Assembly (NCBI GenBank): GCA_013205085.1
Contig: JABMLH010000002.1
Span: 685,425 to 749,424 of the forward strand
Direction of reading: 5' to 3'
From: Microbacteriaceae bacterium VKM Ac-2854
Lineage (GTDB): Bacteria > Actinomycetota > Actinomycetes > Actinomycetales > Microbacteriaceae
Length of the DNA: 64,000 nt
Position 1 is the first letter of the stretch, and every line of letters begins with the position of its first letter. The notes under the pieces were generated by a model, which searched no databases, was not told where the DNA came from, and saw nothing but the letters and a program-made list of their open reading frames with translations. This document shows positions 1-64,000 of the stretch, in pieces. The position numbers and the translations under genes were made by a program.

Positions 1-90
1 TCGCTGGAGGACGCGCCGCAGGGCTACGCCGACTTCGACAAGGGTGCAGCGAAGAAGTTCGTGCTGAACCCGAACGGCTACCTCGGCTGA
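1..90 (+). CDS. Zn-dependent alcohol dehydrogenase, C-terminal end (partial)
   Basis: The window opens inside a reading frame that ends at a TGA at 88-90. The 29 visible residues include DAPQGYADFD and KKFVLNPNGYLG. These look like the extreme C-terminus of the zinc-binding medium-chain dehydrogenases related to glutathione-independent formaldehyde dehydrogenase, where a helix with a DAPxGYxxFD pattern closes the protein. No catalytic residue is in view, so the substrate cannot be inferred. The frame, codon bias and clean stop before the next gene support a real gene end. Confidence 0.6.
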   Translation, partial: SLEDAPQGYADFDKGAAKKFVLNPNGYLG

Positions 91-181
91 CGTCGACGAA
101 CCCCGGTGCGCGCGAGACCCCCGGCTGCAACAGGGGGTCTCGCACGCACGTGGGGGTGCGAGCGCGAGACAGAATGGTCGG

Positions 182-1315
182 ATGAGCACCGAGGTCGACT
201 GGGACGAGGCGCGCGCGATCATCGCGGCGGCAGTGACCCGCCCGACCGTCACGGACATCGCGCTGTTCGACGCGCGCGGCCTGCGCACTGCAGCCGACGT
301 CCGCGCGCCGCGCGCGCTGCCGCACTACGACTCGTCCGCGATGGACGGCTGGGCCGTGCGCGGGCCCGGGCCATGGCGTGTCGGCGACCGCGCAGAACGC
401 ATCGTGACCGGCGCGCTCGTGCCGACGGAGGCGGATGCGGTGCTCCCGGTCGAGCAGGCGACGGTCGTCGACGGCTGGGTGCACGGTGCCGATCCGCGAC
501 CGGGCCGACACATCCGCCGCGCGGGCGACGAGCGCTCCGCCGGCGCTGTGCTGGTCGCCGCCGGAGAACGGCTCACCCCGGCTCGCCTCGCCCTGCTCGC
601 CGTGGCCGGTTTCGACGCCGTGCGCGTGCATCCGCGGGTCGACGTGGCGCTGATCTTCACCGGCGACGAGATCGACGCGGCCGGGATGCCGGGGCCGGGC
701 CGGGTCCGCGATGCGTTCACCCCGATCCTCCCCGCAGTGGTCGAGGGAGCCGGCGGCCGGGTCGCCTCGCTCGACCGGCTCGGCGACGACGTCGACGCGC
801 TGGCCACCGCGATCCGCACGAGCACCGCCCCGATCGTGCTGACCACCGGCGGCACCGGCCGCTCGCACGCGGACGTGCTGCGATCCGCGATCGACGGCGA
901 GCTGCTCTTCGACAGCGTGCGGATGCGGCCCGGTCACCCCACGCTCGCCGCCCGCCTCGCGGACGGGCGCCTGCTGATCGGCCTGCCCGGCAATCCGCTC
1001 GCCGCGGTGCTCGCCGCGCTGTCGTTCCTTCCCGCCGCGCTCGGCGCCTCTCCGCTCGAGACCGCCGCGCTCGCCGCTTCTCCGCTCGACCCCGCCGCGC
1101 TCGCCGCCTCTCCGCTCGAGACTGCCGCGCTCGCCGAACCGCAGCCGCCGATGCCCCGCACCGCGCTGATCCCCGTCCGCCGCACCCCTACCGGCTGGCT
1201 GCCCGCCGCCGGCATCCGCTCGCACATGCTCACGGGCCTCGCCGCCGCCGACGCCGTCGCGGTCGTCCCACCCGAGGGCGGCACCTCGGTGCGCCTCCTG
1301 CCCCTCCCCTGGTGA
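182..1315 (+). CDS. MoeA-like molybdopterin molybdotransferase
   Basis: A 377-residue protein of the MoeA family, which inserts molybdate into adenylated molybdopterin in the cytoplasm. The N-terminal signature PHYDSSAMDGWAVRG (about residues 47-61) and the late GLPGNPLAAVLAALS motif are clear. The central loop reads TTGGTGRSHADVL, where canonical MoeA has a TSGGVSxGxxD-type motif, so this is a divergent member. After GLPGNP there is a low-complexity stretch of three tandem copies of an S-P-L-x-x-A-A-L-A-x unit, then a short MoeA domain-IV-like tail. It converges on a molybdopterin oxidoreductase with FdhD beyond it, which fits a role in maturing that enzyme. Start chosen at ATG 182. Confidence 0.82.
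   Translation: MSTEVDWDEARAIIAAAVTRPTVTDIALFDARGLRTAADVRAPRALPHYDSSAMDGWAVRGPGPWRVGDRAERIVTGALVPTEADAVLPVEQATVVDGWVHGADPRPGRHIRRAGDERSAGAVLVAAGERLTPARLALLAVAGFDAVRVHPRVDVALIFTGDEIDAAGMPGPGRVRDAFTPILPAVVEGAGGRVASLDRLGDDVDALATAIRTSTAPIVLTTGGTGRSHADVLRSAIDGELLFDSVRMRPGHPTLAARLADGRLLIGLPGNPLAAVLAALSFLPAALGASPLETAALAASPLDPAALAASPLETAALAEPQPPMPRTALIPVRRTPTGWLPAAGIRSHMLTGLAAADAVAVVPPEGGTSVRLLPLPW
1049..1138 (+). repeat. Three in-frame 30-bp tandem repeats within the moeA-like gene
   Basis: Three consecutive 30-bp units (1049-1078, 1079-1108, 1109-1138) differ at only a few positions. Each encodes the ten-residue unit SPLETAALAA or a close variant (SPLDPAALAA, SPLETAALAE). They lie in a linker before the last domain and look like a recent repeat expansion. 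Confidence 0.9.
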
Positions 1316-1323
1316 CCGCCCTC

Positions 1324-1397
1324 TGCGAGGGACCCGCGTAGCCCGCGAGGGACCCGCGCACCGGGGCGCCCTCGCGCGCTGGTGGGGTCCCTCGCGG
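1324..1397. terminator. Palindromic repeat, family B (copy 1)
   Basis: Outer arms GCGAGGGACCC (1325-1335) and GGGTCCCTCGC (1385-1395) enclose a second GC-rich inverted pair. The element sits between the convergent moeA-like and oxidoreductase genes, so it could end transcription from both sides. Similar elements lie at 24552, 33181 and 48386. There is no T-run. Confidence 0.7.
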
Positions 1398-1403
1398 GCA
1401 TGG

Positions 1404-3707
1404 TCAGGCGGCGGGCTCGAGGCGCACGACCACCGACTTGGAGGTGGGGGTGCCGGAGACGTCGGCCGTCGAGGTGAGCGGCACCAGCACGTTCGTCTCG
1501 GGGTAGTACGCGGCCACGCAACCGCGCGGGGTGTCGTAGGCGACGGCACGGAAGGCGGGCGCGCGGCGCTCGCCGTCGGTCCACTCCGAGACGATATCGA
1601 CCATCGCGCCGTCGGCGAGACCGCGCTCGGCGAGGTCGTCGCGGTGCACGAAGACCACCCGACGCCCGCCGTAGACCCCGCGATAGCGGTCGTCCTTGCC
1701 GTAGATCGTGGTGTTGAACTGATCGTGCGAGCGCAGCGTCTGCAGCAGCAGCCGCCCCTCCGGCACGCGCGGGTACTCCAGCGGATTCGCGGTGAAGCGG
1801 GCCCTGCTGGTCGCGGTGCGGAACTCGCGCGCATCCCGCGGCGGATGCGGCAGCACGAATCCGCCCGGCTTGGCCACCCGGCGGTCGAAGTCCTCGAAGC
1901 CCGGCACGACGCGCCCGATGTGCCCGCGGATGCGCCGGTAGTCGCCGCGCAACGCCGCCCAATCCACGACAGGCGCGTTCGCCCGCCCGGCGAGCACCCG
2001 CTCGGCGATCTCGGTCACGATCGCGACCTCGGAACGCACCTCCGGGCCGGGCGGCGAGAGCCGGCCGCGTGAGGCGTGCACCGCACTCATCGAGTCCTCC
2101 ACCGTGACGCTCTGCTCCACGCCGCCCTGCAGGTCGCGGTCGGTGCGCCCGAGCGCCGGCAGGATCAGGGCGCGCCGACCGGTGACCAGGTGCGAGCGAT
2201 TCAGCTTGGTCGAGACCTGCACGGTCAGCGCGAGCGAGCGCAACGCCGCCTCGGTGAGTTCGGAGTCGGGCGTCGCGCGGACGAAGTTGCCGCCCATCCC
2301 CATAAAGACCCGGGCTCGACCCTTGTGCATCGCGGTGATTGCGGCGACGGTGTCGTAGCCGTGCTCGCGCGGCGAGGCGAAGCCGAACTCCGCATCCAGC
2401 GCGTCGTGGAACGCGGCGGGCATCCGCTCGAAGATGCCCATCGTGCGGTCGCCCTGCACGTTGGAGTGCCCGCGCACCGGGCAGACCCCGGCGCCGGGCT
2501 TGCCGATGTTGCCGGTGAGCAGCAGCACGTTCACCACGTCCTTGAGCGTGGCGACGGAGTGCTTGTGCTGCGTGAGCCCCATCGCCCAGCACACGGTGGT
2601 GCTCGGCTTCGCGGCGATCAGGCCCGCGATTTCGCGGATCGTCGCCTCCTCGATGCCGCTGGCCGCGACGATCTCGGCCCAGTCCGCGCGGCGCAGCCCG
2701 TCGAGGTAGGCGTCGATGCCATCGGTGTAGCCGTCGATGAATTCGCGATCGAAGACACCGCCGCCGTTCTCCTCCCGTTCCAGCAGCGCCTTGCCGAAGC
2801 CCTGGAACAGCGCCTGGTCACCCCCGAGCTTCACCTGCAGGAAGTGATCCGCCAGGGCGGTGCCGCCGCCGATCACGCCGCGCACGGTCTGCGGGTTCTC
2901 GAAGCGCATCAGGCCCGCCTCGGGCAGCGGATTCACGGCCACGATGACCGCGCCCGCGCGCTTGGCGCGTTCGAGCGAGGTGAGCATCCGCGGATGGTTG
3001 GTGCCCGGATTCTGACCCGCGACGATCAGCAGCGAGGCGCGCTCCACATCCCGCAGCGAGACCGAGCCCTTGCCGATGCCGATGGTCTCGGTCAGCGCGG
3101 ATCCGCTGGACTCGTGGCACATGTTCGAGCAGTCGGGCAGATTGTTGGTACCGAAGCCGCGCACGAGGAGTTGATAGACGAACGCCGCCTCGTTCGAGGT
3201 GCGGCCGGAGGTGTAGAAGACGGCCTCGTCGGGGCTCGCGCAGGCGAGCAGTTCTTCGGCGATCACGTCGAACGCCTCGCTCCACTCGACCGGTCGGTAG
3301 TGCGTGCCACCGGCGTCCAGCAGCAGCGGATGCGTCAGTCGCCCCTGCTGGCCGAGCGCGTAGTCGTCCCACTCGCTCAGTTCGGCGACCGAGTGCGCCG
3401 CGAAGAAGGCGGGCGGGACGGTGTGCACGGTCGCCTCCTCGGCGACGGCCTTGGCGCCGTTCTCGCAGAATTCCGCGACGTGACGCTTGTCGGCCTCGGG
3501 CCAGGCGCAGCCGGGGCAGTCGAATCCGGTCTTCTGGTTCACCCGGAGCAGCGTCTCGGCGCTGCGGACCGCGCCCATCTGCTCGAACGAGATCTGCAGC
3601 GAATGCAGGACGGCGGGCACGCCCACGGCTTTGCGCTTGCGATCGCCGACCCGCAGCTCCGCTTCATCGATGTTCGAGGTCCGGGGCGCTGCGTCATCGT
3701 GAGCCAT
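1404..3707 (-). CDS. FdhF/YdeP-family molybdopterin oxidoreductase
   Basis: A 767-residue molybdopterin oxidoreductase of the YdeP type (formate-dehydrogenase-alpha-like; physiological substrate unknown in this family). Near the N-terminus GFDCPGCAWP, followed by a further Cys (EFCENG), fits an iron-sulfur ligand set. The segment TSGRTSNEAAFVYQLLVRGF, then PDCSNMCHESSG, is the family signature; the Cys of NMCHESS aligns with the Sec/Cys molybdenum ligand of FdhF. The gene is divergent from fdhD, whose product sulfurates the cofactor of such enzymes, and converges with a MoeA-like gene, so the three form a molybdo-enzyme locus. Start at ATG 3707. No subunit gene for electron transfer is adjacent. 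Confidence 0.9.
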   Translation of the reverse strand: MAHDDAAPRTSNIDEAELRVGDRKRKAVGVPAVLHSLQISFEQMGAVRSAETLLRVNQKTGFDCPGCAWPEADKRHVAEFCENGAKAVAEEATVHTVPPAFFAAHSVAELSEWDDYALGQQGRLTHPLLLDAGGTHYRPVEWSEAFDVIAEELLACASPDEAVFYTSGRTSNEAAFVYQLLVRGFGTNNLPDCSNMCHESSGSALTETIGIGKGSVSLRDVERASLLIVAGQNPGTNHPRMLTSLERAKRAGAVIVAVNPLPEAGLMRFENPQTVRGVIGGGTALADHFLQVKLGGDQALFQGFGKALLEREENGGGVFDREFIDGYTDGIDAYLDGLRRADWAEIVAASGIEEATIREIAGLIAAKPSTTVCWAMGLTQHKHSVATLKDVVNVLLLTGNIGKPGAGVCPVRGHSNVQGDRTMGIFERMPAAFHDALDAEFGFASPREHGYDTVAAITAMHKGRARVFMGMGGNFVRATPDSELTEAALRSLALTVQVSTKLNRSHLVTGRRALILPALGRTDRDLQGGVEQSVTVEDSMSAVHASRGRLSPPGPEVRSEVAIVTEIAERVLAGRANAPVVDWAALRGDYRRIRGHIGRVVPGFEDFDRRVAKPGGFVLPHPPRDAREFRTATSRARFTANPLEYPRVPEGRLLLQTLRSHDQFNTTIYGKDDRYRGVYGGRRVVFVHRDDLAERGLADGAMVDIVSEWTDGERRAPAFRAVAYDTPRGCVAAYYPETNVLVPLTSTADVSGTPTSKSVVVRLEPAA

Positions 3708-3732
3708 GCCCCGAGCCTACGTCGCCGCCCGA

Positions 3733-3799
3733 CCCCGCGAGATGCCTCTTTCGCACGCTCCGCGCGGCGTGTCGCGTACAGAGGAGGCATCTCGCGGGG
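3733..3799. repeat. Palindromic repeat, family A (copy 1), in a divergent promoter region
   Basis: Perfect 16-bp arms CCCCGCGAGATGCCTC (3733-3748) and its complement (3784-3799) flank a loop containing CGCGCGGCGTGTCGCGTAC. Loop and arms recur (loop in reverse complement) at 19035-19099 and 51901-51961. This copy lies between two divergently transcribed genes (starts 3707 and 3826), so it cannot act as a terminator for either. Confidence 0.88.
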
Positions 3800-3825
3800 C
3801 TCGGCCGAGTGGCAGACTGGCGCCC

Positions 3826-4653
3826 ATGCCCCGCAACCTCGCGCGCTCCCGGATCACGATCGTGCGCGCCGGCGAGCCGGTGCGGCGGCGGGAGGACGTC
3901 CTTGCCGCCGAGGAGCCGCTCGAGATCCGCGTCGGCGGGCGCCGATTCAGCGTCACGATGCGCACCCCCGGCGACGACTTCGACCTGGTCGCCGGCTTCC
4001 TGGTCTCGGAGGGCGTCGTCACCGCCGCCGAGCACCTCGCCGCGATGCGGCACTGCGCCAGCGACTCACCGACCGGGGAGAACCTCTACAACGTCGTCGA
4101 CGCCACGGTGCGCGGCGGGCGTGCGAGCCTCCTGGTCGACCGGGAGCGCGCCGTTTTCACGTCGAGTTCCTGCGGCGTGTGCGGGCTGGCCTCGATCGAC
4201 GCGGTGTCGACGGAGTCGGCCTGGAGCGTCGCGGAGGATGCGCTGGCGATCGACCCGGAGCTGATCACAGCGCTGCCGGATCGGCTCCGCGAGGCCCAAG
4301 GGCTCTTCGACCGCACCGGCGGCGCCCACGCCGCGGGACTCTTCGCCGCCGACGGCACGCTGCTCTGCCTGCGCGAGGACGTCGGCCGGCACAACGCCGT
4401 CGACAAAGTCGTCGGCTGGGCCCTGCGCAACGAGCTATTGCCGTTGCGCGGCACGGTGCTGCAGGTTTCGGGGCGCGCCTCTTTCGAGCTGGTGCAGAAG
4501 GCCGTGATGGCCGGCATCCCCGCGCTCGCGGCGGTCTCCGCGCCGTCCTCGCTCGCCGTCGACCTCGCCCGGCGCTCCGGCCTGACCCTGGTCGGCTTCA
4601 GCCGAGGCGCCGGATTCAACATCTACGCGGGTGAGCACCGGCTCGGTCTCTGA
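3826..4653 (+). CDS. fdhD: Formate dehydrogenase accessory sulfurtransferase FdhD
   Basis: 275 residues. FdhD transfers sulfur from a cysteine desulfurase to the bis-MGD cofactor of formate-dehydrogenase-type enzymes and is needed for their activity. The functional loop SSSCGVCGLASID is present, with both Cys of the CGxCG motif. Downstream LREDVGRHNAVDKVVGWAL and VSGRASFELVQKA are also family signatures. The frame is open upstream to 3706, but that stretch is the family A palindrome and overlaps the divergent gene's start. ATG 3826, giving MPRNLARSRITIVR, is therefore the likely start. Divergent from the YdeP-type oxidoreductase that it presumably activates. Confidence 0.93.
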   Translation: MPRNLARSRITIVRAGEPVRRREDVLAAEEPLEIRVGGRRFSVTMRTPGDDFDLVAGFLVSEGVVTAAEHLAAMRHCASDSPTGENLYNVVDATVRGGRASLLVDRERAVFTSSSCGVCGLASIDAVSTESAWSVAEDALAIDPELITALPDRLREAQGLFDRTGGAHAAGLFAADGTLLCLREDVGRHNAVDKVVGWALRNELLPLRGTVLQVSGRASFELVQKAVMAGIPALAAVSAPSSLAVDLARRSGLTLVGFSRGAGFNIYAGEHRLGL

Positions 4654-4666
4654 GCGGGGTGTGAGG

Positions 4667-4775
4667 GAGGACGGATGCGAACGAAACGCATCCGCGTCGG
4701 CGCCGTCCCGATGCCCGGAATTACGGGGATCGGCGCGGAGCCGACACCGGGTGCGATCGTGTTCGATCCGTCCTC
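4667..4775. terminator. Imperfect long inverted repeat between convergent genes
   Basis: AGGACGGAT (4668-4676) and ATCCGTCCT (4766-4774) are outer arms, followed inward by further partly matching bases and an inner GC-rich pair. It lies between fdhD and a converging acetyltransferase, and its right arm covers that gene's stop codon. A bidirectional terminator role is likely but unproved. Confidence 0.5.
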
Positions 4776-5274
4776 AGTCATCGGACCGCGTCAGCACCAG
4801 CACCAGAGCCACGCGATCCGCCGGGTCGAAGCCCATCCGCTCCTCACCGGCGAGCATCTCGGCCAGGGGAACCGGCAGCGGCACCGGCTCCACGAATCCG
4901 CGCCGCGCGTAGAACGGTGCATTCCACACCACCGAGCGGAAGGTGGTCAGGGTGATCGAGTCGCAACCGAGGGCGCGGGCGTCGTCGATGACCGACTGCA
5001 GCAGCGCCGAACCGACGCCTCGACGGCCCTCGTCAGGGTGTACCGAAAGCTGCTCCAGGTGCATCGCGGTGTTGTGCTCCGCCGCGAGCGCGAATCCGAT
5101 GATCCGGCCGTCGCGCTCGGCGACGAAGAACCGCGCCGCTTCGAAGGAGTCGGCCGCCGTCACATCGTCGCTCGGCAGAAGCCCCGGTCCGAAGCGCGAA
5201 TCAGCGGCGCGTTCGACCTCCAGCGCCGGATCGATGTCGCGTGACGTCCCGATCCGGATTCTTAGAGCGTGCAC
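4774..5274 (-). CDS. GNAT family N-acetyltransferase
   Basis: 166 residues with the GNAT core: FFVAERDGRIIGFALA (beta-3/4), then LEQLSVHPDEGRRGVGSALL, carrying the acetyl-CoA pyrophosphate-binding pattern R/Q-x-x-G-x-G/A, and NAPFYARRGFV near the end. The acceptor substrate cannot be predicted. The start is a GTG at 5272-5274 preceded by a GGGGAG-type ribosome binding site; no in-frame ATG fits better. The C-terminal residues and stop lie in the inverted repeat shared with the fdhD end. Confidence 0.85.
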   Translation of the reverse strand: MHALRIRIGTSRDIDPALEVERAADSRFGPGLLPSDDVTAADSFEAARFFVAERDGRIIGFALAAEHNTAMHLEQLSVHPDEGRRGVGSALLQSVIDDARALGCDSITLTTFRSVVWNAPFYARRGFVEPVPLPVPLAEMLAGEERMGFDPADRVALVLVLTRSDD

Positions 5275-5369
5275 AAAACCACTCCCCTCTTAGTTGTCGG
5301 ACGGCCACAAGAGAAGACCCCCGAAGGTGGTTCATCGCCGCACGATGGAGCCTCGCTAGAGTTTCCCTC

Positions 5370-5627
5370 ATGGCCGACGAACTGAGTGCGGCCGTCGTGC
5401 GCGAATTGCTCGCAGCGTTGGATGAACCGGGCGAGATCAATTCCGGCCTCGTCTTGCACGTCCGTGCGCAGCTGCAGGAGGCGTTGGACGCGCTGGAAGC
5501 GGCGCCGGCGACGACACCGGTCGCGAAACTCGACGAACGTCGGCGGATGCCCACCCTCGGCGTGCCACTCGCCGCTCTCGAGGGTGCGCCCGATGACGAG
5601 CCGCCGATACCCCCATCGGCTCTGTAG
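5370..5627 (+). CDS. Small protein of unknown function, first of a paralogous pair
   Basis: 85 residues, not recognised. N-terminal helix with LLAALDEPGEINSGLVLHV, an Ala-rich amphipathic helix (VRAQLQEALDALEAA), then a tail LAALEGAPDDEPPIPPSAL. The next gene has the same plan: AALxxPGxxNxGLxxxV, then PxAALxGxxxxxPPIPPxAL ending exactly at the C-terminus. The longer frame from 5241 overlaps the divergent acetyltransferase, so ATG 5370 is preferred. No signal peptide, membrane segment or cysteines; probably cytosolic. The fixed proline-rich terminus suggests a docking motif (inference). Confidence 0.7.
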   Translation: MADELSAAVVRELLAALDEPGEINSGLVLHVRAQLQEALDALEAAPATTPVAKLDERRRMPTLGVPLAALEGAPDDEPPIPPSAL

Positions 5628-5745
5628 CGGAACCCGTCGCACCGAATCGCCACCATTATCGCGGATCGGGCGTAGCCTGTCGCGCATCCGAGCCGTCCGC
5701 GTCCGGCTGCGGGAAGCACCGACTCGCCGACGAGAAGGCGAGACC

Positions 5746-5970
5746 ATGTCCCAGACCACCGACGCGCTCGCGGCGCTGATCGCGGCCCTCGAGCATCCTG
5801 GCGCCGTCAACCCGGGCCTGGCCGCGCTGGTCTCGCGAACGGCGCACGACGCCCTGGTCTTCACCGGTGCGATCCGCGTTCCGGGAGTGACCCTCGACCT
5901 CACCACGCTGCCGATCGCAGCGCTCGACGGACCGGAGGAGAGTCCGCCGATCCCACCCGCTGCGCTCTAG
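5746..5970 (+). CDS. Small protein of unknown function, second of a paralogous pair
   Basis: 74 residues, clearly related to the protein at 5370-5627. It shares LIAALEHPGAVNPGLAALV with LLAALDEPGEINSGLVLHV, and ends IAALDGPEESPPIPPAAL. The middle differs, having a predicted beta-rich stretch (IRVPGVTLDLTTLP) instead of a charged segment. AAGG lies about 8 bases before the ATG. The pair has diverged well beyond recent duplication, so both copies have probably been kept for function. No known family is recognised. Confidence 0.72.
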   Translation: MSQTTDALAALIAALEHPGAVNPGLAALVSRTAHDALVFTGAIRVPGVTLDLTTLPIAALDGPEESPPIPPAAL

Positions 5971-6035
5971 GGACCAGCACCGACGGGATCAGCACCGGCG
6001 GGCCGAGCTCCGACGGGATCAGCATCGGCGAGCCG

Positions 6036-7229
<1,194 letters not shown>

Positions 7230-7264
7230 GGTGCTACTCCAGAGGTGGGGTGGTGATCGATGGG

Positions 7265-9424
7265 CTAGCGGATGACCGGGATCGCCGACGTCGGCGGCAC
7301 CGGCGTCTGCGTCGCGGCCTGGATGGCGGTGATGGCGACGGTGTTCACGATGTCCTGCACGAGGGCACCGCGGGAGAGGTCGTTGACGGGCTTGCGCAGA
7401 CCCTGCAGCACCGGGCCGATGGCGACCGCGCCGGCGGAACGCTGCACGGCCTTGTAGGTGTTGTTGCCGGTGTTGAGGTCCGGGAAGATGAACACCGTCG
7501 CGCGACCCGCGACCTGCGAGCCGGGCATCTTCGAGGCGCCGACCGCCGCATCCGCCGCCGCGTCGTACTGGATCGGACCTTCGACCAGCAGGTCGGGTCG
7601 GCGCTCGCGCACGATCGCGGTCGCGGCGCGCACCTTCTCCACGTCGGCGCCGGCGCCCGAGGCACCCGTCGAGTAGGAGAGCATCGCGATCCGCACCTCG
7701 ACGCCGAACTGCTCCGCCGTCTCGGCCGAAGAGATCGCGATGTCGGCGAGCTGCTCCACCGTCGGGTCGGGATTCACGGCGCAGTCGCCGTAGACCAGCA
7801 CACGGTCGGCCAGCGCCATCAGGAACACGCTGGACACCACGGAGACGCCGGGCCGAGTCTTGATGATCTCGAAGCCGGGCCGGATCGTGTGCGCCGTCGT
7901 GTGCGCGGCACCCGAGACCATGCCGTCGGCGAGGCCCAGCTGCACCATCATCGTGCCGAAGTAGGAGACGTCGGTGACCGTGTCGAAGGCCATGTCGTAC
8001 GTGATGCCCTTGTGCGCGCGGATCGCGGCGTACTCGGTCGCGAAGCGGTCGCGCAGCACCGGGTCGAATGGGCTGAGCACGGTGGCCGCGTCGATGTCGA
8101 CGCCGAGCTTCGAGGCGCGGGCGCGCACCTCCGCGTCCTCCCCGAGGATGGTGACCCGTGCGATCCCGCGCTTGAGCACGGTGGAGGCGGCGCGCAGGAT
8201 CCGGTCGTCGTTGCCCTCCGGCAGCACGATGTGCTGACCGGCCACGCGAGCGCGCTCGATGAGGCCGTACTCGAACATCAGCGGCGTGACCACCGCCGAG
8301 CGGCCGACGTTCATCAGGGTCAGCAGCTGCACCGGGTCCACCTCCTGCTCGAACAGGGCGAGCGAGGTGTCGTACTTGCGCTGCGAATCCGCGGCCAGGC
8401 GCCCGCGGGTGCCGGTGATCCGCACGGCGGTGTCGTAGGTGCCGAAGTCGGTCATCACGATCGGCAGCTTGTTCTCGATGCCCTCGATCAGGCGCACGAT
8501 CGGCTCTGCGAGCTCGAATCCGCCGTTGAGGATGATGCCCGTGAGCGAGGGGAAGTTGCCGGAGGCGTTCGCCATGATCACGGCGAGCACGACCTCGGGC
8601 CGGTCGCCGGGGACGACGATGACGCCGCCCTCCATCAGCCGCGGCAGCACGTTCACCATCGACATGCCCGCGACGACGACGCCCATCGCCTCGCGCCCGA
8701 GCAGCTCGCGGTCGCCCGCGACCACAACACCGTCGACCGCATCGACCAGGGTGGAGAAGCTCGGCGCGACGAGGAACGGATCCTCCGGGATCGCCCAGAC
8801 CGGCACATCCTCCGGTACCGCCTGGCGGATCGAGGCGATGGTCTCGGCCTTCGCCGCCGGATCCGCGCGGTTGGCGATCACGGCGATCAGGCCGGCGTGC
8901 GCGTTCTTCAGCTCGACCATGGCGAGTTCGGTGATCTGACGCATCTCGCCGGGCGTGCGCGCCGGGGCCTGCCCGAGCTGCTCACTGCCCGAGGAGTCGC
9001 GGCCACCCAGCACGAGCAGCACCGGCGCGCCGAGGTTCGCGGCGATGCGGGCGTTGTAGCCGAGCTCGGTCGGACTGCCGACGTCGGTGTAGTCGGAGCC
9101 GAGGATGACCACGGCATCGCACTGCGCCTCGACGTGCTTGTAGCGCTCGACGATGCGCGAGAGCGCGGCGTCGCCGTCGGCGTGGACGTCGTCGTACGTG
9201 ACCCCGATGCAGTCGTCGTAGGCCAGACCCTCGCCGGGCTTCGCAGAATCCGTCTGCTGCAGCAGCATCTCGAGCACGTAGTCGCGCTCGGTGGTGCTGC
9301 GCGCGATCGGCCGGAAGACTCCGACGCGTTGGATCTGGCGACCGAGAGTGTCGAGCACTCCCAGCGCGATCGACGACTTGCCCGAGTGCCCCTCGGCGGA
9401 CGTGATGTAGATGCTCTGGACCAT
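7265..9424 (-). CDS. pta: Phosphate acetyltransferase
   Basis: About 719 residues, the long actinobacterial/enterobacterial form. The N-terminal P-loop domain of the BioD/DRTGG type (SAEGHSGKSSIALGVLDTLG) is followed by a central DRTGG region. The C-terminal PTA catalytic domain has YDMAFDTVTDVSYFGTMMV, DGMVSGAAHTTAHTIRPGF and FPDLNTGNNTYKAVQR. It converts acetyl-CoA and phosphate to acetyl phosphate. ATG 9424 is chosen over the GTG two codons upstream because AAGGTGG lies at normal spacing from the ATG and would abut the GTG. First gene of the pta-ackA operon. Confidence 0.96.
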   Translation of the reverse strand: MVQSIYITSAEGHSGKSSIALGVLDTLGRQIQRVGVFRPIARSTTERDYVLEMLLQQTDSAKPGEGLAYDDCIGVTYDDVHADGDAALSRIVERYKHVEAQCDAVVILGSDYTDVGSPTELGYNARIAANLGAPVLLVLGGRDSSGSEQLGQAPARTPGEMRQITELAMVELKNAHAGLIAVIANRADPAAKAETIASIRQAVPEDVPVWAIPEDPFLVAPSFSTLVDAVDGVVVAGDRELLGREAMGVVVAGMSMVNVLPRLMEGGVIVVPGDRPEVVLAVIMANASGNFPSLTGIILNGGFELAEPIVRLIEGIENKLPIVMTDFGTYDTAVRITGTRGRLAADSQRKYDTSLALFEQEVDPVQLLTLMNVGRSAVVTPLMFEYGLIERARVAGQHIVLPEGNDDRILRAASTVLKRGIARVTILGEDAEVRARASKLGVDIDAATVLSPFDPVLRDRFATEYAAIRAHKGITYDMAFDTVTDVSYFGTMMVQLGLADGMVSGAAHTTAHTIRPGFEIIKTRPGVSVVSSVFLMALADRVLVYGDCAVNPDPTVEQLADIAISSAETAEQFGVEVRIAMLSYSTGASGAGADVEKVRAATAIVRERRPDLLVEGPIQYDAAADAAVGASKMPGSQVAGRATVFIFPDLNTGNNTYKAVQRSAGAVAIGPVLQGLRKPVNDLSRGALVQDIVNTVAITAIQAATQTPVPPTSAIPVIR

Positions 9425-9505
9425 CGGCACCCACCTTAGCGAGGCTCTCCTTACCCCGGCTGAGTGGTTGCTCGCTTGCTCGGTCGCGAGGTGGGCTTAA
9501 CGAGA

Positions 9506-9602
9506 AATGACCCCTCGCGCACCCGCCAGAGCCCGGTTACCCTTGCTGCGTTTCCGCCCTGGGGGAGTTGGCCTGGATGGCGCCACGCGAGGAGCCGGGA
9601 AT
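9506..9602 (-). ncRNA. ffs: Small signal recognition particle RNA (4.5S type)
   Basis: Read on the minus strand, the region contains CCAACTCCCCCAGGGCGGAAA, then CGCAGCAAGGGTAACCGGG, the conserved Ffh-binding apical part of actinobacterial SRP RNA. It is closed by CCTCGCG (complement of 9586-9592) pairing with CGCGAGG (complement of 9513-9519). Size is close to 97 nt. Ends are approximate. It lies just upstream of pta, next to a tRNA-Ser on the other strand. Confidence 0.88.
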
Positions 9603-9703
9603 CAGTGTAGCCCACGGGGAACCGGTCGCGATCCGTGCCGGTGGTCAGCGGGCACCGCGTTTTCCGGGTAGTATCTCTGAGGTCGCGACCGCGGTTGCGC
9701 ACT

Positions 9704-9788
9704 GGAGAATTCGCCTAGTGGCCTATGGCGCACGCTTGGAAAGCGTGTTGGGTGCAAGCCCTCGGGGGTTCGAATCCCCCATTCTCCG
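9704..9788 (+). tRNA. tRNA-Ser (anticodon GGA)
   Basis: An 85-nt class II tRNA. The acceptor GGAGAAT (9704-9710) pairs with ATTCTCC (9781-9787), discriminator G 9788. The anticodon arm ACGCTTGGAAAGCGT reads GGA. There is a long variable arm and a T-arm GGGGGTTCGAATCCCCC. CCA is not encoded. The last five bases and the following terminator are duplicated at 14546-14597, so this tRNA is the attachment site of the downstream island. Confidence 0.95.
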
Positions 9789-9835
9789 CGAACGGTGTCC
9801 GTTGCTCTCGCCAGCACGGGCACCGTTTTTCGTTG
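9784..9835 (+). repeat. Left attachment-like direct repeat (attL candidate)
   Basis: Starts CTCCGCGAACGGTGTCCGTT inside the tRNA-Ser acceptor and runs through its terminator to CGTTG. It matches 14546-14597 in 50 of 52 positions. Confidence 0.8.
9789..9833 (+). terminator. Rho-independent terminator of tRNA-Ser
   Basis: ACGGTGTCCGT (about 9791-9801) pairs with ACGGGCACCGT and is followed by TTTTT (9826-9830), giving a stem of about 11 bp with one G-U. A near-identical copy sits at the other end of the island. Confidence 0.82.
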
Positions 9836-9850
9836 TGCTCCCGCGTCGTG

Positions 9851-9858
9851 CCATCCGG
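9851..9858. repeat. Target-site duplication of the IS, left copy
   Basis: CCATCCGG directly abuts the left inverted repeat and is repeated exactly at 11102-11109. An 8-bp duplication is usual for the IS256 family. Confidence 0.85.
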
Positions 9859-11101
9859 GGGTTATAGGACAGAACGTGTGGATGGCGTTGGGCGTGTCAT
9901 GTGCGTCCTGCCCATCCTGATCTGGTCCAGAGGCCTTCGTCGGCGGTGAGCGCGGTGTCGAACAGGGCGGGACCGTCGGGTTCGATGTCGGGTGCGAGGG
10001 TGGTGTCGCTCGTCGTGGTGGTCGCTTCGTTTGCGAGGCTGAGCGCGGAGTCGAGTGGGATCTCGTGCAGTGTGAGGAACCATTCCGCGGCGCGTTTCAT
10101 GTGGGGCTCGGTCATGCCGCGGTGGGCGCGGAGTACGGTTCGGACCTGCGCGTTGATGCCGCCCTCGAGCGGGCTGGTGGTGCGCGGGTTGCCGTATTCG
10201 ATGTAGGTGAACAGGACGCCGTCGCGGGTGACTTTCTGCAGCAACAGCCAGGCTTTGCGGAGCCGGTCATGGGTGAACCAGAACTTGCCGTGATGCACGG
10301 TGGTGCGCTCGGTGGTGAGGTGCCCGAACGTGCGCCACCACTCGTCCAGCTGGATCCGCCAAGCGATCGCGTCGTCGGCGGTGGTGACCGTGGTCAACGC
10401 TTTGCTGAGGCCGAGCAGTGCGCGGCCGGCGTCGGTGCGGGGGCGCATGGTCAGGTGGTGGCGGATGTTCATTTGGATGTGGAACAGGCAGCGTTGATGC
10501 TTCGTCTCGGGCCAGACGCGGCGCAGCGCGGTGGGTAGTCCCGCGCCGCCGTCGGAGACGATCACCGCGGGCGCGGGAATCTGTTCCAGGAGCGCGGTCC
10601 ACGCGGCGGTGGACTCGCGGGCGCACCATTGCCAGGCGAGGACGTCGAGCTGGTCCGATACCGCGATCAGCAGACACCAGGACCCGATCCAGAGCCCGTC
10701 CACCAGGACCGCGTGATGGGTTTTCTCGACCGGTCCGATCCGGGGCTGGATGTCCCAACACCAGGCGGTGTCGCGTCGGAAGGAACGCGCCGACGCCGTG
10801 TCGCTGGCGGCTGTCTGCGACGCGGTCGAGTTCAGCCATTCCAGGAACCGTCTGAGTTGCTCGCGACGAATCACGTCGGGGCGTCTGCGGACCGCGGACG
10901 CTCCGCATTCGCGGCAGCGCCATCGCTGCGTTCCCGCCGCCGTGCGTCCGTTCTTCACGAGCGCGGATCCGCATATCACACAGGTCGTCGAGTTCGAGGG
11001 AGCAGCCACAACTAAGGGTGCCGACCCATACCGACCCGCATTTCACCCCGCAAACACGCGGCTCAACGACGATCCCATCCACACGTTTTGGCCTATAACC
11101 C
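9859..11101. mobile_element. Insertion sequence, IS256 family (IS1249-like), intact
   Basis: 1243 bp. The ends are inverted repeats: the left begins GGGTTATAGGACAGAACGTG, and the right, read inward, begins GGGTTATAGGCCAAAACGTG; the match continues into GTGGATGG with two mismatches overall. It holds one transposase gene on the minus strand and is flanked by CCATCCGG on both sides. Perfect target duplication and an open transposase frame suggest a recent insertion, just inside the left end of the tRNA-Ser island. Confidence 0.9.
9897..11009 (-). CDS. IS1249-type transposase (IS256 family)
   Basis: 370 residues. The N-terminal zinc finger has CVICG and RCRECG (two CxxC pairs, about residues 11-37). 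The DDE catalytic core has D in VLVDGLWIG, D in VIVSDGGAG and E in SPLEGGINAQVR. The segment HQRCLFHIQMNIRHHL between the second D and E is the C/D-x2-H element typical of IS256-like enzymes. It cuts and pastes or copies the 1243-bp IS. The start is a GTG. The reading frame is complete, so the element may be active. Confidence 0.93.
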   Translation of the reverse strand: MAAPSNSTTCVICGSALVKNGRTAAGTQRWRCRECGASAVRRRPDVIRREQLRRFLEWLNSTASQTAASDTASARSFRRDTAWCWDIQPRIGPVEKTHHAVLVDGLWIGSWCLLIAVSDQLDVLAWQWCARESTAAWTALLEQIPAPAVIVSDGGAGLPTALRRVWPETKHQRCLFHIQMNIRHHLTMRPRTDAGRALLGLSKALTTVTTADDAIAWRIQLDEWWRTFGHLTTERTTVHHGKFWFTHDRLRKAWLLLQKVTRDGVLFTYIEYGNPRTTSPLEGGINAQVRTVLRAHRGMTEPHMKRAAEWFLTLHEIPLDSALSLANEATTTTSDTTLAPDIEPDGPALFDTALTADEGLWTRSGWAGRT

Positions 11102-11109
11102 CCATCCGG
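11102..11109. repeat. Target-site duplication of the IS, right copy
   Basis: CCATCCGG, identical to 9851-9858. Confidence 0.85.
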
Positions 11110-11243
11110 CTGAGCGTGGGGCTCGGAGTCGGTGCGATGCGTCAGTGACGCCTGTGGCCGCAGCGCTCTGAGGTTCATCTGGTCCAAACGATGCCTCTTC
11201 GTCGCGCTCACCACGGGGCGCGATCGAGTGCCACCTGCCTTGG

Positions 11244-13130
11244 TCAATCGGCTTCTGGCTGGTCCGTCCCTGTCTCCATGTTGTCACCGGACGGTTCTGC
11301 GGGGTCATGTATCCCCGTCGCTTCGGAGCTGTGACCCTGATTCCAGAACTGCAAGTAGACAATCCGCAACGCCAGCCACCAGGCGTATAGCGAAGTCGCA
11401 CCTTCGGCCGTCGAGTCGGCCAGAAGGCCGTGAGCTATCTCGTTGCGGAGGTTCGGACCAGCTGCGTCCGAGTGGAGTACGCGAAGTCCATACGTGAGAT
11501 CAGCACCAAAAATCTCTTCCATCTTTTCGCTCTCAAGAAGGCTTGACATTCCCTTCTCATTCTCGGTGCCTGCCGCGGTGCGAGTGGTCGTCAGAACGCC
11601 TCCACTATTCAGATGATGGCGAACAAAATTCTCGATCTGCATCGTAAGTAGCTGCGCAGCGGTCGAAAAGTCACCGATATAACCATAGTAGAGCCCGCGC
11701 GCGAACTGCCTGACATGGTCGAGAGGGATAGTCGACGAGTTAGCAGTGATGGCGATGAAGTCGCCAATCGTCAGGTGGTGCTCATTGGTGAGCGTTTCGT
11801 AGCCGGGCCATAGCCGACCTGCAGCGAGTAGCTGGATACGAAGAACGTGCGTGTCCACCATCTGTCGCCATACCGCGGGATCAATCCCGAAGACCGGTGT
11901 GCCGCCGGAGCCATCTGAGCGCCTGATGATGCGTCCGTCTGCCGAGTAGGTGATTCTGGAGAATAGCGCGGAAAGGGGATGCTCCTGGAGCATCTTTTCA
12001 GCATCTACTCGATCCTTTACGACCGGCGCAAACTGATGGAGCATCGCAAACGCCAGCAACGCCTCCTGAGTTTCAAGTCCTGAGACTCGGTCTCTCGCAT
12101 CCCGAGCCGCCTCAGTCAAATCAACCGGCTCAGATTCGAATTGCTGCATATTCCCAAGACCAGCCGCACCCATTTCGCGGATTCGGCGCGCGAGGGCTTC
12201 CGCCATATCTGCTAGACCCAACTCCACGCGGTCGACGCGAGGTACCTTCTGCAACTCTCGAAGCGCTAGTTCGAACAAGTGACCGGCCCGGGCGAATTCG
12301 CCGACGCCGTCAGCCGCAAGCGCCTCTGCCTCCGCTACATACGAACGAATCACAGTCTCGTACGACGCACCACGCGCTCCCTCATCGCCGCCAATTCCAA
12401 ACCATTCTCCGGCCGCTTTGTAATAAACGCGCGCTTTGTCTGGGTCTATGATAAAAGAGTCAGCCAGAGCCCGCAGGCGCTCAGCCACCTCCGTCGATTT
12501 CTCCCGTCCGAGGCCATGGTTCATGAGAGCATCGGCCAGCTGAGCTTGAAAGTAATTGTCTGGAGTTTCTTGCAATAAATTGCGTAGGAGTTGGCTTTCG
12601 AAATTTTCGAGCTCTTGTCTCGTGGCCTTGCCGAAGCGCCTGGCAGTTTCAATCGCGCGATGCCACATGTCACGTTCGTCGAACCATCCCTCGGATTCGA
12701 TTCCGTATGTGATTAACGCTTCGAGATACGCCCGGACGTGAAGGATCCGCTGGCTGCCAGTCACGCGTAGTGCGATCACGTCATGTACGCGAGCGCGTAG
12801 AAGTACGTGCGGCACAGAATCGACGACCTCCTGTAGGAGCGAAATCGTATCGTCCGCGAGGTCCGTCGGAAGGAACGTCCGGTCATCGCCGCGGTAATAC
12901 ATCGGGCCATACCCGGCGTTCCAGTCGTCAGGCAATACATGCAAGGAGGCTATTGCGCTCAACGCCTCCAGGGCGTCTTTCACGCGTCCATCGTTTTCGC
13001 CTTCGGCCGCTTCGCGCAATGGAATCCACAACAGAGTTACGCTACTCCGGCCGGCTACAAACGCTGCCAGAAGGTTGGGCCTCTGAAAGAGAATATCCCA
13101 AGAAGATCCCTCGTATTGATCGTCGCTCAT
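11244..13130 (-). CDS. DUF4209-like protein with C-terminal HEPN-type RNxxAHG motif
   Basis: About 628 residues, mostly alpha-helical, soluble, no signal or membrane segment. Near the C-terminus is NLRNEIAHGLL (Arg near residue 562, His near 567), followed by YAWWLALRIVYLQFW. The RN-x3-HG motif is the hallmark of DUF4209 and has the R-x4-H spacing of HEPN ribonuclease domains. The long N-terminal part reads like helical repeats (for example FARAGHLFELALRELQKV), probably a sensing or scaffold region (inference). The tail of about 25 residues is acidic and disordered. ATG 13130 is preferred over GTG 13157 because AAGG precedes it at normal spacing. Base composition is clearly less GC-rich than the core genes, fitting horizontal acquisition. 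Last gene of the island cassette. Confidence 0.72.
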   Translation of the reverse strand: MSDDQYEGSSWDILFQRPNLLAAFVAGRSSVTLLWIPLREAAEGENDGRVKDALEALSAIASLHVLPDDWNAGYGPMYYRGDDRTFLPTDLADDTISLLQEVVDSVPHVLLRARVHDVIALRVTGSQRILHVRAYLEALITYGIESEGWFDERDMWHRAIETARRFGKATRQELENFESQLLRNLLQETPDNYFQAQLADALMNHGLGREKSTEVAERLRALADSFIIDPDKARVYYKAAGEWFGIGGDEGARGASYETVIRSYVAEAEALAADGVGEFARAGHLFELALRELQKVPRVDRVELGLADMAEALARRIREMGAAGLGNMQQFESEPVDLTEAARDARDRVSGLETQEALLAFAMLHQFAPVVKDRVDAEKMLQEHPLSALFSRITYSADGRIIRRSDGSGGTPVFGIDPAVWRQMVDTHVLRIQLLAAGRLWPGYETLTNEHHLTIGDFIAITANSSTIPLDHVRQFARGLYYGYIGDFSTAAQLLTMQIENFVRHHLNSGGVLTTTRTAAGTENEKGMSSLLESEKMEEIFGADLTYGLRVLHSDAAGPNLRNEIAHGLLADSTAEGATSLYAWWLALRIVYLQFWNQGHSSEATGIHDPAEPSGDNMETGTDQPEAD

Positions 13131-13317
13131 CCCTTTGACCTTACTGCCGGTCACCACGATACAAGTCGAACACCCATAAGATCGGCTCCGCGGCCGCGCT
13201 CTGAAAAGTTCTCACACCTCACCCCGGATACAAGCCATCACGGCACACGAAGCGACGGATCGACAAGAAGCCATGCTGTCGGATGATATGCTCGGTCTTT
13301 TGAAGACATAGATTCTC

Positions 13318-13917
13318 TCAACCACGAGACTTCGGACCGCCGGACGCGACGAGGCAGAGTGTCAAAAATCGGCTGTACGCCTCCCATAGTTCGACTCGCG
13401 CAGGGTTTGACGATTCGCTAGCACCCCACATGGACCATGACACCTTCACGGCTGCCTCAGCCGTTGCAACGTGGTCGAGAGTTCGATAGCGCACCGGGTC
13501 GTAGTCGTTGCTGTAGTCCGCTTCATGCCGCGCATCCTGAAGCTCGATGAAACTTTCGGCCAGAGTCAACAGCTTCGGCGGGACAGGCTTCGCAGGAATG
13601 CCACGTAGAAGGACGAGCGCGCTCCGATTGGATTTATTCGGTTGTCGGGTGAGATCTGCGGCTGTCTGTACCCAGCCGCATGCTTCCTTGATGCCAGTAT
13701 GAGTGAACCAACGCGTGATATTCGACACGTCGTCTTCACTCGCGCCGCGTACCGCGTGAAACGCCCCGTGGCGGATGATCTGGTGAAAGAGCGCGTAGTA
13801 CGCCGTCGACGTTGCTCGGCGCAGGTCGGATAGGGCAGGGCGACCTTGTCCGGCGTTCTGACCGGCGAGGATGCCTGCAGTGCGCAACATTCCTGACGCC
13901 CAAATGGGATGCGTCAT
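13318..13917 (-). CDS. HEPN-like helical protein
   Basis: 199 residues. DLRRATSTAYYALFHQII (about 31-48) and LQDARHEADYSNDYDP (about 126-141) match the two conserved helices of HEPN proteins with a YYAxFH helix and an R-x-x-A-D-Y helix. A strict R-x4-6-H catalytic motif is not evident in the second helix, which reads RHEADY, so nuclease activity is uncertain. It overlaps the upstream gene by 4 bp (ATGA), so the two are translationally coupled and probably act together. It lies in the island, 187 bp upstream of the DUF4209-like gene. Likely an RNA-binding or RNA-cleaving effector of a defence or toxin module (inference). Confidence 0.65.
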   Translation of the reverse strand: MTHPIWASGMLRTAGILAGQNAGQGRPALSDLRRATSTAYYALFHQIIRHGAFHAVRGASEDDVSNITRWFTHTGIKEACGWVQTAADLTRQPNKSNRSALVLLRGIPAKPVPPKLLTLAESFIELQDARHEADYSNDYDPVRYRTLDHVATAEAAVKVSWSMWGASESSNPARVELWEAYSRFLTLCLVASGGPKSRG

Positions 13918-14291
13918 CCGGCCTGGCCCTCCGACCCCAGGTCAGCCGATTCTCCCTCGACGGGCGCTTCGGGCTCGGCTATGTCTGACGGCGGCGCATC
14001 TCGTGTGGACACGTCCACACTCGTAGCACCCTCGAGGGCCGGACCAGCTGCGGCTGTCAGATCATCCACTTCGAGCCTGGCCTGGCGCTTCAGCGCACGG
14101 GTTGTATCTACATCCCAACCGCTGCGGTTCTTGGGCTTGGTGAGAAAAAGAGTAACGCGCCAAGCGCTCTGACCGTCCGCATCCTCTCCTGAACGCAGTT
14201 CAACGTCCTCGACGCGAACACCATTGTTCTCAACGCCGACCATGCGGACGCGAAGCGCTGACTCAAGACCCATCGAAGTTGTATCGACCAT
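13914..14291 (-). CDS. Small unrecognised partner protein coupled to the HEPN-like gene
   Basis: 125 residues. The first half is predicted beta-rich (LRVRMVGVENNGVRVEDVEL, then WRVTLFLTKPKNRSGWDVDT) followed by a helix (RALKRQARLEVDDL). The last 50 residues are acidic, Pro/Ser-rich and probably disordered. I do not recognise the family, and no nucleotidyltransferase motif of a MNT antitoxin is present. The 4-bp overlap with the HEPN-like gene suggests an antitoxin or sensor partner (inference). First gene of the island cassette; a weak GGGTGAG-like site precedes the ATG. Confidence 0.6.
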   Translation of the reverse strand: MVDTTSMGLESALRVRMVGVENNGVRVEDVELRSGEDADGQSAWRVTLFLTKPKNRSGWDVDTTRALKRQARLEVDDLTAAAGPALEGATSVDVSTRDAPPSDIAEPEAPVEGESADLGSEGQAG

Positions 14292-14545
14292 GCTTCATTC
14301 TCACCCGTAGTCGGCACCCAACAGGGCGGCGCGCCAGGAAGGCGCTAGGAAGGACGTTTTGGCGCATACATGTAGCCGATTCGCGAGGCCGCGTGGGCAC
14401 GGAGCCTCACGGCAGCCCGATACATCCGAGGTTCTAGACCGCGCTGCTGCCGACGCTCTTCGACGCTGGCCGCGTCAGTGGTTCCGAACCATCGAGCAAA
14501 AGAATGCTTCGTCTCCCACGAGGGGTTCGAAAGCCATCGCGTTAG
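14292..14545. other. Non-coding right flank of the island
   Basis: Between the first gene of the cassette and the right direct repeat. No gene with a credible start or codon bias is seen, and no integrase remnant is recognisable. It should contain the promoter for the minus-strand cassette. Confidence 0.5.
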
Positions 14546-14597
14546 CTCCGCGAACGGTGTCCGTTGCTCCCGCCAGCACAGGCACCGTTTTTCGTTG
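14546..14597 (+). repeat. Right attachment-like direct repeat (attR candidate)
   Basis: Second copy of the tRNA end plus terminator. Upstream of it, AGGGGTTCGAA resembles a T-arm, but spacing and pairing are lost, so it is not a functional tRNA. Confidence 0.8.
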
Positions 14598-14608
14598 GGT
14601 CGCCCCCG

Positions 14609-14670
14609 GCGCTGTCGTTTTCACCGCGCGCTGCCGGCACGCCACCCGCGCGCGGTGAAAACGACAGCGC
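14609..14670. terminator. Palindrome with perfect 22-bp arms at the island's outer edge
   Basis: Arms at 14609-14630 and 14649-14670 are exact complements, containing GCTGTCGTTTTCACCGCG, with an 18-nt loop. It lies just outside the right direct repeat and 8 bp from the end of the tetR-type gene, so it probably terminates that gene. Confidence 0.78.
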
Positions 14671-14678
14671 GGCGGGGG

Positions 14679-15368
14679 CTAGCGCGCGACGCGGCCGAGC
14701 CACTCCCCCATCAGGGCGCGTTCCGCCGCCGTGAGCTGCGGCAGCTCCGCCGCGGCGAGCGCCACGGCGTGGGCGACCAGCGCCCGTTCGGCGGGATCCG
14801 CCGCGGCTGCGGCCGTGGTTATCGAGCCGAGGATCGCATCGCGGGTGTGCGGCGAGAGTCCCGCGTCGCGCGCATCCGCCGGGGTGCCGATCAGCGCGAG
14901 GGTCACCCCCATGCCCGCCGCGTGCACGATCTGCACCGCACGCTCGACGTCGACCGTCAGCCGCCCCGCCTCCGCCACGCGCTCGACGAGGCCGCGCAGG
15001 ATCGCCTCCGCCTGGCGCGCCGCCTCGGGCTCGTCGCCGTCCCGGTCCGGCCCACCGTAGATCAGGGCGTAGACGTGCGGATGCGCCAGACCGAACCCGA
15101 CGTGCAGGTCCCAGCCGGCGCGCAGATCCTCTACGGGGTCACCGCTCGGCACGCGAGCGGCTTTGGTCTCGAGGTACTCGGCGAAGCCCGCGGTGGCGAC
15201 GGCGTCGAGCAGGCCGCGCATGTCGCCGAAGGTCCGGTAGATCGTCGGCGCCTGCACGCTCGCGGCGGCGCTGACCGCACGCGTCGACACCGCCTCCAGC
15301 CCGCCGTCGGCCAGGAGCGTAGCGGCGGCGTCGAGGATGCGTTCGCGCGGGGTCATCGACTCAGTCAC
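14679..15368 (-). CDS. TetR/AcrR family regulator
   Basis: 229 residues. The N-terminal HTH runs from RERILDAAATLLADGGLEAV to PTIYRTFGDMRGLLDAV (about 8-55), followed by a helical ligand domain of TetR_C type. It is divergent from an SDR oxidoreductase gene 68 bp away. A pair of identical 11-bp direct repeats in the shared intergenic space is the likely operator. It therefore probably represses the SDR gene and itself in response to a compound handled by the SDR (inference). The start could also be Met5. Confidence 0.88.
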   Translation of the reverse strand: MTESMTPRERILDAAATLLADGGLEAVSTRAVSAAASVQAPTIYRTFGDMRGLLDAVATAGFAEYLETKAARVPSGDPVEDLRAGWDLHVGFGLAHPHVYALIYGGPDRDGDEPEAARQAEAILRGLVERVAEAGRLTVDVERAVQIVHAAGMGVTLALIGTPADARDAGLSPHTRDAILGSITTAAAAADPAERALVAHAVALAAAELPQLTAAERALMGEWLGRVAR

Positions 15369-15389
15369 GAGAACGACGATAACATGCGA

Positions 15390-15436
15390 GCGTTAGCGAC
15401 TTGACGTATCGCCGCAAACGTGATTGCGTTAGCGAC
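15390..15436. promoter_or_regulatory. Probable TetR operator: two 11-bp direct repeats
   Basis: GCGTTAGCGAC occurs at 15390-15400 and again at 15426-15436, immediately before the SDR start. The 36-bp spacing places sites on a similar face of the helix, in the region shared by both divergent promoters. Confidence 0.6.
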
Positions 15437-16183
15437 ATGAACACATCCTCTGCATTCCTCTCCCGCGTCGCCATCGTCACCGGCGCCTCCCGCGGCATCG
15501 GTCGCGCGGTCGCCGAGCGCCTCGCCGCCGACGGCCTGGCCGTGGTCGTCGGCTATGCGGGCAATACCGCCGCCGCCGAGCAGACCGTCGCCGCGATCGC
15601 CGAGGCCGGCGGGCGCGCCATCGCCGTGGCCGGCGACGTCGCCGACGAGAGCGACATGGCCGCTCTGTTCGACCGGGCGGAGGCGGAGTACGGCGGTATC
15701 GACGTGGTGGTGCACTCCGCCGGCGTGATGACGCTGCAGCCTCTGGTCGACTTCGACCTCGACGCCTTCGACGCCCAGTTGCGCACCAACGTCCGCGGCA
15801 CCTTCGTCGTCGATCAGCAGGCCGCGCGACGCCTGCGCCCGGGCGGCGCACTGATCAACTTCTCGTCCTCCGTGCCCAAGATCGGCGGACCCGGCTACTC
15901 CGCCTACTCCGCGACCAAGGGTGCCGTGGATGCGATGAGCCGCATCATCGGCCAGGAGTTGCGCGGCCGCGACATCACGGTGAACGCCGTGGCACCGGGG
16001 CCCGTCGCGACCGAACTCTTCCTCACCGGCAAGAGCGACGAACTCGTCGCGAACATCGCGGGACTGAACCCGTTCAACCGCCTGGGCGAGCCCGGCGACA
16101 TCGCCGAGGTGGTCTCGTTCCTGGCCGGCCCGGGTCGCTGGATCAACGGCCAGACGATCTACGCCAACGGCGGCGTCGCGTAG
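15437..16183 (+). CDS. Short-chain dehydrogenase/reductase (SDR)
   Basis: 248 residues, classical SDR. The cofactor loop TGASRGIGRAVAERL (TGxxxGxG) is near the N-terminus. NNAG is replaced by HSAG in VVVHSAGVM. The catalytic Ser lies in INFSSSVPKIG and the Tyr/Lys in YSAYSATKGAVDAM. INGQTIYANGG closes the fold. It resembles FabG-like 3-oxoacyl reductases or glucose dehydrogenases, but the substrate is not determined. ATG 15437 is chosen because the upstream codons lie in the operator region. The second operator repeat abuts this start, implying either a very short leader or repression over the ribosome site. Confidence 0.9.
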   Translation: MNTSSAFLSRVAIVTGASRGIGRAVAERLAADGLAVVVGYAGNTAAAEQTVAAIAEAGGRAIAVAGDVADESDMAALFDRAEAEYGGIDVVVHSAGVMTLQPLVDFDLDAFDAQLRTNVRGTFVVDQQAARRLRPGGALINFSSSVPKIGGPGYSAYSATKGAVDAMSRIIGQELRGRDITVNAVAPGPVATELFLTGKSDELVANIAGLNPFNRLGEPGDIAEVVSFLAGPGRWINGQTIYANGGVA

Positions 16184-16445
16184 TTCTCCTCGCCGCGTCG
16201 AGACCGCGGAATCACGCGGATCTCGGCAATGACCGCGGATGCGGGCGCCGGCGCCGTCCTTCATTTCACACCGACCGCCGACCGGAGTGCCGGGCGATGC
16301 GTGTGTGAAATGTCGGATGAGGCGAAAGTCGACCATCCGGCGCGCCGCCACGATCCGCGGAATGACGCGGATGTCGAGCGCGCCCGCCGAGGTGGCCGTC
16401 GCGTCCGTCCGACATTTCACACACGCCGGCCCCGTGCCCGCATCG
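16184..16445. other. Gene-free region with long-spaced inverted repeat
   Basis: 262 bp between convergent genes with no credible gene. GCGTGTGTGAAATGTCGGA (16299-16317) is repeated as its exact complement at 16408-16426. Two copies of a smaller element resembling CCGCGGAATCACGCGGAT occur near 16205 and 16362. A similar small element occurs inside the palindrome in xylB near 55453. Confidence 0.7.
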
Positions 16446-17030
16446 TCAGGACGTCAACCGCAGCCCCAGCCGCAACGCATCGGGCCGACTTGAGGGCAGC
16501 TCGGCGAAGCCGAGGTGGCGGTAGAACGCGACGGCGTTCGTGTTCGCCGCATCCACGCCGAGGTGCACGCCGCGCGCACCACGCGCGGCGACCGCGGCGC
16601 AGAAGGTCTCGATCAACCGGCGACCGGATCCGCTGCCCTGCGTCTGGGGCAGCAGATCGATGTGCAGGTGGGCCGGGTACTCGTCGAGTTCGGGGATGAG
16701 CATGGCCGACGGATGCAGGCCGGCGCGCACCACCTCCGCGTCCGCTCCGGAAGCGCGCCACCGCGCGGCGAAGCCGGGCAGCCACGCCGAGCGGTACCGT
16801 TCGACGAAGTCGCGGGTGTCGGCCGTGCCGAGCACGTAGCCGGCCGGCACGCCGCCCCGCTCGACGACGAACGCCAGTGCCGGCTCCAGCTGCAGGTACG
16901 GCAGGCAGTACACCTCGGGCAACAACGCGTCGTCGGAGTAGTGACCCCGCGCATCCGCCCCGGCCGCGCCGGTCCGGACGCAGACCTCGGCGAGCGCTGG
17001 CGCGTCTGCGGCGCGGTAGCCCCGGATCAT
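16446..17030 (-). CDS. GNAT family N-acetyltransferase
   Basis: 194 residues. The N-terminal MIRGYRAADAPALAEVCVRT and FVVERGGVPAGYVLG are typical GNAT strands. LHIDLLPQTQGSGSGRRLIETF carries the acetyl-CoA loop, and LGVDAANTNAVAFYRHLGF the C-terminal core. The acceptor is unknown. Its start overlaps the stop of the HerA-like ATPase gene by 4 bp (ATGA), so it is the second gene of a two-gene operon. Confidence 0.87.
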   Translation of the reverse strand: MIRGYRAADAPALAEVCVRTGAAGADARGHYSDDALLPEVYCLPYLQLEPALAFVVERGGVPAGYVLGTADTRDFVERYRSAWLPGFAARWRASGADAEVVRAGLHPSAMLIPELDEYPAHLHIDLLPQTQGSGSGRRLIETFCAAVAARGARGVHLGVDAANTNAVAFYRHLGFAELPSSRPDALRLGLRLTS

Positions 17031-19015
17031 CGCCGTCGAGCCGTGCCGAAGATCCCCTTGATCACCTCGCGAATCACCGACTTGCCGACACTGGACCCGA
17101 GCACTTCCTCGATCACGGTCTTCTGGGGTCGGCTCGTGGTGCTCCGGCTCGTGGTGCTCCGGCGCTGGGTACTCGGCGGCTCCATCCGCTTGCGCATCCG
17201 CTCGTACTCGGCGTCCGCCTTCTTCTGCGCGGCGGCGCGCTCCTTCTCGAGGCGGGCCTGCTCTTTATGCTGGCGCGCCTGGGCCTCGGCGGCGTCCTCG
17301 GCGGCCGTGCGCGCCTTCTCGGCGGCGACGGCGGCATCGAGCTTGCGGCCCAGGATCTCGCGGGCCGAGTCGCGATCGAGCGCAGTGCCGTACTTCGGCA
17401 GCAGCGGCGAGGACTGCACCGACGCCGTGATCTGCGCGGCCGGTGTCGGCGACATCGAGCCCTGCGGCGCGCGCAGCCGGGTCCAGGCGACCGGAGTCGG
17501 CGCACCCTTCTCGTTCATCACCGTCACGATCGCCTCGCCGATCGCGAGCGACTGCAGCACCTCGCCCAGCTCGTACTCGCTGGTGGGATACGTCGATACC
17601 GTCGCCCGCAGCGCTTTCGCGTCGTCGGGGGTGTGCGCGCGCAGCTGGTGCTGCACGCGCGAGCCGAGCTGGGCGAGCACGTCGTTGGGCACGTCCTTCG
17701 GCGTCTGCGTCACGAAGAAGATGCCGACGCCCTTCGAACGGATCAGCCGCACGGTCTGGGTGATCGACGCCAGGAAGTCCTTAGAGGCGTCGCGGAAGAG
17801 CAGGTGCGCCTCGTCGAAGAAGAACACCAGCTTGGGCTTGTCGGCGTCACCGACTTCGGGGAGGTCGTTGAACAGATCCGCGAGCAGCCACATCAGGAAG
17901 GTGGAGAACAGCGCCGGCTTGTCCGCGACGCCGGGGACCTCCAGCAGGCTGACGACGCCGCGTCCGTCGGCCGTGTGCCGGATGAAGTCGGCGGTGTCGA
18001 TCTCGGGCTCGCCGAAGAAGACGTCGGCGCCCTGATCCGAGAAGGTGATCAGCTCGCGCAGGATCACTCCGGCCGTGGCCTTGGAGAGCCCGCCGAGGGT
18101 CGCGAGCTCGCCCTTGCCGTCGTCGCTGGTGAGGTAGGTCAGCACGGCGCGCAGGTCGGGCAGATCGACCAGGGGCAGCCCGGCCGATTCCGCGTAGTGG
18201 AAAACCAGGCCGAGGCTGGACTCCTGCGTCTCGTTCAGCCCCAGCACCTTCGACAGCAGCAGCGGACCGAAGCCGGTCACGGTCGCACGGACGGGGATGC
18301 CGGTGCCGACGCCGCCGAGCGCGAAGAACTCGGCGGGCGCCGCGACGGCCTGCCAGTCCTGACCGATGCCGCGGGTGCGTTCGAGGAGCTTGTCGTTCGG
18401 CGTGCCGGGCGTGGCCAGGCCCGAGAGGTCGCCCTTGATGTCGGCGGCGAATACCGCGACGCCGTTGGCGGAGAGCTGCTCGGCGAGCACCTGCAGGGTC
18501 TTGGTCTTGCCGGTTCCCGTGGCGCCCGCGACGAGGCCGTGCCGGTTGGTCATGGCGAGCGGGATGCGCACGGGCACATCCGCGACGGCGTCGCCGTTGA
18601 CGAGGGCGCCCATCTCCAGCGCGGCGCCGGTGAAGGCGTAGCCCGAGCGGATCTTCTCGACGGCGGCGGCCGAGAGCGGGCCGGGGGTGGGCTGGGCGGC
18701 GGATGCAGTGGGGGCCGCCGGTCCCGTTGCGGCGGGTTCGGCGCGTGGAGCAGGCACGGCGGGCTCGGCCGGTTCGGCTGCCGCGGTCCCGTCGGGTGCC
18801 GCATCAGGCGTCGCCGGCTCGTGCGCCGCCTCGACCAGCGCAGCATCCGCCACGATCGCGCGCGCCTCATCCGGCCCCGCGACCGCTCCGAGCGCCGCGG
18901 CCGCCGCCTCCGCCCGCTCCAGTGCGGCGGCCGCCTCGGCCTGCGCCTTCTGCGCCGCGGCCAGCGCCGCGCGCGCCGCCTCCTGGGCTGCCGAAACGTC
19001 GTCGTTCTGCGTCAT
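17027..19015 (-). CDS. HerA-like DUF853 ATPase (YjgR family)
   Basis: 662 residues. An Ala/Glu-rich N-terminal coiled-coil (about 1-50) and a Pro/Ala linker precede the HerA/FtsK-type ATPase core, with Walker A GATGTGKTKTLQ and Walker B KLVFFFDEAHLLF. VRLIRSKGVGIFFVTQTP is the arginine-finger or sensor region. A charged Lys/Arg/Glu coiled-coil and an STTSRSTTSR repeat lie near the C-terminus. The family forms hexameric ring ATPases of uncertain role. The frame is open much further upstream, but ATG 19015 is chosen because the remainder overlaps the palindrome and the neighbouring gene. It is coupled to the downstream GNAT by a 4-bp overlap. Confidence 0.88.
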   Translation of the reverse strand: MTQNDDVSAAQEAARAALAAAQKAQAEAAAALERAEAAAAALGAVAGPDEARAIVADAALVEAAHEPATPDAAPDGTAAAEPAEPAVPAPRAEPAATGPAAPTASAAQPTPGPLSAAAVEKIRSGYAFTGAALEMGALVNGDAVADVPVRIPLAMTNRHGLVAGATGTGKTKTLQVLAEQLSANGVAVFAADIKGDLSGLATPGTPNDKLLERTRGIGQDWQAVAAPAEFFALGGVGTGIPVRATVTGFGPLLLSKVLGLNETQESSLGLVFHYAESAGLPLVDLPDLRAVLTYLTSDDGKGELATLGGLSKATAGVILRELITFSDQGADVFFGEPEIDTADFIRHTADGRGVVSLLEVPGVADKPALFSTFLMWLLADLFNDLPEVGDADKPKLVFFFDEAHLLFRDASKDFLASITQTVRLIRSKGVGIFFVTQTPKDVPNDVLAQLGSRVQHQLRAHTPDDAKALRATVSTYPTSEYELGEVLQSLAIGEAIVTVMNEKGAPTPVAWTRLRAPQGSMSPTPAAQITASVQSSPLLPKYGTALDRDSAREILGRKLDAAVAAEKARTAAEDAAEAQARQHKEQARLEKERAAAQKKADAEYERMRKRMEPPSTQRRSTTSRSTTSRPQKTVIEEVLGSSVGKSVIREVIKGIFGTARRR

Positions 19016-19034
19016 GGCGTCCAGCCTAGGCCTC

Positions 19035-19099
19035 CCCGCGAGATGCCTCTTGTGTACGCGACACGCCGCGCGAATCGTACGAAAGAGGCATCTCGCGGG
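19035..19099. repeat. Palindromic repeat, family A (copy 2)
   Basis: Perfect 17-bp arms CCCGCGAGATGCCTCTT (19035-19051) and complement (19083-19099), with loop GTGTACGCGACACGCCGCGC. It ends 3 bp before the stop of the enolase-superfamily gene and lies upstream of the HerA-like gene on the same strand. Confidence 0.88.
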
Positions 19100-19101
19100 A
19101 G

Positions 19102-20208
19102 TCAGGGGCGGACGGTGACCGGAGGGCGGGTCGCCCAGGCGGCGACGAGGTCCTCGCGGACGGTGACGCCCGTTCCGGGGCCGGTCGGCACGGCGAGGCG
19201 GCCGTCGACCAGCTCGAACGGCTCGGTCACGTCCTCGGCGAAGTAGCGGCGCGAGGCGGAGGTGTCGCCGGGCAGCGTGAATCCCGGCAGCGCCGCGAGC
19301 GCGACGTTCGCGGCACGGCCGATGCCGGTCTCCAGCATTCCGCCGCACCAGAGTGGGATGCCCCGCTCGACGCAGGCGTCGTGGATCCGCAGGGATTCGA
19401 GGTAGCCGCCGACGCGGCCGGGCTTGACGTTGATGATCGTGGTCGCGCCCCGCTCGATCGCGTCGATCGCGACGCCGGTGTCCAGGATGGATTCGTCCAG
19501 GCACACCGGGGTCTCGATCGCTCGGGAGAGCACGGCGTGCGCCGCGATGTCCTCCTCCACGAACGGCTGCTCGATCAGCAGCAGCCCGAAGGCGTCCAGC
19601 TGGCGCAAGTGGTCGACGTCGGCCAGGGTGTACGCGGTGTTCGCGTCCACCTGCAGCGGCAGCTCGCCGATCAGCTCGCGCACCCGGGCGACGGGCTCGA
19701 GATCCCAGCCGGGCTTGATCTTCAGCTTGATCCGGCGATAGCCCTCGGCGACGTAACCGGCGACCTCCTCCAGCAGCTCGTCGATGGAGCTCGAGATGCC
19801 GACGCTGACGCCGCAGTCGACCGCGTCGCGCACGGCACCGAGGTAGCGGCCGAAGGAGATGCCGGCGGCGCGCAACTGCGCATCCAGCACGGCCGCCTCC
19901 ATCGCCGCCTTCGCCATCCGGTGGCCGACGACGAACTTCAGCAGCCGCGGCACCTCTTCCGCCGTGAACGCGCCCGCCTTCATCAGCGCGGGCGCCAGAT
20001 AGCGCTCGATCACCTGTTGCGCACCATCGACGTATTCGGAGGAGTAGAGCGGATCCTCCATCGCGACGCACTCGCCCCAGCCCTCCGCCGTGTCCGTGCG
20101 CACCCGCACCAGCAGCACCTCGCGGTGGTACTGCCGGCCGAAGCTGGTCTCGAAGGGACGCACCAGCGGCATCCCGATCCGGTACAGGTCGACGGCCTCG
20201 ATACGCAT
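19102..20208 (-). CDS. Enolase-superfamily o-succinylbenzoate synthase / N-succinylamino acid racemase
   Basis: 368 residues. MLE-type enolase superfamily: the acid/base Lys in YRRIKLKIKPGW (KxK), metal ligands in LQVDANTAYT, LLIEQPFVEED and VCLDESILD, and the second Lys in TTIINVKPGRVGG. The sequence fits the NSAR/OSBS subfamily, whose members make o-succinylbenzoate for menaquinone and/or racemise N-succinylamino acids. A GNAT gene of the type that accompanies NSARs lies just upstream, and no other men gene is near, which favours the amino acid racemase role. ATG 20208 fits the conserved MRIEAVDLYRI start better than the codons upstream. Confidence 0.85.
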   Translation of the reverse strand: MRIEAVDLYRIGMPLVRPFETSFGRQYHREVLLVRVRTDTAEGWGECVAMEDPLYSSEYVDGAQQVIERYLAPALMKAGAFTAEEVPRLLKFVVGHRMAKAAMEAAVLDAQLRAAGISFGRYLGAVRDAVDCGVSVGISSSIDELLEEVAGYVAEGYRRIKLKIKPGWDLEPVARVRELIGELPLQVDANTAYTLADVDHLRQLDAFGLLLIEQPFVEEDIAAHAVLSRAIETPVCLDESILDTGVAIDAIERGATTIINVKPGRVGGYLESLRIHDACVERGIPLWCGGMLETGIGRAANVALAALPGFTLPGDTSASRRYFAEDVTEPFELVDGRLAVPTGPGTGVTVREDLVAAWATRPPVTVRP

Positions 20209-20229
20209 GACTCCGAGGGTACGCGCGCC

Positions 20230-20297
20230 GCTAACCACGCATCAGAGCGATCGACAGCCTCGATGAGCGCTGCCGATCCCGCTCATGCGTGGTTAGC
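20230..20297. repeat. Palindrome covering a stop codon
   Basis: GCTAACCACGCAT (20230-20242) and ATGCGTGGTTAGC (20285-20297). The right arm contains the stop of the upstream GNAT gene (minus strand), so the hairpin sits at that gene's 3' end, before the racemase gene. Confidence 0.75.
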
Positions 20298-21051
20298 TCG
20301 GGGGCTCCGCCGTGAAGACGTAGTTGCGCTCCACATCCAGTTCCGGACGCAGCCCCGCACCGAGCGCGCCCGCGATCGCGACTCGGGACGCCTCGCGCAG
20401 CGGGCGGATCGCCTCGAGATCCGCGGCGCGCGCCGCCTCGAAGTCGGGCAGCAGCGCGAACCGCTCGCCGCTCCACGCCGGCGCCGGCTCGCCGGCGAGC
20501 GCTCGGCGCACCCGCGCCGAGTCCATCCGCCAGCTCACCTCCGCGCGGTCGCTGCGATCGCCGCCGCTGACCAGGTCGTCCAGCTCTCCGTAGAAGTCAG
20601 GATGGAAGGCGACGAACTCCGCGCCGAGCTTGACCAGGTTGAAGTACGCGTTGCGACGGATCAGCGGATCGAAGGTCCAGCGCATCTCGGTGACGCCGTG
20701 ATCGAGGCAGATGGCGCGCTGGGTGAGCTTCAGCGCGGCGCCCACTCCCCCGGCTCGATGACCGGGCGCGACCGCGGCCATGTGCGAGTGCAGGTGCACC
20801 CCTCCGCTCCAGCCGAGGAATCCGAGCGCTCCGCCCACGATCCCACCGCTGCGGTCGCGCGCGATCAGCACCGTGTTGCCGGCGTGTCCGAGCGCGTGCA
20901 GCATCCCGTCATCCGCGCCTCGACCGGGGCCCCAGGTCGCCTCGAACAGCCCGATCAGCTCGGCGAGTTCGTCGAACGTGGCGACGGAGGCGCGCACCTG
21001 CGCCCGCTCCTGCGCCGTTGCGGCCTCTTCCCACGGATCCATGGGCTCCAT
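20293..21051 (-). CDS. GNAT family acyltransferase (COG3375-like)
   Basis: 252 residues, resembling the COG3375 GNAT proteins found beside N-succinylamino acid racemases, where the partner is thought to act as an amino acid succinyltransferase. Visible GNAT elements are VLIARDRSGGIVGGALGFLG and MAAVAPGHRAGGVGAALKL, the acyl-CoA loop. RWTFDPLIRRNAYFNLVKLG is characteristic of this subgroup. It lies 84 bp upstream of the NSAR/OSBS-like gene on the same strand, so together they could convert D- to L-amino acids via N-succinyl intermediates (inference). A desuccinylase is not seen here. Confidence 0.83.
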   Translation of the reverse strand: MEPMDPWEEAATAQERAQVRASVATFDELAELIGLFEATWGPGRGADDGMLHALGHAGNTVLIARDRSGGIVGGALGFLGWSGGVHLHSHMAAVAPGHRAGGVGAALKLTQRAICLDHGVTEMRWTFDPLIRRNAYFNLVKLGAEFVAFHPDFYGELDDLVSGGDRSDRAEVSWRMDSARVRRALAGEPAPAWSGERFALLPDFEAARAADLEAIRPLREASRVAIAGALGAGLRPELDVERNYVFTAEPPS

Positions 21052-21064
21052 TCTGCCGGGCGGG

Positions 21065-21457
21065 TCAGCTGCGCATCGCTGTGATCACCCGGAACACGAA
21101 CGTCTCGAATCCGCCCAGCGCGTACAGTTCTCCGCCCGCGCTCTCGAGCGTCGGCCGACGATCCTCGTCGAAGGCGTGCAGCTGCGCGCGGTCCCAGTAG
21201 AAGACGTCGGGATCGTCGAACACGTAGTAGTTGCCCGTGCCGTCCTCGCCGATCACGTGCAGCTCGTCGAGCAGCTCGATCTCACCCGCGAGCTCGGCCG
21301 TCGCCGCCGTGCTCGCCTCGACTCCGTACAGCTCCGCGACGCCGACCACCTGCCCCGGCAGCCCCGCGACCTCGAGCTCGCACACCCCGTCGATCCGCAA
21401 CCCGTCCGCTCGGGCCCGCCACCACGCCGCCAGCTCCCGCGGCACCCCCGCGCTCAC
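21065..21457 (-). CDS. Uncharacterised protein, possibly SMI1/KNR4-like
   Basis: 130 residues from a GTG at 21455-21457. The frame extends upstream to 21523, but that part is the family C palindrome. VPRELAAWWRARADGLRIDG, then GNYYVFDDPDVFYWDRAQLH, resembles the SUKH (SMI1/KNR4) pattern of a helix, a Gly-containing loop and a beta sheet. The match is weak and the assignment tentative. SUKH proteins include many immunity proteins, but no toxin gene is adjacent. Just downstream of a saccharopine-dehydrogenase-type gene, same strand. Confidence 0.55.
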   Translation of the reverse strand: MSAGVPRELAAWWRARADGLRIDGVCELEVAGLPGQVVGVAELYGVEASTAATAELAGEIELLDELHVIGEDGTGNYYVFDDPDVFYWDRAQLHAFDEDRRPTLESAGGELYALGGFETFVFRVITAMRS

Positions 21458-21476
21458 CGCGCCTCCCCCTCCCCTC

Positions 21477-21520
21477 CGAAAAGTTGCAGCCCTCGGGGGG
21501 TCGAGGGCTGCAACTTTTCG
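21477..21520. repeat. Palindromic repeat, family C (copy 1)
   Basis: Perfect 18-bp arms beginning CGAAAAGTTGCAGCCCTC (21477-21494) with complement at 21503-21520. The A4 and T4 tracts at the outer ends of a GC-rich stem give it a bidirectional terminator look. It follows the stop of the dehydrogenase gene (21528). Confidence 0.88.
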
Positions 21521-21527
21521 CACGAGG

Positions 21528-22805
21528 TCAGACGACAGGGCGGTCCTCCAGGCCCCACTGCTGGCCGTAGCCGCCCTCGGCCTCGGCGGCGGCCATCAGG
21601 GCGAGGAACGGTTCGGCGTCGAACGCCTCCGGCCCGAGCACGCCCGTGCCCGTCCAGGCGCCGCTCGCCAACAACTCCAGCGCGATCACGGGGTTCAGGG
21701 CGGTCTGCCAGACCACGCACTGCGCCTCGTACTCGGCCATCGTCCACTCGTTGTCGCTGACGTGATAGAGGTACACCTCGCGCGGCGCACCGTTGAAGGT
21801 GCCGGTCACCCAGAGTCCGGCGCAGGTCTTGCCGGTCATCCGCGGGCCGAGCGTGGCCGGGTCGGGCAGACCCGCCGCCACCACATCACGCGGCGCGACC
21901 TCGACCGGGCCATTCGCCGAACGCACCCGCACCGGCGTCTTCTTATCGAGGCCGAGCTGGTGCAGCGTCTTCAGGATGCCGATGAACTCGTTGCCGAGCC
22001 CGTACTTGAAGGTGACCCGCTTGGCATCCAGCCAGCGCGGCATCAGCAGCACCTCCTCGTGCTCCACGTTCACGCACTCGACCGGGCCGATGCCCTCGGG
22101 GAACTCGAACACCTCGGGCTCCGAGAACGGCGGCGTGGTGAACCAGCCGCGCTCCTTCTCGAAGATCACCGGCGGATTCAGGCACTCCTCGATCGTGGTC
22201 CAGATCGAGAACGAGGGGGCGAAGATCTCGTTGCCGGCCTCGTCGCGAACCACGAGGTTCGCGCCGTCGCGGGTGCCGAGCTCGTCGATCTCGTCGAACA
22301 GGTGGTCGGACGCGTAACGCGCGAAGACGTCGGAGAGCCCGGGCTCCACGCCCATCCCCACCAGGGCGAGCCGCCCGGCGGTCTCCCAGTCGGCGGCCTG
22401 CTGGAACTGGTCGTCGCCGAGCTTGATGCCGGTCTCGGTGTACGGCTCGAGCGGATGCGGCTCCGACAGACTCATCGCCATGTCGAGGTAGTCGGCGTCG
22501 GCCGCCAGCGCGCCGGCGAAGATGCTGGGCACGAACTTCGGCTCGACGGCGTTCATCACGTGGGTCGCGCCGTGCGCGCGAGCGACGGTGGCGACGTTCT
22601 CCGGGTCGGAGGCGTCGATCCGCGCCGCGACGAAACGCCCCTCCACCGCGTCGTCGCCGTGCTTCGCCGCGATCCAGGCGACGGTGCGCTCGGCGCGGGC
22701 GAGGTCGTAGTCGCTGACGACGATGGTCTCGAAGAATGAACGGCGGGCGGCGATCTTCGCGATCGCGTCGCCGACGCCACCGGCGCCGACAAGCAGAATC
22801 CTCAT
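21528..22805 (-). CDS. Saccharopine dehydrogenase family oxidoreductase
   Basis: 425 residues. N-terminal Rossmann fold MRILLVGAGGVGDAIAKIA, followed by the saccharopine dehydrogenase C-terminal-type domain (GMGVEPGLSDVFARYA, VTFKYGLGNEFIGILKTL). Members act on lysine, carboxynorspermidine or homospermidine; the substrate here is not clear. The frame is open upstream to 23168, but ATG 22805, starting directly at the dinucleotide-binding motif, is the sensible start. It stands alone on its strand, divergent from a membrane protein gene. Confidence 0.85.
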   Translation of the reverse strand: MRILLVGAGGVGDAIAKIAARRSFFETIVVSDYDLARAERTVAWIAAKHGDDAVEGRFVAARIDASDPENVATVARAHGATHVMNAVEPKFVPSIFAGALAADADYLDMAMSLSEPHPLEPYTETGIKLGDDQFQQAADWETAGRLALVGMGVEPGLSDVFARYASDHLFDEIDELGTRDGANLVVRDEAGNEIFAPSFSIWTTIEECLNPPVIFEKERGWFTTPPFSEPEVFEFPEGIGPVECVNVEHEEVLLMPRWLDAKRVTFKYGLGNEFIGILKTLHQLGLDKKTPVRVRSANGPVEVAPRDVVAAGLPDPATLGPRMTGKTCAGLWVTGTFNGAPREVYLYHVSDNEWTMAEYEAQCVVWQTALNPVIALELLASGAWTGTGVLGPEAFDAEPFLALMAAAEAEGGYGQQWGLEDRPVV

Positions 22806-22925
22806 GCGGACTACCGTACCGACGAATCCGACGGCGAACCAGCCTGGATTCTGCGGATTCGGAGGTGCGCTGAAGCGGGCGCCACGGATTTCGCACCGCG
22901 CGACCTTCAACGGGATGCCCGCGCC

Positions 22926-22989
22926 AAATGACGACGAACGCACCTGGAACGCCCCATTCCGACCCGTTTCGACCCATCCGTCGTCATTT
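22926..22989. repeat. Palindromic repeat, AAATGACGACG family (copy 1)
   Basis: AAATGACGACG (22926-22936) and CGTCGTCATTT (22979-22989) in the space between divergent genes starting at 22805 and 23039. A related element lies at 41793-41859. Confidence 0.7.
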
Positions 22990-23038
22990 CCTGCAGCCAC
23001 CCCTCCCACGCCCATCCGCTGGAGGCCAGAATGCAGCC

Positions 23039-23737
23039 ATGGCCTCACGCGGAACGGATGCGGAACGGCGCCGGCTCGAGGCGGTCGCCTTCGCCCGCCC
23101 GTCCACCGACCCGATCGCGGCCGAGGAGCAGCGCGCGGCCCGGCAACGACTCGACGAGCTGAGCACACCGCCGGAAACCGGACCCGCCGAGCCGCCCGCG
23201 CGCCGTCGCCCGTGGCCGCTCTTCGTGGTCGCCGCGTTGGCGCTGGGTGCCTTCGGCGGCTGGGCCGTCGGCCACACCCCCACGGGTCCGTCCGCGCCTG
23301 TCACCGACCCGCTCGACGCCGTCTTCGCCAACACGGTCGAGAACTGGAGCCGCATCGACCCGACGCCGGCGCAGGCCGCCATCGCCGCCCAATCGCCGGT
23401 ATACGTGAATCCGCTGCCCGACAGCGATGGCTTCCAGGTGGCCCTCGCGCTGACCGGATCCGAGGAGGTCTGCATCCTCGTCACCTACCCCGACGCATCC
23501 GTCGCCGGCAGCTGCGTCACCGGGGACGAGTTCGTCACCGCCGGCATCAGCATCGACAGCACCGGCAAGCGCTCCACTCCGTATCCGGCGACGTCGACCG
23601 TCGAGGGGCAGCGGCTGCAACCGGCGCAGGCCGCGCTGACCCGGGTGAACGTGACCCCGTCCGGCGACATCACCGAGTCGATCACCCCGCTGGCCGGCGG
23701 CCTCTTCGGCGGCGGCCGCGACGACCCGGCACCGTGA
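23039..23737 (+). CDS. Single-pass membrane protein of unknown function
   Basis: 232 residues. A charged cytoplasmic N-terminus (about 1-55, rich in Arg/Glu/Pro) precedes one transmembrane helix (PLFVVAALALGAFGGWAV, about 60-78) and an extracytoplasmic domain of about 150 residues with two cysteines (VCILV and GSCVTG). The extracellular part ends in a Gly/Asp tail. No family is recognised. ATG 23039 is used because the upstream extension is in the palindrome. It ends 22 bp before an MTHFR gene, with which it may be co-transcribed. Confidence 0.75.
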   Translation: MASRGTDAERRRLEAVAFARPSTDPIAAEEQRAARQRLDELSTPPETGPAEPPARRRPWPLFVVAALALGAFGGWAVGHTPTGPSAPVTDPLDAVFANTVENWSRIDPTPAQAAIAAQSPVYVNPLPDSDGFQVALALTGSEEVCILVTYPDASVAGSCVTGDEFVTAGISIDSTGKRSTPYPATSTVEGQRLQPAQAALTRVNVTPSGDITESITPLAGGLFGGGRDDPAP

Positions 23738-23759
23738 CGCCCCGTGCGAGGCTGGAACC

Positions 23760-24551
23760 ATGACCGCGCTACGCTTCGAGATCATCCCCGCCGCGGACAT
23801 CGCGGACCGCCTCTGCGCCACCTTCGCGGATCCGCGCGACGTCACGCTCACCGTGACCAGCCTGCCCAAGCACGGCGTCGAGCGCACGCTGAGCACCGCT
23901 ATCGAACTCGCCGGCCACGGCTTCGACGTCGTGCCGCACCTGTCCGCCAAGAGCATCGGCATCCGATCCGCCCTGGTCGACGTGATCGAGCGGATGCGCG
24001 CGGCCGGCATCCGCGAGGCGTTCGCGGTCTCGGGCGACGGGCATCCGCAGAGCGACGGCTACGCCTCCAGCCTCGAGATGATGCGCGACCTCGCCGAGAT
24101 CGACCACGGTCTCTCGCTCGGCATCGCCGGCTACCCCGAGGGGCACCCCGCGATGAGCGAGGAACACCTGATGCAGCACCTGCTGGAGCGGGCGCCGTAC
24201 GTCGACAAGGTGATCACCCAGATGTGCTTCTCGACGGCGGCGATCGGCGCGTACGGCGCGAAGCTGCGCGCGGCGGGCGTCGGGGCGCAGCTCTGGGTCG
24301 GCCTGCCGGGCGCGATCGCGCGTCAGCGGCTGATCACCCTGAGCACCCGGATCGGCGTGGGCACCTCGCTCGGCTTCCTCAAGCGCAGCTCGTCGGTGGC
24401 CGGCGGGCTGATGAGGTCGCGCGACTTCGATCCGGCACCGTTCATCCGCGAGCTGGAGGCGGAGCCGCGCCTGCGTGCCGTCGGCATCGGCGGCCTGCAC
24501 GTCTACTCCTTCAACGAGGTCGAACGCCTCCCGGCGACGTTCCTGCGCTGA
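23760..24551 (+). CDS. Methylenetetrahydrofolate reductase family protein
   Basis: 263 residues, TIM-barrel MTHFR fold. LTVTSLPKHGVERTLSTAIE and VVPHLSAKSIG match the substrate/FAD region. REAFAVSGDGHP corresponds to the conserved VxGG/SGD segment. DKVITQMCFSTAAIG and VGLPGAIARQRLI are also typical. It would reduce 5,10-methylene-THF to 5-methyl-THF, or carry out a related one-carbon step. It is shorter than E. coli MetF and lies away from methionine genes, so a paralogue with another role is possible. Confidence 0.82.
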   Translation: MTALRFEIIPAADIADRLCATFADPRDVTLTVTSLPKHGVERTLSTAIELAGHGFDVVPHLSAKSIGIRSALVDVIERMRAAGIREAFAVSGDGHPQSDGYASSLEMMRDLAEIDHGLSLGIAGYPEGHPAMSEEHLMQHLLERAPYVDKVITQMCFSTAAIGAYGAKLRAAGVGAQLWVGLPGAIARQRLITLSTRIGVGTSLGFLKRSSSVAGGLMRSRDFDPAPFIRELEAEPRLRAVGIGGLHVYSFNEVERLPATFLR

Positions 24552-24626
24552 CTGCGAGGGACCCCGCCAGCCCACGAGGGAGCCGCGGGCTGCGGCTCCC
24601 TCGCGTGCTGAAGGGGTCCCTCGCAG
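24552..24626. terminator. Palindromic repeat, family B (copy 2)
   Basis: CTGCGAGGGACCCC (24552-24565) and its exact complement (24613-24626), with an inner inverted pair around GAGGGAGCCGCGGGC. It starts right after the MTHFR stop and lies between convergent genes. Confidence 0.8.
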
Positions 24627-24638
24627 GGGAGGTGGGCG

Positions 24639-26195
24639 CTAGGCGAGGGCGAGGGCCGTCCAGGAGACGGGCGGCAGCGTCACGGTGACGGTGCCGTCGG
24701 CGATACCGGCGTCGGCGGGGCGCAGGCCCACGCGGTTCTGCTCCGCGAGGGTGTTCTGCGCGTACGGGTCCTCGTCGTGCACCGCGACGGCCTCGACGAC
24801 CGTGGTCACGCCGAGCGAGGCGACGTCGACCGACACCGTCAGCGACTCCGTCTGCGAGCGGTTCACCAGGAACACGGATGCGGTGCCCGCCGCCTCGTCG
24901 AAGGTCGCAACGGAGTCGACCAGCGGCGCCGATCCGTGGCGAGCGGTGTCGTACGACTCGACCTCGATCCGCGGCTTGAGCACCACACCGGTCGCCAGGC
25001 GCGCCGTGACGGAGAACGGGAAGAACGTGGTCTGCCGCCAGGCCGCTCCGCCGGGCTCGGTCATGATCGGCGCGATCACGTTCACCAGCTGCGCCAGCGA
25101 CGCCGAGGTGACCCGGTCGGAGTTCTTCAGCAGCGTGATCATCAGGTTGCCCAGCACCACCGCGTCCGCGACGGTGTAGACGTCCTCCAGCAGACGCGGC
25201 GCGTACGGCCAGTCGCGCGTGCCGTCGGTATCGGAAGCGGCGAGGGCGCCCTCCTCCTCCTGGTGCTCCTTGAGGTACCAGATGTTCCACTCGTCGAAGG
25301 ACAGCATGATGTCCTTCTTCTTGCGCAGCTTGTGCTTCACGTGGTCCGCCGTCGCGACGACCGTGGCGATGAAGTACTCCATGTCGAGCGAGGACGCGAG
25401 GAAGGAGCCGAGGTCCTTGTCGTACTCCTGGTAGTAGGCGTGGCACGAGACGTACTCGACGTCGTCGTAGGTGTGCTCCAGCACCACGCGCTCCCACTCG
25501 CCGAACGTCGGCATCGAGGATCCGCTGGAGCCGCAGACCACGAGTTCGAGTCCCGGGTCCGCGATCTTCAGCGCCTTGGCGGTGCGCGAGGCGAGCTTGC
25601 CGTAGTCCTCCGCGTTCATGTGGCCGACCTGCCAGGGGCCGTCCATCTCGTTGCCGAGGCACCACATCCGGATGCCGTAGGGCTCGACGCCGCCGTTCGC
25701 GATCCGCTGATCGGCCAGCGCCGTGCCGGCCGCACCGTTGGCGTACTCCAGCACGTCCAGCGCCTCCAGCACCCCGCGGGTGCCGAGGTTCACGGCGTAC
25801 ATGATCTCGCTACCGGTGAGCTTGGCCCAGCGGGCGAACTCGTCGATGCCGACCTCGTTGGTCTCCAGCGAGTGCCACGCGAGGTCGCGGCGCTTGGGCC
25901 GCTCCGAGCGCGGGCCGATGCCGTCCTCCCAGCGGTAGCCCGAGACGAAGTTGCCGCCCGGGTAGCGGATCGCGGTCGAGCCCAGCTCCTTGACCAGCTC
26001 GACCACGTCGAGGCGGAAGCCGTCCTCGTTGGCGGTGGGGTGTCCGGGTTCGTAGATCCCGTCGTAGACGCAGCGGCCCAGGTGCTCGACGAAGGAGCCG
26101 AACAGGCGCGGATTGACGGGGGCGACGACCGAGGAACGGTCGACGGCGACGGAGGCGTCGGTCACAGGAATTGCCCTTTCAGTGATGGACGTCAT
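24639..26195 (-). CDS. Alpha-L-arabinofuranosidase, GH51
   Basis: 518 residues, full-length GH51. IRYPGGNFVSGYRWEDGIG is the family signature. The acid/base Glu is in RMWCLGNEMDGPW (about residue 184) and the nucleophile Glu in IMLSFDEWNIW. No signal peptide, so it acts inside the cell on imported arabino-oligosaccharides, releasing L-arabinose. It is the last gene of an operon: binding protein, two permeases, then this enzyme, its ATG overlapping the second permease's stop by 4 bp. A LacI regulator gene lies upstream, with operators before the binding protein gene. Confidence 0.95.
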   Translation of the reverse strand: MTSITERAIPVTDASVAVDRSSVVAPVNPRLFGSFVEHLGRCVYDGIYEPGHPTANEDGFRLDVVELVKELGSTAIRYPGGNFVSGYRWEDGIGPRSERPKRRDLAWHSLETNEVGIDEFARWAKLTGSEIMYAVNLGTRGVLEALDVLEYANGAAGTALADQRIANGGVEPYGIRMWCLGNEMDGPWQVGHMNAEDYGKLASRTAKALKIADPGLELVVCGSSGSSMPTFGEWERVVLEHTYDDVEYVSCHAYYQEYDKDLGSFLASSLDMEYFIATVVATADHVKHKLRKKKDIMLSFDEWNIWYLKEHQEEEGALAASDTDGTRDWPYAPRLLEDVYTVADAVVLGNLMITLLKNSDRVTSASLAQLVNVIAPIMTEPGGAAWRQTTFFPFSVTARLATGVVLKPRIEVESYDTARHGSAPLVDSVATFDEAAGTASVFLVNRSQTESLTVSVDVASLGVTTVVEAVAVHDEDPYAQNTLAEQNRVGLRPADAGIADGTVTVTLPPVSWTALALA

Positions 26196-27118
26196 TTGAC
26201 GGATCCGATGGAGAGACCGCCCTGCCAGTACTTCTGCAGGGAGAGGAAGGAGATGATCAGCGGGATGACCGAGATCAGCGCGCCGACGATGACGAGGTTC
26301 CACAGCGACTGGCCGCCGGTGTTCACGCTGGCCTGGGTCTGCCAGGAGCCCAGGCCCACGGTCACGGGGAAGAGCTGCGAGTTCGACAGCATCACCAGCG
26401 GCAGGAAGTAGTTGTTCCAGGTACCGACGACGGACAGCAGCAGCACGGTCACCAGCGCCGGGCGCAGCAGCGGCAGAGCGACGCGGAAGAAGACCGTGAT
26501 CTCGCCCGCCCCGTCCATCCGCGCGGCGTCCAGCATCTCCTCCGGAACCGCATCCTGGGTGTAGACGCGCATCAGGTAGACCGCGAACGGGTTCAGCATC
26601 GAGGGCAGGATGACCGCCCACATGGTGTTGGTCAGGTGCGCCGCGCTGAACATCACGAACAACGGGATCACCAGCGCCGTGGCCGGCACCATCACGGAGC
26701 CGAGCACCAGCGCGAAGACGCCGTTGCGTCCCTTGAAGTTGTAGATCGCGAAGCCGTAGCCGGCGAGCACGGAGAGGATCGTCGCGCCGATGCCGCCCGC
26801 GAAGGCGTAGAGGAACGAGTTGCCGAGCCACTTCCAGTAGAGGCCGTTCGAGTAGGTGAACAGCGAGGCGATGTTGTCGAAGAAGTGGAAGTCGCTGCCG
26901 AACCAGAGCGGGCTGGTCTCGCCGGAGAACAGGCCGACCTGGTCCTTCGTCGAGGCCACCAGCAGCCACCAGAACGGCAGCGCGAAGTAGACGACGAAGG
27001 CGAGCAGGATCACGTGCGGGATCAGCTGGCGGCCGCCGCGGAGCGAGCGCGCGGCGCCCGAGCGGGACTTCATGGCGAGCGGCTTCGGAGCCGTCTGCCG
27101 GGAACTCAGGGCGGTCAT
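26192..27118 (-). CDS. Carbohydrate ABC transporter permease (MalG type), arabino-oligosaccharide operon
   Basis: 308 residues, about six transmembrane helices (first: LIPHVILLAFVVYFALPFWW). The cytoplasmic EAA loop EEMLDAARMDGAGEITVFFR contacts the ATPase. The C-terminus is the usual SLQKYWQGGLSIGSVK. It pairs with the upstream MalF-type permease, overlapping its stop by 4 bp, and overlaps the GH51 gene at its own stop. No ATPase gene is in the operon; a shared MsiK-like ATPase is inferred. Confidence 0.93.
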   Translation of the reverse strand: MTALSSRQTAPKPLAMKSRSGAARSLRGGRQLIPHVILLAFVVYFALPFWWLLVASTKDQVGLFSGETSPLWFGSDFHFFDNIASLFTYSNGLYWKWLGNSFLYAFAGGIGATILSVLAGYGFAIYNFKGRNGVFALVLGSVMVPATALVIPLFVMFSAAHLTNTMWAVILPSMLNPFAVYLMRVYTQDAVPEEMLDAARMDGAGEITVFFRVALPLLRPALVTVLLLSVVGTWNNYFLPLVMLSNSQLFPVTVGLGSWQTQASVNTGGQSLWNLVIVGALISVIPLIISFLSLQKYWQGGLSIGSVK

Positions 27119-28080
27119 CCGTTCAATCCGTTCCGCTTGCGAGTGAGGTACAGGAACAGGTACGAGCCGATGAACACCACGAGCCCGAGGGCGAAGGAGA
27201 TCGCGGACGCGTAGTTGAACTGCGAGTACGAGAAGGCGAGCGTGTACGCGTAGATGTTCGGCGTGTACGACGCGTCGATGGATCCGGAGGCGAGCGAGCG
27301 CATGATCTGCGGTTCGGTGAAGAACTGCAGCGTCCCGATCAGGGCGAACACCAGGATCAGCACCAGCGACGAGGAGATCATCGGGATCTTGATCCGGATC
27401 GCGGTCTGGATGGCGTTCGCGCCGTCGAGCCGGGCCGCCTCGTAGACCGCGGGGTCGATGCCCTGAAGGGCGGCGTAGATGATGATCATGTAGTAGCCGG
27501 CCCACTGCCAGGTCACCACGTTGATCAGCGAACCGAAGATCTCGTTCTTACCGAGCAGGTTCGGCGCCTCGAGGCCGAACCAGCCGAAGATCTCGGAGGC
27601 GGGGCCGAAGGAGGGGCTGTAGAGGAAGCCCCACATCAGCGCGCCGATCACGGCCGGAACCGCGTAGGGCACGAAGATCATCAGCCGCGAGAAGCGGGAG
27701 AAGCGCGAGGTCAGTGCGTCGAGGATCAGCGCCGCGATCAGCGAGACCAGCATCTGGATCGGGATCAGCAGGATGGAGAAGCGCACCACCAGCCAGACGC
27801 CCTCGAGGAAGAGCGGGTCCGAGAAGGCTTTGGCGTAGTTGTCGAACCAGACCCACTGGGTGCCGGTGGCGACGGTCTTGTTCTGCAGGCTCAGGATGAA
27901 CGAGTACACCAGCGGAGCGAGCAGGAAGACGACGAGGAAGACGCCGAACGGGGCGACGAAGAGCCAGCCCCAGCGTGCGCGGCGGGCGGCGACCACGCCG
28001 ATGCGCGTCTTCACAGGCTTGGGCGGTGGGCTGACGAGCCGCGGCGCTGCGCCGGGCGTCGTCAGGGTGATGTCGGACAC
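27115..28080 (-). CDS. Carbohydrate ABC transporter permease (MalF type), arabino-oligosaccharide operon
   Basis: 321 residues with a cytoplasmic N-terminus and six membrane helices. The first is WLFVAPFGVFLVVFLLAPLV, followed by the FxLSxxN-type segment. The EAA loop PAVYEAARLDGANAIQTAIR is intact. It forms the membrane channel with the next permease. It begins 117 bp after the binding protein stop; a palindromic repeat fills that gap. ATG 28080 is used. Confidence 0.93.
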   Translation of the reverse strand: MSDITLTTPGAAPRLVSPPPKPVKTRIGVVAARRARWGWLFVAPFGVFLVVFLLAPLVYSFILSLQNKTVATGTQWVWFDNYAKAFSDPLFLEGVWLVVRFSILLIPIQMLVSLIAALILDALTSRFSRFSRLMIFVPYAVPAVIGALMWGFLYSPSFGPASEIFGWFGLEAPNLLGKNEIFGSLINVVTWQWAGYYMIIIYAALQGIDPAVYEAARLDGANAIQTAIRIKIPMISSSLVLILVFALIGTLQFFTEPQIMRSLASGSIDASYTPNIYAYTLAFSYSQFNYASAISFALGLVVFIGSYLFLYLTRKRNGLNG

Positions 28081-28114
28081 GAGTGCTCCTTTGCGAGGGT
28101 GTCGGAGGGGTGGA

Positions 28115-28184
28115 GGGGGTTGTCACTCCGTCCCACCGCGAGCTCTGCGAGTTCTGCGAGCGGCGGGACGGAGTGACACCCCCC
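28115..28184. repeat. Palindromic repeat, family D (copy 1), between binding protein and permease genes
   Basis: GGTTGTCACTCCGTCCCACC on the left pairs, with a few mismatches, with GGCGGGACGGAGTGACACC on the right. It lies wholly between the binding protein stop (28198) and the first permease start (28080). Such a hairpin can protect upstream mRNA or reduce read-through. Confidence 0.8.
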
Positions 28185-28197
28185 TTCCTGAGTCGAC

Positions 28198-29514
28198 TTA
28201 CTTGACCGTGTAGCCCTGGCTGGTCGCGTAGTCGGACACCGACTTCTGGTAGGTCGCCAGCGCATCCGGCACCGTCGTCTCACCCGAGTTCACCGCGTTG
28301 ATCGCCTCGGTGAGCTTGTCGTAGGCGAAGTTCTGGAACGGGCTGACCTGGAAGCCCTTGTACTCCGTGGCCGCGGTGAGGAAGACGTCGTTGTTGATCA
28401 TCTGCCCGCCGAAGAACGGGTACTCGAGGTTCTTGAAGTAGTCGGACTCGAGGATGGGCTTCCACAGCGGGAACAGGGCGCCCTTCTCGATGCCGATCTT
28501 CCACGCCTCCTCGGTGCCGAAGATCTCCTTGGCGACCGTCGCGGCAGCCTCCTTGTCCTTCGCCTGGCTGGTCACCGAGAACGCGGATCCACCGATGTTG
28601 ATCTGCGTCGGCTCGGCGCCGGCCCACTGCGGAACCGGAGCGGCGCGCCAGACGGCGTCGGAATCGGCACCCTCGAAGCCCTGCAAGTAACCGGGCAGCC
28701 AGGCCGCGGCGACGACCGAGGCGTAGGTGCCGTCGACCAGGTGCGTGTTGTAGTCGGTGGTGGACGAGTCCTCGGTGCCGACCAGGCCCTTCTTCACCAG
28801 GTCATCCCAGTAGGAGAGCACCTTGTTGGAGGCGTCGTCGTCGAGGTCCACCGTGACGTCGGTGCCGTCGACGGTGTAGGGCACCGAGCCGGCCTGGGCG
28901 AACAGGGCCTGCTGGAAGGCGCGGCCGTTGCCCGGGAAGTCGGTGAGCAGGGTGGTCGAGCCGGCGTCCTTGAGCGCCTGCGCGGCGGCCGCGTACTCCT
29001 CCCACGTGGTGGGCACGGGGATGTTGTACTTGTCGAGGATGTCCTGGCGGTAGAGCATGCCCACGGGGCCGCCGTCGACCGGGATCGCGTAGGTGCCGTC
29101 GCCGCTGGAGACGTCGGACCAGGCGCCCTCGGAGTAGTTGCTCTCGACGTCGCCGGCGCCGAACTCGGTGAGGTCGACCAGCGCATCCTGCGGGATGTAG
29201 GACTGCACCACCTCGGACTCGAGCATGATCACGTCGGGAGCGCCCGAGCCGGCCTGCACGGCGGTCGAGAACTTGGTGTACTCGTCGTTGCCGGCGCCGG
29301 CGTTGGTCCAGCAGATCTGGACGTCGTCGTGGCTGTTGTTGAAGAGGTCGACGACACCCTCGAACTCCGGGTACCAGGCCCACATGGTGACCTGGGTGGC
29401 GTCGGGGTTCACGATCTTGTTCTCGCAGGTGGCTGCGCCGCTGTCGCCCGAGCATCCCGTGAGGGAGAGGGCGACGACGGCTGCTACTCCTGCAGCGGCG
29501 ATGAGCCGTTTCAT
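28198..29514 (-). CDS. Sugar ABC transporter substrate-binding lipoprotein (arabino-oligosaccharide operon)
   Basis: 438 residues. A lipoprotein signal peptide MKRLIAAAGVAAVVALSLTGC has its lipobox ending at Cys21, followed by an SGDSG linker. The body is a family-1-type extracellular solute-binding protein (TMWAWYPEFEGVVDLFN, PDVIMLESEVVQSYIP). It is anchored outside the membrane and delivers oligosaccharides to the two permeases. The GH51 in the operon suggests arabinan or arabinoxylan fragments. First gene of the operon; LacI operators lie about 100 bp upstream. Confidence 0.93.
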   Translation of the reverse strand: MKRLIAAAGVAAVVALSLTGCSGDSGAATCENKIVNPDATQVTMWAWYPEFEGVVDLFNNSHDDVQICWTNAGAGNDEYTKFSTAVQAGSGAPDVIMLESEVVQSYIPQDALVDLTEFGAGDVESNYSEGAWSDVSSGDGTYAIPVDGGPVGMLYRQDILDKYNIPVPTTWEEYAAAAQALKDAGSTTLLTDFPGNGRAFQQALFAQAGSVPYTVDGTDVTVDLDDDASNKVLSYWDDLVKKGLVGTEDSSTTDYNTHLVDGTYASVVAAAWLPGYLQGFEGADSDAVWRAAPVPQWAGAEPTQINIGGSAFSVTSQAKDKEAAATVAKEIFGTEEAWKIGIEKGALFPLWKPILESDYFKNLEYPFFGGQMINNDVFLTAATEYKGFQVSPFQNFAYDKLTEAINAVNSGETTVPDALATYQKSVSDYATSQGYTVK

Positions 29515-29610
29515 GTTGGTTCCGTTTCCGGTGCGAAGACACCCTTGTCGACGTGCTCCGCGGCGGATCCTGCTGTGGGCGCCGGGGAGCGGGGGAAGTT
29601 CTGGTTGCTT

Positions 29611-29637
29611 TTACAACGTTGTAAGTAAACGTTGTAG
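29611..29637. promoter_or_regulatory. LacI operators before the arabino-oligosaccharide operon
   Basis: TTACAACGTTGTAA (29611-29624) is a perfect 14-bp palindrome with central CG, the classical LacI-family form. A second partial copy TAAACGTTGTA follows at about 29626-29637. Both are upstream of the binding protein gene. Confidence 0.82.
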
Positions 29638-29758
29638 AAGTAATGATGCGGATGACCCGCCGCCGTGTCAAGAGCAAGTCCGGGTTGTCACGTTGCGGCC
29701 TGATAACGGCCGGAACCGGACGCGAAGCGACCACCCGGGCTGCCCCGGCGGACGGCGA

Positions 29759-30778
29759 CTAGGAGGTGGTGGACTCGCGGGCGATGACTTCGAAGGTCAC
29801 CGCGATCTCGCGGGGAGGCGCCGGATCCACGCCCGTTGTGCGTTCGGCGATCCGCTCCACCAGGGTGGCGACGGCGGTGCGGGCGATCTCGAGACGGCCG
29901 GGCTCCACAGTCGAGAGGGACGGCAAGGAGTACTGCGTCTCGTCGATGTTGTCGAAGCCGATCACGGCGACGTCCTCCGGAACCCGTAGCCCCGCCTGCT
30001 GCAGCACGCGGAACCCGCCGAGCGCGAGTTCGTCGTTCAGGCCGAACACCGCGTCGAACGACACCCCGGCGTCCAGCAGTTCGCGCATGGCGGCGGCACC
30101 GTTCTCCCGATGCCACGGTCCCGAGTAGCCGACCAAAGCGTCGTCGTACGGGATGCCCGCCGCCTCCAGCGCCTCGCGATAGCCACGCAGCCGCAGCCCC
30201 GCGGATCCGATCTCCTCGCCCGGGTGCGCCCCCAGCACGGCGATCCGCCGGCGTCCGCTGCGGAGCAGGAATTCGGTCGCCGCCCGCGCGGCCTCGACGT
30301 TCTGCATCGTGACGTGATCGGCCGGGCCGTCGAAGATTCGCTCACCGAGCGTGACCAGCGGAAAGCCGACGTCCAGCGCCGCGGCATCCTCCTGCCCCAT
30401 CCCGAGCGGGCTGAAGATGAGCCCGTCGGTGAGGGCCCGGGTGCGACTGGAGAGCGTCTGGATCTCGCGCTCGCGCTCGCCGCGGGTCTGCTCGATCAGC
30501 ACCGTGAGGCCCTGCTCCTCCGCGGCCTGCATCACCAGGTCGGCGAGTTCGGCGAAGTAGGCGAGGCTCAGCTCGGGCAGCGCGAGGCCGATCACGCCGG
30601 TGCGGCCGCTGCGCAGGCTCCGGGCGGTGAGGTTCGGGCTGTAGCCGAGTTCCGCGATCGCGGCCTCGACCTTCTCCCGAGTGGTCGGCCGGATGTGCGG
30701 ATAGTCGTTGATGACGTTCGAGACCGTCTTGATCGATACCCCGGAGAGCCGGGCGACATCGTGCAGCGTCGCGGCCAT
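29759..30778 (-). CDS. LacI family regulator of the arabino-oligosaccharide operon
   Basis: 339 residues. N-terminal HTH ATLHDVARLSGVSIKTVSNVINDYPHIRP with the hinge helix NLTARSLRSGRTG, then a periplasmic-binding-protein-like effector domain. The gene lies upstream of the ABC/GH51 operon on the same strand. The same operator core, TTACAACGTTG, occurs both in its own promoter (30836) and before the binding protein gene (29611). It therefore probably represses both and is released by an arabinose-type sugar (inference). Confidence 0.92.
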   Translation of the reverse strand: MAATLHDVARLSGVSIKTVSNVINDYPHIRPTTREKVEAAIAELGYSPNLTARSLRSGRTGVIGLALPELSLAYFAELADLVMQAAEEQGLTVLIEQTRGEREREIQTLSSRTRALTDGLIFSPLGMGQEDAAALDVGFPLVTLGERIFDGPADHVTMQNVEAARAATEFLLRSGRRRIAVLGAHPGEEIGSAGLRLRGYREALEAAGIPYDDALVGYSGPWHRENGAAAMRELLDAGVSFDAVFGLNDELALGGFRVLQQAGLRVPEDVAVIGFDNIDETQYSLPSLSTVEPGRLEIARTAVATLVERIAERTTGVDPAPPREIAVTFEVIARESTTS

Positions 30779-30835
30779 GCCCCTCCTCCGCCGATCCGTG
30801 GCCCCACGCTAGCGATCGGGAGCCGTGTTCGCACT

Positions 30836-30849
30836 TTACAACGTTGCAG
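30836..30849. promoter_or_regulatory. Autoregulatory LacI operator
   Basis: TTACAACGTTGCAG, 58 bp before the LacI start, matching the operator at 29611 in 12 of 14 positions. Confidence 0.75.
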
Positions 30850-30875
30850 AGATCGACGGCGACCGAGGAGGCGAA

Positions 30876-30943
30876 CACAACCTCGGCTGAGAGTCGTCGT
30901 CAACGCCCATCGCGGCTGACGGACACTCTCAGCCGAGGTTGTG
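30876..30943. repeat. Palindrome with perfect 19-bp arms
   Basis: CACAACCTCGGCTGAGAGT (30876-30894) and its exact complement (30925-30943). The right arm covers the stop codon and last codons of the PAP2-type gene (minus strand). It lies between that gene and the LacI gene. Confidence 0.82.
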
Positions 30944-31645
30944 CTCGCGTCGCACCCACACCGGCGGACGCGCGAGCCGCGCCTCCGCCCGCAGCTTGAC
31001 CGCGAACGGCGCCCACACGATCACGGCCACGCCGACGCCGAGGATCGCCCCGCCGACGGTGTCGCTGATCCAGTGCGCACCGAGGTAGGTGCGGCTCAGC
31101 GCCATCGCGACCGTGTACAGGAGGCCGGCGATCCAGACCCACAGCAGCGGGAAGATGAACGCGAACGCCATCATCGTCGTCGCCGCGTTCGCCGTGTGCC
31201 CGGACGGGAACGAGCCGAAGTCGCTGTGCACCAGCATGTCCTCGGGCCGAGCCCGACCGACGAGTTCCTTGATCAGCTGGGTCAGCCCGACGCTCACCAG
31301 CGCGGCGACGGCGTAGTACAGCGCCGCCCATCGGCGCCGGAACAGCAGCAGCACCACGATGATCGCGACCGGGATGATGTAGCTGCCGAGGATCCCGCCT
31401 CCGAGCGAGTTCATCACCAGCGCCGGCAGCTCCCAGCCGGGCGAGCGGTGCTCGACGATCTCATCCATCCACTCCACGTCGAACGAGAACGCCGCGCCGG
31501 GCCTGGTCGCGATGATCGCGGCCAGCGAGCCGACCAGCACGATCGCCACGACCCCCGAGACGAGCGGCCACCGTCGCGAGACCTTCGGGGCGACGGCAGC
31601 CGCGAGTTTCTCGGCGGGATCGGTGGGCGCAGTCGGGTCGGTCAT
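30929..31645 (-). CDS. PAP2-family membrane phosphatase
   Basis: 238 residues, about six membrane helices. The three PAP2 motifs are present: KELVGRARPE, FPSGHTANA and SRTYLGAHWISD. The family removes phosphate from lipid or isoprenoid phosphates at the membrane, for example undecaprenyl diphosphate or phosphatidic acid; the substrate is not determined. Met at 31645 is used rather than the Met nine codons upstream because it gives a normal short cytoplasmic N-terminus. The final residues RREHNLG are encoded by a palindrome arm. Confidence 0.88.
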   Translation of the reverse strand: MTDPTAPTDPAEKLAAAVAPKVSRRWPLVSGVVAIVLVGSLAAIIATRPGAAFSFDVEWMDEIVEHRSPGWELPALVMNSLGGGILGSYIIPVAIIVVLLLFRRRWAALYYAVAALVSVGLTQLIKELVGRARPEDMLVHSDFGSFPSGHTANAATTMMAFAFIFPLLWVWIAGLLYTVAMALSRTYLGAHWISDTVGGAILGVGVAVIVWAPFAVKLRAEARLARPPVWVRREHNLG

Positions 31646-31691
31646 CCGCCCATCCTGCCGCCTCGACCGCATCGGCCGCCGGGGCTTGCGC

Positions 31692-32957
31692 TCAGTTCGA
31701 GAGCGCGGGCACCTTCTTCGGTCGCACCACGAACCAGAGCAGCACGATCGAGACGATCGACGTCGCCGCCATCATCCCGCCCATCGGCACCGCGGTGGAG
31801 ACACCGAGCAATCCGACGATCGGAGAGAGCAGGCCGGCGAGTCCGAAGTTCACCGCGCCCATCAGCGACGCCGCGGTGCCCGCCTCCTTGCCGTGGTTGA
31901 TCAGGCCGAGCACCTGGATGCACGGGAAGCTGAAACCGCACGCCGCGATGAAGAACCACAGCGGAACGAGGGTGCCCCAGAGCCCGAAGCCGAGCAGGTC
32001 GAACAGCGCGATCAGCAGCGCCATCGTCAGCATCACGACGGTGGTGATCGCGAGGATCCACTGCGGCCCGATGAACTTGGTCAGCCGCGACGACAACTGC
32101 ACGCCGACGACGATGCCGAGCGAGTTGATCGCGAAGAGCAGGCCGTACTGCTGGGCGTCGAAGCCGTACACATCCTGGAACAGGAACGAGGAGGTCGACA
32201 GGTAGGCGAAGAGTCCGGTGAAGGTCATGCCGCCGATCAGGGCGATGCCGACGAAGACGCGGTCGCTGAGCACGGCCTTGTAGCGGGCACCGAGCGTGTT
32301 GTGGCCGGAGTCGTTCGCGCGCGACGGCGGGCGGGTCTCCACGATCCAGAAGAACACCGCGGCGCCGATCAGCAGCCCGTAGCCGGCGAGGAAGATGAAG
32401 ATGCCGCGCCAGTCCATGAACAGCAGCAGCTGCGAGCCGATCACGGGGGCGAGCACCGGCGCGAGGCCGGAGACGAGCGCGAGCCGCGAGAGCATCTTCA
32501 CCAGCGGGCGACCGCCGAAGAGGTCGCGGACCATCGCCATCGCAACGACGCCCGACGCGGCCGCGCCGGCACCCATCAGCAGGCGGAAGACACCGAGCGA
32601 GATGATCTCGGGCGAGAACGCGGCGCCGATGCAGGCGATGAAGTGCAGCCCGGTGGCCAACAGGATCGGCAGTCGACGGCCGACCTTGTCGCTCCACGGG
32701 CCGACGATCAGCTGGCCGATCGCGAAGCCGACGGTGGTGCCGGTCAGCGTCAGCTGGATCGCCGCGGCGGAGACGTTGAGCTCGCTCTGCAGCACCGGGA
32801 ACGCCGGAAGATACAGGTCGATGGTGAACGGACCGAGCGCGGTCAGCGCGCCCAGGATGATCACGTAGACCAGGCGCTGGCGGCGCGTCAGCGCGTCGCC
32901 CGGGTGGTGGATCACGGGGATGCTTGCGGTTCCGGGAGCGGAAGCGACTGCGGTCAC
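31692..32957 (-). CDS. Bcr/CflA-family MFS drug exporter
   Basis: 421 residues, 12 predicted membrane helices. Motif A DKVGRRLPIL follows helix 2 and LGPFTIDLYLPAFPVL marks helix 1, both typical of the Bcr/CflA (DHA1) group that exports drugs such as bicyclomycin and chloramphenicol; the substrate here is unknown. The start is a GTG at 32955-32957 with GGAAAGG about 9 bases upstream. The longer frame to 33050 has no ribosome site. The upstream region carries several small palindromes that may be control elements. Confidence 0.88.
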   Translation of the reverse strand: MTAVASAPGTASIPVIHHPGDALTRRQRLVYVIILGALTALGPFTIDLYLPAFPVLQSELNVSAAAIQLTLTGTTVGFAIGQLIVGPWSDKVGRRLPILLATGLHFIACIGAAFSPEIISLGVFRLLMGAGAAASGVVAMAMVRDLFGGRPLVKMLSRLALVSGLAPVLAPVIGSQLLLFMDWRGIFIFLAGYGLLIGAAVFFWIVETRPPSRANDSGHNTLGARYKAVLSDRVFVGIALIGGMTFTGLFAYLSTSSFLFQDVYGFDAQQYGLLFAINSLGIVVGVQLSSRLTKFIGPQWILAITTVVMLTMALLIALFDLLGFGLWGTLVPLWFFIAACGFSFPCIQVLGLINHGKEAGTAASLMGAVNFGLAGLLSPIVGLLGVSTAVPMGGMMAATSIVSIVLLWFVVRPKKVPALSN

Positions 32958-33071
32958 AGAAGTGGCCTTTCCTCGCCGCGCGGAGGCGTCGGCGTGCAGG
33001 GGCGTACGTGGGTCGGGACGTGCGGGGCAGAGGGAGCGCGCGGGCCGCACCTCTGCGACGGTGGGCGCTCG

Positions 33072-33164
33072 GTGACTCCCCCGTCACGAATATCTACCAA
33101 CGGTAGCGCCCTGCCCGCGCCGTGTATTCCCTCCGGTCGAATCAATTCGACAATGCGTTCATTG
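33072..33164. promoter_or_regulatory. Cluster of short palindromes upstream of the MFS gene
   Basis: In this stretch GTGAC/GTCAC (about 33072-33087), CTACCAACGGTAG (33094-33106), TCGAATCAATTCGA (33137-33150) and CAATGCGTTCATTG (33151-33164) follow each other. They are candidate regulator sites or leader hairpins for the exporter gene. No known riboswitch is recognised. Confidence 0.4.
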
Positions 33165-33180
33165 CGCGCGCCAATGTTCC

Positions 33181-33255
33181 CTGCGAGGGACCCTCCCCGC
33201 GCGCGAGGGCGCCTCAGCCCGCGGCGCCCTCGCGTGCTGAAGGGGTCCCTCGCAG
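33181..33255. repeat. Palindromic repeat, family B (copy 3), overlapping a gene end
   Basis: CTGCGAGGGACCC (33181-33193) and its complement (33243-33255) with an inner GGCGCC-rich pair. The ROK gene stops inside it at 33214, so the gene's last dozen codons are repeat sequence. Confidence 0.82.
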
Positions 33256-34425
33256 GAGTGCGTTGGCCAGCGGGTCGGCGAGGAGTGCGGCGAAGGCGAG
33301 TTCGGCAGCGCCGAGCATCAGCAGGTCGGAGCCCAACGAGGTGCGGGTGATCCGCACGGAGGCACGCGAGACGCGGAAGGGGCCGGCGTCGACGAGGCGT
33401 TCCAAGCGCTCCCCCGCGACGCCGTAGAGTGCGCCGAGGAAGCCGCCGAGCACCACGAGCTCGGGGTTGAAGATGTTGATCACGTTGCGCAGGGCGGTCG
33501 CGAGGTAGCCGAGTTGCCGTTCGATCTCCGCGGCGACCGCCGGATCCTCCGACGCGGCGAGCGCCTCCTCCAACCCCTCGGCGGAGTCGAGCCCGAGCAC
33601 CTCGAGCAGCGCGGCCCGGTGCACTTCGGTCTCCAGGCAGCCGCTGGCTCCGCAGTGGCAGGCGAGACCGGCGCTGTTGACGAGGGTGTGCCCGATCTCG
33701 CCGGCGTAACCGTCGATACCGCGCAGCAGGCGCCCGCCCACGATGACGCCGCCGCCGATACCGCTCGCGCCGCCGTTGAGGTAGACGAGGTCGCTCACCT
33801 CGCGGCCGGCGCCGAGGATGCTCTCGGCGTTCGCGCCGAGGTTGGCGTCGTTCGCGGCGAGCACGGGCATCGACGTCGCCGCCGCGAGCATCTCAGCGAA
33901 CGGCTCGTCGTTCCATTCGAGGTGCGGGCCGACGCGCACGAGTCCGTCGGAGTCGCGCACCAGGCCGGGCACGGCGGCGCCGATGCCGACGGTGCGGGTG
34001 CCGTCCGGCAGCGCCGCGCGCAACGACGCGATCATCCGCGCCGCCATCTCGGCCGCGCCCCCGGCGGACGGGATGCCCTCGGTGCGCTCGCGCCGTCGCT
34101 CCTGGACCACCCCGTCGAGCCCCACGACCGCGACGACCACCGCGTCGATCTCGGGATTCACGGCGAAAGCGACCACGCGCGGGTCCGGCGAAACGATCGG
34201 ACTCGGGCGACCGACCTGATTGGAGGCGTCCGGATCGCGCTCGCGCACCAGCCCGAGCTCGACCAGCTCGCCCACGAGCGCCGCGATCGTCGAGCGGTTC
34301 AGCCCGGTCGTGCGCGTGAGTTGCGAGCGCGACAGACCGCCGCCGTCGTGCACGAGCCGCAGGATCGTGGCGAGGTTGTGCCGCCGCACGCGGTCGAGGT
34401 TGTTCCCCCGGCTGCTCTCAGGCAT
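33214..34425 (-). CDS. ROK family transcriptional regulator
   Basis: 403 residues. N-terminal winged HTH (ILRLVHDGGGLSRSQLTRTT, STIAALVGELVELGLVRE) followed by a ROK sugar-kinase-like domain. The zinc-binding motif reads CHCGASGCLETEV and the ROK signature GYAGEIGHTLVNSAG is intact. Such XylR/NagC-like proteins control sugar genes. It is directly downstream of the GH31 alpha-xylosidase operon on the same strand and is a likely xylose-responsive regulator (inference). The C-terminal RGTPSAREGAAG is encoded by the family B palindrome, so the native tail may once have been different. ATG 34425. Confidence 0.9.
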   Translation of the reverse strand: MPESSRGNNLDRVRRHNLATILRLVHDGGGLSRSQLTRTTGLNRSTIAALVGELVELGLVRERDPDASNQVGRPSPIVSPDPRVVAFAVNPEIDAVVVAVVGLDGVVQERRRERTEGIPSAGGAAEMAARMIASLRAALPDGTRTVGIGAAVPGLVRDSDGLVRVGPHLEWNDEPFAEMLAAATSMPVLAANDANLGANAESILGAGREVSDLVYLNGGASGIGGGVIVGGRLLRGIDGYAGEIGHTLVNSAGLACHCGASGCLETEVHRAALLEVLGLDSAEGLEEALAASEDPAVAAEIERQLGYLATALRNVINIFNPELVVLGGFLGALYGVAGERLERLVDAGPFRVSRASVRITRTSLGSDLLMLGAAELAFAALLADPLANALLRGTPSAREGAAG

Positions 34426-34458
34426 CGGTCCCCTCTCGTCGCTCCAACAGTATCGAAA

Positions 34459-34548
34459 GGGGGTTGTCACTCCGTCCCACTGCACGTCGACGACCGTGTG
34501 GTTTCGGCAGGCTCAACCAGCATCTGCTGGTTGAGCCTGCCGAAACCA
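34459..34548. repeat. Family E palindrome next to a family D half-site
   Basis: Perfect 24-bp arms at 34499-34522 and 34525-34548, containing GGTTTCGGCAGGCTCAACCA, with only a 2-nt loop. Just left of it, GGTTGTCACTCCGTCCCAC (about 34462-34480) is the left arm of a family D element with no right arm. It lies between the GH31 stop and the ROK start. Confidence 0.85.
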
Positions 34549-34601
34549 CCTCCCACCGAACCCACACGCACCCACGGGCTACTGGTTCAGCGGGGCAGCG
34601 G

Positions 34602-36800
34602 TTACACGACGTCGAGCGCGACGTCGGCGTCGACCGTGACGGAGTCGCCCGCGCGGGTCACCGTGAACACGGTCGCGGCTCCGGTCTCGTGATCCGTCAC
34701 CGTGACGGCGGTGTCGCCGTCGGGCCCCGGATACACGCGCAGCACGAGTCCGTCGAGGAAGTCGTAGTCCGCCACGTCCGAGCGCGCCCCGATCGGCAGC
34801 ACCGCGCCCTCGCGCACGTACAGCGGCAGGGTGTCGAAGCCGTGCACCTCGGTGCGCCAGGCGCCGGTCGAGGTGACCTTCTCCCCCGTCCACCAGTTCG
34901 TCCACACTCCGGCCGGCAGGTAGAACTCCACCGAGCCGTCCGCCGTGAACACCGGCGCGACCAGCAGCGACGAGCCGAGCATGTACTGCGTGTCGAGGTA
35001 TCCGGTGCTCCGGTCGCCCTCGAACTCCAGCGACATCGGCCGCATCACCGGCGTCCCGCTCTCGTGCGCCTCGACGCCCGCCTGGTACAGGTACGGCATC
35101 AGCTGCAGCTTCAGCCGCGTGAACGAGCGGGTGACGTCCACCGCCTCCTCGTCGAACGCCCACGGCACCCGAACCGATGCGGATCCGTGCAGCCGCGAAT
35201 GCGAGGACAGCAGACCGAACGCCAGCCAGCGCTTGAAGACCGCCGGGTCGGGGGTGCCCTCGAAGCCGCCGATGTCGTGCGCCCAGTGGCCGAAGCCGCC
35301 CATCGCCAGCGAGAGTCCGCCGCGTAAGGTTTCGGCCATCGACACGTGCGAGGAGGTGTTGTCGCCGCCCCAGTGCACCGGCAGCGCCTGGCCGCCCACG
35401 GTCGCCGAGCGGGCGAACAGCACCGCCTTGCCCTCGCCGAGCTCCTCGACCAGCACCTGGTGCACGGCCTCGTTGTACAGCTGGGTGTAGAGGTTGTGCA
35501 TGCCCTCGGGATCCGAGCCGTCGAACCAGGCCACGCCCTCGCTCGGGATGCGCTCACCGAAATCGGTCTTGAACGAGTCGATGCCCTGGCGCACGATGCC
35601 GCGCAGCTTCTCCTGGAACCAGGCCGTCGCCTCCGGATTCGTGAAGTCGACCAGCGCCATGCCGGCGACCCAGAGGTCCCACTGCCAGACATCGCCGGAC
35701 GTGGTCTTCAGCAGGTAGCCCTTCTCGCGCCCTTCGGCGAAGAGCACCGAGCGCTGCGCGATGTACGGGTTGATCCAGGCGCAGGTGTGCAGCCCGCGGT
35801 CGTGCAGCCGCGCGAGCATCCCCTCCGGATCGGGGAAGGTCGCCGGGTCCCACTGCAGGTCGGTCCACTGGAACTCGCGCATCCAGAAGCAGTCGAAGTG
35901 GAACGCCGACAGCGGCAGTTCGCGCTCGGCGAAGCCGTCGATGAAGCCGTTCACCGTCTCCTCGTCGTAGGAGGTGGTGAAGGAGGTGGTCAGCCAGAGT
36001 CCGTACGACCAGGCCGGCACCAGAGCGGGGCGGCCGGCGAGGCCGGTGTAGCGGCGCAGCACGTCCTTCTTGGTCGGGCCGAGGATGACCAGGTACTCCA
36101 GCGCCTCGCCGCTCACCGAGAACTGCACCCGCTCGACCGCCTCCGAGCCGACCTCGAACGAGACCAGCCCCGGATCGTTCACGAGCACGCCGTAGCCGCG
36201 GCTGGACACGTAGAACGGAACGTTCTTGTAGGCCTGCTCCGAGGAGGTACCGCCGTCCGCGTTCCAGATGTCGACGGTCTGGCCGTTCTTCACCAGCGGG
36301 CCGAAGCGCTCGCCGAGGCCGTAGATCAGCTCGCCGACGCCGAGGTCGAGCTGCTCGTGCACGTAGTTCGCGTCGGGCCCGTTCACGTAACCCTGCGACT
36401 TGTGCCCGGATCCGGTGAGGCGGGTGTTCGTGCTGGTGTCCCAGAACTCGAGGCTCCAGGGCGCGCCCTTCGTGATCCGCACCTCCAGGTCGCCGGTGCG
36501 CAGCACGCCGCCGGCCTCCGTCAGGGTGGCGTCGCCGGTCGGCTCGTCGGCGAGTGCGAATCCGCCGCGCGTCTTCGCGCCCTGGAAGTGCTCGATCCGC
36601 ACCTTCGCCACACCCTCGGCGGGCGAGGAGACGCTGACGGTGAGCACCGGGCGGTTCAGCACGTCGCCGCGGGAGGCGATCACCTTGGTCGGCGCGATCA
36701 CCTCGAGCGTGCCGTCGCCGGCGAGGATGTCGTACGCCTCCTGCGCGAACAGGGCCGTGTATCCCGGCCTGGTCTGCCAGAACCCGTCGGTGAACTTCAT
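34602..36800 (-). CDS. Alpha-xylosidase, GH31 (YicI type)
   Basis: 732 residues. The catalytic nucleophile Asp is in SFKTDFGERIPSEG, identical in pattern to YicI. The acid/base region is ARSATVGGQALPVHWGGDNT. FWMREFQWTDLQWD and MSLEFEGDRSTGYLDTQYML are typical. It removes alpha-linked xylose from isoprimeverose and xyloglucan fragments in the cytoplasm; no signal peptide. It is the last enzyme of the ABC operon 40290-36965. ATG 36800 is used; the upstream extension is repeat sequence. Confidence 0.94.
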   Translation of the reverse strand: MKFTDGFWQTRPGYTALFAQEAYDILAGDGTLEVIAPTKVIASRGDVLNRPVLTVSVSSPAEGVAKVRIEHFQGAKTRGGFALADEPTGDATLTEAGGVLRTGDLEVRITKGAPWSLEFWDTSTNTRLTGSGHKSQGYVNGPDANYVHEQLDLGVGELIYGLGERFGPLVKNGQTVDIWNADGGTSSEQAYKNVPFYVSSRGYGVLVNDPGLVSFEVGSEAVERVQFSVSGEALEYLVILGPTKKDVLRRYTGLAGRPALVPAWSYGLWLTTSFTTSYDEETVNGFIDGFAERELPLSAFHFDCFWMREFQWTDLQWDPATFPDPEGMLARLHDRGLHTCAWINPYIAQRSVLFAEGREKGYLLKTTSGDVWQWDLWVAGMALVDFTNPEATAWFQEKLRGIVRQGIDSFKTDFGERIPSEGVAWFDGSDPEGMHNLYTQLYNEAVHQVLVEELGEGKAVLFARSATVGGQALPVHWGGDNTSSHVSMAETLRGGLSLAMGGFGHWAHDIGGFEGTPDPAVFKRWLAFGLLSSHSRLHGSASVRVPWAFDEEAVDVTRSFTRLKLQLMPYLYQAGVEAHESGTPVMRPMSLEFEGDRSTGYLDTQYMLGSSLLVAPVFTADGSVEFYLPAGVWTNWWTGEKVTSTGAWRTEVHGFDTLPLYVREGAVLPIGARSDVADYDFLDGLVLRVYPGPDGDTAVTVTDHETGAATVFTVTRAGDSVTVDADVALDVV

Positions 36801-36824
36801 GGGGATGCCTTTCGGAGAGAACCC

Positions 36825-36941
36825 CGCTGGTTGAGCCTGCCGAAACCGGCCCCGCCCCGGAGAGAGGAGTGGTTTCGGCAAGCTCAACCAGCGAGCGTCG
36901 GAAGAGTGGTTTCGGCAAGCTCAACCAGCGAGCGTCGGAAG
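36825..36941. repeat. Family E repeats: one inverted and two tandem 37-bp units
   Basis: CGCTGGTTGAGCCTGCCGAA (36825 on) faces two direct copies of a 37-bp unit (36868-36904 and 36905-36941) that begin AGTGGTTTCGGCAAGCTCAA and are identical. They lie between the second permease and the GH31 gene. GTTTCGGCAAGCTCAACCA-type repeats are common in actinobacterial genomes. Confidence 0.88.
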
Positions 36942-36964
36942 AGTGTCGCGAGCGCCCGGAGGAT

Positions 36965-37876
36965 CTACTTGACCGCGCCGGCCGTGATGCCGCGGGTCAG
37001 GGTGCGCTGGAAGATCAGGAAGAAGATCAGCGTGGGCAGCAGGCCCAGCAGCGCCGAGGCGCTGGTGGTCGTGACGTCCATGATCTTGTCGCCCTGCAGG
37101 CTCGAGATCGCGATCGGCACCGTCTGGGTCGAATCGCTGACCAGGAACACCAGCGGGATCAGGAACTCGTTCCAGGTCCAGATGAAGAAGAAGATCATCA
37201 GCACCGAGAGGGTCGACCGCGAGATCGGCACGATCACCCGCCACAGCGTCTGCCACTTCGACGCGCCGTCCAGCGCCGCCGCCTCCAGGATCTCCTTCGG
37301 GAAGGTGCCGTACACGCTCGAGAGCAGGTAGGTGCCGAACGCCGACTGGATCACCGTGAAGATGATGATCACCGCGAGCTGGGTGTCGTAGATGCCGACC
37401 GACTTGAACATGTAATAGAGCGGGTAGAGCAGCGCCTCCTGCGGCAGCATGTTCGCCAGCAGGAACAGGATGATGATCCAGCTGCGGCCCTTCACCCGGC
37501 CGATGCCGATCGCGTAGGCATTCAGCACCGAGAGGGCGACCGCCAAGATCGACACCGATCCCGAGATCAGGATCGAGTTCCAGAGCTTCTCCGGGAAGTT
37601 CACCCGGTTCCAGAAGGTGGACAACCCGTCGAAGTACAGCCCGGTCGGGATGCTCAACGGTCCGTTCTGCGAATAGTCGCTGGGCGACTTGAACGAGTTC
37701 AGCAGGATCAGCAGCACCGGGCTGATGATCGCGAGGCCGATCACGATCGCGAGCACCAGGATGATCCAGTCGCTCAGGGTCTTCTTGCCCCCCGCATCCT
37801 GCTTGCCCTTCTTGGTCACGCGGATCGGTTCGCCGGGGGCGACCTGGGTCAGCGGTAACGATTCGACGGCGGTCAT
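36965..37876 (-). CDS. Carbohydrate ABC transporter permease (MalG type), xylo-oligosaccharide operon
   Basis: 303 residues, six membrane helices (WIILVLAIVIGLAIISPVLL first). The EAA loop KEILEAAALDGASKWQTLWR is intact. The C-terminus LTRGITAGAVK is typical. It overlaps the stop of the upstream MalF-type permease by 4 bp. With that protein it forms the channel for the sugar later cleaved by the GH31 enzyme. Confidence 0.93.
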   Translation of the reverse strand: MTAVESLPLTQVAPGEPIRVTKKGKQDAGGKKTLSDWIILVLAIVIGLAIISPVLLILLNSFKSPSDYSQNGPLSIPTGLYFDGLSTFWNRVNFPEKLWNSILISGSVSILAVALSVLNAYAIGIGRVKGRSWIIILFLLANMLPQEALLYPLYYMFKSVGIYDTQLAVIIIFTVIQSAFGTYLLSSVYGTFPKEILEAAALDGASKWQTLWRVIVPISRSTLSVLMIFFFIWTWNEFLIPLVFLVSDSTQTVPIAISSLQGDKIMDVTTTSASALLGLLPTLIFFLIFQRTLTRGITAGAVK

Positions 37877-38832
37877 GACCGCGCCTCCTCACTGCGTTCG
37901 ACGCGTTCCTGCGCCCGGATGAAGAGGATCGCGAGTACCGCGATCACGATCGTCAGCGCGGTCGCGATGGTGGCGCCGTAGCCCACCTGCTGCTTCTGGA
38001 AGAACTCCGTGTAGGAGTAGTAGGAGGGCACGATCGTGGAGTCGCCCGGCCCGCCGCGTGTCAGCGCGTAGATCGGCCCGAACACCTTCAGCGCCGCGAT
38101 GGTGCAGGTCAGCGTCACCACGAACACCTCCGGACGGATGATCGACACGGTGATCCAGCGGAAGCGCTGGAACCAGTTCGCGCCGTCGAGCTCGGCCGCC
38201 TCGTACAGCTCCGGGTCGACCCGGGAGAGCGCCGCCATGAAGATCACGACCGGGTAGCCCAGCTGCACCCAGACCATCACGACCATGATCGAGAGCATCG
38301 CCGTGTCGGGCTTGCCCAGCCAGTCGTGTGCGAATCCGCCCAGTCCCACGGTCTCGAGGATGATGTTCAGCGCGCCGCGGTCGGGCCGCAGCACCCAGCC
38401 GATCACGATCGCCGCGATCACCGTGGGCAGGATCTGCGGCAGGTAGTACGTGGCGCGCAGGAACGAGGCGAGCTTGCCGCCGAACTTCTTACCGACCAGG
38501 TCGAACAGGATCGCGGCGAGGATGAGGCCGAGCAGCGTCGGCACGATCACCATCGCGACGATCATGTAGATCGAGTTCAGGAAGGACGTCCAGAACTGCT
38601 CGTCGACCATCAGCTCGGCCCAGTTCTCGAGCCCGATGAAGATCGGCGGCTTGATGCCGCGCCACGAGGTGAAGCTGATGTACACGTTCCACACCAGCGG
38701 AATCAGCACGATCAGCACGAAGAGCACGAACCCCGGGATCAGGTACAGCCAGTACCCGCGCGAGCGGTTCGATGCCCGCTTCGCCACGGAGGCGCGTTGC
38801 TCCGGTGGCGCTTGTGGTGACGTCGTCGTCAT
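37873..38832 (-). CDS. Carbohydrate ABC transporter permease (MalF type), xylo-oligosaccharide operon
   Basis: 319 residues. N-terminal helix YWLYLIPGFVLFVLIVLIPL, then WNVYISFTSWRG. The EAA loop PELYEAAELDGANWFQRFRW is intact. Six membrane helices are predicted. The gap of 87 bp to the binding protein gene is filled by a long perfect palindrome (family C). ATG 38832. Confidence 0.93.
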   Translation of the reverse strand: MTTTSPQAPPEQRASVAKRASNRSRGYWLYLIPGFVLFVLIVLIPLVWNVYISFTSWRGIKPPIFIGLENWAELMVDEQFWTSFLNSIYMIVAMVIVPTLLGLILAAILFDLVGKKFGGKLASFLRATYYLPQILPTVIAAIVIGWVLRPDRGALNIILETVGLGGFAHDWLGKPDTAMLSIMVVMVWVQLGYPVVIFMAALSRVDPELYEAAELDGANWFQRFRWITVSIIRPEVFVVTLTCTIAALKVFGPIYALTRGGPGDSTIVPSYYSYTEFFQKQQVGYGATIATALTIVIAVLAILFIRAQERVERSEEARS

Positions 38833-38855
38833 GGTCGCTTTCCTTCCGTCGACCG

Positions 38856-38912
38856 CCCCTGGCGAAAAGTTGCAGCCCTACAGCCCTGAGGGCTGCAACT
38901 TTTCGCCAGGGG
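38856..38912. repeat. Palindromic repeat, family C (copy 2), between binding protein and permease genes
   Basis: Perfect 24-bp arms (38856-38879 and 38889-38912), core CGAAAAGTTGCAGCCCT, 9-nt loop. It occupies the space between the binding protein stop (38920) and the permease start (38832). Confidence 0.92.
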
Positions 38913-38919
38913 TCGGCGC

Positions 38920-40290
38920 TTACTTGATGTCGGCGACGCCGTCGTCGTACTTGGACTGGAGCTCGTCGAGCATGGCGTCGGTGTCGACGGAGCCGTTGAT
39001 CAGCTCCTGGGTGGCGGCGACCAGGTCGTCGTAGAAGGTGGCGGTGGGCCAGTCCGGGTAGAAGGAGAGCTGGTCCTCGTCGACGACCTGCTTCCACTGC
39101 GTGAGCAGCTCCTTGCTCTTCTCATCCGTGATCGCGGCCTCATCGACCACGAGCGGGATGCCGCCGTTGTTGCCGATCAGGTTCTGGATCTCGGGACGCA
39201 TCGTGATGTCGATCCACTTGTACGCGAGGTCCTTGTTCTTCGCGTTCTCCGGCACCACCCAGTGGTTGCCGGCCGAACCCATGGTGAACTTCGCCCCCGG
39301 GAAGAGGAAGGTGTTCCACTCGAAGGTCGTGATCTCGCTCTTGAAGCGGCCGAACCACCACGAACCGGACACGAAGATCGGCGCCTCGCCGGAGATGAAG
39401 GAGGTGCCGGCGTCCTCGGCCTTCAGGCCCGAGACGTCCTTGCCGAAGTAACCCTTGTCGGCGAACTCCTGCAGCTGCTCGGCGCCGTAGGTCCAGGCCG
39501 CGTCGTGGAAGTCGACCTCGCCGGTGTACGTCTGGTACGCGGTGATCCAGTCGCGATCGCCCTTGAGCAGCGCGAGCTGGTAGAAGAGCTGCTGGATGGG
39601 GTACTCGCCGCCGGCCTCCGCGAGCGGGGTGATCCCGGCCGCGACGAACGCATCCAACACCGCGATGAACTCGTCGTAGGTGGTCGGCACCGCAAGGCCC
39701 TGCTTCGCGAAGGCGTCCTCGTTGTAGTAGACGAACGTGAACTCGCCGTAGTTGGGAATGCCGTACCAGGAGCCGGAGCCCATCACGCCGTCTTCGTCGT
39801 ACTTCGCGGTGGTCTGCAGCGCGCCGGGCACCAGCTTGTCCCAGCCGTAGAGGGCGACGGCGTCGTCGAGGTTGGTCAGCAGGCCCTGGCTGGAGAGCAG
39901 GCCCGAGGTGGCGTTGCCCTTGTTGTACTCGACGACGTCCGGGGCGGAGTTCGAGTTGAAGATCTGGCTGGCGCCGGTGCGGAGCTGCTCGAAGGCCTTG
40001 AACTCGTAGGAGATCTCGGCGCCGGTCTCCTTGGTGAAGATGTCGCGGGCAGCGAGCCAGGCGATGCCGCGGTCGGAGTCGGGGGTCTCGAAGTCCCACA
40101 TGGTCAGGGTGCGGCCTTCGCCGTCGACATCGGTCGACAGCGGCGAGGACCCGGCGTCCGAGCCGCCGCCGGAGCAGGCGGCGAGCGCGAAGATCGCGCT
40201 GACGCCGAGGCCGCCGGCGATCAGGCCACGACGGCTGACGGAAGCCGCGGGTAGAAGGCGGGTGAAGGCGGACGAGGTGCGAAGCGACAT
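38920..40290 (-). CDS. Sugar ABC transporter substrate-binding lipoprotein (xylo-oligosaccharide operon)
   Basis: 456 residues. The signal region has SRRGLIAGGLG and a lipobox FALAAC, so it may use the Tat route before lipidation (twin Arg with a hydrophobic stretch; inference). The mature protein is a family-1-type solute-binding protein (LTMWDFETPDSDRGIAWLAA, PDVVEYNKGNA). Its ligand is presumably a xyloglucan or xylan fragment, judged from the GH31 enzyme. ATG 40290 follows a GGAGAAG-like ribosome site. A perfect LacI operator lies 71 bp upstream. Confidence 0.93.
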   Translation of the reverse strand: MSLRTSSAFTRLLPAASVSRRGLIAGGLGVSAIFALAACSGGGSDAGSSPLSTDVDGEGRTLTMWDFETPDSDRGIAWLAARDIFTKETGAEISYEFKAFEQLRTGASQIFNSNSAPDVVEYNKGNATSGLLSSQGLLTNLDDAVALYGWDKLVPGALQTTAKYDEDGVMGSGSWYGIPNYGEFTFVYYNEDAFAKQGLAVPTTYDEFIAVLDAFVAAGITPLAEAGGEYPIQQLFYQLALLKGDRDWITAYQTYTGEVDFHDAAWTYGAEQLQEFADKGYFGKDVSGLKAEDAGTSFISGEAPIFVSGSWWFGRFKSEITTFEWNTFLFPGAKFTMGSAGNHWVVPENAKNKDLAYKWIDITMRPEIQNLIGNNGGIPLVVDEAAITDEKSKELLTQWKQVVDEDQLSFYPDWPTATFYDDLVAATQELINGSVDTDAMLDELQSKYDDGVADIK

Positions 40291-40360
40291 TACTTCTTCT
40301 CCTTGGTGAGGGGTGTTGGTGTGCTGCGAGGTGAGGTCGGGGAGCGCTCTCCGACAGGTG

Positions 40361-40374
40361 TCGAAGCGCTTCGA
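40361..40374. promoter_or_regulatory. LacI operator before the xylo-oligosaccharide operon
   Basis: TCGAAGCGCTTCGA is a perfect 14-bp palindrome between the LacI stop and the binding protein start. It is identical to 41448-41461. Confidence 0.85.
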
Positions 40375-40391
40375 TGGTGGGCGTGCGGGAG

Positions 40392-41402
40392 TCAGACGGT
40401 GGCGGTCGCGACGGTGTCGCGATCGACGTACACCGGCGGCAGGAGCTCGATCGCGGCGGCGCGGCCGTGGTCGATCTGGCTCAGGGTCATCTCGACCGCG
40501 CCTCGACACATGTCGACGAACGGGAGCGGGATGCTACTGAGCGGCGTTTCGAGAGTCTCGGTCTCGTAGCTCGCGCACGCGGCCAGGACGGAGAGATCGG
40601 TGGGGATGCGCAGGCCGCGCTCGCGGACCCGCGCCAGCACGGCCTCGGCGACCGGCTCGTTGCAGTGCAGCACGAGTCCGGTCATGCCCGGCAACTCGTC
40701 GAACAGGGTGTCGAGGGCGACGGCGACGCTGCCGCGGTTGATGTGCGGGTTCACCTCGGCGGTGCGGATGCCGAGCGCCTCGCACTCGTCGGCGAAGGCG
40801 GTGCTGAACCGGTGCACGAAGCCCGCGTCGCGGTCGACGTAGCTCTGCGGATGCCCGACCACTCCGACGACGCGGTGACCGCTCGCCGCGAGCCGGCGCA
40901 CCGCATCCCGCGCCGCCCCCGCGAAGTCGAGGTCGACGCAGCTGAGTTCGTTGTCGTCCGCCGGCACACCGATGAACGTGGCCGGCAGGCTGAGCCCGCG
41001 GATCTGCCCGGCGCGGACGTCGTCGTGCTCGACCCCCATCAGCACCACGCCGTCCACCAGCGAGCTGGCGGCGACGCGGTCGATGCCGCTGGCGGAGTCG
41101 TCGGTCACCAGCAGCAGTACGTCGTAGTCGGCGGCGCGGGCGGCTTCGAGCACCGCGGTGACGAAGCGCATGTGCGTGGGCAGGTGCAGCTCGCCGCGCA
41201 TCGGAGCGGAGAGGGCGAGGATGTGCGAGCGGGTGCCGGCGAGCATCCGGGCACCGGCGTTGGGTCGGTAGCCGAGTTCGCGCACCGCGGCATCCACCCG
41301 CTGCCGGGTGCTCTCGGCGATCGAGCGCTTGCCGGAGAGGGCGTAGGAGACGGTGCTGATGGAGACGCCGGCAGCGCGGGCGACATCGGTGATGGTGGGC
41401 AT
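40392..41402 (-). CDS. LacI family regulator of the GH31/ABC operon
   Basis: 336 residues. HTH PTITDVARAAGVSISTVSYALSG, hinge PNAGARMLAGTRS, then a periplasmic-binding-like effector domain. ATG 41402 is preferred; the frame upstream contains the operators. The palindrome TCGAAGCGCTTCGA occurs in its own promoter (41448, with a variant at 41490) and before the next gene, the binding protein. Control of itself and the sugar operon is therefore very likely. The same operon ends with a ROK regulator, so two regulators may respond to different sugars. Confidence 0.92.
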   Translation of the reverse strand: MPTITDVARAAGVSISTVSYALSGKRSIAESTRQRVDAAVRELGYRPNAGARMLAGTRSHILALSAPMRGELHLPTHMRFVTAVLEAARAADYDVLLLVTDDSASGIDRVAASSLVDGVVLMGVEHDDVRAGQIRGLSLPATFIGVPADDNELSCVDLDFAGAARDAVRRLAASGHRVVGVVGHPQSYVDRDAGFVHRFSTAFADECEALGIRTAEVNPHINRGSVAVALDTLFDELPGMTGLVLHCNEPVAEAVLARVRERGLRIPTDLSVLAACASYETETLETPLSSIPLPFVDMCRGAVEMTLSQIDHGRAAAIELLPPVYVDRDTVATATV

Positions 41403-41447
41403 CGTGCGCTCCTTCCGGACATCCTCGTCGGTGGGGGCCCGCCTCTT

Positions 41448-41503
41448 TCGAAGCGCTTCGACCCTCGGTGCTGAGCACACTACGGTCTGTCGAAGCGCTT
41501 CCG
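41448..41503. promoter_or_regulatory. Two LacI operators in the regulator's own promoter
   Basis: TCGAAGCGCTTCGA (41448-41461) and TCGAAGCGCTTCCG (41490-41503), centres 42 bp apart, about four helical turns. This would allow binding of two dimers or looping with 40361. Confidence 0.8.
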
Positions 41504-41559
41504 CAAGTGTTTTGTCGTCTGAATCTACAAATCGATGCATCGGGCGCGAGGACGCGCCA

Positions 41560-41778
41560 TCACGGCCCGTCCGCACCGATCAGCGGACGGGTTCCGAAGT
41601 AGGCCGTCAGCAGCAGGATCAGCGCCGTACCGGCGAGGACGCCGTCGACGAGGCCGGCCGGCAGCAGGAAGATCATCAGCGCCATGGTGACGACGCAGTT
41701 GATCACCGACAGCGCCAGGCCCCAGATCCGATTGCGCAGCACCCCGATCGCGCCGACGACCTCCCCATGGTGGCGCAC
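41560..41778 (-). CDS. Small two-helix membrane protein
   Basis: About 72 residues from a GTG at 41776-41778; the frame extends to 41856, but that part lies in a palindromic repeat. Two hydrophobic segments: WGLALSVINCVVTMALMIFL and VLAGTALILLLTAYF. The family is not recognised. It lies alone between the LacI gene and a membrane protein gene on the same strand. The start is uncertain. Confidence 0.5.
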   Translation of the reverse strand: MRHHGEVVGAIGVLRNRIWGLALSVINCVVTMALMIFLLPAGLVDGVLAGTALILLLTAYFGTRPLIGADGP

Positions 41779-41792
41779 GAGCAGTGACGACC

Positions 41793-41859
41793 GGAAATGA
41801 CGACGATCGGGGTCGCGGAGGTCGTTCCGAACTCGGATCGGCCGGTCTGACGTCATTCC
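41793..41859. repeat. Palindromic repeat, AAATGACGACG family (copy 2)
   Basis: GGAAATGACGACGATCGG on the left and GGTCTGACGTCATTCC on the right. It shares the AAATGACGACG arm and flanking bases with 22926-22989 but has decayed arms. Confidence 0.6.
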
Positions 41860-41875
41860 TGCACCGACCCGCGCT

Positions 41876-42625
41876 TCAGCCGGCGACGGTCGCCGTGACA
41901 GTGTCGGGCCGATGCGCCTCCGCCCGCACCGGCCGCAGGATCAGAACCGCCCCGAGCGCCGCGATCCAGAGCCCCCAACCGGTACTGCCGAGCAGGCCGG
42001 CGATGTCGAGGACGGGGAAGCCGGGGATCGCCGTCGCCATCACGTCGCCCTGCGCCGCGAGGTAGAGCGCGCTGACGACGAGACCGGCGATACCGAGCCA
42101 GCGCGGCAGCACGCGGCTGCGCAGGATCACCGCGCTGAGTGCGACCGACCAGACCAGCGCCAGCAACTGGCCGAGGTGCTCACCCAGCAGGGCGCCGCCG
42201 TACTGGTGCTGCGCCAGCCACGCCGCCTCGACCGCCGCGCGCGTCACGGCGTCCCCCGCCTCCCAACTCCGCGCGAGCGGCGGCACCACGAAGACCCAGC
42301 GAAGGAAGCCGATCAGCGAGAAGGCGACCGATGCGGCGCCGATCACGGTCGCCACCCGCAGCAGCGGATCCGTCGCGCGGCCGAGCACCCGCGGCAGCAG
42401 GAGCAGCGGTACGGCGAGGATCGCGTAGGTCCAGGCGGCGGCGAACCAGGTCCAGATCAGCGTGTCGCCACCGGCGAGGAACGCGGGCAGTACCACGTCG
42501 GCCCGCTCGCGCAGGACGTCGGGCCAGTCGAAGGTGGCCGAGAGCACCGAGGCGGCGGTGCCGAAGCTGATCGCGCCGACGGCGAAGAGAGCGCCGGTGC
42601 TACGGCGCAGGCGTGTCGTGGACAT
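41876..42625 (-). CDS. Multi-pass membrane protein (possibly DUF4386-like)
   Basis: 249 residues with about six or seven membrane helices (for example LIWTWFAAAWTYAILAVPLL, LLALVWSVALSAVIL). The overall plan fits the DUF4386 family, but the match is by eye only. It is divergent from a TetR-type regulator, sharing a palindromic operator in between, so it is probably that regulator's target. Function unknown. Confidence 0.7.
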   Translation of the reverse strand: MSTTRLRRSTGALFAVGAISFGTAASVLSATFDWPDVLRERADVVLPAFLAGGDTLIWTWFAAAWTYAILAVPLLLLPRVLGRATDPLLRVATVIGAASVAFSLIGFLRWVFVVPPLARSWEAGDAVTRAAVEAAWLAQHQYGGALLGEHLGQLLALVWSVALSAVILRSRVLPRWLGIAGLVVSALYLAAQGDVMATAIPGFPVLDIAGLLGSTGWGLWIAALGAVLILRPVRAEAHRPDTVTATVAG

Positions 42626-42649
42626 TCGAGTTCTCCCGTTCGGGTTAGT

Positions 42650-42684
42650 GTACGGTGTACGTGATCGCTTAACGTACGCCGTAC
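42650..42684. promoter_or_regulatory. TetR operator in a divergent promoter
   Basis: GTACGGTGTACGT (42650-42662) and ACGTACGCCGTAC (42672-42684) are inverted repeats with one mismatch. They lie between the membrane protein gene (start 42625) and the TetR gene (start 42703). Confidence 0.78.
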
Positions 42685-42702
42685 GCGAATGGGAGTCAAG
42701 CG

Positions 42703-43335
42703 ATGGAACGAACCCGGCGAGGCCGCAGCTCCGTCACCGCCGAGGAGATCCTGCAGGCCGCGGAGGAACTCGCCGCCGGCGGTTTCGACGCGGTCACGAT
42801 GCGCGCCGTCGCGACGCGGATGGGCGCCTCGCCGATGGCCCTCTACCGCTACTTCGCCACCAAGGACGAACTCGTGTCGGCGATGCTCGACCGCGCGCTG
42901 GGGCGGATCGTCCTGCCGGTGCCGAGCGCCGACTGGCGGCAGGACCTCGACGCCTTCGCCCGCGCCCACCGGGCCGTGCTGGCCGCGCATCCGTGGGCCG
43001 TCATCCCGCTCTTCACCTACGCGAGCCCTGGCCTGAACGCGAGCCGGATCGGCGAGGCGGCGCTGGCGATCCTCGCCCGCGGCGGCGTCACCGGCACCCG
43101 CGGCGTCGCCACCTTCAGCGCCGTGCTCGCCCTCAACTACGGCTGGTTCTCGTTCTCGGCGGCGCGGGATGCACGACGTGAGGACGCGGACCCGGAGGCC
43201 GAGCTCGCCGCGGGCATCGCCGCCCTGCCGCCGGACCTGTTCCCGCAGACCCGGGCGGTGGCCGACGAGCTCGCGCACTACGGCAGCGAGCAGCACTACT
43301 CGATCGCGCTCGGCCTGCTGCTCGCCGGCCTCTGA
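42703..43335 (+). CDS. TetR/AcrR family regulator
   Basis: 210 residues. HTH: SVTAEEILQAAEELAAGGFD, then VATRMGASPMALYRYFATKD. The C-terminal domain resembles the TetR ligand domain of tetracycline-repressor-like proteins (ALAILARGGVTGTRGVATFS). It probably represses itself and the divergent membrane protein through the operator at 42650-42684. A perfect palindrome follows its stop. Confidence 0.9.
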   Translation: MERTRRGRSSVTAEEILQAAEELAAGGFDAVTMRAVATRMGASPMALYRYFATKDELVSAMLDRALGRIVLPVPSADWRQDLDAFARAHRAVLAAHPWAVIPLFTYASPGLNASRIGEAALAILARGGVTGTRGVATFSAVLALNYGWFSFSAARDARREDADPEAELAAGIAALPPDLFPQTRAVADELAHYGSEQHYSIALGLLLAGL

Positions 43336-43336
43336 A

Positions 43337-43385
43337 AAAGGGTTGTCACTTTGTCGGCCGCCGACCGACAAAGTGACAACCCTTT
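43337..43385. terminator. Palindromic repeat, family D (copy 2)
   Basis: Perfect 21-bp arms (43337-43357, 43365-43385), core GGGTTGTCACTTTGTCGG, 7-nt loop. It starts two bases after the TetR stop, between convergent genes, so it probably terminates both. Confidence 0.85.
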
Positions 43386-43398
43386 CGTATGCGCGCGC

Positions 43399-44964
43399 TC
43401 AGCAGTAGGCGCGCAGCGCCGCCGGAGCGACGCGCACCGAGACGGCGCGGAAGCCGTCCGCATCCGCCTCTCCCGGAATCGCCTCCGCGGCCTCGCCGTC
43501 GTGCGCGTAGCCCGGCGCGCCGCGCACCAGCACGGTCTGCTCGCGCACCTCGGCGGACTCGATCACCCGGCCCGCCCGCCAGCCGGGCAGCCGCGAGATC
43601 ACCGGCGTCGCGAAGCGGCCGAGCACGAGCGAGACCGCCCCGCGCGAGCGCGGCATCCGGCCGGCGTGCAGGATGCGCAGGTCGAGCCGCTCGTCGTCGA
43701 GTCGGTGCCGAGCCAGCGGCGTCGCCGAGTGCGGATGCCCGCGGCCGACCCCCACGAAATACGACCAGGCGAGCAGATCCCGGCCGTCGATCCGCAGCTG
43801 CACCGGCGCGCTCCCCCGCACCGCCTCGACCGCGGCGATGATCGCCGCGAGCGGCTTGCCGATCCGCCGTTCCCGCCGCTCGCGGTGCTCTACGAACTCC
43901 GGATAGACGCCGATCGAGACGGTGTTCAGCACGGTGATCACCCGCTCGCCCAGCACCAGCTCGGCCACGTCGACCTCGCGGCGCCCACCCGCGCGCACCG
44001 CCGCGATCGCGTCGTCGACTTCCGGCAGGCCGAGCGCCTTCGCGAAGTGGTTCATCGTGCCGCCCGGGAACACCACCAGGTCCACGCCGGCGGCGCGTGC
44101 CGCCTCCGCCGCTCGCGCCACCGTACCGTCGCCGCCGTAGACGCCGAGCGCGGTGGGCGGCTGCGGGCCGGCGAGCGCCGCTCGCAGCAGCGCGTCGATG
44201 TCGTCGCCCTCGGCGAGCGGATGCAGCACCGCGCGGGGCAGCTCGCGGCTCAGCACCTCGATCGGATCCGGGCGGTGCGAGTCGCGCCCGGAGTCGGGAT
44301 TCACGACCGCGAACAGTCCGGCGCCGTCCGGGAGCGGACGTGGAGCGAGGGCGGGCCGGTCGGCGCGTTCGTGCACCGGCGCGGGCCGCGACCGCAGCGG
44401 CAGCAGGATCCGTCCGACGACGGCGACGCCCGCGCCGAGAGCGGCGCCGCCGAGAACATCCGAGAGCCAGTGCACGCCGACGTGAAGCCGCGAGTAGCCG
44501 ACGCCGACGGCCAGCGGCGCGAGCGCGGCGCCGAGCCGCGGCGACTCCAGGGCGACGCCGGTCACGAAGGCGGCGGCGCTGGCGGAGTGGCCGGAGGGGA
44601 AGGTGGGCGAGGTGGGCACCCGCGCGAGTCGGCGCCCGACCGGAACCGCGACGCTCAGGGGCCGGGTGCCGCCGAAGACGCGTTTGCCCACCAGATTCGC
44701 GATCGCACTCGCCGCCGCGAGCGAGCCGAGGCCGCGCGCCGCCTCCCGCGGCCGACCGGCCAGCGCCAGCAGTCCGGCGAGTACGAACCAGAGCACGCCG
44801 CGGTCGGCGAAGCGGGTGAGCCCGACGAAGAAGCCGTCGACCAGCGGATGCACGGCCCGTCGGTTGATCCGCCGGTTGGCCGAGCGGTCCAGCCGCCGGA
44901 TCGGCCGGGGCACCCGCCGCCGCCGGAGCAGGACGAGCAGCGACCGGGTTCCACGCAGAGCCAT
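43399..44964 (-). CDS. PAP2 phosphatase / diacylglycerol kinase fusion protein
   Basis: 521 residues. The N-terminal membrane part is a PAP2 domain with KRVFGGTRPL, FPSGHSASAAAF and SRLHVGVHWLSDVLGG (to about residue 200). The C-terminal half is a diacylglycerol kinase catalytic domain with VYGGDGTVARAAEAA and VFPGGTMNHFAKALG, plus the C-terminal beta domain. It combines lipid phosphate removal and lipid phosphorylation in one chain, an arrangement known in actinobacteria. Substrates may be diacylglycerol/phosphatidate or wall lipids. ATG 44964; the frame upstream is repeat sequence. Confidence 0.9.
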   Translation of the reverse strand: MALRGTRSLLVLLRRRRVPRPIRRLDRSANRRINRRAVHPLVDGFFVGLTRFADRGVLWFVLAGLLALAGRPREAARGLGSLAAASAIANLVGKRVFGGTRPLSVAVPVGRRLARVPTSPTFPSGHSASAAAFVTGVALESPRLGAALAPLAVGVGYSRLHVGVHWLSDVLGGAALGAGVAVVGRILLPLRSRPAPVHERADRPALAPRPLPDGAGLFAVVNPDSGRDSHRPDPIEVLSRELPRAVLHPLAEGDDIDALLRAALAGPQPPTALGVYGGDGTVARAAEAARAAGVDLVVFPGGTMNHFAKALGLPEVDDAIAAVRAGGRREVDVAELVLGERVITVLNTVSIGVYPEFVEHRERRERRIGKPLAAIIAAVEAVRGSAPVQLRIDGRDLLAWSYFVGVGRGHPHSATPLARHRLDDERLDLRILHAGRMPRSRGAVSLVLGRFATPVISRLPGWRAGRVIESAEVREQTVLVRGAPGYAHDGEAAEAIPGEADADGFRAVSVRVAPAALRAYC

Positions 44965-44998
44965 ACCGCCAGCGTACGCACCGCCGACCCCGACGGCC

Positions 44999-45106
44999 GT
45001 TGCGGAAATGCAGGGTGGGCGGCGATGTTCACGTCCCCATCCGCATGTTCCGCCCTCATTTCCCGCCTGACCCTGCATTTCCCGCCGGACCCTGTATTTC
45101 CGCAAC
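44999..45106. repeat. Inverted repeat with an extra internal copy of one arm
   Basis: GTTGCGGAAATGCAGGGT (44999-45016) pairs with ACCCTGTATTTCCGCAAC (45089-45106) with one mismatch. A third copy, ACCCTGCATTTCCCGCC, lies at about 45070. It is between two genes on the same strand. A weakly similar element is seen at about 57990-58075. Confidence 0.72.
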
Positions 45107-45132
45107 CGGGTTTCGGGGCGGGCCCCCGGGGC

Positions 45133-46470
45133 TCAACCCAGCCGGGTGACCGTCAGGGCGGCCACCTCCGCCGCCCCGCCGTCCGCGAAGAACGCGGCGA
45201 AGGGCGCCTCCTCGCTGCCGACCGGGAAGATCTGCTCGGTGAGCACCACCGCCCCGTCGTAGGCGAAGACCTCGATCGAGGTGGCGTCCACCCACACCGA
45301 AACCACCAGAGCGCCCGCGACGCCGGCGGCGGCGCGGGAGACCGACGGGAACAGCTCCGAGAAACCGGTCCGACCCGACGCGGTGCGGTCCATCGAGATC
45401 TCGACGCCGTCCCACGCGAGCACGGCGCCGCCGATCACGAAGCCCACCCGCCCCGCCGAGCCGAGCCGGAGCCGCGCGTCGACGCGGAAGGCGAGTCCGG
45501 CATCCGGGAGGGCGAACTCACCCAGCGTCACATCCTCGAGCGCTAGCTCCACGGTCTCCTCGCACGGCCCGCCGGCCACCCGCTGCCGCACGACGCCGCC
45601 GTGCAGCGACAGCCGCCGCGGCAGGGTCATGCTGCCGCGCCACGGCGCCGTCGGCACCTCGGCCGCGTAATCCCAGTTGCTCATCCAGGCGAGCATGATC
45701 CGTTCGCCGCCCGGCGCGGAGTCGAAGGTGACGCCGGCGTAGAAGTCGCGGCCGTGATCGAGCCAGCCCCACGAATCCGCCTGGAACCGCACGCCGTCGA
45801 AGTCGCCCACGAAGTACTGCTGCCCGGATCCGCCGGCCGGCCCGCCGGGGTTCAGTGACACGGTGAGCACCCAGCGTCCATCGAGTTCGAACAGGTCGGG
45901 GCACTCCCAGATCCCCTCGACGGCGCCACTCGGGCCGAACACGGACAGCGGTGCCCACGAGTGCAGATCGGAGGAGGAGAACAGGTGCACCTCGCGCTCG
46001 TGCGCCTCGACCGCCGCCAGCACCCAGCCGCCGCCGTAGCGGAACACCTTCGGATCGCGGAAGTCCCGGGTGCCGCGATCGAGCACCACGCCGCATTTGG
46101 TCCAGCTGAATCCGTCGGCGCTCCAGGCCAGCGCCTGCGCCTGTCCGCGCGACGAGGCCACCGTGTACAGCGCCACCAGCACGCCGCGTCCGAAGCCTGC
46201 GCTGCCGTCGACGTCGACCACAACGGATCCCGAGAAGATGCCCTCGTCCTCCCCGTGCAGCAGGGCGACCGGATGCTCACTCCAGTGCACGAGGTCGGTG
46301 CTGGAGGCGTGCCCCCAGCTCATGTCGCCCCAGTCGCTCCCGTTCGGGTTGTGCTGGAAGTACAGGTGGTAGCGCCCGCCGAAGTACACCAGTCCGTTGG
46401 GGTCGTTCATCCAATTGCGCTCCGGCGTGAAGTGCAGCTTCGGGCGCCGTACCGTCACCGCCGCCGTCAT
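45133..46470 (-). CDS. GH32 beta-fructosidase (levanase / sucrose-6-phosphate hydrolase type)
   Basis: 445 residues. Nucleophile Asp in RNWMNDPNGLVYF, RDP motif in RDFRDPKVFRY, acid/base Glu in IWECPDLFEL. The five-bladed propeller is followed by a beta-sandwich (VSVWVDATSIEVFAYDGAVV). No signal peptide, so it cleaves imported sucrose or fructo-oligosaccharides in the cytoplasm. Its ATG overlaps the stop of the second permease by 4 bp. Last gene of the third ABC operon. Confidence 0.95.
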   Translation of the reverse strand: MTAAVTVRRPKLHFTPERNWMNDPNGLVYFGGRYHLYFQHNPNGSDWGDMSWGHASSTDLVHWSEHPVALLHGEDEGIFSGSVVVDVDGSAGFGRGVLVALYTVASSRGQAQALAWSADGFSWTKCGVVLDRGTRDFRDPKVFRYGGGWVLAAVEAHEREVHLFSSSDLHSWAPLSVFGPSGAVEGIWECPDLFELDGRWVLTVSLNPGGPAGGSGQQYFVGDFDGVRFQADSWGWLDHGRDFYAGVTFDSAPGGERIMLAWMSNWDYAAEVPTAPWRGSMTLPRRLSLHGGVVRQRVAGGPCEETVELALEDVTLGEFALPDAGLAFRVDARLRLGSAGRVGFVIGGAVLAWDGVEISMDRTASGRTGFSELFPSVSRAAAGVAGALVVSVWVDATSIEVFAYDGAVVLTEQIFPVGSEEAPFAAFFADGGAAEVAALTVTRLG

Positions 46471-47399
46471 CCCTTCACGCCCGTGGACGCGATCGAGTTG
46501 ACGAACGAGCGCTGGAAGGCGATGAACAGCGCGACCACGGGCAGCGTGATCATCGAGCAGTACGCCATGATCTGGCCCCACGAGGTGTTCAGCTGGAAGA
46601 AGTACTGCACACCGAGCATCACCGGCCGCAATTCCTCGGTCTGGATCACCATCAACGGCCAGAGGTAGGAGTTCCACGCCGGCAGGAAGGTCAGGATGGC
46701 GACCGTCGCCACGGCGGGGCCGGCCAGCGGCATCACGACCTTGCGGTAGATCGTGAACCAGCCGGCGCCGTCCATCCGCGCCGCCTCGTCGAGTTCGCGG
46801 GGGATCGAGTCGAAATACTGGTGGAAGAGGTAGATCGAGAACGCGTTCACGATGAACGGCACGATCTGCACCTGGTAGGTGTCGAGCCAGCCCTTCGAGA
46901 AGAACACGCCGAACTGGTCGATGCCGACGTTCGGCAGCTGGTTCACCCACCACACCAGCGGCAGGGCGAGGGTCTCGAACGGGATGATCAGCGTCGCGAT
47001 GATCACGGTGAGGATCACGCCCTTGCCCGGCACCCGCATCCGTGACAGCGCGAACGCCGCGAGGCTGTTCACGACCACGCCGAGGATCACGGTGACGGCC
47101 GAGACGCCGATCGAGTTGATCAGGAATCGTGCCGCCGGCACCCGGTCGAACACGGCGCCGTAGTTGTCCAGCGAGAGGTTGCCGACCGGCAGGAACGCCG
47201 CGATCGAGCCGAGGTCGCCGAAGATCTGGCGATCGGGCTTGAGCGAGGACACCACCATAAAGAGCAGCGGGAAGACGAACACGATCGCGAGGGCGATGCG
47301 GCCGGCCCAGCCGTACCAGCCGATCCGCGCACGGGGCGGCTTGACGGCGCGGGCGGCGCGGGCCGCGCGGGGGCGCGCGGGGACGGAAACGGTGACCAT
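46467..47399 (-). CDS. Carbohydrate ABC transporter permease (MalG type), fructo-oligosaccharide operon
   Basis: 310 residues; an Arg/Ala-rich N-terminus, then six membrane helices (IALAIVFVFPLLFMVVSSLK first). The EAA loop RELDEAARMDGAGWFTIYRK is intact. It starts 3 bp after the upstream permease's stop and overlaps the GH32 gene. Confidence 0.93.
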   Translation of the reverse strand: MVTVSVPARPRAARAARAVKPPRARIGWYGWAGRIALAIVFVFPLLFMVVSSLKPDRQIFGDLGSIAAFLPVGNLSLDNYGAVFDRVPAARFLINSIGVSAVTVILGVVVNSLAAFALSRMRVPGKGVILTVIIATLIIPFETLALPLVWWVNQLPNVGIDQFGVFFSKGWLDTYQVQIVPFIVNAFSIYLFHQYFDSIPRELDEAARMDGAGWFTIYRKVVMPLAGPAVATVAILTFLPAWNSYLWPLMVIQTEELRPVMLGVQYFFQLNTSWGQIMAYCSMITLPVVALFIAFQRSFVNSIASTGVKG

Positions 47400-47402
47400 G
47401 AT

Positions 47403-48368
47403 CTAGGCCTTCTCTCGGGTCAGGTAGCGCTGCACGCCGGAGATGACCAGCACGATCGCGAAGAAGACGAGCGAGATCGCGGAGGCGTAGCCCGTCTCCT
47501 GCTGGCGGAATCCGGATTCGACGGCCTGGTAGACGACCGTGGTGGTCGAGTCCAGCGGGCCGCCCTGGGTCATCACGCTGACCTGGGTGAACAGGCCGAG
47601 GGCCGCGATGGTGATGGTGACCAGGATCAGGCTGCGCGTCGCGGCGAGCCCTGGCCAGGTGATGTAGCGGAACTTCTGCCACTTCGAGGTGCCGTCGATG
47701 TCGGCCGCCTCGTAGAGCTCGGCCGAGATCGTCTGCAGGCCCGAGAGCCAGATGATCATGTGGAAGCCGACGCCCTGCCAGACCGACATCAGGATGATCG
47801 CCGGCATCGAGGTGGCGGTGTCGCCGAGCCAGTCGGGCCCCTGCACCAGGCCGAAGGTGACGTTGCGGATGATCACGTTCAGGAGGCCGTCCTGCTGGTA
47901 CATAAAGGCCCACAGCAGCGAGACGACCACCATCGAGGTGACCACCGGCAGAAAGTACACGGTGCGGAAGAACGTGGTGCCGCGCACCTTGGTGTTGATC
48001 AGGATCGCCATCACCAGTGCGAGCCCGGCCTGCAGCGGCACGACCACGATCGCGAAGTAGGCGACGTTCAGCAGCGCCCGCCCGAAGGAGGCGTCCTGGA
48101 ACAGCCGGATGAAGTTGTCCAGCCCCGAGAACTCCGCTGGGTAGGGCGAGATCAGCCGGGCGTTCGTGAAGGCGAGGCCGAAGGCGAGCGCCGCCGGCAC
48201 CAGCACGAACAGGGCGAGCAGGATCAGGGCGGGCGCCACCATCGCGAGCCCGGCGCGACGCTCCTGGCGGTAGCTGCGCGGTGCCCGTTTGGTGGGCCGC
48301 GGTGGCAAGGTCGCGACCGCCAGCGCCTCGGGAGGCGCGATCGTCGGGGATTGGGTCGAAGTCATCAT
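47403..48368 (-). CDS. Carbohydrate ABC transporter permease (MalF type), fructo-oligosaccharide operon
   Basis: 321 residues with a cytoplasmic N-terminus and six membrane helices (AGLAMVAPALILLALFVLVP first). The EAA loop AELYEAADIDGTSKWQKFRY is present. It starts with two adjacent Met codons; either could be used. A family B palindrome fills most of the 96-bp gap from the binding protein stop. Confidence 0.93.
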   Translation of the reverse strand: MMTSTQSPTIAPPEALAVATLPPRPTKRAPRSYRQERRAGLAMVAPALILLALFVLVPAALAFGLAFTNARLISPYPAEFSGLDNFIRLFQDASFGRALLNVAYFAIVVVPLQAGLALVMAILINTKVRGTTFFRTVYFLPVVTSMVVVSLLWAFMYQQDGLLNVIIRNVTFGLVQGPDWLGDTATSMPAIILMSVWQGVGFHMIIWLSGLQTISAELYEAADIDGTSKWQKFRYITWPGLAATRSLILVTITIAALGLFTQVSVMTQGGPLDSTTTVVYQAVESGFRQQETGYASAISLVFFAIVLVISGVQRYLTREKA

Positions 48369-48385
48369 CGTCTCCTGTCTCTCCC

Positions 48386-48456
48386 GCGAGGGACCCCTGC
48401 AGCACGCGGGGGCGCCGCGGGCGGCGGCGCCCTCGCGCTCTGGTGGGGTCCCTCGC
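48386..48456. repeat. Palindromic repeat, family B (copy 4), between binding protein and permease genes
   Basis: GCGAGGGACCCC (48386-48397) and its complement (48445-48456) with an inner GGCGCCGC-rich pair. It lies between the binding protein stop (48465) and the permease start (48368). Confidence 0.83.
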
Positions 48457-48464
48457 AGAGGGGG

Positions 48465-49778
48465 CTACTTCTGGGTGTACCCGTCGTTGGTCGAGATGTT
48501 GTTGTCGATGGACTTCGCCGCGGTGTCGAGCACCGACTGCGGGTCGCCGCCGTCGATGATGTCCGACATCGCCTTGGCGAACTCGGTCGAGATGAACGGG
48601 TAGGCCGGCGTCTCGGGGCGCAGCACCGCGAACTTCTGCGAGTACTCGCGGAACTGGGCGAGGTCGCCGCCCTCCTCGTAGCCGGCGACCAGCGCGGCGG
48701 CCTCGGTCGAGGCGGGGATGGTGCCGGTCGCCTCGGCGACCGCGGCGACGTTCTCGGGCTTCAGCGAGAAGGCGAGGTAGTCCATCGCGGCGTCGGCGTC
48801 GGCGCAGCCGGTGGTCACGCCCCACTGCCAGGAGCCGCCGCCGATCTTCGGGCCGTTGCCGAGGTCGACGCTGGGCAGCGCGACCAGGTCGTCGCCGAAG
48901 ATCTCCTTCGAGGAGGAGTACGCCCAGCTGCCGGAGTAGAGGATGGCCGACTGGCCGTTCTGGAAGTCCAGCGTCGAATCCTCGCCGCTCTTCTTCGCGG
49001 CGTAGCCGTCGCTGATCAGGCCCTGGAACCAGTCCGCGAACGCCACCGCATCCGGCCCGTTGAGGGCGCCGTCCGCGGTGAGGTAGTCGCTGCGGTTGAT
49101 CAGGTCGCCGCCGGCCGACTGCAGGAACGGCGAATAGGCGTACGGCAGCCACTCGCCAGTGCCGGCGGTGCCGAGGTCGAGCGGGTAGTCCCACTCCCCG
49201 GTCGCCTTGAGGGTCGCGAGGGCTGCGGCGAACTCGTCCTTCGTCCACGGTGCGTCGGCGGTGGGAATGCGGATGCCGTTGCCCTCGAGCACCGACTTCT
49301 TCGCCAGCATCGTCAGCGCCACGTCGTAGTAGCCGATCGAGTAGGTCTCGTCGTTCCAGACGCCCTGCACCGAGGGCAGGAAGTCGTCGAGGTCCACACC
49401 GTCCAGCTTCAGCGGGGTGAGGTACTTCGCCCAGGCCCAGTTGGGCACGTTCGGGCCGTCGATGTCGACGATGCAGGGCAGCTTGCCCGCCGCGGCGGCC
49501 GCGACGACCGAGTCGTTGTAGGAGTCCTGGGGGAAGGCCTGCACCTTCACGGTGTTGGTGTCCTGACTGGCGTTGTAATCGTCGACGATCTTCTCGATCG
49601 CGGCGAGTTCGGCGTCGTTGCCGGCGTTATGCGTCCAGAGCGTGAGCTGACCGCCGCGGCCGTCGCCACCGCCGCTGCCGGAGGAGCAGGCGGCGAGGCC
49701 CAGGGTCAGGGCGCCGACGGCGGCGGTCGCGGCGGCGGTGCGCAGGATGCGGCGGGTGGTGGCGGTGGTGAGGTTCAC
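48465..49778 (-). CDS. Sugar ABC transporter substrate-binding lipoprotein (fructo-oligosaccharide operon)
   Basis: 437 residues. The start is a GTG at 49776-49778 with GAAGGAG eight bases upstream. Signal peptide RRILRTAAATAAVGALTLGL and lipobox LAAC, then a Ser/Gly linker. The body is a family-1-type solute-binding protein (LTLWTHNAGNDAELAAIEKI). It feeds the two permeases and, by context with GH32, probably binds sucrose or fructo-oligosaccharides. First gene of the operon; LacI operators lie in the 200-bp space shared with the divergent regulator. Confidence 0.92.
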   Translation of the reverse strand: MNLTTATTRRILRTAAATAAVGALTLGLAACSSGSGGGDGRGGQLTLWTHNAGNDAELAAIEKIVDDYNASQDTNTVKVQAFPQDSYNDSVVAAAAAGKLPCIVDIDGPNVPNWAWAKYLTPLKLDGVDLDDFLPSVQGVWNDETYSIGYYDVALTMLAKKSVLEGNGIRIPTADAPWTKDEFAAALATLKATGEWDYPLDLGTAGTGEWLPYAYSPFLQSAGGDLINRSDYLTADGALNGPDAVAFADWFQGLISDGYAAKKSGEDSTLDFQNGQSAILYSGSWAYSSSKEIFGDDLVALPSVDLGNGPKIGGGSWQWGVTTGCADADAAMDYLAFSLKPENVAAVAEATGTIPASTEAAALVAGYEEGGDLAQFREYSQKFAVLRPETPAYPFISTEFAKAMSDIIDGGDPQSVLDTAAKSIDNNISTNDGYTQK

Positions 49779-49842
49779 CGGTTCTCCTTCGAACGGGGAT
49801 TCTGCTGCGTGTGATGTGGGGCGGATCGGCGAGGCGATCCGT

Positions 49843-49919
49843 GCGCTAAAAGCATTTAGCGCCATGAAGCTAACACGGCTCCGATGCCCGGACAAGCGAT
49901 TTTGCTAAATTGATTCAGC
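49843..49919. promoter_or_regulatory. LacI operators between the fructo-oligosaccharide operon and its regulator
   Basis: GCGCTAAAAGCATTTAGCGC (49843-49862) has perfect 8-bp arms around AGCA. GCTAAATTGATTCAGC (49904-49919) is a weaker second copy with one mismatch in its arms. They sit in the divergent promoter region between 49778 and 49979. Confidence 0.82.
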
Positions 49920-49978
49920 GCGTCGGCCGAACGGCGGCGATCTCCCTAAACTGGGGCGACGCGTCGAGAGGAGACCGG

Positions 49979-50998
49979 ATGACCAAGCGCGCCACCCTCG
50001 CCGACGTCGCGGCCAAGTCCGGCCTCTCCAAGACGGCCGTGAGCCTGATCCTGAACGAGCGCCCCGGCTCCCGCTTGTCCGCCGACGCGGTCGAGCGCGT
50101 CCGCGCCGCCGCGACCGAGCTCGGCTACCGCCCGAACCCCGCGGCGCAGAGCCTGCGGATGGGCAAGACCCGCACGATCGGCTTCCTCTCCGACGAGGTG
50201 ACCATCACCCGATTCGCCTCGGCGATGATCCGCGGCGTGCTCGATGCGGCGGAGCAGCAGGAGCACACGGTGCTGATCGCCGAGACCGGCCGCGAGGCGG
50301 CGCGCACCGCGCCCGCGCTCGAGGCCATGCTCGATCGCCGCGCCGACGGCATCATCGTCGGCCTGATGGGCGCGAAGCAGATCGACGTGCCGCCCGTCAC
50401 CGCCGACGTGCCCGTCGTCCTGGTGAACGCGAGCAGCAGCACCGGCGAATCCTCCGTGCTGCCCGACGAGAACGCCTCCGGTTACGCGATCGCGCGGGTC
50501 CTGCTCGACGCCGGGCACCGCCGGATCGCGATCCTCGGCGATTGGCCGGAGGCGATGGTCGACCCACGGGTGTCCGCGACCGTCGCGCTGCGCTTCGCCG
50601 GCATCGAGCGCGCCTTCACGGAGGCGGGCTGCGAACCCGTCCTCCGCGCCTCCGTGCTGCCCTGGGATCCGGCTCCCGCGCACGAGGCGGCGGTGCGGAT
50701 GCTCGATGAAGGCACCGCCTTCACCGCCGTCCTCTGCCTGAACGACCGGATCGCCTTCGGCCTGTACCAGGCCCTGCAGGAGCGTGGGTTGCGCATCCCG
50801 GCGGACGTGTCGGTCGCCTCCTTCGACGACGACGAGATCGCCGCGTACCTGCGCCCTGGCCTGACCACCGCGCGGATCCCGTACGAGCAGATGGGGCGCG
50901 AGGCCGTCGACATCCTGCTCGCCGGCGGCGCTCCCGAGCACCGGCTGGTGCCGATGCCGGTGATCGAGCGCGAGTCCGTGGCGCAGTTGCGCCCGTAA
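49979..50998 (+). CDS. LacI family regulator of the fructo-oligosaccharide operon
   Basis: 339 residues. HTH ATLADVAAKSGLSKTAVSLILN, hinge PNPAAQSLRMGKTRTIG, then the effector domain. Divergent from the binding protein/permease/GH32 operon, with two operator-like palindromes between them. ATG 49979 is used; the frame from 49910 starts within the second operator. It is expected to repress the operon until a fructose-containing sugar binds (inference). Confidence 0.92.
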   Translation: MTKRATLADVAAKSGLSKTAVSLILNERPGSRLSADAVERVRAAATELGYRPNPAAQSLRMGKTRTIGFLSDEVTITRFASAMIRGVLDAAEQQEHTVLIAETGREAARTAPALEAMLDRRADGIIVGLMGAKQIDVPPVTADVPVVLVNASSSTGESSVLPDENASGYAIARVLLDAGHRRIAILGDWPEAMVDPRVSATVALRFAGIERAFTEAGCEPVLRASVLPWDPAPAHEAAVRMLDEGTAFTAVLCLNDRIAFGLYQALQERGLRIPADVSVASFDDDEIAAYLRPGLTTARIPYEQMGREAVDILLAGGAPEHRLVPMPVIERESVAQLRP

Positions 50999-51072
50999 CG
51001 CAAGCCCTCGATCCCCGATCCGCCGCTGCATAACCTGGATTCATCAGTCGGCTGAGTATTAGGGAGCAGGCC

Positions 51073-51873
51073 ATGGCCACACGCAACGATCGCATCCGCC
51101 AATCCGTCGTCGCCGTCAGCGCGGTGCTGGCGATCATCGGCTCGTTCATCGGTTCGGGCGCCGCCGGCGGCACGAAGATCCAGGACGCGGCGGGCGGTGC
51201 GCTCAGCGCCACCTCCACCCCGATCGCGCCGGACACCCCGGCGTTCTCGATCTGGAGCGTGATCTACCTGGGCCTCGTCGCTTACGCGATCTGGCAGTTC
51301 CTGCCCTCGCAGGCGACGCGCGAGCGACACCGTCGGCTCGGCTACTGGATCGCGGCGAGCCTGCTCCTGAACGCGGCGTGGATCCTCGTGGTGCAGGCCG
51401 GGTTCCTCGCGCTCAGCGTTGTGGTGATCGCGCTGCTGCTCGCGGTGCTGGCGCGCTGCTTCGTGCTGGTCGTGCGCACGGAGTCGGGCGGAGGGCTGGA
51501 TGCGGTGATCACCGACGGCACCGTGGGCCTGTACCTGGGCTGGGTCTGCGTCGCCACCGCCGCGAACGTCACCGCCGCCCTGATCGGTGCGGGCGTCGGC
51601 GGCGCGGACGGCCCGGCCGCCGGCGCGTGGGCGGTCGCGGTTCTCGCCGTGGCGGGGATGGTCGGGCTGCTGCTCGCCGTCACCGGTCGCGGCCGGATCG
51701 CGCCGATGCTCTCGCTCTGCTGGGGCCTCGCCTGGGTGGCTGTGGGCCGCCTCGGCGGCGAGCTGGTGTCAACGCCGGCCGGCGTCGCGGCCCTGGTCGC
51801 CGCCGCCGCGGTGCTCGTCGCCACCGTCGCCGTGCGGCTCACCCGCGGCCGCCGCACCGCCGTCCCGGCCTGA
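51073..51873 (+). CDS. TspO/MBR-like membrane protein
   Basis: 266 residues, more than the usual 160 of TspO because of extra helices. FSIWSVIYLGLVAYAIWQFL and LLNAAWILVVQAGFLALSVV match TspO helices 2 and 3, with the usual Trp-rich pattern. About seven membrane segments are predicted. TspO proteins bind tetrapyrroles, but the ligand here is unknown. It lies 74 bp after the LacI gene and ends before a convergent palindrome. Confidence 0.75.
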   Translation: MATRNDRIRQSVVAVSAVLAIIGSFIGSGAAGGTKIQDAAGGALSATSTPIAPDTPAFSIWSVIYLGLVAYAIWQFLPSQATRERHRRLGYWIAASLLLNAAWILVVQAGFLALSVVVIALLLAVLARCFVLVVRTESGGGLDAVITDGTVGLYLGWVCVATAANVTAALIGAGVGGADGPAAGAWAVAVLAVAGMVGLLLAVTGRGRIAPMLSLCWGLAWVAVGRLGGELVSTPAGVAALVAAAAVLVATVAVRLTRGRRTAVPA

Positions 51874-51900
51874 GCCCCCGTTCTCGCCCCGCCTCATCGC

Positions 51901-51961
51901 CGCGAGATGCCTCTTCTGTACGCGACACGCCGCGCGGGGCGTACCACAGAGACATCTCGCG
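51901..51961. terminator. Palindromic repeat, family A (copy 3)
   Basis: CGCGAGATGCCTCT (51901-51914) and AGAGACATCTCGCG (51948-51961), one mismatch, with the conserved loop GTACGCGACACGCCGCGCG. Here it lies between convergent genes. Confidence 0.82.
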
Positions 51962-52003
51962 GGGATGGTGCCGAACGCGGACCGAGTGAGCGGCTCGCGG
52001 AGT

Positions 52004-52579
52004 TCAGCGCCGCGCCAGCAGCCAGCGCGCGGCGCAGCCGGCGAGCAGGGAGCCGGCCGAACCGACCGCGAGGTCGCCGAGGGTGTCGCGGTAGCCGACG
52101 AAGATGCTCGGATCGAGGAAGGTGTGCCCCGCCCACTCGCCCCACTCCCAGATCACGCCGAGCGTGACGCCGATCGTGGTCGTCAGCACGGCGAGCGCTA
52201 CCCGCGGCAGCTCGGGCAGGGCGCCGAAGCGCTGCAACAGCGCGACGCCGATCACCGCCGAGAGCCCGTTCAGCACGAAGTGCACGGGCAGGTCCCACCA
52301 CCGCACGCTGACGTAGAGCTCGAACACGCTGCTCCACGCGGCGACCAGCACGCTGAGGCCGAACGCGGCGTCGAGGCCGGGGCGGACGCCGAGCATCCGC
52401 GGCAGCACCACGCCGAGCAGGGCGAGCGAGAACATGCCCGCGTCCACCGGCGAGAAGAAGATCAGCGTCACCAGCGCACTCAGAACACCCAGGGCGCGCA
52501 CGCCGTCCGCGAGCCACATCGCGACGCCGCGCGGCGGGCGGAGGAAGTCGTTGTGCAGCCGACGCCAGGGGCCGCTCAT
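52004..52579 (-). CDS. Multi-pass membrane protein, possibly DUF2238-like
   Basis: 191 residues with about five hydrophobic segments ([39 protein letters not shown]). A charged loop [20 protein letters not shown] precedes the last helix. The pattern of acidic residues between the last helices resembles DUF2238 proteins; this is tentative. Its ATG overlaps the stop of the upstream phosphatase/nuclease gene by 4 bp. Confidence 0.65.
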
Positions 52580-53370
52580 GCCGGCACCCGCAGCACGGCC
52601 TGCACGGGCAGGTGATCGGAGGCGGCGAACGCCCCGGCGTTGACGCCGGCGCGCAGCACCCGGATGCCCGGACTCACCAGGATCCAGTCGATCCGCGGCC
52701 CGAGGCGCGGCGCCCGGTAGTTCGCCCAGGTGCCCCACTCCGGCGTCAGCCGTTCGTCGGCGCAGGCCCACGCATCCACCAGGGCGCTCAGCTCCCGGAA
52801 CGGGGCCGAGCCGATCGGGGCGTTCGCGTCCCCGAGCAGGATCGCCGGGCCATCACCCAGCTGCTGCGCGATCATCCGCGCGCCGCGCATCCGCGCCCGC
52901 GCCGAGAGCACGTCGAGGTGCGTCGCGACCATGGTGAACTCCGCTCCGGTCGCGCGATCGCGCAGCCGCGCGATCACCGCGGTGCGCGGGTACGCCGAGC
53001 CCCAACTGCGCGAGCCGGGCACCAGCGGGGCGCTCGACAGGGCGAGCTGGTCCCAGCTGCGCACCTCGAGGCGCTCCTGATCGATGAACAGGGCCACCCG
53101 TTCGCCGCCGAGGCGGGCGTCGCGGCCGTAGCCCAGCCAGGGTCGACCGCCGAGCGCGGCCGACACCGCCTCGAGCTGCGCCGGCATCGCCTCCTGCACG
53201 GCCAGCACGGCGGGCTTCTCCGTCGCCATCAGGCGCCGCACCTCCGCGCGCCGATTCGTCCAGCGATCCGGATGCGCGCGGGGCAGGTGCGGGAACGGGC
53301 GGCGGATGTTCAGCGTCATCACGTGCAGATCCGGCGGCGGGACCGGGCCGACCAGCGGGGCATCCGTCAT
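52576..53370 (-). CDS. Endonuclease/exonuclease/phosphatase family protein
   Basis: 264 residues. The four-layer metallo-hydrolase fold shows [10 protein letters not shown] near the start, [15 protein letters not shown] (metal Glu), [16 protein letters not shown] (GDxN) and [11 protein letters not shown] (terminal SDH). No signal peptide is evident. The substrate could be DNA, a phosphodiester or a lipid head group. It forms a two-gene operon with the downstream membrane protein and is divergent from xylA. Confidence 0.85.
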
Positions 53371-53443
53371 GCCTCCAGGCTACGGGGCGCGCCGGATGCG
53401 ACTTTCGGGCTTGCGTCTTGCGCATCCGTCCGCTCCTGCCATA

Positions 53444-53457
53444 TGTTGGCTGCAACA
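53444..53457. promoter_or_regulatory. Inverted repeat upstream of xylA, candidate operator
   Basis: TGTTGGCTGCAACA: 5-bp arms around GCTG, 37 bp before the xylA start. The ROK regulator at 33214 is one candidate binder; this is not proven. Confidence 0.4.
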
Positions 53458-53493
53458 ACAATTCGGCGACGTCGCCGGAAAGGAACGGATCCC

Positions 53494-54684
53494 ATGTCCC
53501 TCACCCCCACCCGCGAAGACAAGTTCTCGTTCGGGCTCTGGACGATCGGCTACAACGGCACGGATCCGTTCGGCGGCCCGACCCGGCCCCCTTTGGACGT
53601 GGTGCACGCGGTCGAGAAGCTCAGCGAGCTCGGCGCCTACGGCCTCACCTTCCACGACGACGACCTCTTCGCCTTCGGCTCCACGGATGCCGAGCGCCAG
53701 AACCAGATCGACCGCCTGAAGCAGGTACTCGCGGACACCGGCGTGATCGTGCCGATGGTCACCACCAACCTCTTCTCCGCCCCCGTGTTCAAGGACGGCG
53801 GCTTCACCTCCAACGACCGCGCCGTGCGCCGCTTCGCGCTGCGCAAGGTGCTGCGCAACCTCGACCTCGCCGCCGAGCTGGGCGCCAAGACCTTCGTGAT
53901 GTGGGGTGGGCGCGAGGGCGCGGAGTACGACTCCGCCAAGGATGTGCGCTCGGCCCTCGAGCGCTACCGCGAGGCCGTGAACCTGCTCGGCGACTACGTC
54001 ACCGACAAGGGCTACGACATCCGCTTCGCGATCGAGCCCAAGCCCAACGAGCCGCGCGGCGACATCCTGCTGCCGACCCTCGGCCACGCGATCGCCTTCA
54101 TCAATTCGTTGGAGCGCCCCGAGCTGGTCGGCGTGAACCCCGAGGTCGGTCATGAGCAGATGGCCGGGCTGAACTTCACCGCCGGCATCGCCCAGGCGCT
54201 GTACCACGGCAAGCTCTTCCACATCGACCTCAACGGTCAGCGCGGCATCAAGTACGACCAGGACCTCGTCTTCGGTCACGGCGACCTGCACAACGCGTTC
54301 TCGCTGGTGGACCTGCTGGAGAACGGCGGCCCGAACGGCGTGCCCGCCTACGACGGCCCGCGCCACTTCGACTACAAGCCCTCGCGCACTGAGGACGAGA
54401 CCGGCGTCTGGGACTCGGCCGCGGCGAACATGCGCACCTACCTGCTGCTGAAGGAGCGCGCCGCCGCCTTCCGCGCCGACCCCGAGGTGCAGGAGGCGCT
54501 CGCCGCCGCCAAGGTGGCCGAGCTGGCCCAGCCCACGTTGAACGAGGGCGAGAGCTACGACGACCTCCTCGCCGATACGACGGCGTACGAGTCCTTCGAC
54601 GCCGATGCCTATCTCGGTGGCAAGGGCTTCGGCTTCGTCCGCCTGCAGCAGCTCGCCACCGAGCACCTCCTCGGCGCCCGCTAG
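53494..54684 (+). CDS. xylA: Xylose isomerase
   Basis: 396 residues, the actinobacterial class. [11 protein letters not shown] (catalytic His), [19 protein letters not shown] (metal Glu), [15 protein letters not shown] (metal Glu/His) and [12 protein letters not shown] (metal Asp) are all present, so the enzyme looks active. It converts D-xylose to D-xylulose in the cytoplasm. AAAGGA precedes the ATG. Followed on the same strand by xylB, with a family C palindrome in the 79-bp gap. Confidence 0.97.
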
Positions 54685-54696
54685 CCCACACCCCCA

Positions 54697-54739
54697 CGAA
54701 AAGTTGCAGCCCTGGGCCGCCCAGGGCTGCAACTTTTCG
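54697..54739. repeat. Palindromic repeat, family C (copy 3), between xylA and xylB
   Basis: Perfect 19-bp arms CGAAAAGTTGCAGCCCTGG (54697-54715) and complement (54721-54739), 5-nt loop. Could set the xylA:xylB mRNA ratio. Confidence 0.9.
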
Positions 54740-54763
54740 CCAAGAACACGAAAGGACGACGCG

Positions 54764-56269
54764 ATGACGCTCGTCGCCGGAGTCGATTCGTCGACGCAGA
54801 GTTGCAAGGTGGTCGTCAGGGACCTGGAGACGGGGCGCGCCATGCGGACGGGGCGCGCGGCGCATCCGGACGGGACCGAGGTGGATCCCGCCGCCTGGTG
54901 GGATGCGCTGCTCGCGGCCATCGCGGACGCAGGCGGGCTCGACGACGTCGCGGCGATCTCGGTCGGCGGGCAGCAGCACGGCATGGTGGTGCTGGATACC
55001 GACGGCCGGGTGATCCGGCCCGCCCTGCTCTGGAACGACACCCGCAGCGCCCCGGCCGCGCGTGACCTGATCGCGGAGCTGGGCGCGGCTGAGTGGGCCC
55101 GGCGCACCGGCTCCGTCCCGGTCGCCTCGTTCACCGCGACGAAGCTGCGCTGGCTCCGGGACGCCGAGCCCGAGAACGCGGCCCGGGTCGCGGCGGTCGC
55201 GCTGCCGCACGATTGGCTGAGCTGGCGACTGCTCGGCTACGGCCCCGCGGACGAGTCGCCGCTCGGTCCAGACCTCGAGGCGCTGTGCACCGACCGCTCG
55301 GATGCGTCCGGCACCTCGTACTGGGGCGCCGATGGCTACGACCTCGAGCTCTTCGAGCGCGCCTTGGGGCGGCCAGCACGGGAGGCGGCGGGCGCCGGTG
55401 TGCGAAACGAAGGACGGGACGAGATCGCACTCCTCCCCCGCGTGCTCGGACCCGCGGAATCATGCGGATCGACAGCGGAGCCACGAGGTGACGATGCGCA
55501 CGATCCTTCGTTTCGTACACTCCCGGCCGGCATCCTCGTCGGCCCGGGCGCCGGCGACAACGCCGGAGCCGCGCTCGGCCTCGGCGCGCAGGCCGGCGAC
55601 GTGGTCGTCAGCATCGGCACCAGTGGCACCGTCTTCGCCGTCACGGATGCGCCCACCCGCGACGAATCGGGTACGGTCGCGGGATTCGCGGACGCCAGCG
55701 GACGCTACCTGCCGCTGATCGCGACGCTGAACGCGGCGCGGGTGCTCGCATCCACCGCCGCCCTGCTCGGTGTCGACTTCGACGAGCTGGGCGAACTCGC
55801 GCTGCACGCGGAGCCCGGCGCCGGCGGACTCGTCCTGGTGCCCTACTTCGAGGGCGAGCGGACCCCGAACCTGCCCGACGCCACCGCGAGTCTGCGCGGC
55901 ATGACGCTGGCCGCGACCACCCGCCCGAACCTCGCCCGCGCCGCGATCGAGGGGATGCTCTGCGGCCTGGCCGACGGTCTCGACGCCGTTCGGAGTCAGG
56001 GCGTCGCGGCCGCGCGCATCCTGCTGATCGGCGGCGCAGCGCAGAATCCCGCCGTGCAGTCGATCGCGGCCCAGGTCTTCGACGTCCCGGTCGTTGTGCC
56101 GACCCCCGGTGAATACGTGGCCGACGGCGCCGCCGTGCAGGCCGCGTGGACGCTGACCGGCGAGCGCCCCGCGTGGACGGTGACCACCTCGGCCGAGCCG
56201 ACCCCCGATCACCGTGCGGTCATCGGCGAGCAGTACGCGCGATACGCGGGTGAGGCGACCGGAGGCTGA
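54764..56269 (+). CDS. xylB: Xylulokinase with an in-frame palindromic insert
   Basis: 501 residues, FGGY kinase. [15 protein letters not shown] (phosphate loop), [25 protein letters not shown] (substrate Asp) and [13 protein letters not shown] are intact, as are [14 protein letters not shown] and [13 protein letters not shown]. It phosphorylates xylulose for the pentose phosphate pathway. A stretch after GAG in [11 protein letters not shown] (about 212-252) is unusual: the DNA there (55398-55520) is a palindrome of the intergenic type, read through without a stop. It includes the region around [13 protein letters not shown], where other xylulokinases have a short linker before [14 protein letters not shown], so part of the linker has been rewritten. 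Fold integrity is expected, since the change lies in a surface linker (inference). Confidence 0.93.
55398..55520. repeat. Palindromic element inside the xylB coding sequence
   Basis: GTGTGCGAAACGAAGGA (55398-55414) and TCCTTCGTTTCGTACAC (55504-55520) are inverted arms with one mismatch. The 89-bp centre includes CCGCGGAATCATGCGGAT, resembling elements in the gene-free region 16184-16445. The whole 123 bp is a multiple of three and carries no stop in the xylB frame. Confidence 0.85.
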
Positions 56270-56282
56270 CCCGAAGTCGGCG

Positions 56283-56936
56283 TCAGGCCCGCGACGTCTC
56301 GGCCGACGGCCCCGAAGGCGCGGCGACACCGATGCCGCCGACCGGCTCCCCCGCCCAGGTCAGTACCGTCCAGTCCGTGCCGCTGCCCTCCAGCACGACC
56401 ACGCCGGTGTTGTCGATCGCGTGCTCCGCGATGAACTCCGCGTCCAGGTTCGCCCCGCGCAGCCCAGTCCAGCAGCGGATCGCCGCGCCATGGCTGACCA
56501 CCACAACGGACTCGTGCCCGGCCGCCGCCAACTCCGCGATCACGGCGTCGTAGCGCTCGAAGAACTCCGCGCCGCTCTCGCCCCCGGGCATCCGCACGTC
56601 CAGCTCGCCCTCGGCCCAGCGGAACACGGTGCCCATGTACAGCCGCACCGACTCCTCGTCGCTCTTCATCTCCAGGTCGCCGGAGGTGATCTCGCGCACC
56701 CCGGCCCGCTCCACCGGCACCAGGCCGCGCTCGGCGACGAGCGGCGCGGCCGTGAGGTGCGTGCGCACCATGTTCGAGACGGCGATCGCGTCGATCCGCT
56801 CGCCCTCGAGCACCGCCGGCACCGCCGCCGCCTGCTCCAGCCCCAGCTCGGTCAGGCCGGGGCCCGGGATGCGGGTGTCGAGCAATCCGTCGACATTGGA
56901 GGGGGTCTGGCCGTGCCGGATCAGGATGAGACGCAT
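56283..56936 (-). CDS. Histidine phosphatase family protein
   Basis: 217 residues. Phosphoglycerate-mutase-like fold: the catalytic LILIRHGQTPSNVDG (His) at the N-terminus, the second His in VVVSHGAAIRCW, and the acid residue region around GESGAEFFERYDAV. Members range from phosphoglycerate mutases to nucleotide and sugar phosphatases; the substrate is unknown. It lies 9 bp downstream of adk on the same strand, so they are probably co-transcribed. Confidence 0.88.
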   Translation of the reverse strand: MRLILIRHGQTPSNVDGLLDTRIPGPGLTELGLEQAAAVPAVLEGERIDAIAVSNMVRTHLTAAPLVAERGLVPVERAGVREITSGDLEMKSDEESVRLYMGTVFRWAEGELDVRMPGGESGAEFFERYDAVIAELAAAGHESVVVVSHGAAIRCWTGLRGANLDAEFIAEHAIDNTGVVVLEGSGTDWTVLTWAGEPVGGIGVAAPSGPSAETSRA

Positions 56937-56945
56937 TGCTCCACG

Positions 56946-57509
56946 CTATCGCGCGGCGACGACAGCCTCCCGGACCCGCTCCGCGACGTCGTCCGGAGTG
57001 CCGTCGCCGGGAACGCGCACCAGGCAGCCGCGCTCGTCGTAGACGTCGACCAACGCGGCGGTCTCGCGCTCGTACACGGCGATGCGGTGCCGGATCACCT
57101 CGGGGGTGTCGTCGGCGCGGCCCTGCTCGGCGGCGCGCGCCTCCAACCGCACCACGATGTCGTCGACGTCGGCGGTCAGCAGCACAACGCGATGAACACC
57201 GCCGTCGCCGAGGATCCGATCGAGTTCGAGCACCTGCGCCTGCGTGCGCGGGTAGCCGTCCAGGATGAATCCGGCCCGGGCATCCGCATGACCCAGCCGG
57301 TCGATCACCACCGCGTTCGTGGTCTCGTCGGGCACGTAGTGTCCCGAGGCGATCAGCTCGCGCAACTCGATGCCGAGCGCGGTCTCGGTGCGGACGTGCT
57401 CACGGAAGAGGTCGCCGGTGGAGATCGCGGGGATGCCCAGGTGGGCGGCCAGGCGAGCGGCCTGCGTTCCCTTGCCCACGCCGGGTGGGCCCATCATAAC
57501 GATCCTCAT
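56946..57509 (-). CDS. adk: Adenylate kinase, short form
   Basis: 187 residues. P-loop GPPGVGKGTQAARLA, AMP-binding STGDLFREHVRTETALG and FILDGYPRTQAQ, and the Arg-containing GRADDTPEVIRHR of a short lid. The short lid lacks the Zn-binding insertion of long adenylate kinases. It catalyses ATP + AMP to 2 ADP. In many actinobacteria the main adk lies in the ribosomal protein/secY cluster; here it is outside, so it may be a second copy (inference). Operon with the histidine phosphatase. Confidence 0.93.
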   Translation of the reverse strand: MRIVMMGPPGVGKGTQAARLAAHLGIPAISTGDLFREHVRTETALGIELRELIASGHYVPDETTNAVVIDRLGHADARAGFILDGYPRTQAQVLELDRILGDGGVHRVVLLTADVDDIVVRLEARAAEQGRADDTPEVIRHRIAVYERETAALVDVYDERGCLVRVPGDGTPDDVAERVREAVVAAR

Positions 57510-57530
57510 CCGCTTACCCCTCGGTCCTGC

Positions 57531-57575
57531 CGCGCGACGCCGCGCGGTTCGTGTGCGAGGAGGATACCTCGCGGA
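57531..57575. repeat. Decayed family A repeat (right half)
   Basis: CGCGACGCCGCGCGGTTCGT followed by GAGGAGGATACCTCGCGGA matches the loop and right arm of family A. The left arm is not recognisable. Located between adk and the next gene on the same strand. Confidence 0.4.
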
Positions 57576-57578
57576 GGG

Positions 57579-57974
57579 TTACGGATGATTGCGAAGTCCG
57601 GCGGATCCCATCAGTTTCTGCACGCTCATCCTGAGCACGACCCGCTCCGGGTTCACGCGCGGCTGCCGGTAGCGCCGTGCGTAGCGCGCGACCGCATCCG
57701 CGACGGCGTCGGGATCGTCGTCGACCACGGCGGGGCCCGACAGCGAGAGCCAGCGCGCCCCTTCGAACTGGCTCACGGAGGCGTAGCCGGTGCGTCGGAT
57801 GTTCCAGGCCTTCCGCGTGCCGCCGCCCGTGATGATCCGCACGGTGTCGTCGCTGGGCTCGAAGGTGAAGCCGACGGGCACCGCGTGGATGCCGCCGTCC
57901 GGCCCGAAGGTCGAGAGCACGGCGAGGTGGTAGGCGGTGACGAAGGCGAGGCCGTCGGCGGTCAGGGCGGTCAT
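57579..57974 (-). CDS. Pyridoxamine-5'-phosphate oxidase-like flavoprotein
   Basis: 131 residues with the split-barrel fold: FVTAYHLAVLSTFGPDGGIH, then VGFTFEPSDDTVRIITG, RKAWNIRRTGYASVSQF and ARYARRYRQPRVNPERVVL. It resembles the actinobacterial F420-dependent or FMN-binding Rv1155-type proteins of about 130-150 residues. Cofactor and substrate are not determined. ATG 57974; divergent from a LacI gene. Confidence 0.82.
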   Translation of the reverse strand: MTALTADGLAFVTAYHLAVLSTFGPDGGIHAVPVGFTFEPSDDTVRIITGGGTRKAWNIRRTGYASVSQFEGARWLSLSGPAVVDDDPDAVADAVARYARRYRQPRVNPERVVLRMSVQKLMGSAGLRNHP

Positions 57975-58088
57975 CCGGCCACCGTACCCGAGTCGGAGAT
58001 ACAGGGCCGGGACGTATATGAGGGCGAGATGAGCGGATGAGAGCGCGATCTTCGCCGCGCATCCTGTATTTCCGCGGACGACACTCCC

Positions 58089-58103
58089 GGGCAAGCCTTT
58101 TCC
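58089..58103. promoter_or_regulatory. Candidate operator before the LacI gene at 58154
   Basis: GGGCAAGCCTTTTCC, matching the complement of GGAAACCGCTTGCCC at 61746-61760 in 13 of 15 positions. This suggests that one LacI controls its own gene and the 61834 operon. Confidence 0.55.
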
Positions 58104-58153
58104 CTCCCCCGCCGCCGCTGTGCCAGAATGACCAGCAACCCGAGGGAGGGCCC

Positions 58154-59185
58154 ATGACCGACGCACCACGCACCTCCGCGGTCACCCTGCACGACGTGGC
58201 GCGCGAGGCGGGCGTCTCCCTCGCCACCGCCTCCCGCTCGCTCAACGGCAGCACCCGCAAGGTGAACGAGGAGTACCGCTCCCGCGTCGTCGCCGCGGCG
58301 ACCAAGCTCGGCTATTCGGCGAACCTCTCGGCGCAGGCGGTGGCGAAGGGCTCGACCAACACCGTCGCCCTCCTGGTCAGCGACATCGCCGACCCCTACT
58401 TCTCGACGATCGCGTCGGGGGTGATCCGCGCCGCCGAGGCCTCCGGCCTGGTCGTCACCATGGCCGTCACGGGCCGCGATCCGCAGCGCGAACTCGACAT
58501 CGTGCGCACCCTCCGCGGCGGGCGCCCGCGGGTGATCATCCTGGCCGGCAGCCGGTTCGCGGATGAGGAGGCGCACGACGCCCTGGTCGCGGAGTTGCGC
58601 TCGTTCCAGCGCACCGGCGGCAAGGTCGTGATGATCAGCCAGGGCTCGCTGCCCTTCCCGACCGTGCAGCTCGACAACCGCGCCGGCGCGCGCGATCTCG
58701 CCGAGGCGCTCGTCGGGCTGGGCTACCGCCGCTTCGCGATCATCGCCGGCAGCTCGACCCTGCTCACCTCCGTGGATCGCGTCGCGGGCTTCCGCGAGGG
58801 CCTCGCCGCCCACGACCTCGCCATCGACGACGCCCTCGTCGCGGAGTCCTCGTTCACGCGCGACGGCGGCTACGAGTCCGCGACCGCCCTGCTCGCCGCA
58901 CACGCCGACGAGATCGACTGCGTCTTCGCGGTCAACGACGTGATGGCGATGGGCGTGACGTCGGCGATGCGCGCGCTCGGTATCACTCCGGGTTCCGGCA
59001 TCGCCGTGGCCGGCTTCGACGACATCCCCACCGTGCAGGATGTCAGTCCCGCACTGACCACGGTCGCCGTCCCCCTGGCCGCGCTCGGCGAACGCTCGCT
59101 CGCTCTGGCCCTCGGCGCGGATGCCGATGCCGCCGACCCGATCGGCACCAGCGTCGTCCTGCGCGCCTCCACGCCGCGGCGCTGA
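58154..59185 (+). CDS. LacI family regulator
   Basis: 343 residues. HTH VTLHDVAREAGVSLATASRSLNG, hinge SANLSAQAVAKGSTNTVAL, effector domain with typical VNDVMAMGVTSAMRALG and GIAVAGFDDIPTVQDVSPAL. ATG 58154 follows GAGGGAGGG. No sugar gene is immediately adjacent, but a matching operator lies before the Gfo/Idh/MocA-DUF993 operon 2.6 kb downstream, which is its likely target. Confidence 0.9.
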   Translation: MTDAPRTSAVTLHDVAREAGVSLATASRSLNGSTRKVNEEYRSRVVAAATKLGYSANLSAQAVAKGSTNTVALLVSDIADPYFSTIASGVIRAAEASGLVVTMAVTGRDPQRELDIVRTLRGGRPRVIILAGSRFADEEAHDALVAELRSFQRTGGKVVMISQGSLPFPTVQLDNRAGARDLAEALVGLGYRRFAIIAGSSTLLTSVDRVAGFREGLAAHDLAIDDALVAESSFTRDGGYESATALLAAHADEIDCVFAVNDVMAMGVTSAMRALGITPGSGIAVAGFDDIPTVQDVSPALTTVAVPLAALGERSLALALGADADAADPIGTSVVLRASTPRR

Positions 59186-59206
59186 CGCCCGGCCCCCATC
59201 CCCTCC

Positions 59207-59248
59207 CGAATAGTTGCAGGTCGGCGCGGGTCGGCCTGCAACTTTTCG
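59207..59248. terminator. Palindromic repeat, family C (copy 4)
   Basis: CGAATAGTTGCAGG (59207-59220) and CCTGCAACTTTTCG (59235-59248), one mismatch. It lies between convergent genes. Two short direct repeats of TTTCGCCAG-A/C-AGGGGCGCG follow (59244, 59278). Confidence 0.75.
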
Positions 59249-59299
59249 CCAGCAGGGGCGCGTGCCCAGCGTGTCCGTTTCGCCAGAAGGGGCGCGCGC

Positions 59300-60910
59300 T
59301 CAGCGCATCCGCGCCCGGCGGACGATGAGGAGCGCGGCGCCCACGCCGAGCGTGCCGAGCGCGATCCACAGCGGGGTCAGGTCGAAGCCGGTGGGCGCCA
59401 GCGGGCGGCCGGCGGTCGACGGCGGCACCGTCGCGATCGGAGTGGACGACGCACTCGCGGTCGGCGTCGGCGTGCTCGTCGGCGGGGTCCACGCGGCCGG
59501 CCAGGCGGGCTTATCGGCCTGGTAGATCCAGTCGTCGAAGAACGCCGTCAGGTCCGTCCCCGAGACCTCCTCCGCGAGCGCGATGAAGTCGGCCGTGCGC
59601 GGCGACGAGCCGTCGTTCTCCGCGTACCAGCGTTGGAAGACCGTGCCGAAGGCCTCGTCACCGATCGCGACGCGTAGGGCCTCCAGCGCCATGGCGCCAC
59701 GGACGTACACCGGCTCGCCGAACAGGTTCGCGGGGTCCTGCAGATCGGCCGTCGCGGGGGTCCACAGTTCCGCGTCCGCCCCGTTCTCGTCATAGGCGCC
59801 GCGGTACACGGTGTTCGTGCTCTCCTCCCCCGCCGTCTCGTTCAGCCAGCGCTGGGTGAAGAACTCCGCCGGCCCCTCGTTCAGCCAGATGTCGTTCCAG
59901 TCCCCCGGGCTCACGGCGTCGCCGTACCACTGGTGCACGAACTCGTGCACGAGCGTGTTCTCGTCGATCCCGCCGTCGAAGTAGGGGCGATCCTGCGTCT
60001 CCAGGGCGTAGCCCACGTCGGTGGCCTTCACCACGATGCCCGCGCTCGTGCCGGGATACGCACCGAAACTGTCCTCTCCCCACGCGATGATCGTGGGGAT
60101 GAGGTCCTGATACTCCTGCAGGGCGCCGAGCGCCGGATCGATGAAGCTCCAGATCGGCAGCACGGAGCCGTCGACGAGCGTGGTCGACGATTCGTAGACG
60201 TCGTAGTCGCCGATCGACACCATCGAGAGGTAGGTGGCCATCTGCTCGGTCTGGGTCCAGGTCCACGTCGTCGCATCGCCCACCACGGTCTTCGCGCTGA
60301 GCACGCCGTTGCCGGCGACGGCGAGAGCGGAGTCGGCGGTGACCGAGACCTCGAAGGTCGCCTTGTCGGCCGGGGTGTTGTTGTTCGGGTACCAGGTCTG
60401 CGCGCCGAGCGGTTCGCCCAGCGCGGTGATGCCGACGCCGTCGACGTTCGGCACCCATCCTTCCGGCGAGCCGTCGGGGTCGGTGTGCACCACCGGAGTG
60501 CCGTGGTAGGCCACGCCGACCTCGAAGTCGCCGTCGACGGCAGCGGCCGGCGTCACGATCAGCTTGTGCAGGCCGGCGCCCTCGTCGCTGTCCTCGCGCG
60601 CGAACGCGGCGGCGACCCCGTCGACCGTGACCGCATCCACCGCGAGACCTTCGAAGTCGAGCGAGAAGGAGGAGAGCGGATCCGCGGCGGTCGCCTCGAT
60701 CGCGGTGCTCGCGACGACGGTGCCATCGGCCGCGTAGGCGAGGTCGATGTCGTAGTGCTGCACGTCGTAGCCGCCGTTGCCGGCGTCGGGCAGCAGCGAG
60801 TCGCCCGAGGTGGCCGCGCCGGCGAGGGGCTCTGCGGCGACGGCGGGTCCGGCCGCGAGCCCGAGCGCGGCGACGAGGGCCACGGAGGCGAGAAGGCGGT
60901 GGCGTCGCAT
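59300..60910 (-). CDS. Secreted, wall-anchored M1 family metallopeptidase
   Basis: 536 residues. Signal peptide MRRHRLLASVALVAALGLAA ending at AVAA. M1 (gluzincin) core: zinc site HEFVHQWYGD, with the third ligand in NEGPAEFF 18 residues on. The gap before it includes the usual tunnel loop. The substrate-binding GAMEN motif is not seen in the usual form. C-terminal Thr/Pro/Ser linker, then LAPTG, a hydrophobic helix (LTPLWIALGTLGVGAALLIV) and RRARMR: a sortase signal of the LAxTG type, so the enzyme is likely fixed to the cell wall. It is shorter than typical aminopeptidase N and lacks the large ERAP-type C-terminal domain. Confidence 0.9.
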   Translation of the reverse strand: MRRHRLLASVALVAALGLAAGPAVAAEPLAGAATSGDSLLPDAGNGGYDVQHYDIDLAYAADGTVVASTAIEATAADPLSSFSLDFEGLAVDAVTVDGVAAAFAREDSDEGAGLHKLIVTPAAAVDGDFEVGVAYHGTPVVHTDPDGSPEGWVPNVDGVGITALGEPLGAQTWYPNNNTPADKATFEVSVTADSALAVAGNGVLSAKTVVGDATTWTWTQTEQMATYLSMVSIGDYDVYESSTTLVDGSVLPIWSFIDPALGALQEYQDLIPTIIAWGEDSFGAYPGTSAGIVVKATDVGYALETQDRPYFDGGIDENTLVHEFVHQWYGDAVSPGDWNDIWLNEGPAEFFTQRWLNETAGEESTNTVYRGAYDENGADAELWTPATADLQDPANLFGEPVYVRGAMALEALRVAIGDEAFGTVFQRWYAENDGSSPRTADFIALAEEVSGTDLTAFFDDWIYQADKPAWPAAWTPPTSTPTPTASASSTPIATVPPSTAGRPLAPTGFDLTPLWIALGTLGVGAALLIVRRARMR

Positions 60911-61061
60911 GCGGGGTCCGATCCGGGGCGTCGAGGGAGGGGCGCGTCTGGGAGTGAGCGGTGAGCCTGACTCTAGGGGACTCAGGGGTGCTAGGGCGAG
61001 GGGTGGACGGCGCGGCGGAACACCCGGCGACATCACGCGACGCGCATGCGACGCTCGACGG

Positions 61062-61673
61062 ATGACAGCCCTTCCGATGTTCCCGCTCGGTTCCGCCCTC
61101 GTGCCGCACATGCCGCTCGAGCTGCGGCTGTTCGAGCCGCGCTACCTCACGATGCTGGCCGACATGATCACGGCCGAGCGCACCCTGTTCGGCGTCGTGC
61201 TGATCGAGCGGGGTCAGGAGGTCGGCGGCGGTGAGCGCCGCTTCGACGTCGGCACGATCGCCGAGATCACCGAGGTCGGCGGCGGCGACGGATTCGTGGC
61301 GCTGAGCGCCGTCGGCGGCTCGCGCTTCGAGGTTCTCGAATGGCTCGACGACGCCCCGTACCCGCGGGCGGAGCTGCGGCTGCTGGATCCGCTCGAATGG
61401 CACGAGGAGTCGACGGCTGCGCGGGAGCGGACCGAGGCGGAGGTGCGCCGGGCGCTGGCCGTCGCGAGCGAATTCGAGCAGCAGCAGTACGCCGCGGTCG
61501 TCGAACTCTCGGACGATCCGCTCGCCGCCTGCTGGCAACTCGCGGGCATCGTGCCCTCCGGCGACCTCGATCGGCAGGCCTTCCTGCGCTGCGCGAGTCT
61601 GGACGAGCTGCTCACCGCGGTGCGGACGCGGGCGACGGAGGCGATCGAGCAGTACTCGGGCTTCGCCGACTGA
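61062..61673 (+). CDS. Lon protease N-terminal-domain (LON substrate-binding) protein
   Basis: 203 residues, standalone. PMFPLGSALVPHMPLELRLF and EPRYLTMLADM are the Lon N-domain signature, and GTIAEITEVGG and GSRFEVLEW follow the fold. The Lon ATPase and protease domains are absent. Such single-domain proteins are common in actinobacteria; the role is unknown, perhaps peptide or protein binding. ATG 61062 is used; the longer frame overlaps the divergent peptidase's signal peptide. Confidence 0.88.
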   Translation: MTALPMFPLGSALVPHMPLELRLFEPRYLTMLADMITAERTLFGVVLIERGQEVGGGERRFDVGTIAEITEVGGGDGFVALSAVGGSRFEVLEWLDDAPYPRAELRLLDPLEWHEESTAARERTEAEVRRALAVASEFEQQQYAAVVELSDDPLAACWQLAGIVPSGDLDRQAFLRCASLDELLTAVRTRATEAIEQYSGFAD

Positions 61674-61745
61674 TCCCGCAGTCCGGGTCGGCGACGCGCC
61701 CCAACTCCGAGCCGCCGCCGAGCGCAGCCCGGGTCGCCACCGGGC

Positions 61746-61800
61746 GGAAACCGCTTGCCCACACCGACTCTTCGTGCGTACACTCGGGTAAACGCTTTCC
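61746..61800. promoter_or_regulatory. Two LacI-type operators before the Gfo/Idh/MocA operon
   Basis: GGAAACCGCTTGCCC (61746-61760) and GGTAAACGCTTTCC (61787-61800), spaced 41 bp, in the promoter region of the gene at 61834. Both resemble the site at 58089 upstream of a LacI gene. Confidence 0.6.
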
Positions 61801-61833
61801 GGCCACCGCGCCGCAGAACCAGGAAGGGCCACC

Positions 61834-63036
61834 GTGTCAGAGTCGACCACCCCCACCATCGGCATCATCATGAACGGCGTTTCGGGCCGGATGGGCTACC
61901 GCCAACACCTCGTCCGCTCGATCCTCGCCATCCGCGAGCAGGGCGGCGTGCTGCTCTCCGACGGCACGCGTGTGCAGCTCGAGCCGCTGCTCGTGGGCCG
62001 CTCGGAGGCGAAGCTCAAGGAGCTCGCCGACCGCCACGGCCTCACGCACTACACCACCGACCTCGACGCCGCGCTGGCCGACCCGAAGTGGCAGATCTAC
62101 GCCGACTTCCTGGTCACCAAGGCCCGCGTTCCCGCGATCAAGAAGGCCATCGCCGCCGGCAAGGACATCTACACCGAGAAGCCCACCGCAGAGTCCTACG
62201 CCGAGGCGCTCGAACTCGCCGAGCTCGCGAAGGCCGCCGGCATCAAGAACGGCGTTGTGCACGACAAGCTCTACCTGCCTGGCCTGCAGAAGCTCAAGCG
62301 CCTGATCGACTCCGGCTACTTCGGCCGCATCCTCAGCGTCCGCGGCGAGTTCGGCTACTGGGTCTTCGAGGGCGACTGGCAGGCCGCGCAGCGCCCCAGC
62401 TGGAACTACCGCAGCGAAGACGGCGGCGGCATCATCGTCGACATGTTCCCGCACTGGAACTACGTGCTCGAGAACCTGTTCGGCCCGATCGAGGGCGTCT
62501 ACGCCAAGGCGACCACGCACATCTCGACCCGGGTGGATGAGCAGGGCAACGAGTACGCGGCGACCGCGGACGACGCGGCCTACGCGATCTTCGACATCGC
62601 CGGCGGCATCACGGTGCAGCTCAACTCCTCCTGGACCGTGCGGGTGAACCGCCCGGAGCTGGTCGAGTTCCAGGTCGACGGCACCCTGGGCTCCGCGGTG
62701 GTCGGCCTGTTCGGCGCCAAGGTGCAGCCCCGAGTGGCGACGCCGAAGCCCACCTGGAACCCCGACCTCCCGGAGACGCACGTCTACGCCGAGGATTGGC
62801 AGGAGCTGCCCGTGAACGACGTGTTCGAGAACGGCTTCAAGACCCAGTGGGAGCAGTTCATCCGGCACGTGGTCGAGGGAGCGCCGCACGAGTACGACTT
62901 CTTCGCCGGCGCCCGCGGCGTCCGCCTCGCCGAGCTGGGCCTGGAGTCCTCGCGCGACGGCAAGCGGATCGACATCGCGGCGCTCGACGCGGCGGCGGAT
63001 GCCGAGGCGCTCGCGGCCGTCGAGGTGGCGCAGTGA
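61834..63036 (+). CDS. Gfo/Idh/MocA family oxidoreductase
   Basis: 400 residues. N-terminal Rossmann fold IGIIMNGVSGRMGYRQHLVR, the family EKP motif in DIYTEKPTAESY, then the C-terminal alpha/beta domain. It oxidises or reduces a sugar or inositol-like substrate with NAD(P). The start is a GTG at 61834 with AGGAAGGG upstream. Its stop overlaps the start of a DUF993 gene (GTGA), forming an operon. Operators upstream point to LacI control. Confidence 0.9.
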   Translation: MSESTTPTIGIIMNGVSGRMGYRQHLVRSILAIREQGGVLLSDGTRVQLEPLLVGRSEAKLKELADRHGLTHYTTDLDAALADPKWQIYADFLVTKARVPAIKKAIAAGKDIYTEKPTAESYAEALELAELAKAAGIKNGVVHDKLYLPGLQKLKRLIDSGYFGRILSVRGEFGYWVFEGDWQAAQRPSWNYRSEDGGGIIVDMFPHWNYVLENLFGPIEGVYAKATTHISTRVDEQGNEYAATADDAAYAIFDIAGGITVQLNSSWTVRVNRPELVEFQVDGTLGSAVVGLFGAKVQPRVATPKPTWNPDLPETHVYAEDWQELPVNDVFENGFKTQWEQFIRHVVEGAPHEYDFFAGARGVRLAELGLESSRDGKRIDIAALDAAADAEALAAVEVAQ

Positions 63037-64000
63037 CCGAGCTGACCCTGCTCGCCGCCGACGGTTCGCTCCGCGCCGTCGAGCTGAACGAGGCGCCCCG
63101 CTTCGACAAGCCGCGCTCGCCGCTGCAGTCGCGCGTCGCCTACGCCGCCGCCCACGTCGTCCCCGTTGTGCACGGCGAGAACGTGCCGGGCGCGCCGGCG
63201 CAGATCGACTGGGACGCGACTCTCGCGGTGCGGCACCACGTCTGGTCGTGGGGCCTCGGTGTCGCGGATGCGATGGACACGGCCCAGCGCAACATGGGCC
63301 TGGACTGGGCCGCGACCCAGGAGCTGATCCGGCGCAGTGCCGCCGCGGCCGCCTCCGTGCACGCCTCCGTGGTGGTCGGCATCAACACCGACCAGCTCAC
63401 CGACGACCTCGTCTCGCTCGACACCGTGATCGACGCCTACGTCGAGCAGCTCGCGGTCGCCGAGGAGGCGGGAGCCGGCGTCGTGATGATGGCGAGCCGC
63501 CACCTGGCGCGCGCCGCCACCTCGGGCGCCGACTACGAGCGCGTCTACGCGGCCGTGCTGTCGCGCGCGACGAAGCCGGTCACCCTGCACTGGCTGGGCG
63601 CCGCGTTCGACGCGGTGCTCGAGGGCTACTTCGGCTCGACCGACGTGGCCACCGCCTCCGACACGGTGGTGCGGATCATCGAGGACAACCTCGCCACGGT
63701 GCGCGGCATCAAGATGTCGCTGCTGGATGCGGATGCCGAGATCGCGGTGCGCGCGCGGCTGCCGATCGGCGCCACGCTCTTCACCGGCGACGACTTCAAC
63801 TACGTCGGCCTGATCGAGGGCGGCCAGGACGCGGACGGCGTAACCCGGCACTCGGATGCGCTGCTCGGCGCGTTCGCGGCCGTCGCGCCGAACGCCTCCG
63901 CGGCCATCCAGGCTCTCGACCGCGGCGACGTCGCGGAGTACCGCCGCATCCTTTCGCCCACGGAGGCGCTGGCCCGCCAGGTCTTCGCCGCCCCCACCCA
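63033..64000 (+). CDS. DUF993 family protein (DHDPS-like fold), partial
   Basis: Begins at GTG 63033, overlapping the oxidoreductase stop by 4 bp, and runs off the window end. VTELTLLAADGSLRAVELNE starts the protein, and VGINTDQLTDDLVSLDTVID and VTLHWLGAAFDAVLEGYFGS are typical of DUF993, a family with a dihydrodipicolinate synthase-like TIM barrel that usually accompanies Gfo/Idh/MocA oxidoreductases in sugar operons. The exact reaction is unknown. A sugar phosphate isomerase/epimerase gene would be expected just beyond the window (inference). Confidence 0.82.
   Translation, partial: MTELTLLAADGSLRAVELNEAPRFDKPRSPLQSRVAYAAAHVVPVVHGENVPGAPAQIDWDATLAVRHHVWSWGLGVADAMDTAQRNMGLDWAATQELIRRSAAAAASVHASVVVGINTDQLTDDLVSLDTVIDAYVEQLAVAEEAGAGVVMMASRHLARAATSGADYERVYAAVLSRATKPVTLHWLGAAFDAVLEGYFGSTDVATASDTVVRIIEDNLATVRGIKMSLLDADAEIAVRARLPIGATLFTGDDFNYVGLIEGGQDADGVTRHSDALLGAFAAVAPNASAAIQALDRGDVAEYRRILSPTEALARQVFAAPT

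Follow-up and report, generated by a model that had tools for sequence, protein, structure and literature searches.

A tRNA-Ser island of a Microbacteriaceae genome probably carries two independent units, a candidate HEPN toxin-antitoxin pair with a non-MNT partner and a separate PDC-S39 defence candidate

Three adjacent genes occupy a short island inserted at a tRNA-Ser gene in the window, i.e., the whole stretch of 64,000 nucleotides from Microbacteriaceae bacterium VKM Ac-2854 that was analysed. With a probability of roughly 0.6, they represent two independent units, namely a HEPN toxin-antitoxin pair whose antitoxin is not an MNT, and a distinct defence candidate of the PDC-S39 type. As this pair and its PDC-S39 neighbour show, genes that lie side by side in a defence island need not belong to one system. 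The relevant features of the window are:

9704..9789, plus strand: tRNA-Ser (GGA), the integration site
9784..9835, plus strand: left 52-bp direct repeat, consisting of the 3' end of the tRNA-Ser and a terminator-like hairpin after it (hairpin recognised by eye)
9897..11009, minus strand: IS1249-family transposase gene, the element being bounded by inverted repeats at 9857-9885 and 11075-11103
11244..13130, minus strand: PDC-S39 protein with DUF7380 and DUF4209, 628 aa if translation starts at the ATG at 13130 (637 aa with the GTG at 13157)
13318..13917, minus strand: PF05168-type HEPN protein, proposed toxin, 199 aa, pI 9.2 (open reading frame, family profile)
13914..14291, minus strand: small acidic partner, proposed antitoxin, 125 aa, pI 4.3 (open reading frame, partner-family alignment A4, pI)
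14546..14597, plus strand: right 52-bp direct repeat, 96% identical, found as a single copy in congener G888
14679..15368, minus strand: TetR-like regulator (named by eye only), the right flanking chromosomal gene

The island extends from the 52-bp repeat at 9784 to the copy ending at 14597, and encloses the three genes together with the IS1249 transposase gene. Windows across the three genes display a GC content of about 56-63%, against about 70% in the surroundings. An insert at the tRNA-Ser site is absent from 10 of 14 congeners, and the TetR-like gene adjoins the tRNA-Ser in congeners devoid of insert. Congener G888 possesses one 52-bp repeat and no insert, and so represents the empty site; in congener G881, restriction-modification genes lie between the same repeats. 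Direct repeats at a tRNA gene, together with an empty site in a relative, identify the insert as a tRNA-integrated island, a setting compatible with the defence or toxin-antitoxin cargo suggested previously. No recognised integrase occurs among the four main open reading frames scanned between the repeats (the three genes and the IS1249 transposase), and promoter- and terminator-like sites show no excess over shuffled sequences. In this genus of the Microbacteriaceae, the tRNA-Ser site appears to acquire short inserts in which no integrase is recognised.

All three minus-strand open reading frames said to fill 11244-14291 are present as placed, including the ATGA overlap between the 125- and 199-residue genes. 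They are not chance frames, since the large one matches PDC-S39 (E 5.9e-166) and the pair recurs in other phyla. The pair was found in 7 of the 396 Actinomycetota and 23 of the 289 alphaproteobacterial genomes sampled. At 38 of the 40 loci fetched, the partner gene immediately precedes the HEPN gene, a count which covers every locus fetched from the two samples (L010-L049), broken copies and the window's own locus included, L018 and L020 being the same place. The same arrangement occurs at all eight new strong loci, none of which had been used for the profiles. Among 22 partner places, three have no HEPN gene after the partner, namely L127, L143 (partner cut by contig start) and L134 (about 240 nt follow). 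In 30 curated copies, the two genes usually overlap or are otherwise separated by at most 27 nt. A small gene located upstream of, and coupled to, a HEPN gene occupies the antitoxin position of type VII systems, and such a role is proposed for the partner. These 30 pairs form with the window a set of 31, from which fragments, contig-end and broken copies, near-duplicates and repeat fetches were left out (L017, L018/L020, L019, L022, L028, L029, L033, L038, L041, L042, L044, L046, L048, L049 and L053); from alignment A5, L045 and L037 were excluded as well.

The partner has a pI below 6 in 24 of the 31 members (6 or above in seven), and in 29 of 31 the pI of the HEPN protein exceeds 7. The distances of the two proteins are correlated (Mantel r 0.59 over 30 pairs, with 0 of 5000 shuffles as high), a result that common descent as a pair would likewise produce. 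Three of the four annotated Rhizobium plasmid regions viewed carry the pair a few kb from repABC and, on an Acidisoma plasmid, it is located near replication, ParA and RelE/ParE genes. Several genomes contain two copies, some of them broken. The HEPN profile A3 gave 33 pattern matches and no confirmed one in viral contigs, and phage records contained no match to one relative, L021. Among the literature matches listed on HEPN toxin-antitoxin and PF05168 topics, the pair was not found in print; no literature was found that joins HEPN with repABC, or HEPN and an antitoxin with UPF0332.

According to the proposed mechanism, the acidic upstream protein would be made first, and would bind and neutralise the basic HEPN protein. 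Upon loss of the partner through island loss, phage takeover or proteolysis, the HEPN protein would attack or block RNA, and growth would stop. The HEPN site probably consists of the invariant R69-x3-H73 together with R130-x2-A133-D134-Y135, instead of the usual Rx4-6H. Neutralisation probably proceeds by stoichiometric binding, because the partner is devoid of the MNT nucleotidyltransferase motif. The chances are about even that the pair exemplifies a widespread HEPN toxin-antitoxin class, in which a new small acidic family replaces the MNT and the HEPN site is R69-x3-H73 with R130-x2-ADY135, and which serves plasmid maintenance in rhizobia and rides with defence genes in tRNA islands of the Microbacteriaceae where no integrase was recognised. 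No model of the proposed class exists in the searched releases of Pfam, NCBIfam and PADLOC.

Both larger proteins had been described as HEPN-like, and membership of HEPN families is confirmed for the 199-residue protein by its family profile and for the large one by its DUF4209 domain. The profile of the smaller HEPN family matches the PDB HEPN structure 9xbd (E 9e-7) and the UPF0332 structure 2hsb (E 1e-4), and PF05168 is matched by 6 of 29 members at E <=0.1 (best 1.4e-6), the L032 member reaching 21.6 bits for a cut-off of 22. These matches place the family in the HEPN superfamily (PF05168 type). Taken alone, the window's protein has no Pfam HEPN match, its best Pfam match being Pro-kuma_activ (E 0.007), below the cut-off. 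At E 0.01, the members are matched by no model of NCBIfam or PADLOC; the L032 member has a match to PADLOC PDC-M05B at E 0.02. Eight residues, S37, Y40, Y41, R69, H73, R130, A133 and Y135, are invariant. At the R130 position, where the window's protein reads RHEADYSND, the canonical Rx4-6H occurs in 5 of the 31 members, all actinobacterial, and is missing in the 26 others, so that RNase activity of this HEPN protein is uncertain. In the sections of Anantharaman et al. 2013 (PMC3710099) drawn on here, HEPN-T proteins (PF05168) similarly have the canonical H replaced by a D, which is taken to be D134 in the present family, and conserve an H at another place, here H73, whereas their described pairing with MNT, or association with R-M operons, is unlike the present partner family.

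The pair could instead be a non-toxic regulatory or RNA-binding pair, in which a HEPN protein devoid of a catalytic site, like the inactive MtlR type, would be modulated by its partner. This is unlikely: the missing canonical motif and the inactive MtlR-family HEPN regulators proposed in the same sections of PMC3710099 are in line with it, but the eight invariant residues, among which R69, H73, R130 and Y135, suggest an active site. In addition, the patchy distribution (7/396 and 23/289 genomes), the plasmid or island location and the duplicated and broken copies better suit toxin-antitoxin cargo.

With respect to the small partner, the statement of the earlier note that it is not a recognisable MNT agrees with both motif and profile tests. 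No convincing Pfam or NCBIfam family was obtained for its 31 members, and no Pfam nucleotidyltransferase appears among their matches. TIGR02391 is matched by one member of the 31 (E 8e-4) and nine Pfam families by one member each (E 0.003-0.065), all of which are taken as chance, and the best PDB match of the partner profile has an E of 0.59. Identification of the partner with the C-terminal part of TPR-like proteins located beside distant HEPNs (L156, L157, L159, L160 and L161) was also considered and rejected; the two look alike by eye, with non-significant scores (hmmsearch E 0.03-0.3, hhalign E 0.44), and the two TPR-like proteins scanned have no Pfam match.

HEPN/MNT Class II modules (PF05168/PF01909), as presented in the sections of PMC7641770 (2020) used here, share with the pair a HEPN protein without RX4HXY, a conserved tyrosine and a small gene upstream. 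Their PF05168 HEPNs are described there as lacking the RNase motif, and no biochemistry was available for these modules to those authors' knowledge. A derived HEPN/MNT (type VII) module, with a diverged or dead MNT as partner and Y135 as a present or former AMPylation site, would account for these likenesses to Class II pairs (PMC7641770, same sections), for the gene order, for the helix-strand-strand-helix-strand pattern seen by eye in the partner, and for its near-invariant D within a D-x-x-G stretch. Moreover, a loose GSx(8-13)DxD occurs in 4 of the 31 partners and the strict GSX10DXD in one, and the MNT reading is therefore kept as a rival, albeit quite an improbable one. All 13 MNT controls contain the loose motif and 12 of them the strict one, figures which are partly built in because a pattern resembling the motif had served to select the controls; the single strict occurrence in the partner family contrasts with them. 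The partner profile aligns with the 13 MNTs at E 0.9 in hhalign, a poorer value than the E 0.11 obtained against reversed MNTs. Identification of the partner as an MNT is thus not supported by motif or profile, and the pair differs from Class II in this respect. For the toxin-antitoxin reading, a related family with a fixed, non-enzyme-like partner and eight invariant residues offers a clean system to determine whether and how such HEPNs are toxins. In the RnlA/RnlB system, too, a HEPN toxin is combined with a small antitoxin that is not an MNT, as proposed for the pair; this system is set apart, as generally described, by its gene order and toxin architecture.

The large protein matches the PADLOC candidate PDC-S39 over residues 37-612 (27-608 of the 615 model positions), and PF13910 (DUF4209) with E 1.5e-17. 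Its RNEIAHG motif, previously noted for its HEPN spacing, is a genuine canonical Rx4H of the C-terminal domain, with R562 and H567 (628-aa numbering) invariant in an alignment of five DUF4209 proteins. The description of DUF4209 as a HEPN family goes back to a 2013 publication, and no literature was found on DUF7380. The protein resembles the PDC-S39/DUF4209-C6orf70 HEPN family over nearly its whole length, including the canonical Rx4H; it shows no sequence difference from PDC-S39, and adjoins here the 125/199-residue pair. The opinion that no described system was involved consequently falls for the large gene only; for the pair, no described system was encountered in the literature matches listed or in the models of Pfam, NCBIfam and PADLOC. 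With its canonical Rx4H retained, the C-terminal DUF4209 HEPN domain is probably an abortive-infection RNase, and the protein would constitute a separate, single-gene defence candidate.

Outside the window, PDC-S39 (E 0.01) was found at none of 87 pair loci, of which ten are 6-17 kb long and the others reach no more than about 1.5 kb to either side. Conversely, neither pair gene occurs at any of seven PDC-S39 loci, and the window's genome is the only one of the 396-genome Actinomycetota samples to possess both. The co-conservation of the trio, which the earlier note had set as a check, was thus not encountered in the loci and genomes sampled, and since no other sampled locus or genome yielded both the pair and PDC-S39, the three-gene module was discarded as the main reading. 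Although the three genes lie next to each other within a single island and share the same strand, a single defence system made of a small sensor/inhibitor, a HEPN effector and a large DUF4209 sensor-nuclease is very improbable in view of these counts, and of the 160 nt (GTG start) or 187 nt (ATG start) that separate the HEPN gene from the large gene, which is therefore not tightly coupled to the pair. In the 16.6-kb Labedella locus L004, a reverse frame of 636 aa comes close to the large protein in length; tblastn detects no PDC-S39 in this locus, and the other strand of the stretch looks oxidoreductase-like by eye.

Three open reading frames (ORFs) lie in the window at the positions and on the strand assigned to them by an earlier note, together with the ATGA overlap described for the first two. 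They occur beside a tRNA gene and a transposase gene:

13914-14291, minus strand: partner gene, ORF, 125 aa
13318-13917, minus strand: HEPN gene, ORF, 199 aa, overlapping the partner gene by ATGA
End at 11244, minus strand: large gene, ORF, 637 aa with a GTG start, 628 aa if read from the ATG at 13130
9704-9789: tRNA-Ser
9897-11009: IS1249 transposase

The HEPN gene is separated from the large gene by 160 nt if the latter starts at its GTG and by 187 nt if it starts at the ATG, and the GC content is about 56-63% across the three genes, versus about 70% in the surroundings.

The acidic partner and the HEPN protein form a unit of their own. At 38 of the 40 loci obtained from the Actinomycetota and alphaproteobacterial searches, a count that includes the window's own locus and in which L018 and L020 (L-numbers denote fetched loci, G-numbers sampled genomes) are one place, the partner profile finds its gene directly upstream of the HEPN gene. 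The two exceptions are L022, which begins at a contig end, and L042 (G852), probably a remnant, in which a HEPN fragment precedes the partner gene, opposite to the usual order. Since many of these 40 loci had gone into building the profiles, the fair test of pairing is provided by Pseudomonadota, where the HEPN profile matches 17 of 299 genomes (three already known, eight new and strong, and six weak, with E 4e-8 or worse): the partner is present at all eight new strong loci (L146, L147, L148 and L151-L155), with E 6e-7 or better. No upstream partner is found by the profile at the six weak places, five of which have a TPR-like gene upstream, the sixth looking spurious. These distant HEPN genes (L156, L157, L159, L160 and L161) overlap or adjoin the gene for a TPR-like protein of 225-280 aa, and that of L156 matches PF05168 at E 4e-4. 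The C-terminal part of the TPR-like proteins resembles the partner by eye; homology is not supported by the statistics. In the reverse direction, a search with the partner identifies 22 places in 17 of 190 genomes; 18 have an adjoining HEPN gene and L139 stops at a contig end. No HEPN gene is seen beside the partner at L127 (G602), L134 (G658), where only about 240 nt follow, and L143 (G713), which is cut by the contig start; these partner genes and that of L032:2280-2582, for which no following HEPN gene was found either, may be leftovers or orphan antitoxins. Across the 30 curated copies, the distance between the two genes ranges from -47 to +27 nt; a later start is available for the largest overlap (L027) and none is listed for the next (L035, -41).

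The earlier note had assembled all three genes into a single candidate defence or toxin-antitoxin module, a grouping that the other loci and genomes sampled do not bear out. With five proteins of the PADLOC candidate PDC-S39, to which the large protein corresponds, tblastn at E 0.01 detects no such gene in 87 fetched pair loci outside the window, some of them second fetches of one place; ten, including L004 from Labedella, are 6-17 kb long and the rest extend about 1.5 kb or less per side. Each of the five does find the window's own large gene. Conversely, none of seven PDC-S39 loci from other genomes and plasmids holds either gene of the pair. Among 396 Actinomycetota genomes, the PDC-S39 model matches ten, with strong matches (E 1e-16 or better) in four, and only the window's genome combines it with the pair.

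The distribution of the pair was followed in genome sets that are sampled draws, most of the fetched loci being short. Within the family, the HEPN query matches 2 of 199 genomes, the window's own and one other. A search of the genome collection yielded three loci, one in Labedella phragmitis (Microbacteriaceae) and two in MAGs, of Dermatophilus and of Hyphomonadaceae. In all three, a small gene immediately precedes the HEPN gene; by its coordinates, the Labedella locus is the same place as the second match of the family search. Profile searches recover the pair in 7 of 396 Actinomycetota genomes, one of which is the window's, and in 23 of 289 from Alphaproteobacteria, with the centre genome G199 among them. 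Among plasmids, the Hyphomonadaceae HEPN has matches in 29 records, of which 27 are from Rhizobium, and repABC lies within a few kb of the pair in three of the four annotated Rhizobium regions viewed. In Acidisoma, replication and ParA genes are followed by the pair, then by a recombinase, with RelE/ParE further on. Several alphaproteobacterial genomes possess two copies, some of them broken. A plasmid setting and duplicated or broken copies are habits of toxin-antitoxin genes.

The 31 partner sequences have little in common except a near-invariant D37 in a D-x-x-G stretch, located between two strand-like segments. By eye, the layout reads as helix-strand-strand-helix-strand. No Pfam family matches more than one of the 31. 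By motif, the partner does not qualify as a minimal nucleotidyltransferase (MNT) of the HEPN/MNT pairs: the strict GSX10DXD motif occurs in 1/31 partners versus 12/13 MNT controls and its loose form in 4/31 versus 13/13, although the controls had been picked by a similar pattern. The partner profile matches the 13 MNTs at E 0.9 and the same MNTs reversed at E 0.11.

In the HEPN protein, S37, Y40, Y41, R69, H73, R130, A133 and Y135 are invariant in all 31 sequences and D134 is kept in 30. RX4HXY is found in none of the 31, and Rx4-6H beginning at R130 in five, all actinobacterial. This pattern fits HEPN-T, in which D replaces H and a conserved H occurs elsewhere (PMC3710099), and also the Class II HEPN proteins, described as having a conserved tyrosine without RX4H (PMC7641770). 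Against PF05168, 6 of 29 members score E 0.1 or better, the strongest at 1.4e-6. In the PDB, the profile of the family hits two HEPN chains, 9xbd and 9xbc, as well as 2hsb, a UPF0332 protein. NCBIfam and PADLOC give no match to any member at E 0.01.

The partner is acidic (pI below 6 in 24/31, median 4.8) and the HEPN protein basic (pI above 7 in 29/31, median 9.7). Their pairwise distances correlate (r 0.59, 30 pairs, none of 5000 shuffles as high), as would also be expected from common descent as a pair. Most likely, the partner restrains the HEPN protein by binding, and the latter, once freed, would halt growth through RNA. The gene order, charges, coupling and setting are observed; we infer the toxicity, the assignment of toxin and antitoxin, and the target.

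The large protein belongs, by sequence, to an already known family, matching Pfam DUF7380 (E 5e-23) and DUF4209 (E 1.5e-17) and PADLOC PDC-S39 (E 5.9e-166, residues 37-612). R562, N563, A566, H567 and G568 are kept in an alignment of five DUF4209-type proteins. Anantharaman et al. 2013 (PMC3710099) placed DUF4209 in the HEPN superfamily with a predicted activity and noted R-M related operons. A DNA methyltransferase and a helicase lie near a relative on an Aeromonas plasmid record, and a DNA methyltransferase adjoins that of Chlorohelix; neither gene occurs directly beside the relatives on the Klebsiella and Massilia records, where integrase, IS or intron genes are close. A literature search of partial coverage found PDC-S39 named in one paper, where PADLOC predicts it in a strain of Pseudomonas aeruginosa, and no experimental test of it. 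Judging from its domain and conserved motif, PDC-S39 most likely acts alone, as an RNase-based defence protein.

The island is bounded by a 52-bp direct repeat (96% identical; 9784-9835 and 14546-14597), the left copy of which spans the tRNA 3' end and a hairpin after it. In the congener G888, a single repeat and then a TetR-like gene come after the same tRNA-Ser. Among 15 genomes of the genus, the TetR-like gene lies no more than about 160 bp from the tRNA in ten, and an insert occurs in five, namely the window's genome, G881, G882, G045 and G887. The short, repeat-bounded G881 island (L076, G881:C1:402000-410000, 2215-5726) contains a C5-methyltransferase (PADLOC MTase_II, E 1e-77), an HNH_2 protein, a DUF2188 protein and an ORF starting, by eye, like an ISL3 transposase. 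The G882 insert comprises a GNAT acetyltransferase and one repeat. Those of G045 and G887, in which the repeat search finds no repeat, encode an HTH-Peptidase_M78 protein (Pfam match, G045 copy, L087) and a protein of 184 aa for which Pfam gives no match. No integrase was recognised among the ORFs scanned in either repeat-bounded island (window, G881). From these five inserts, the tRNA-Ser site therefore receives short cargo, a large part of which resembles defence or toxin-antitoxin genes. This lends support to such a role for the island genes of the window without proving it. In L087 and L088 (G045 and G887, about 600-2550), the HTH-Peptidase_M78 and 184-aa genes overlap by 4 nt and look like another toxin-antitoxin-like pair. 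Just beyond the right island repeat, a 36-bp inverted repeat (86%) at 14603-14676 may be a terminator that separates the island from the TetR-like gene.
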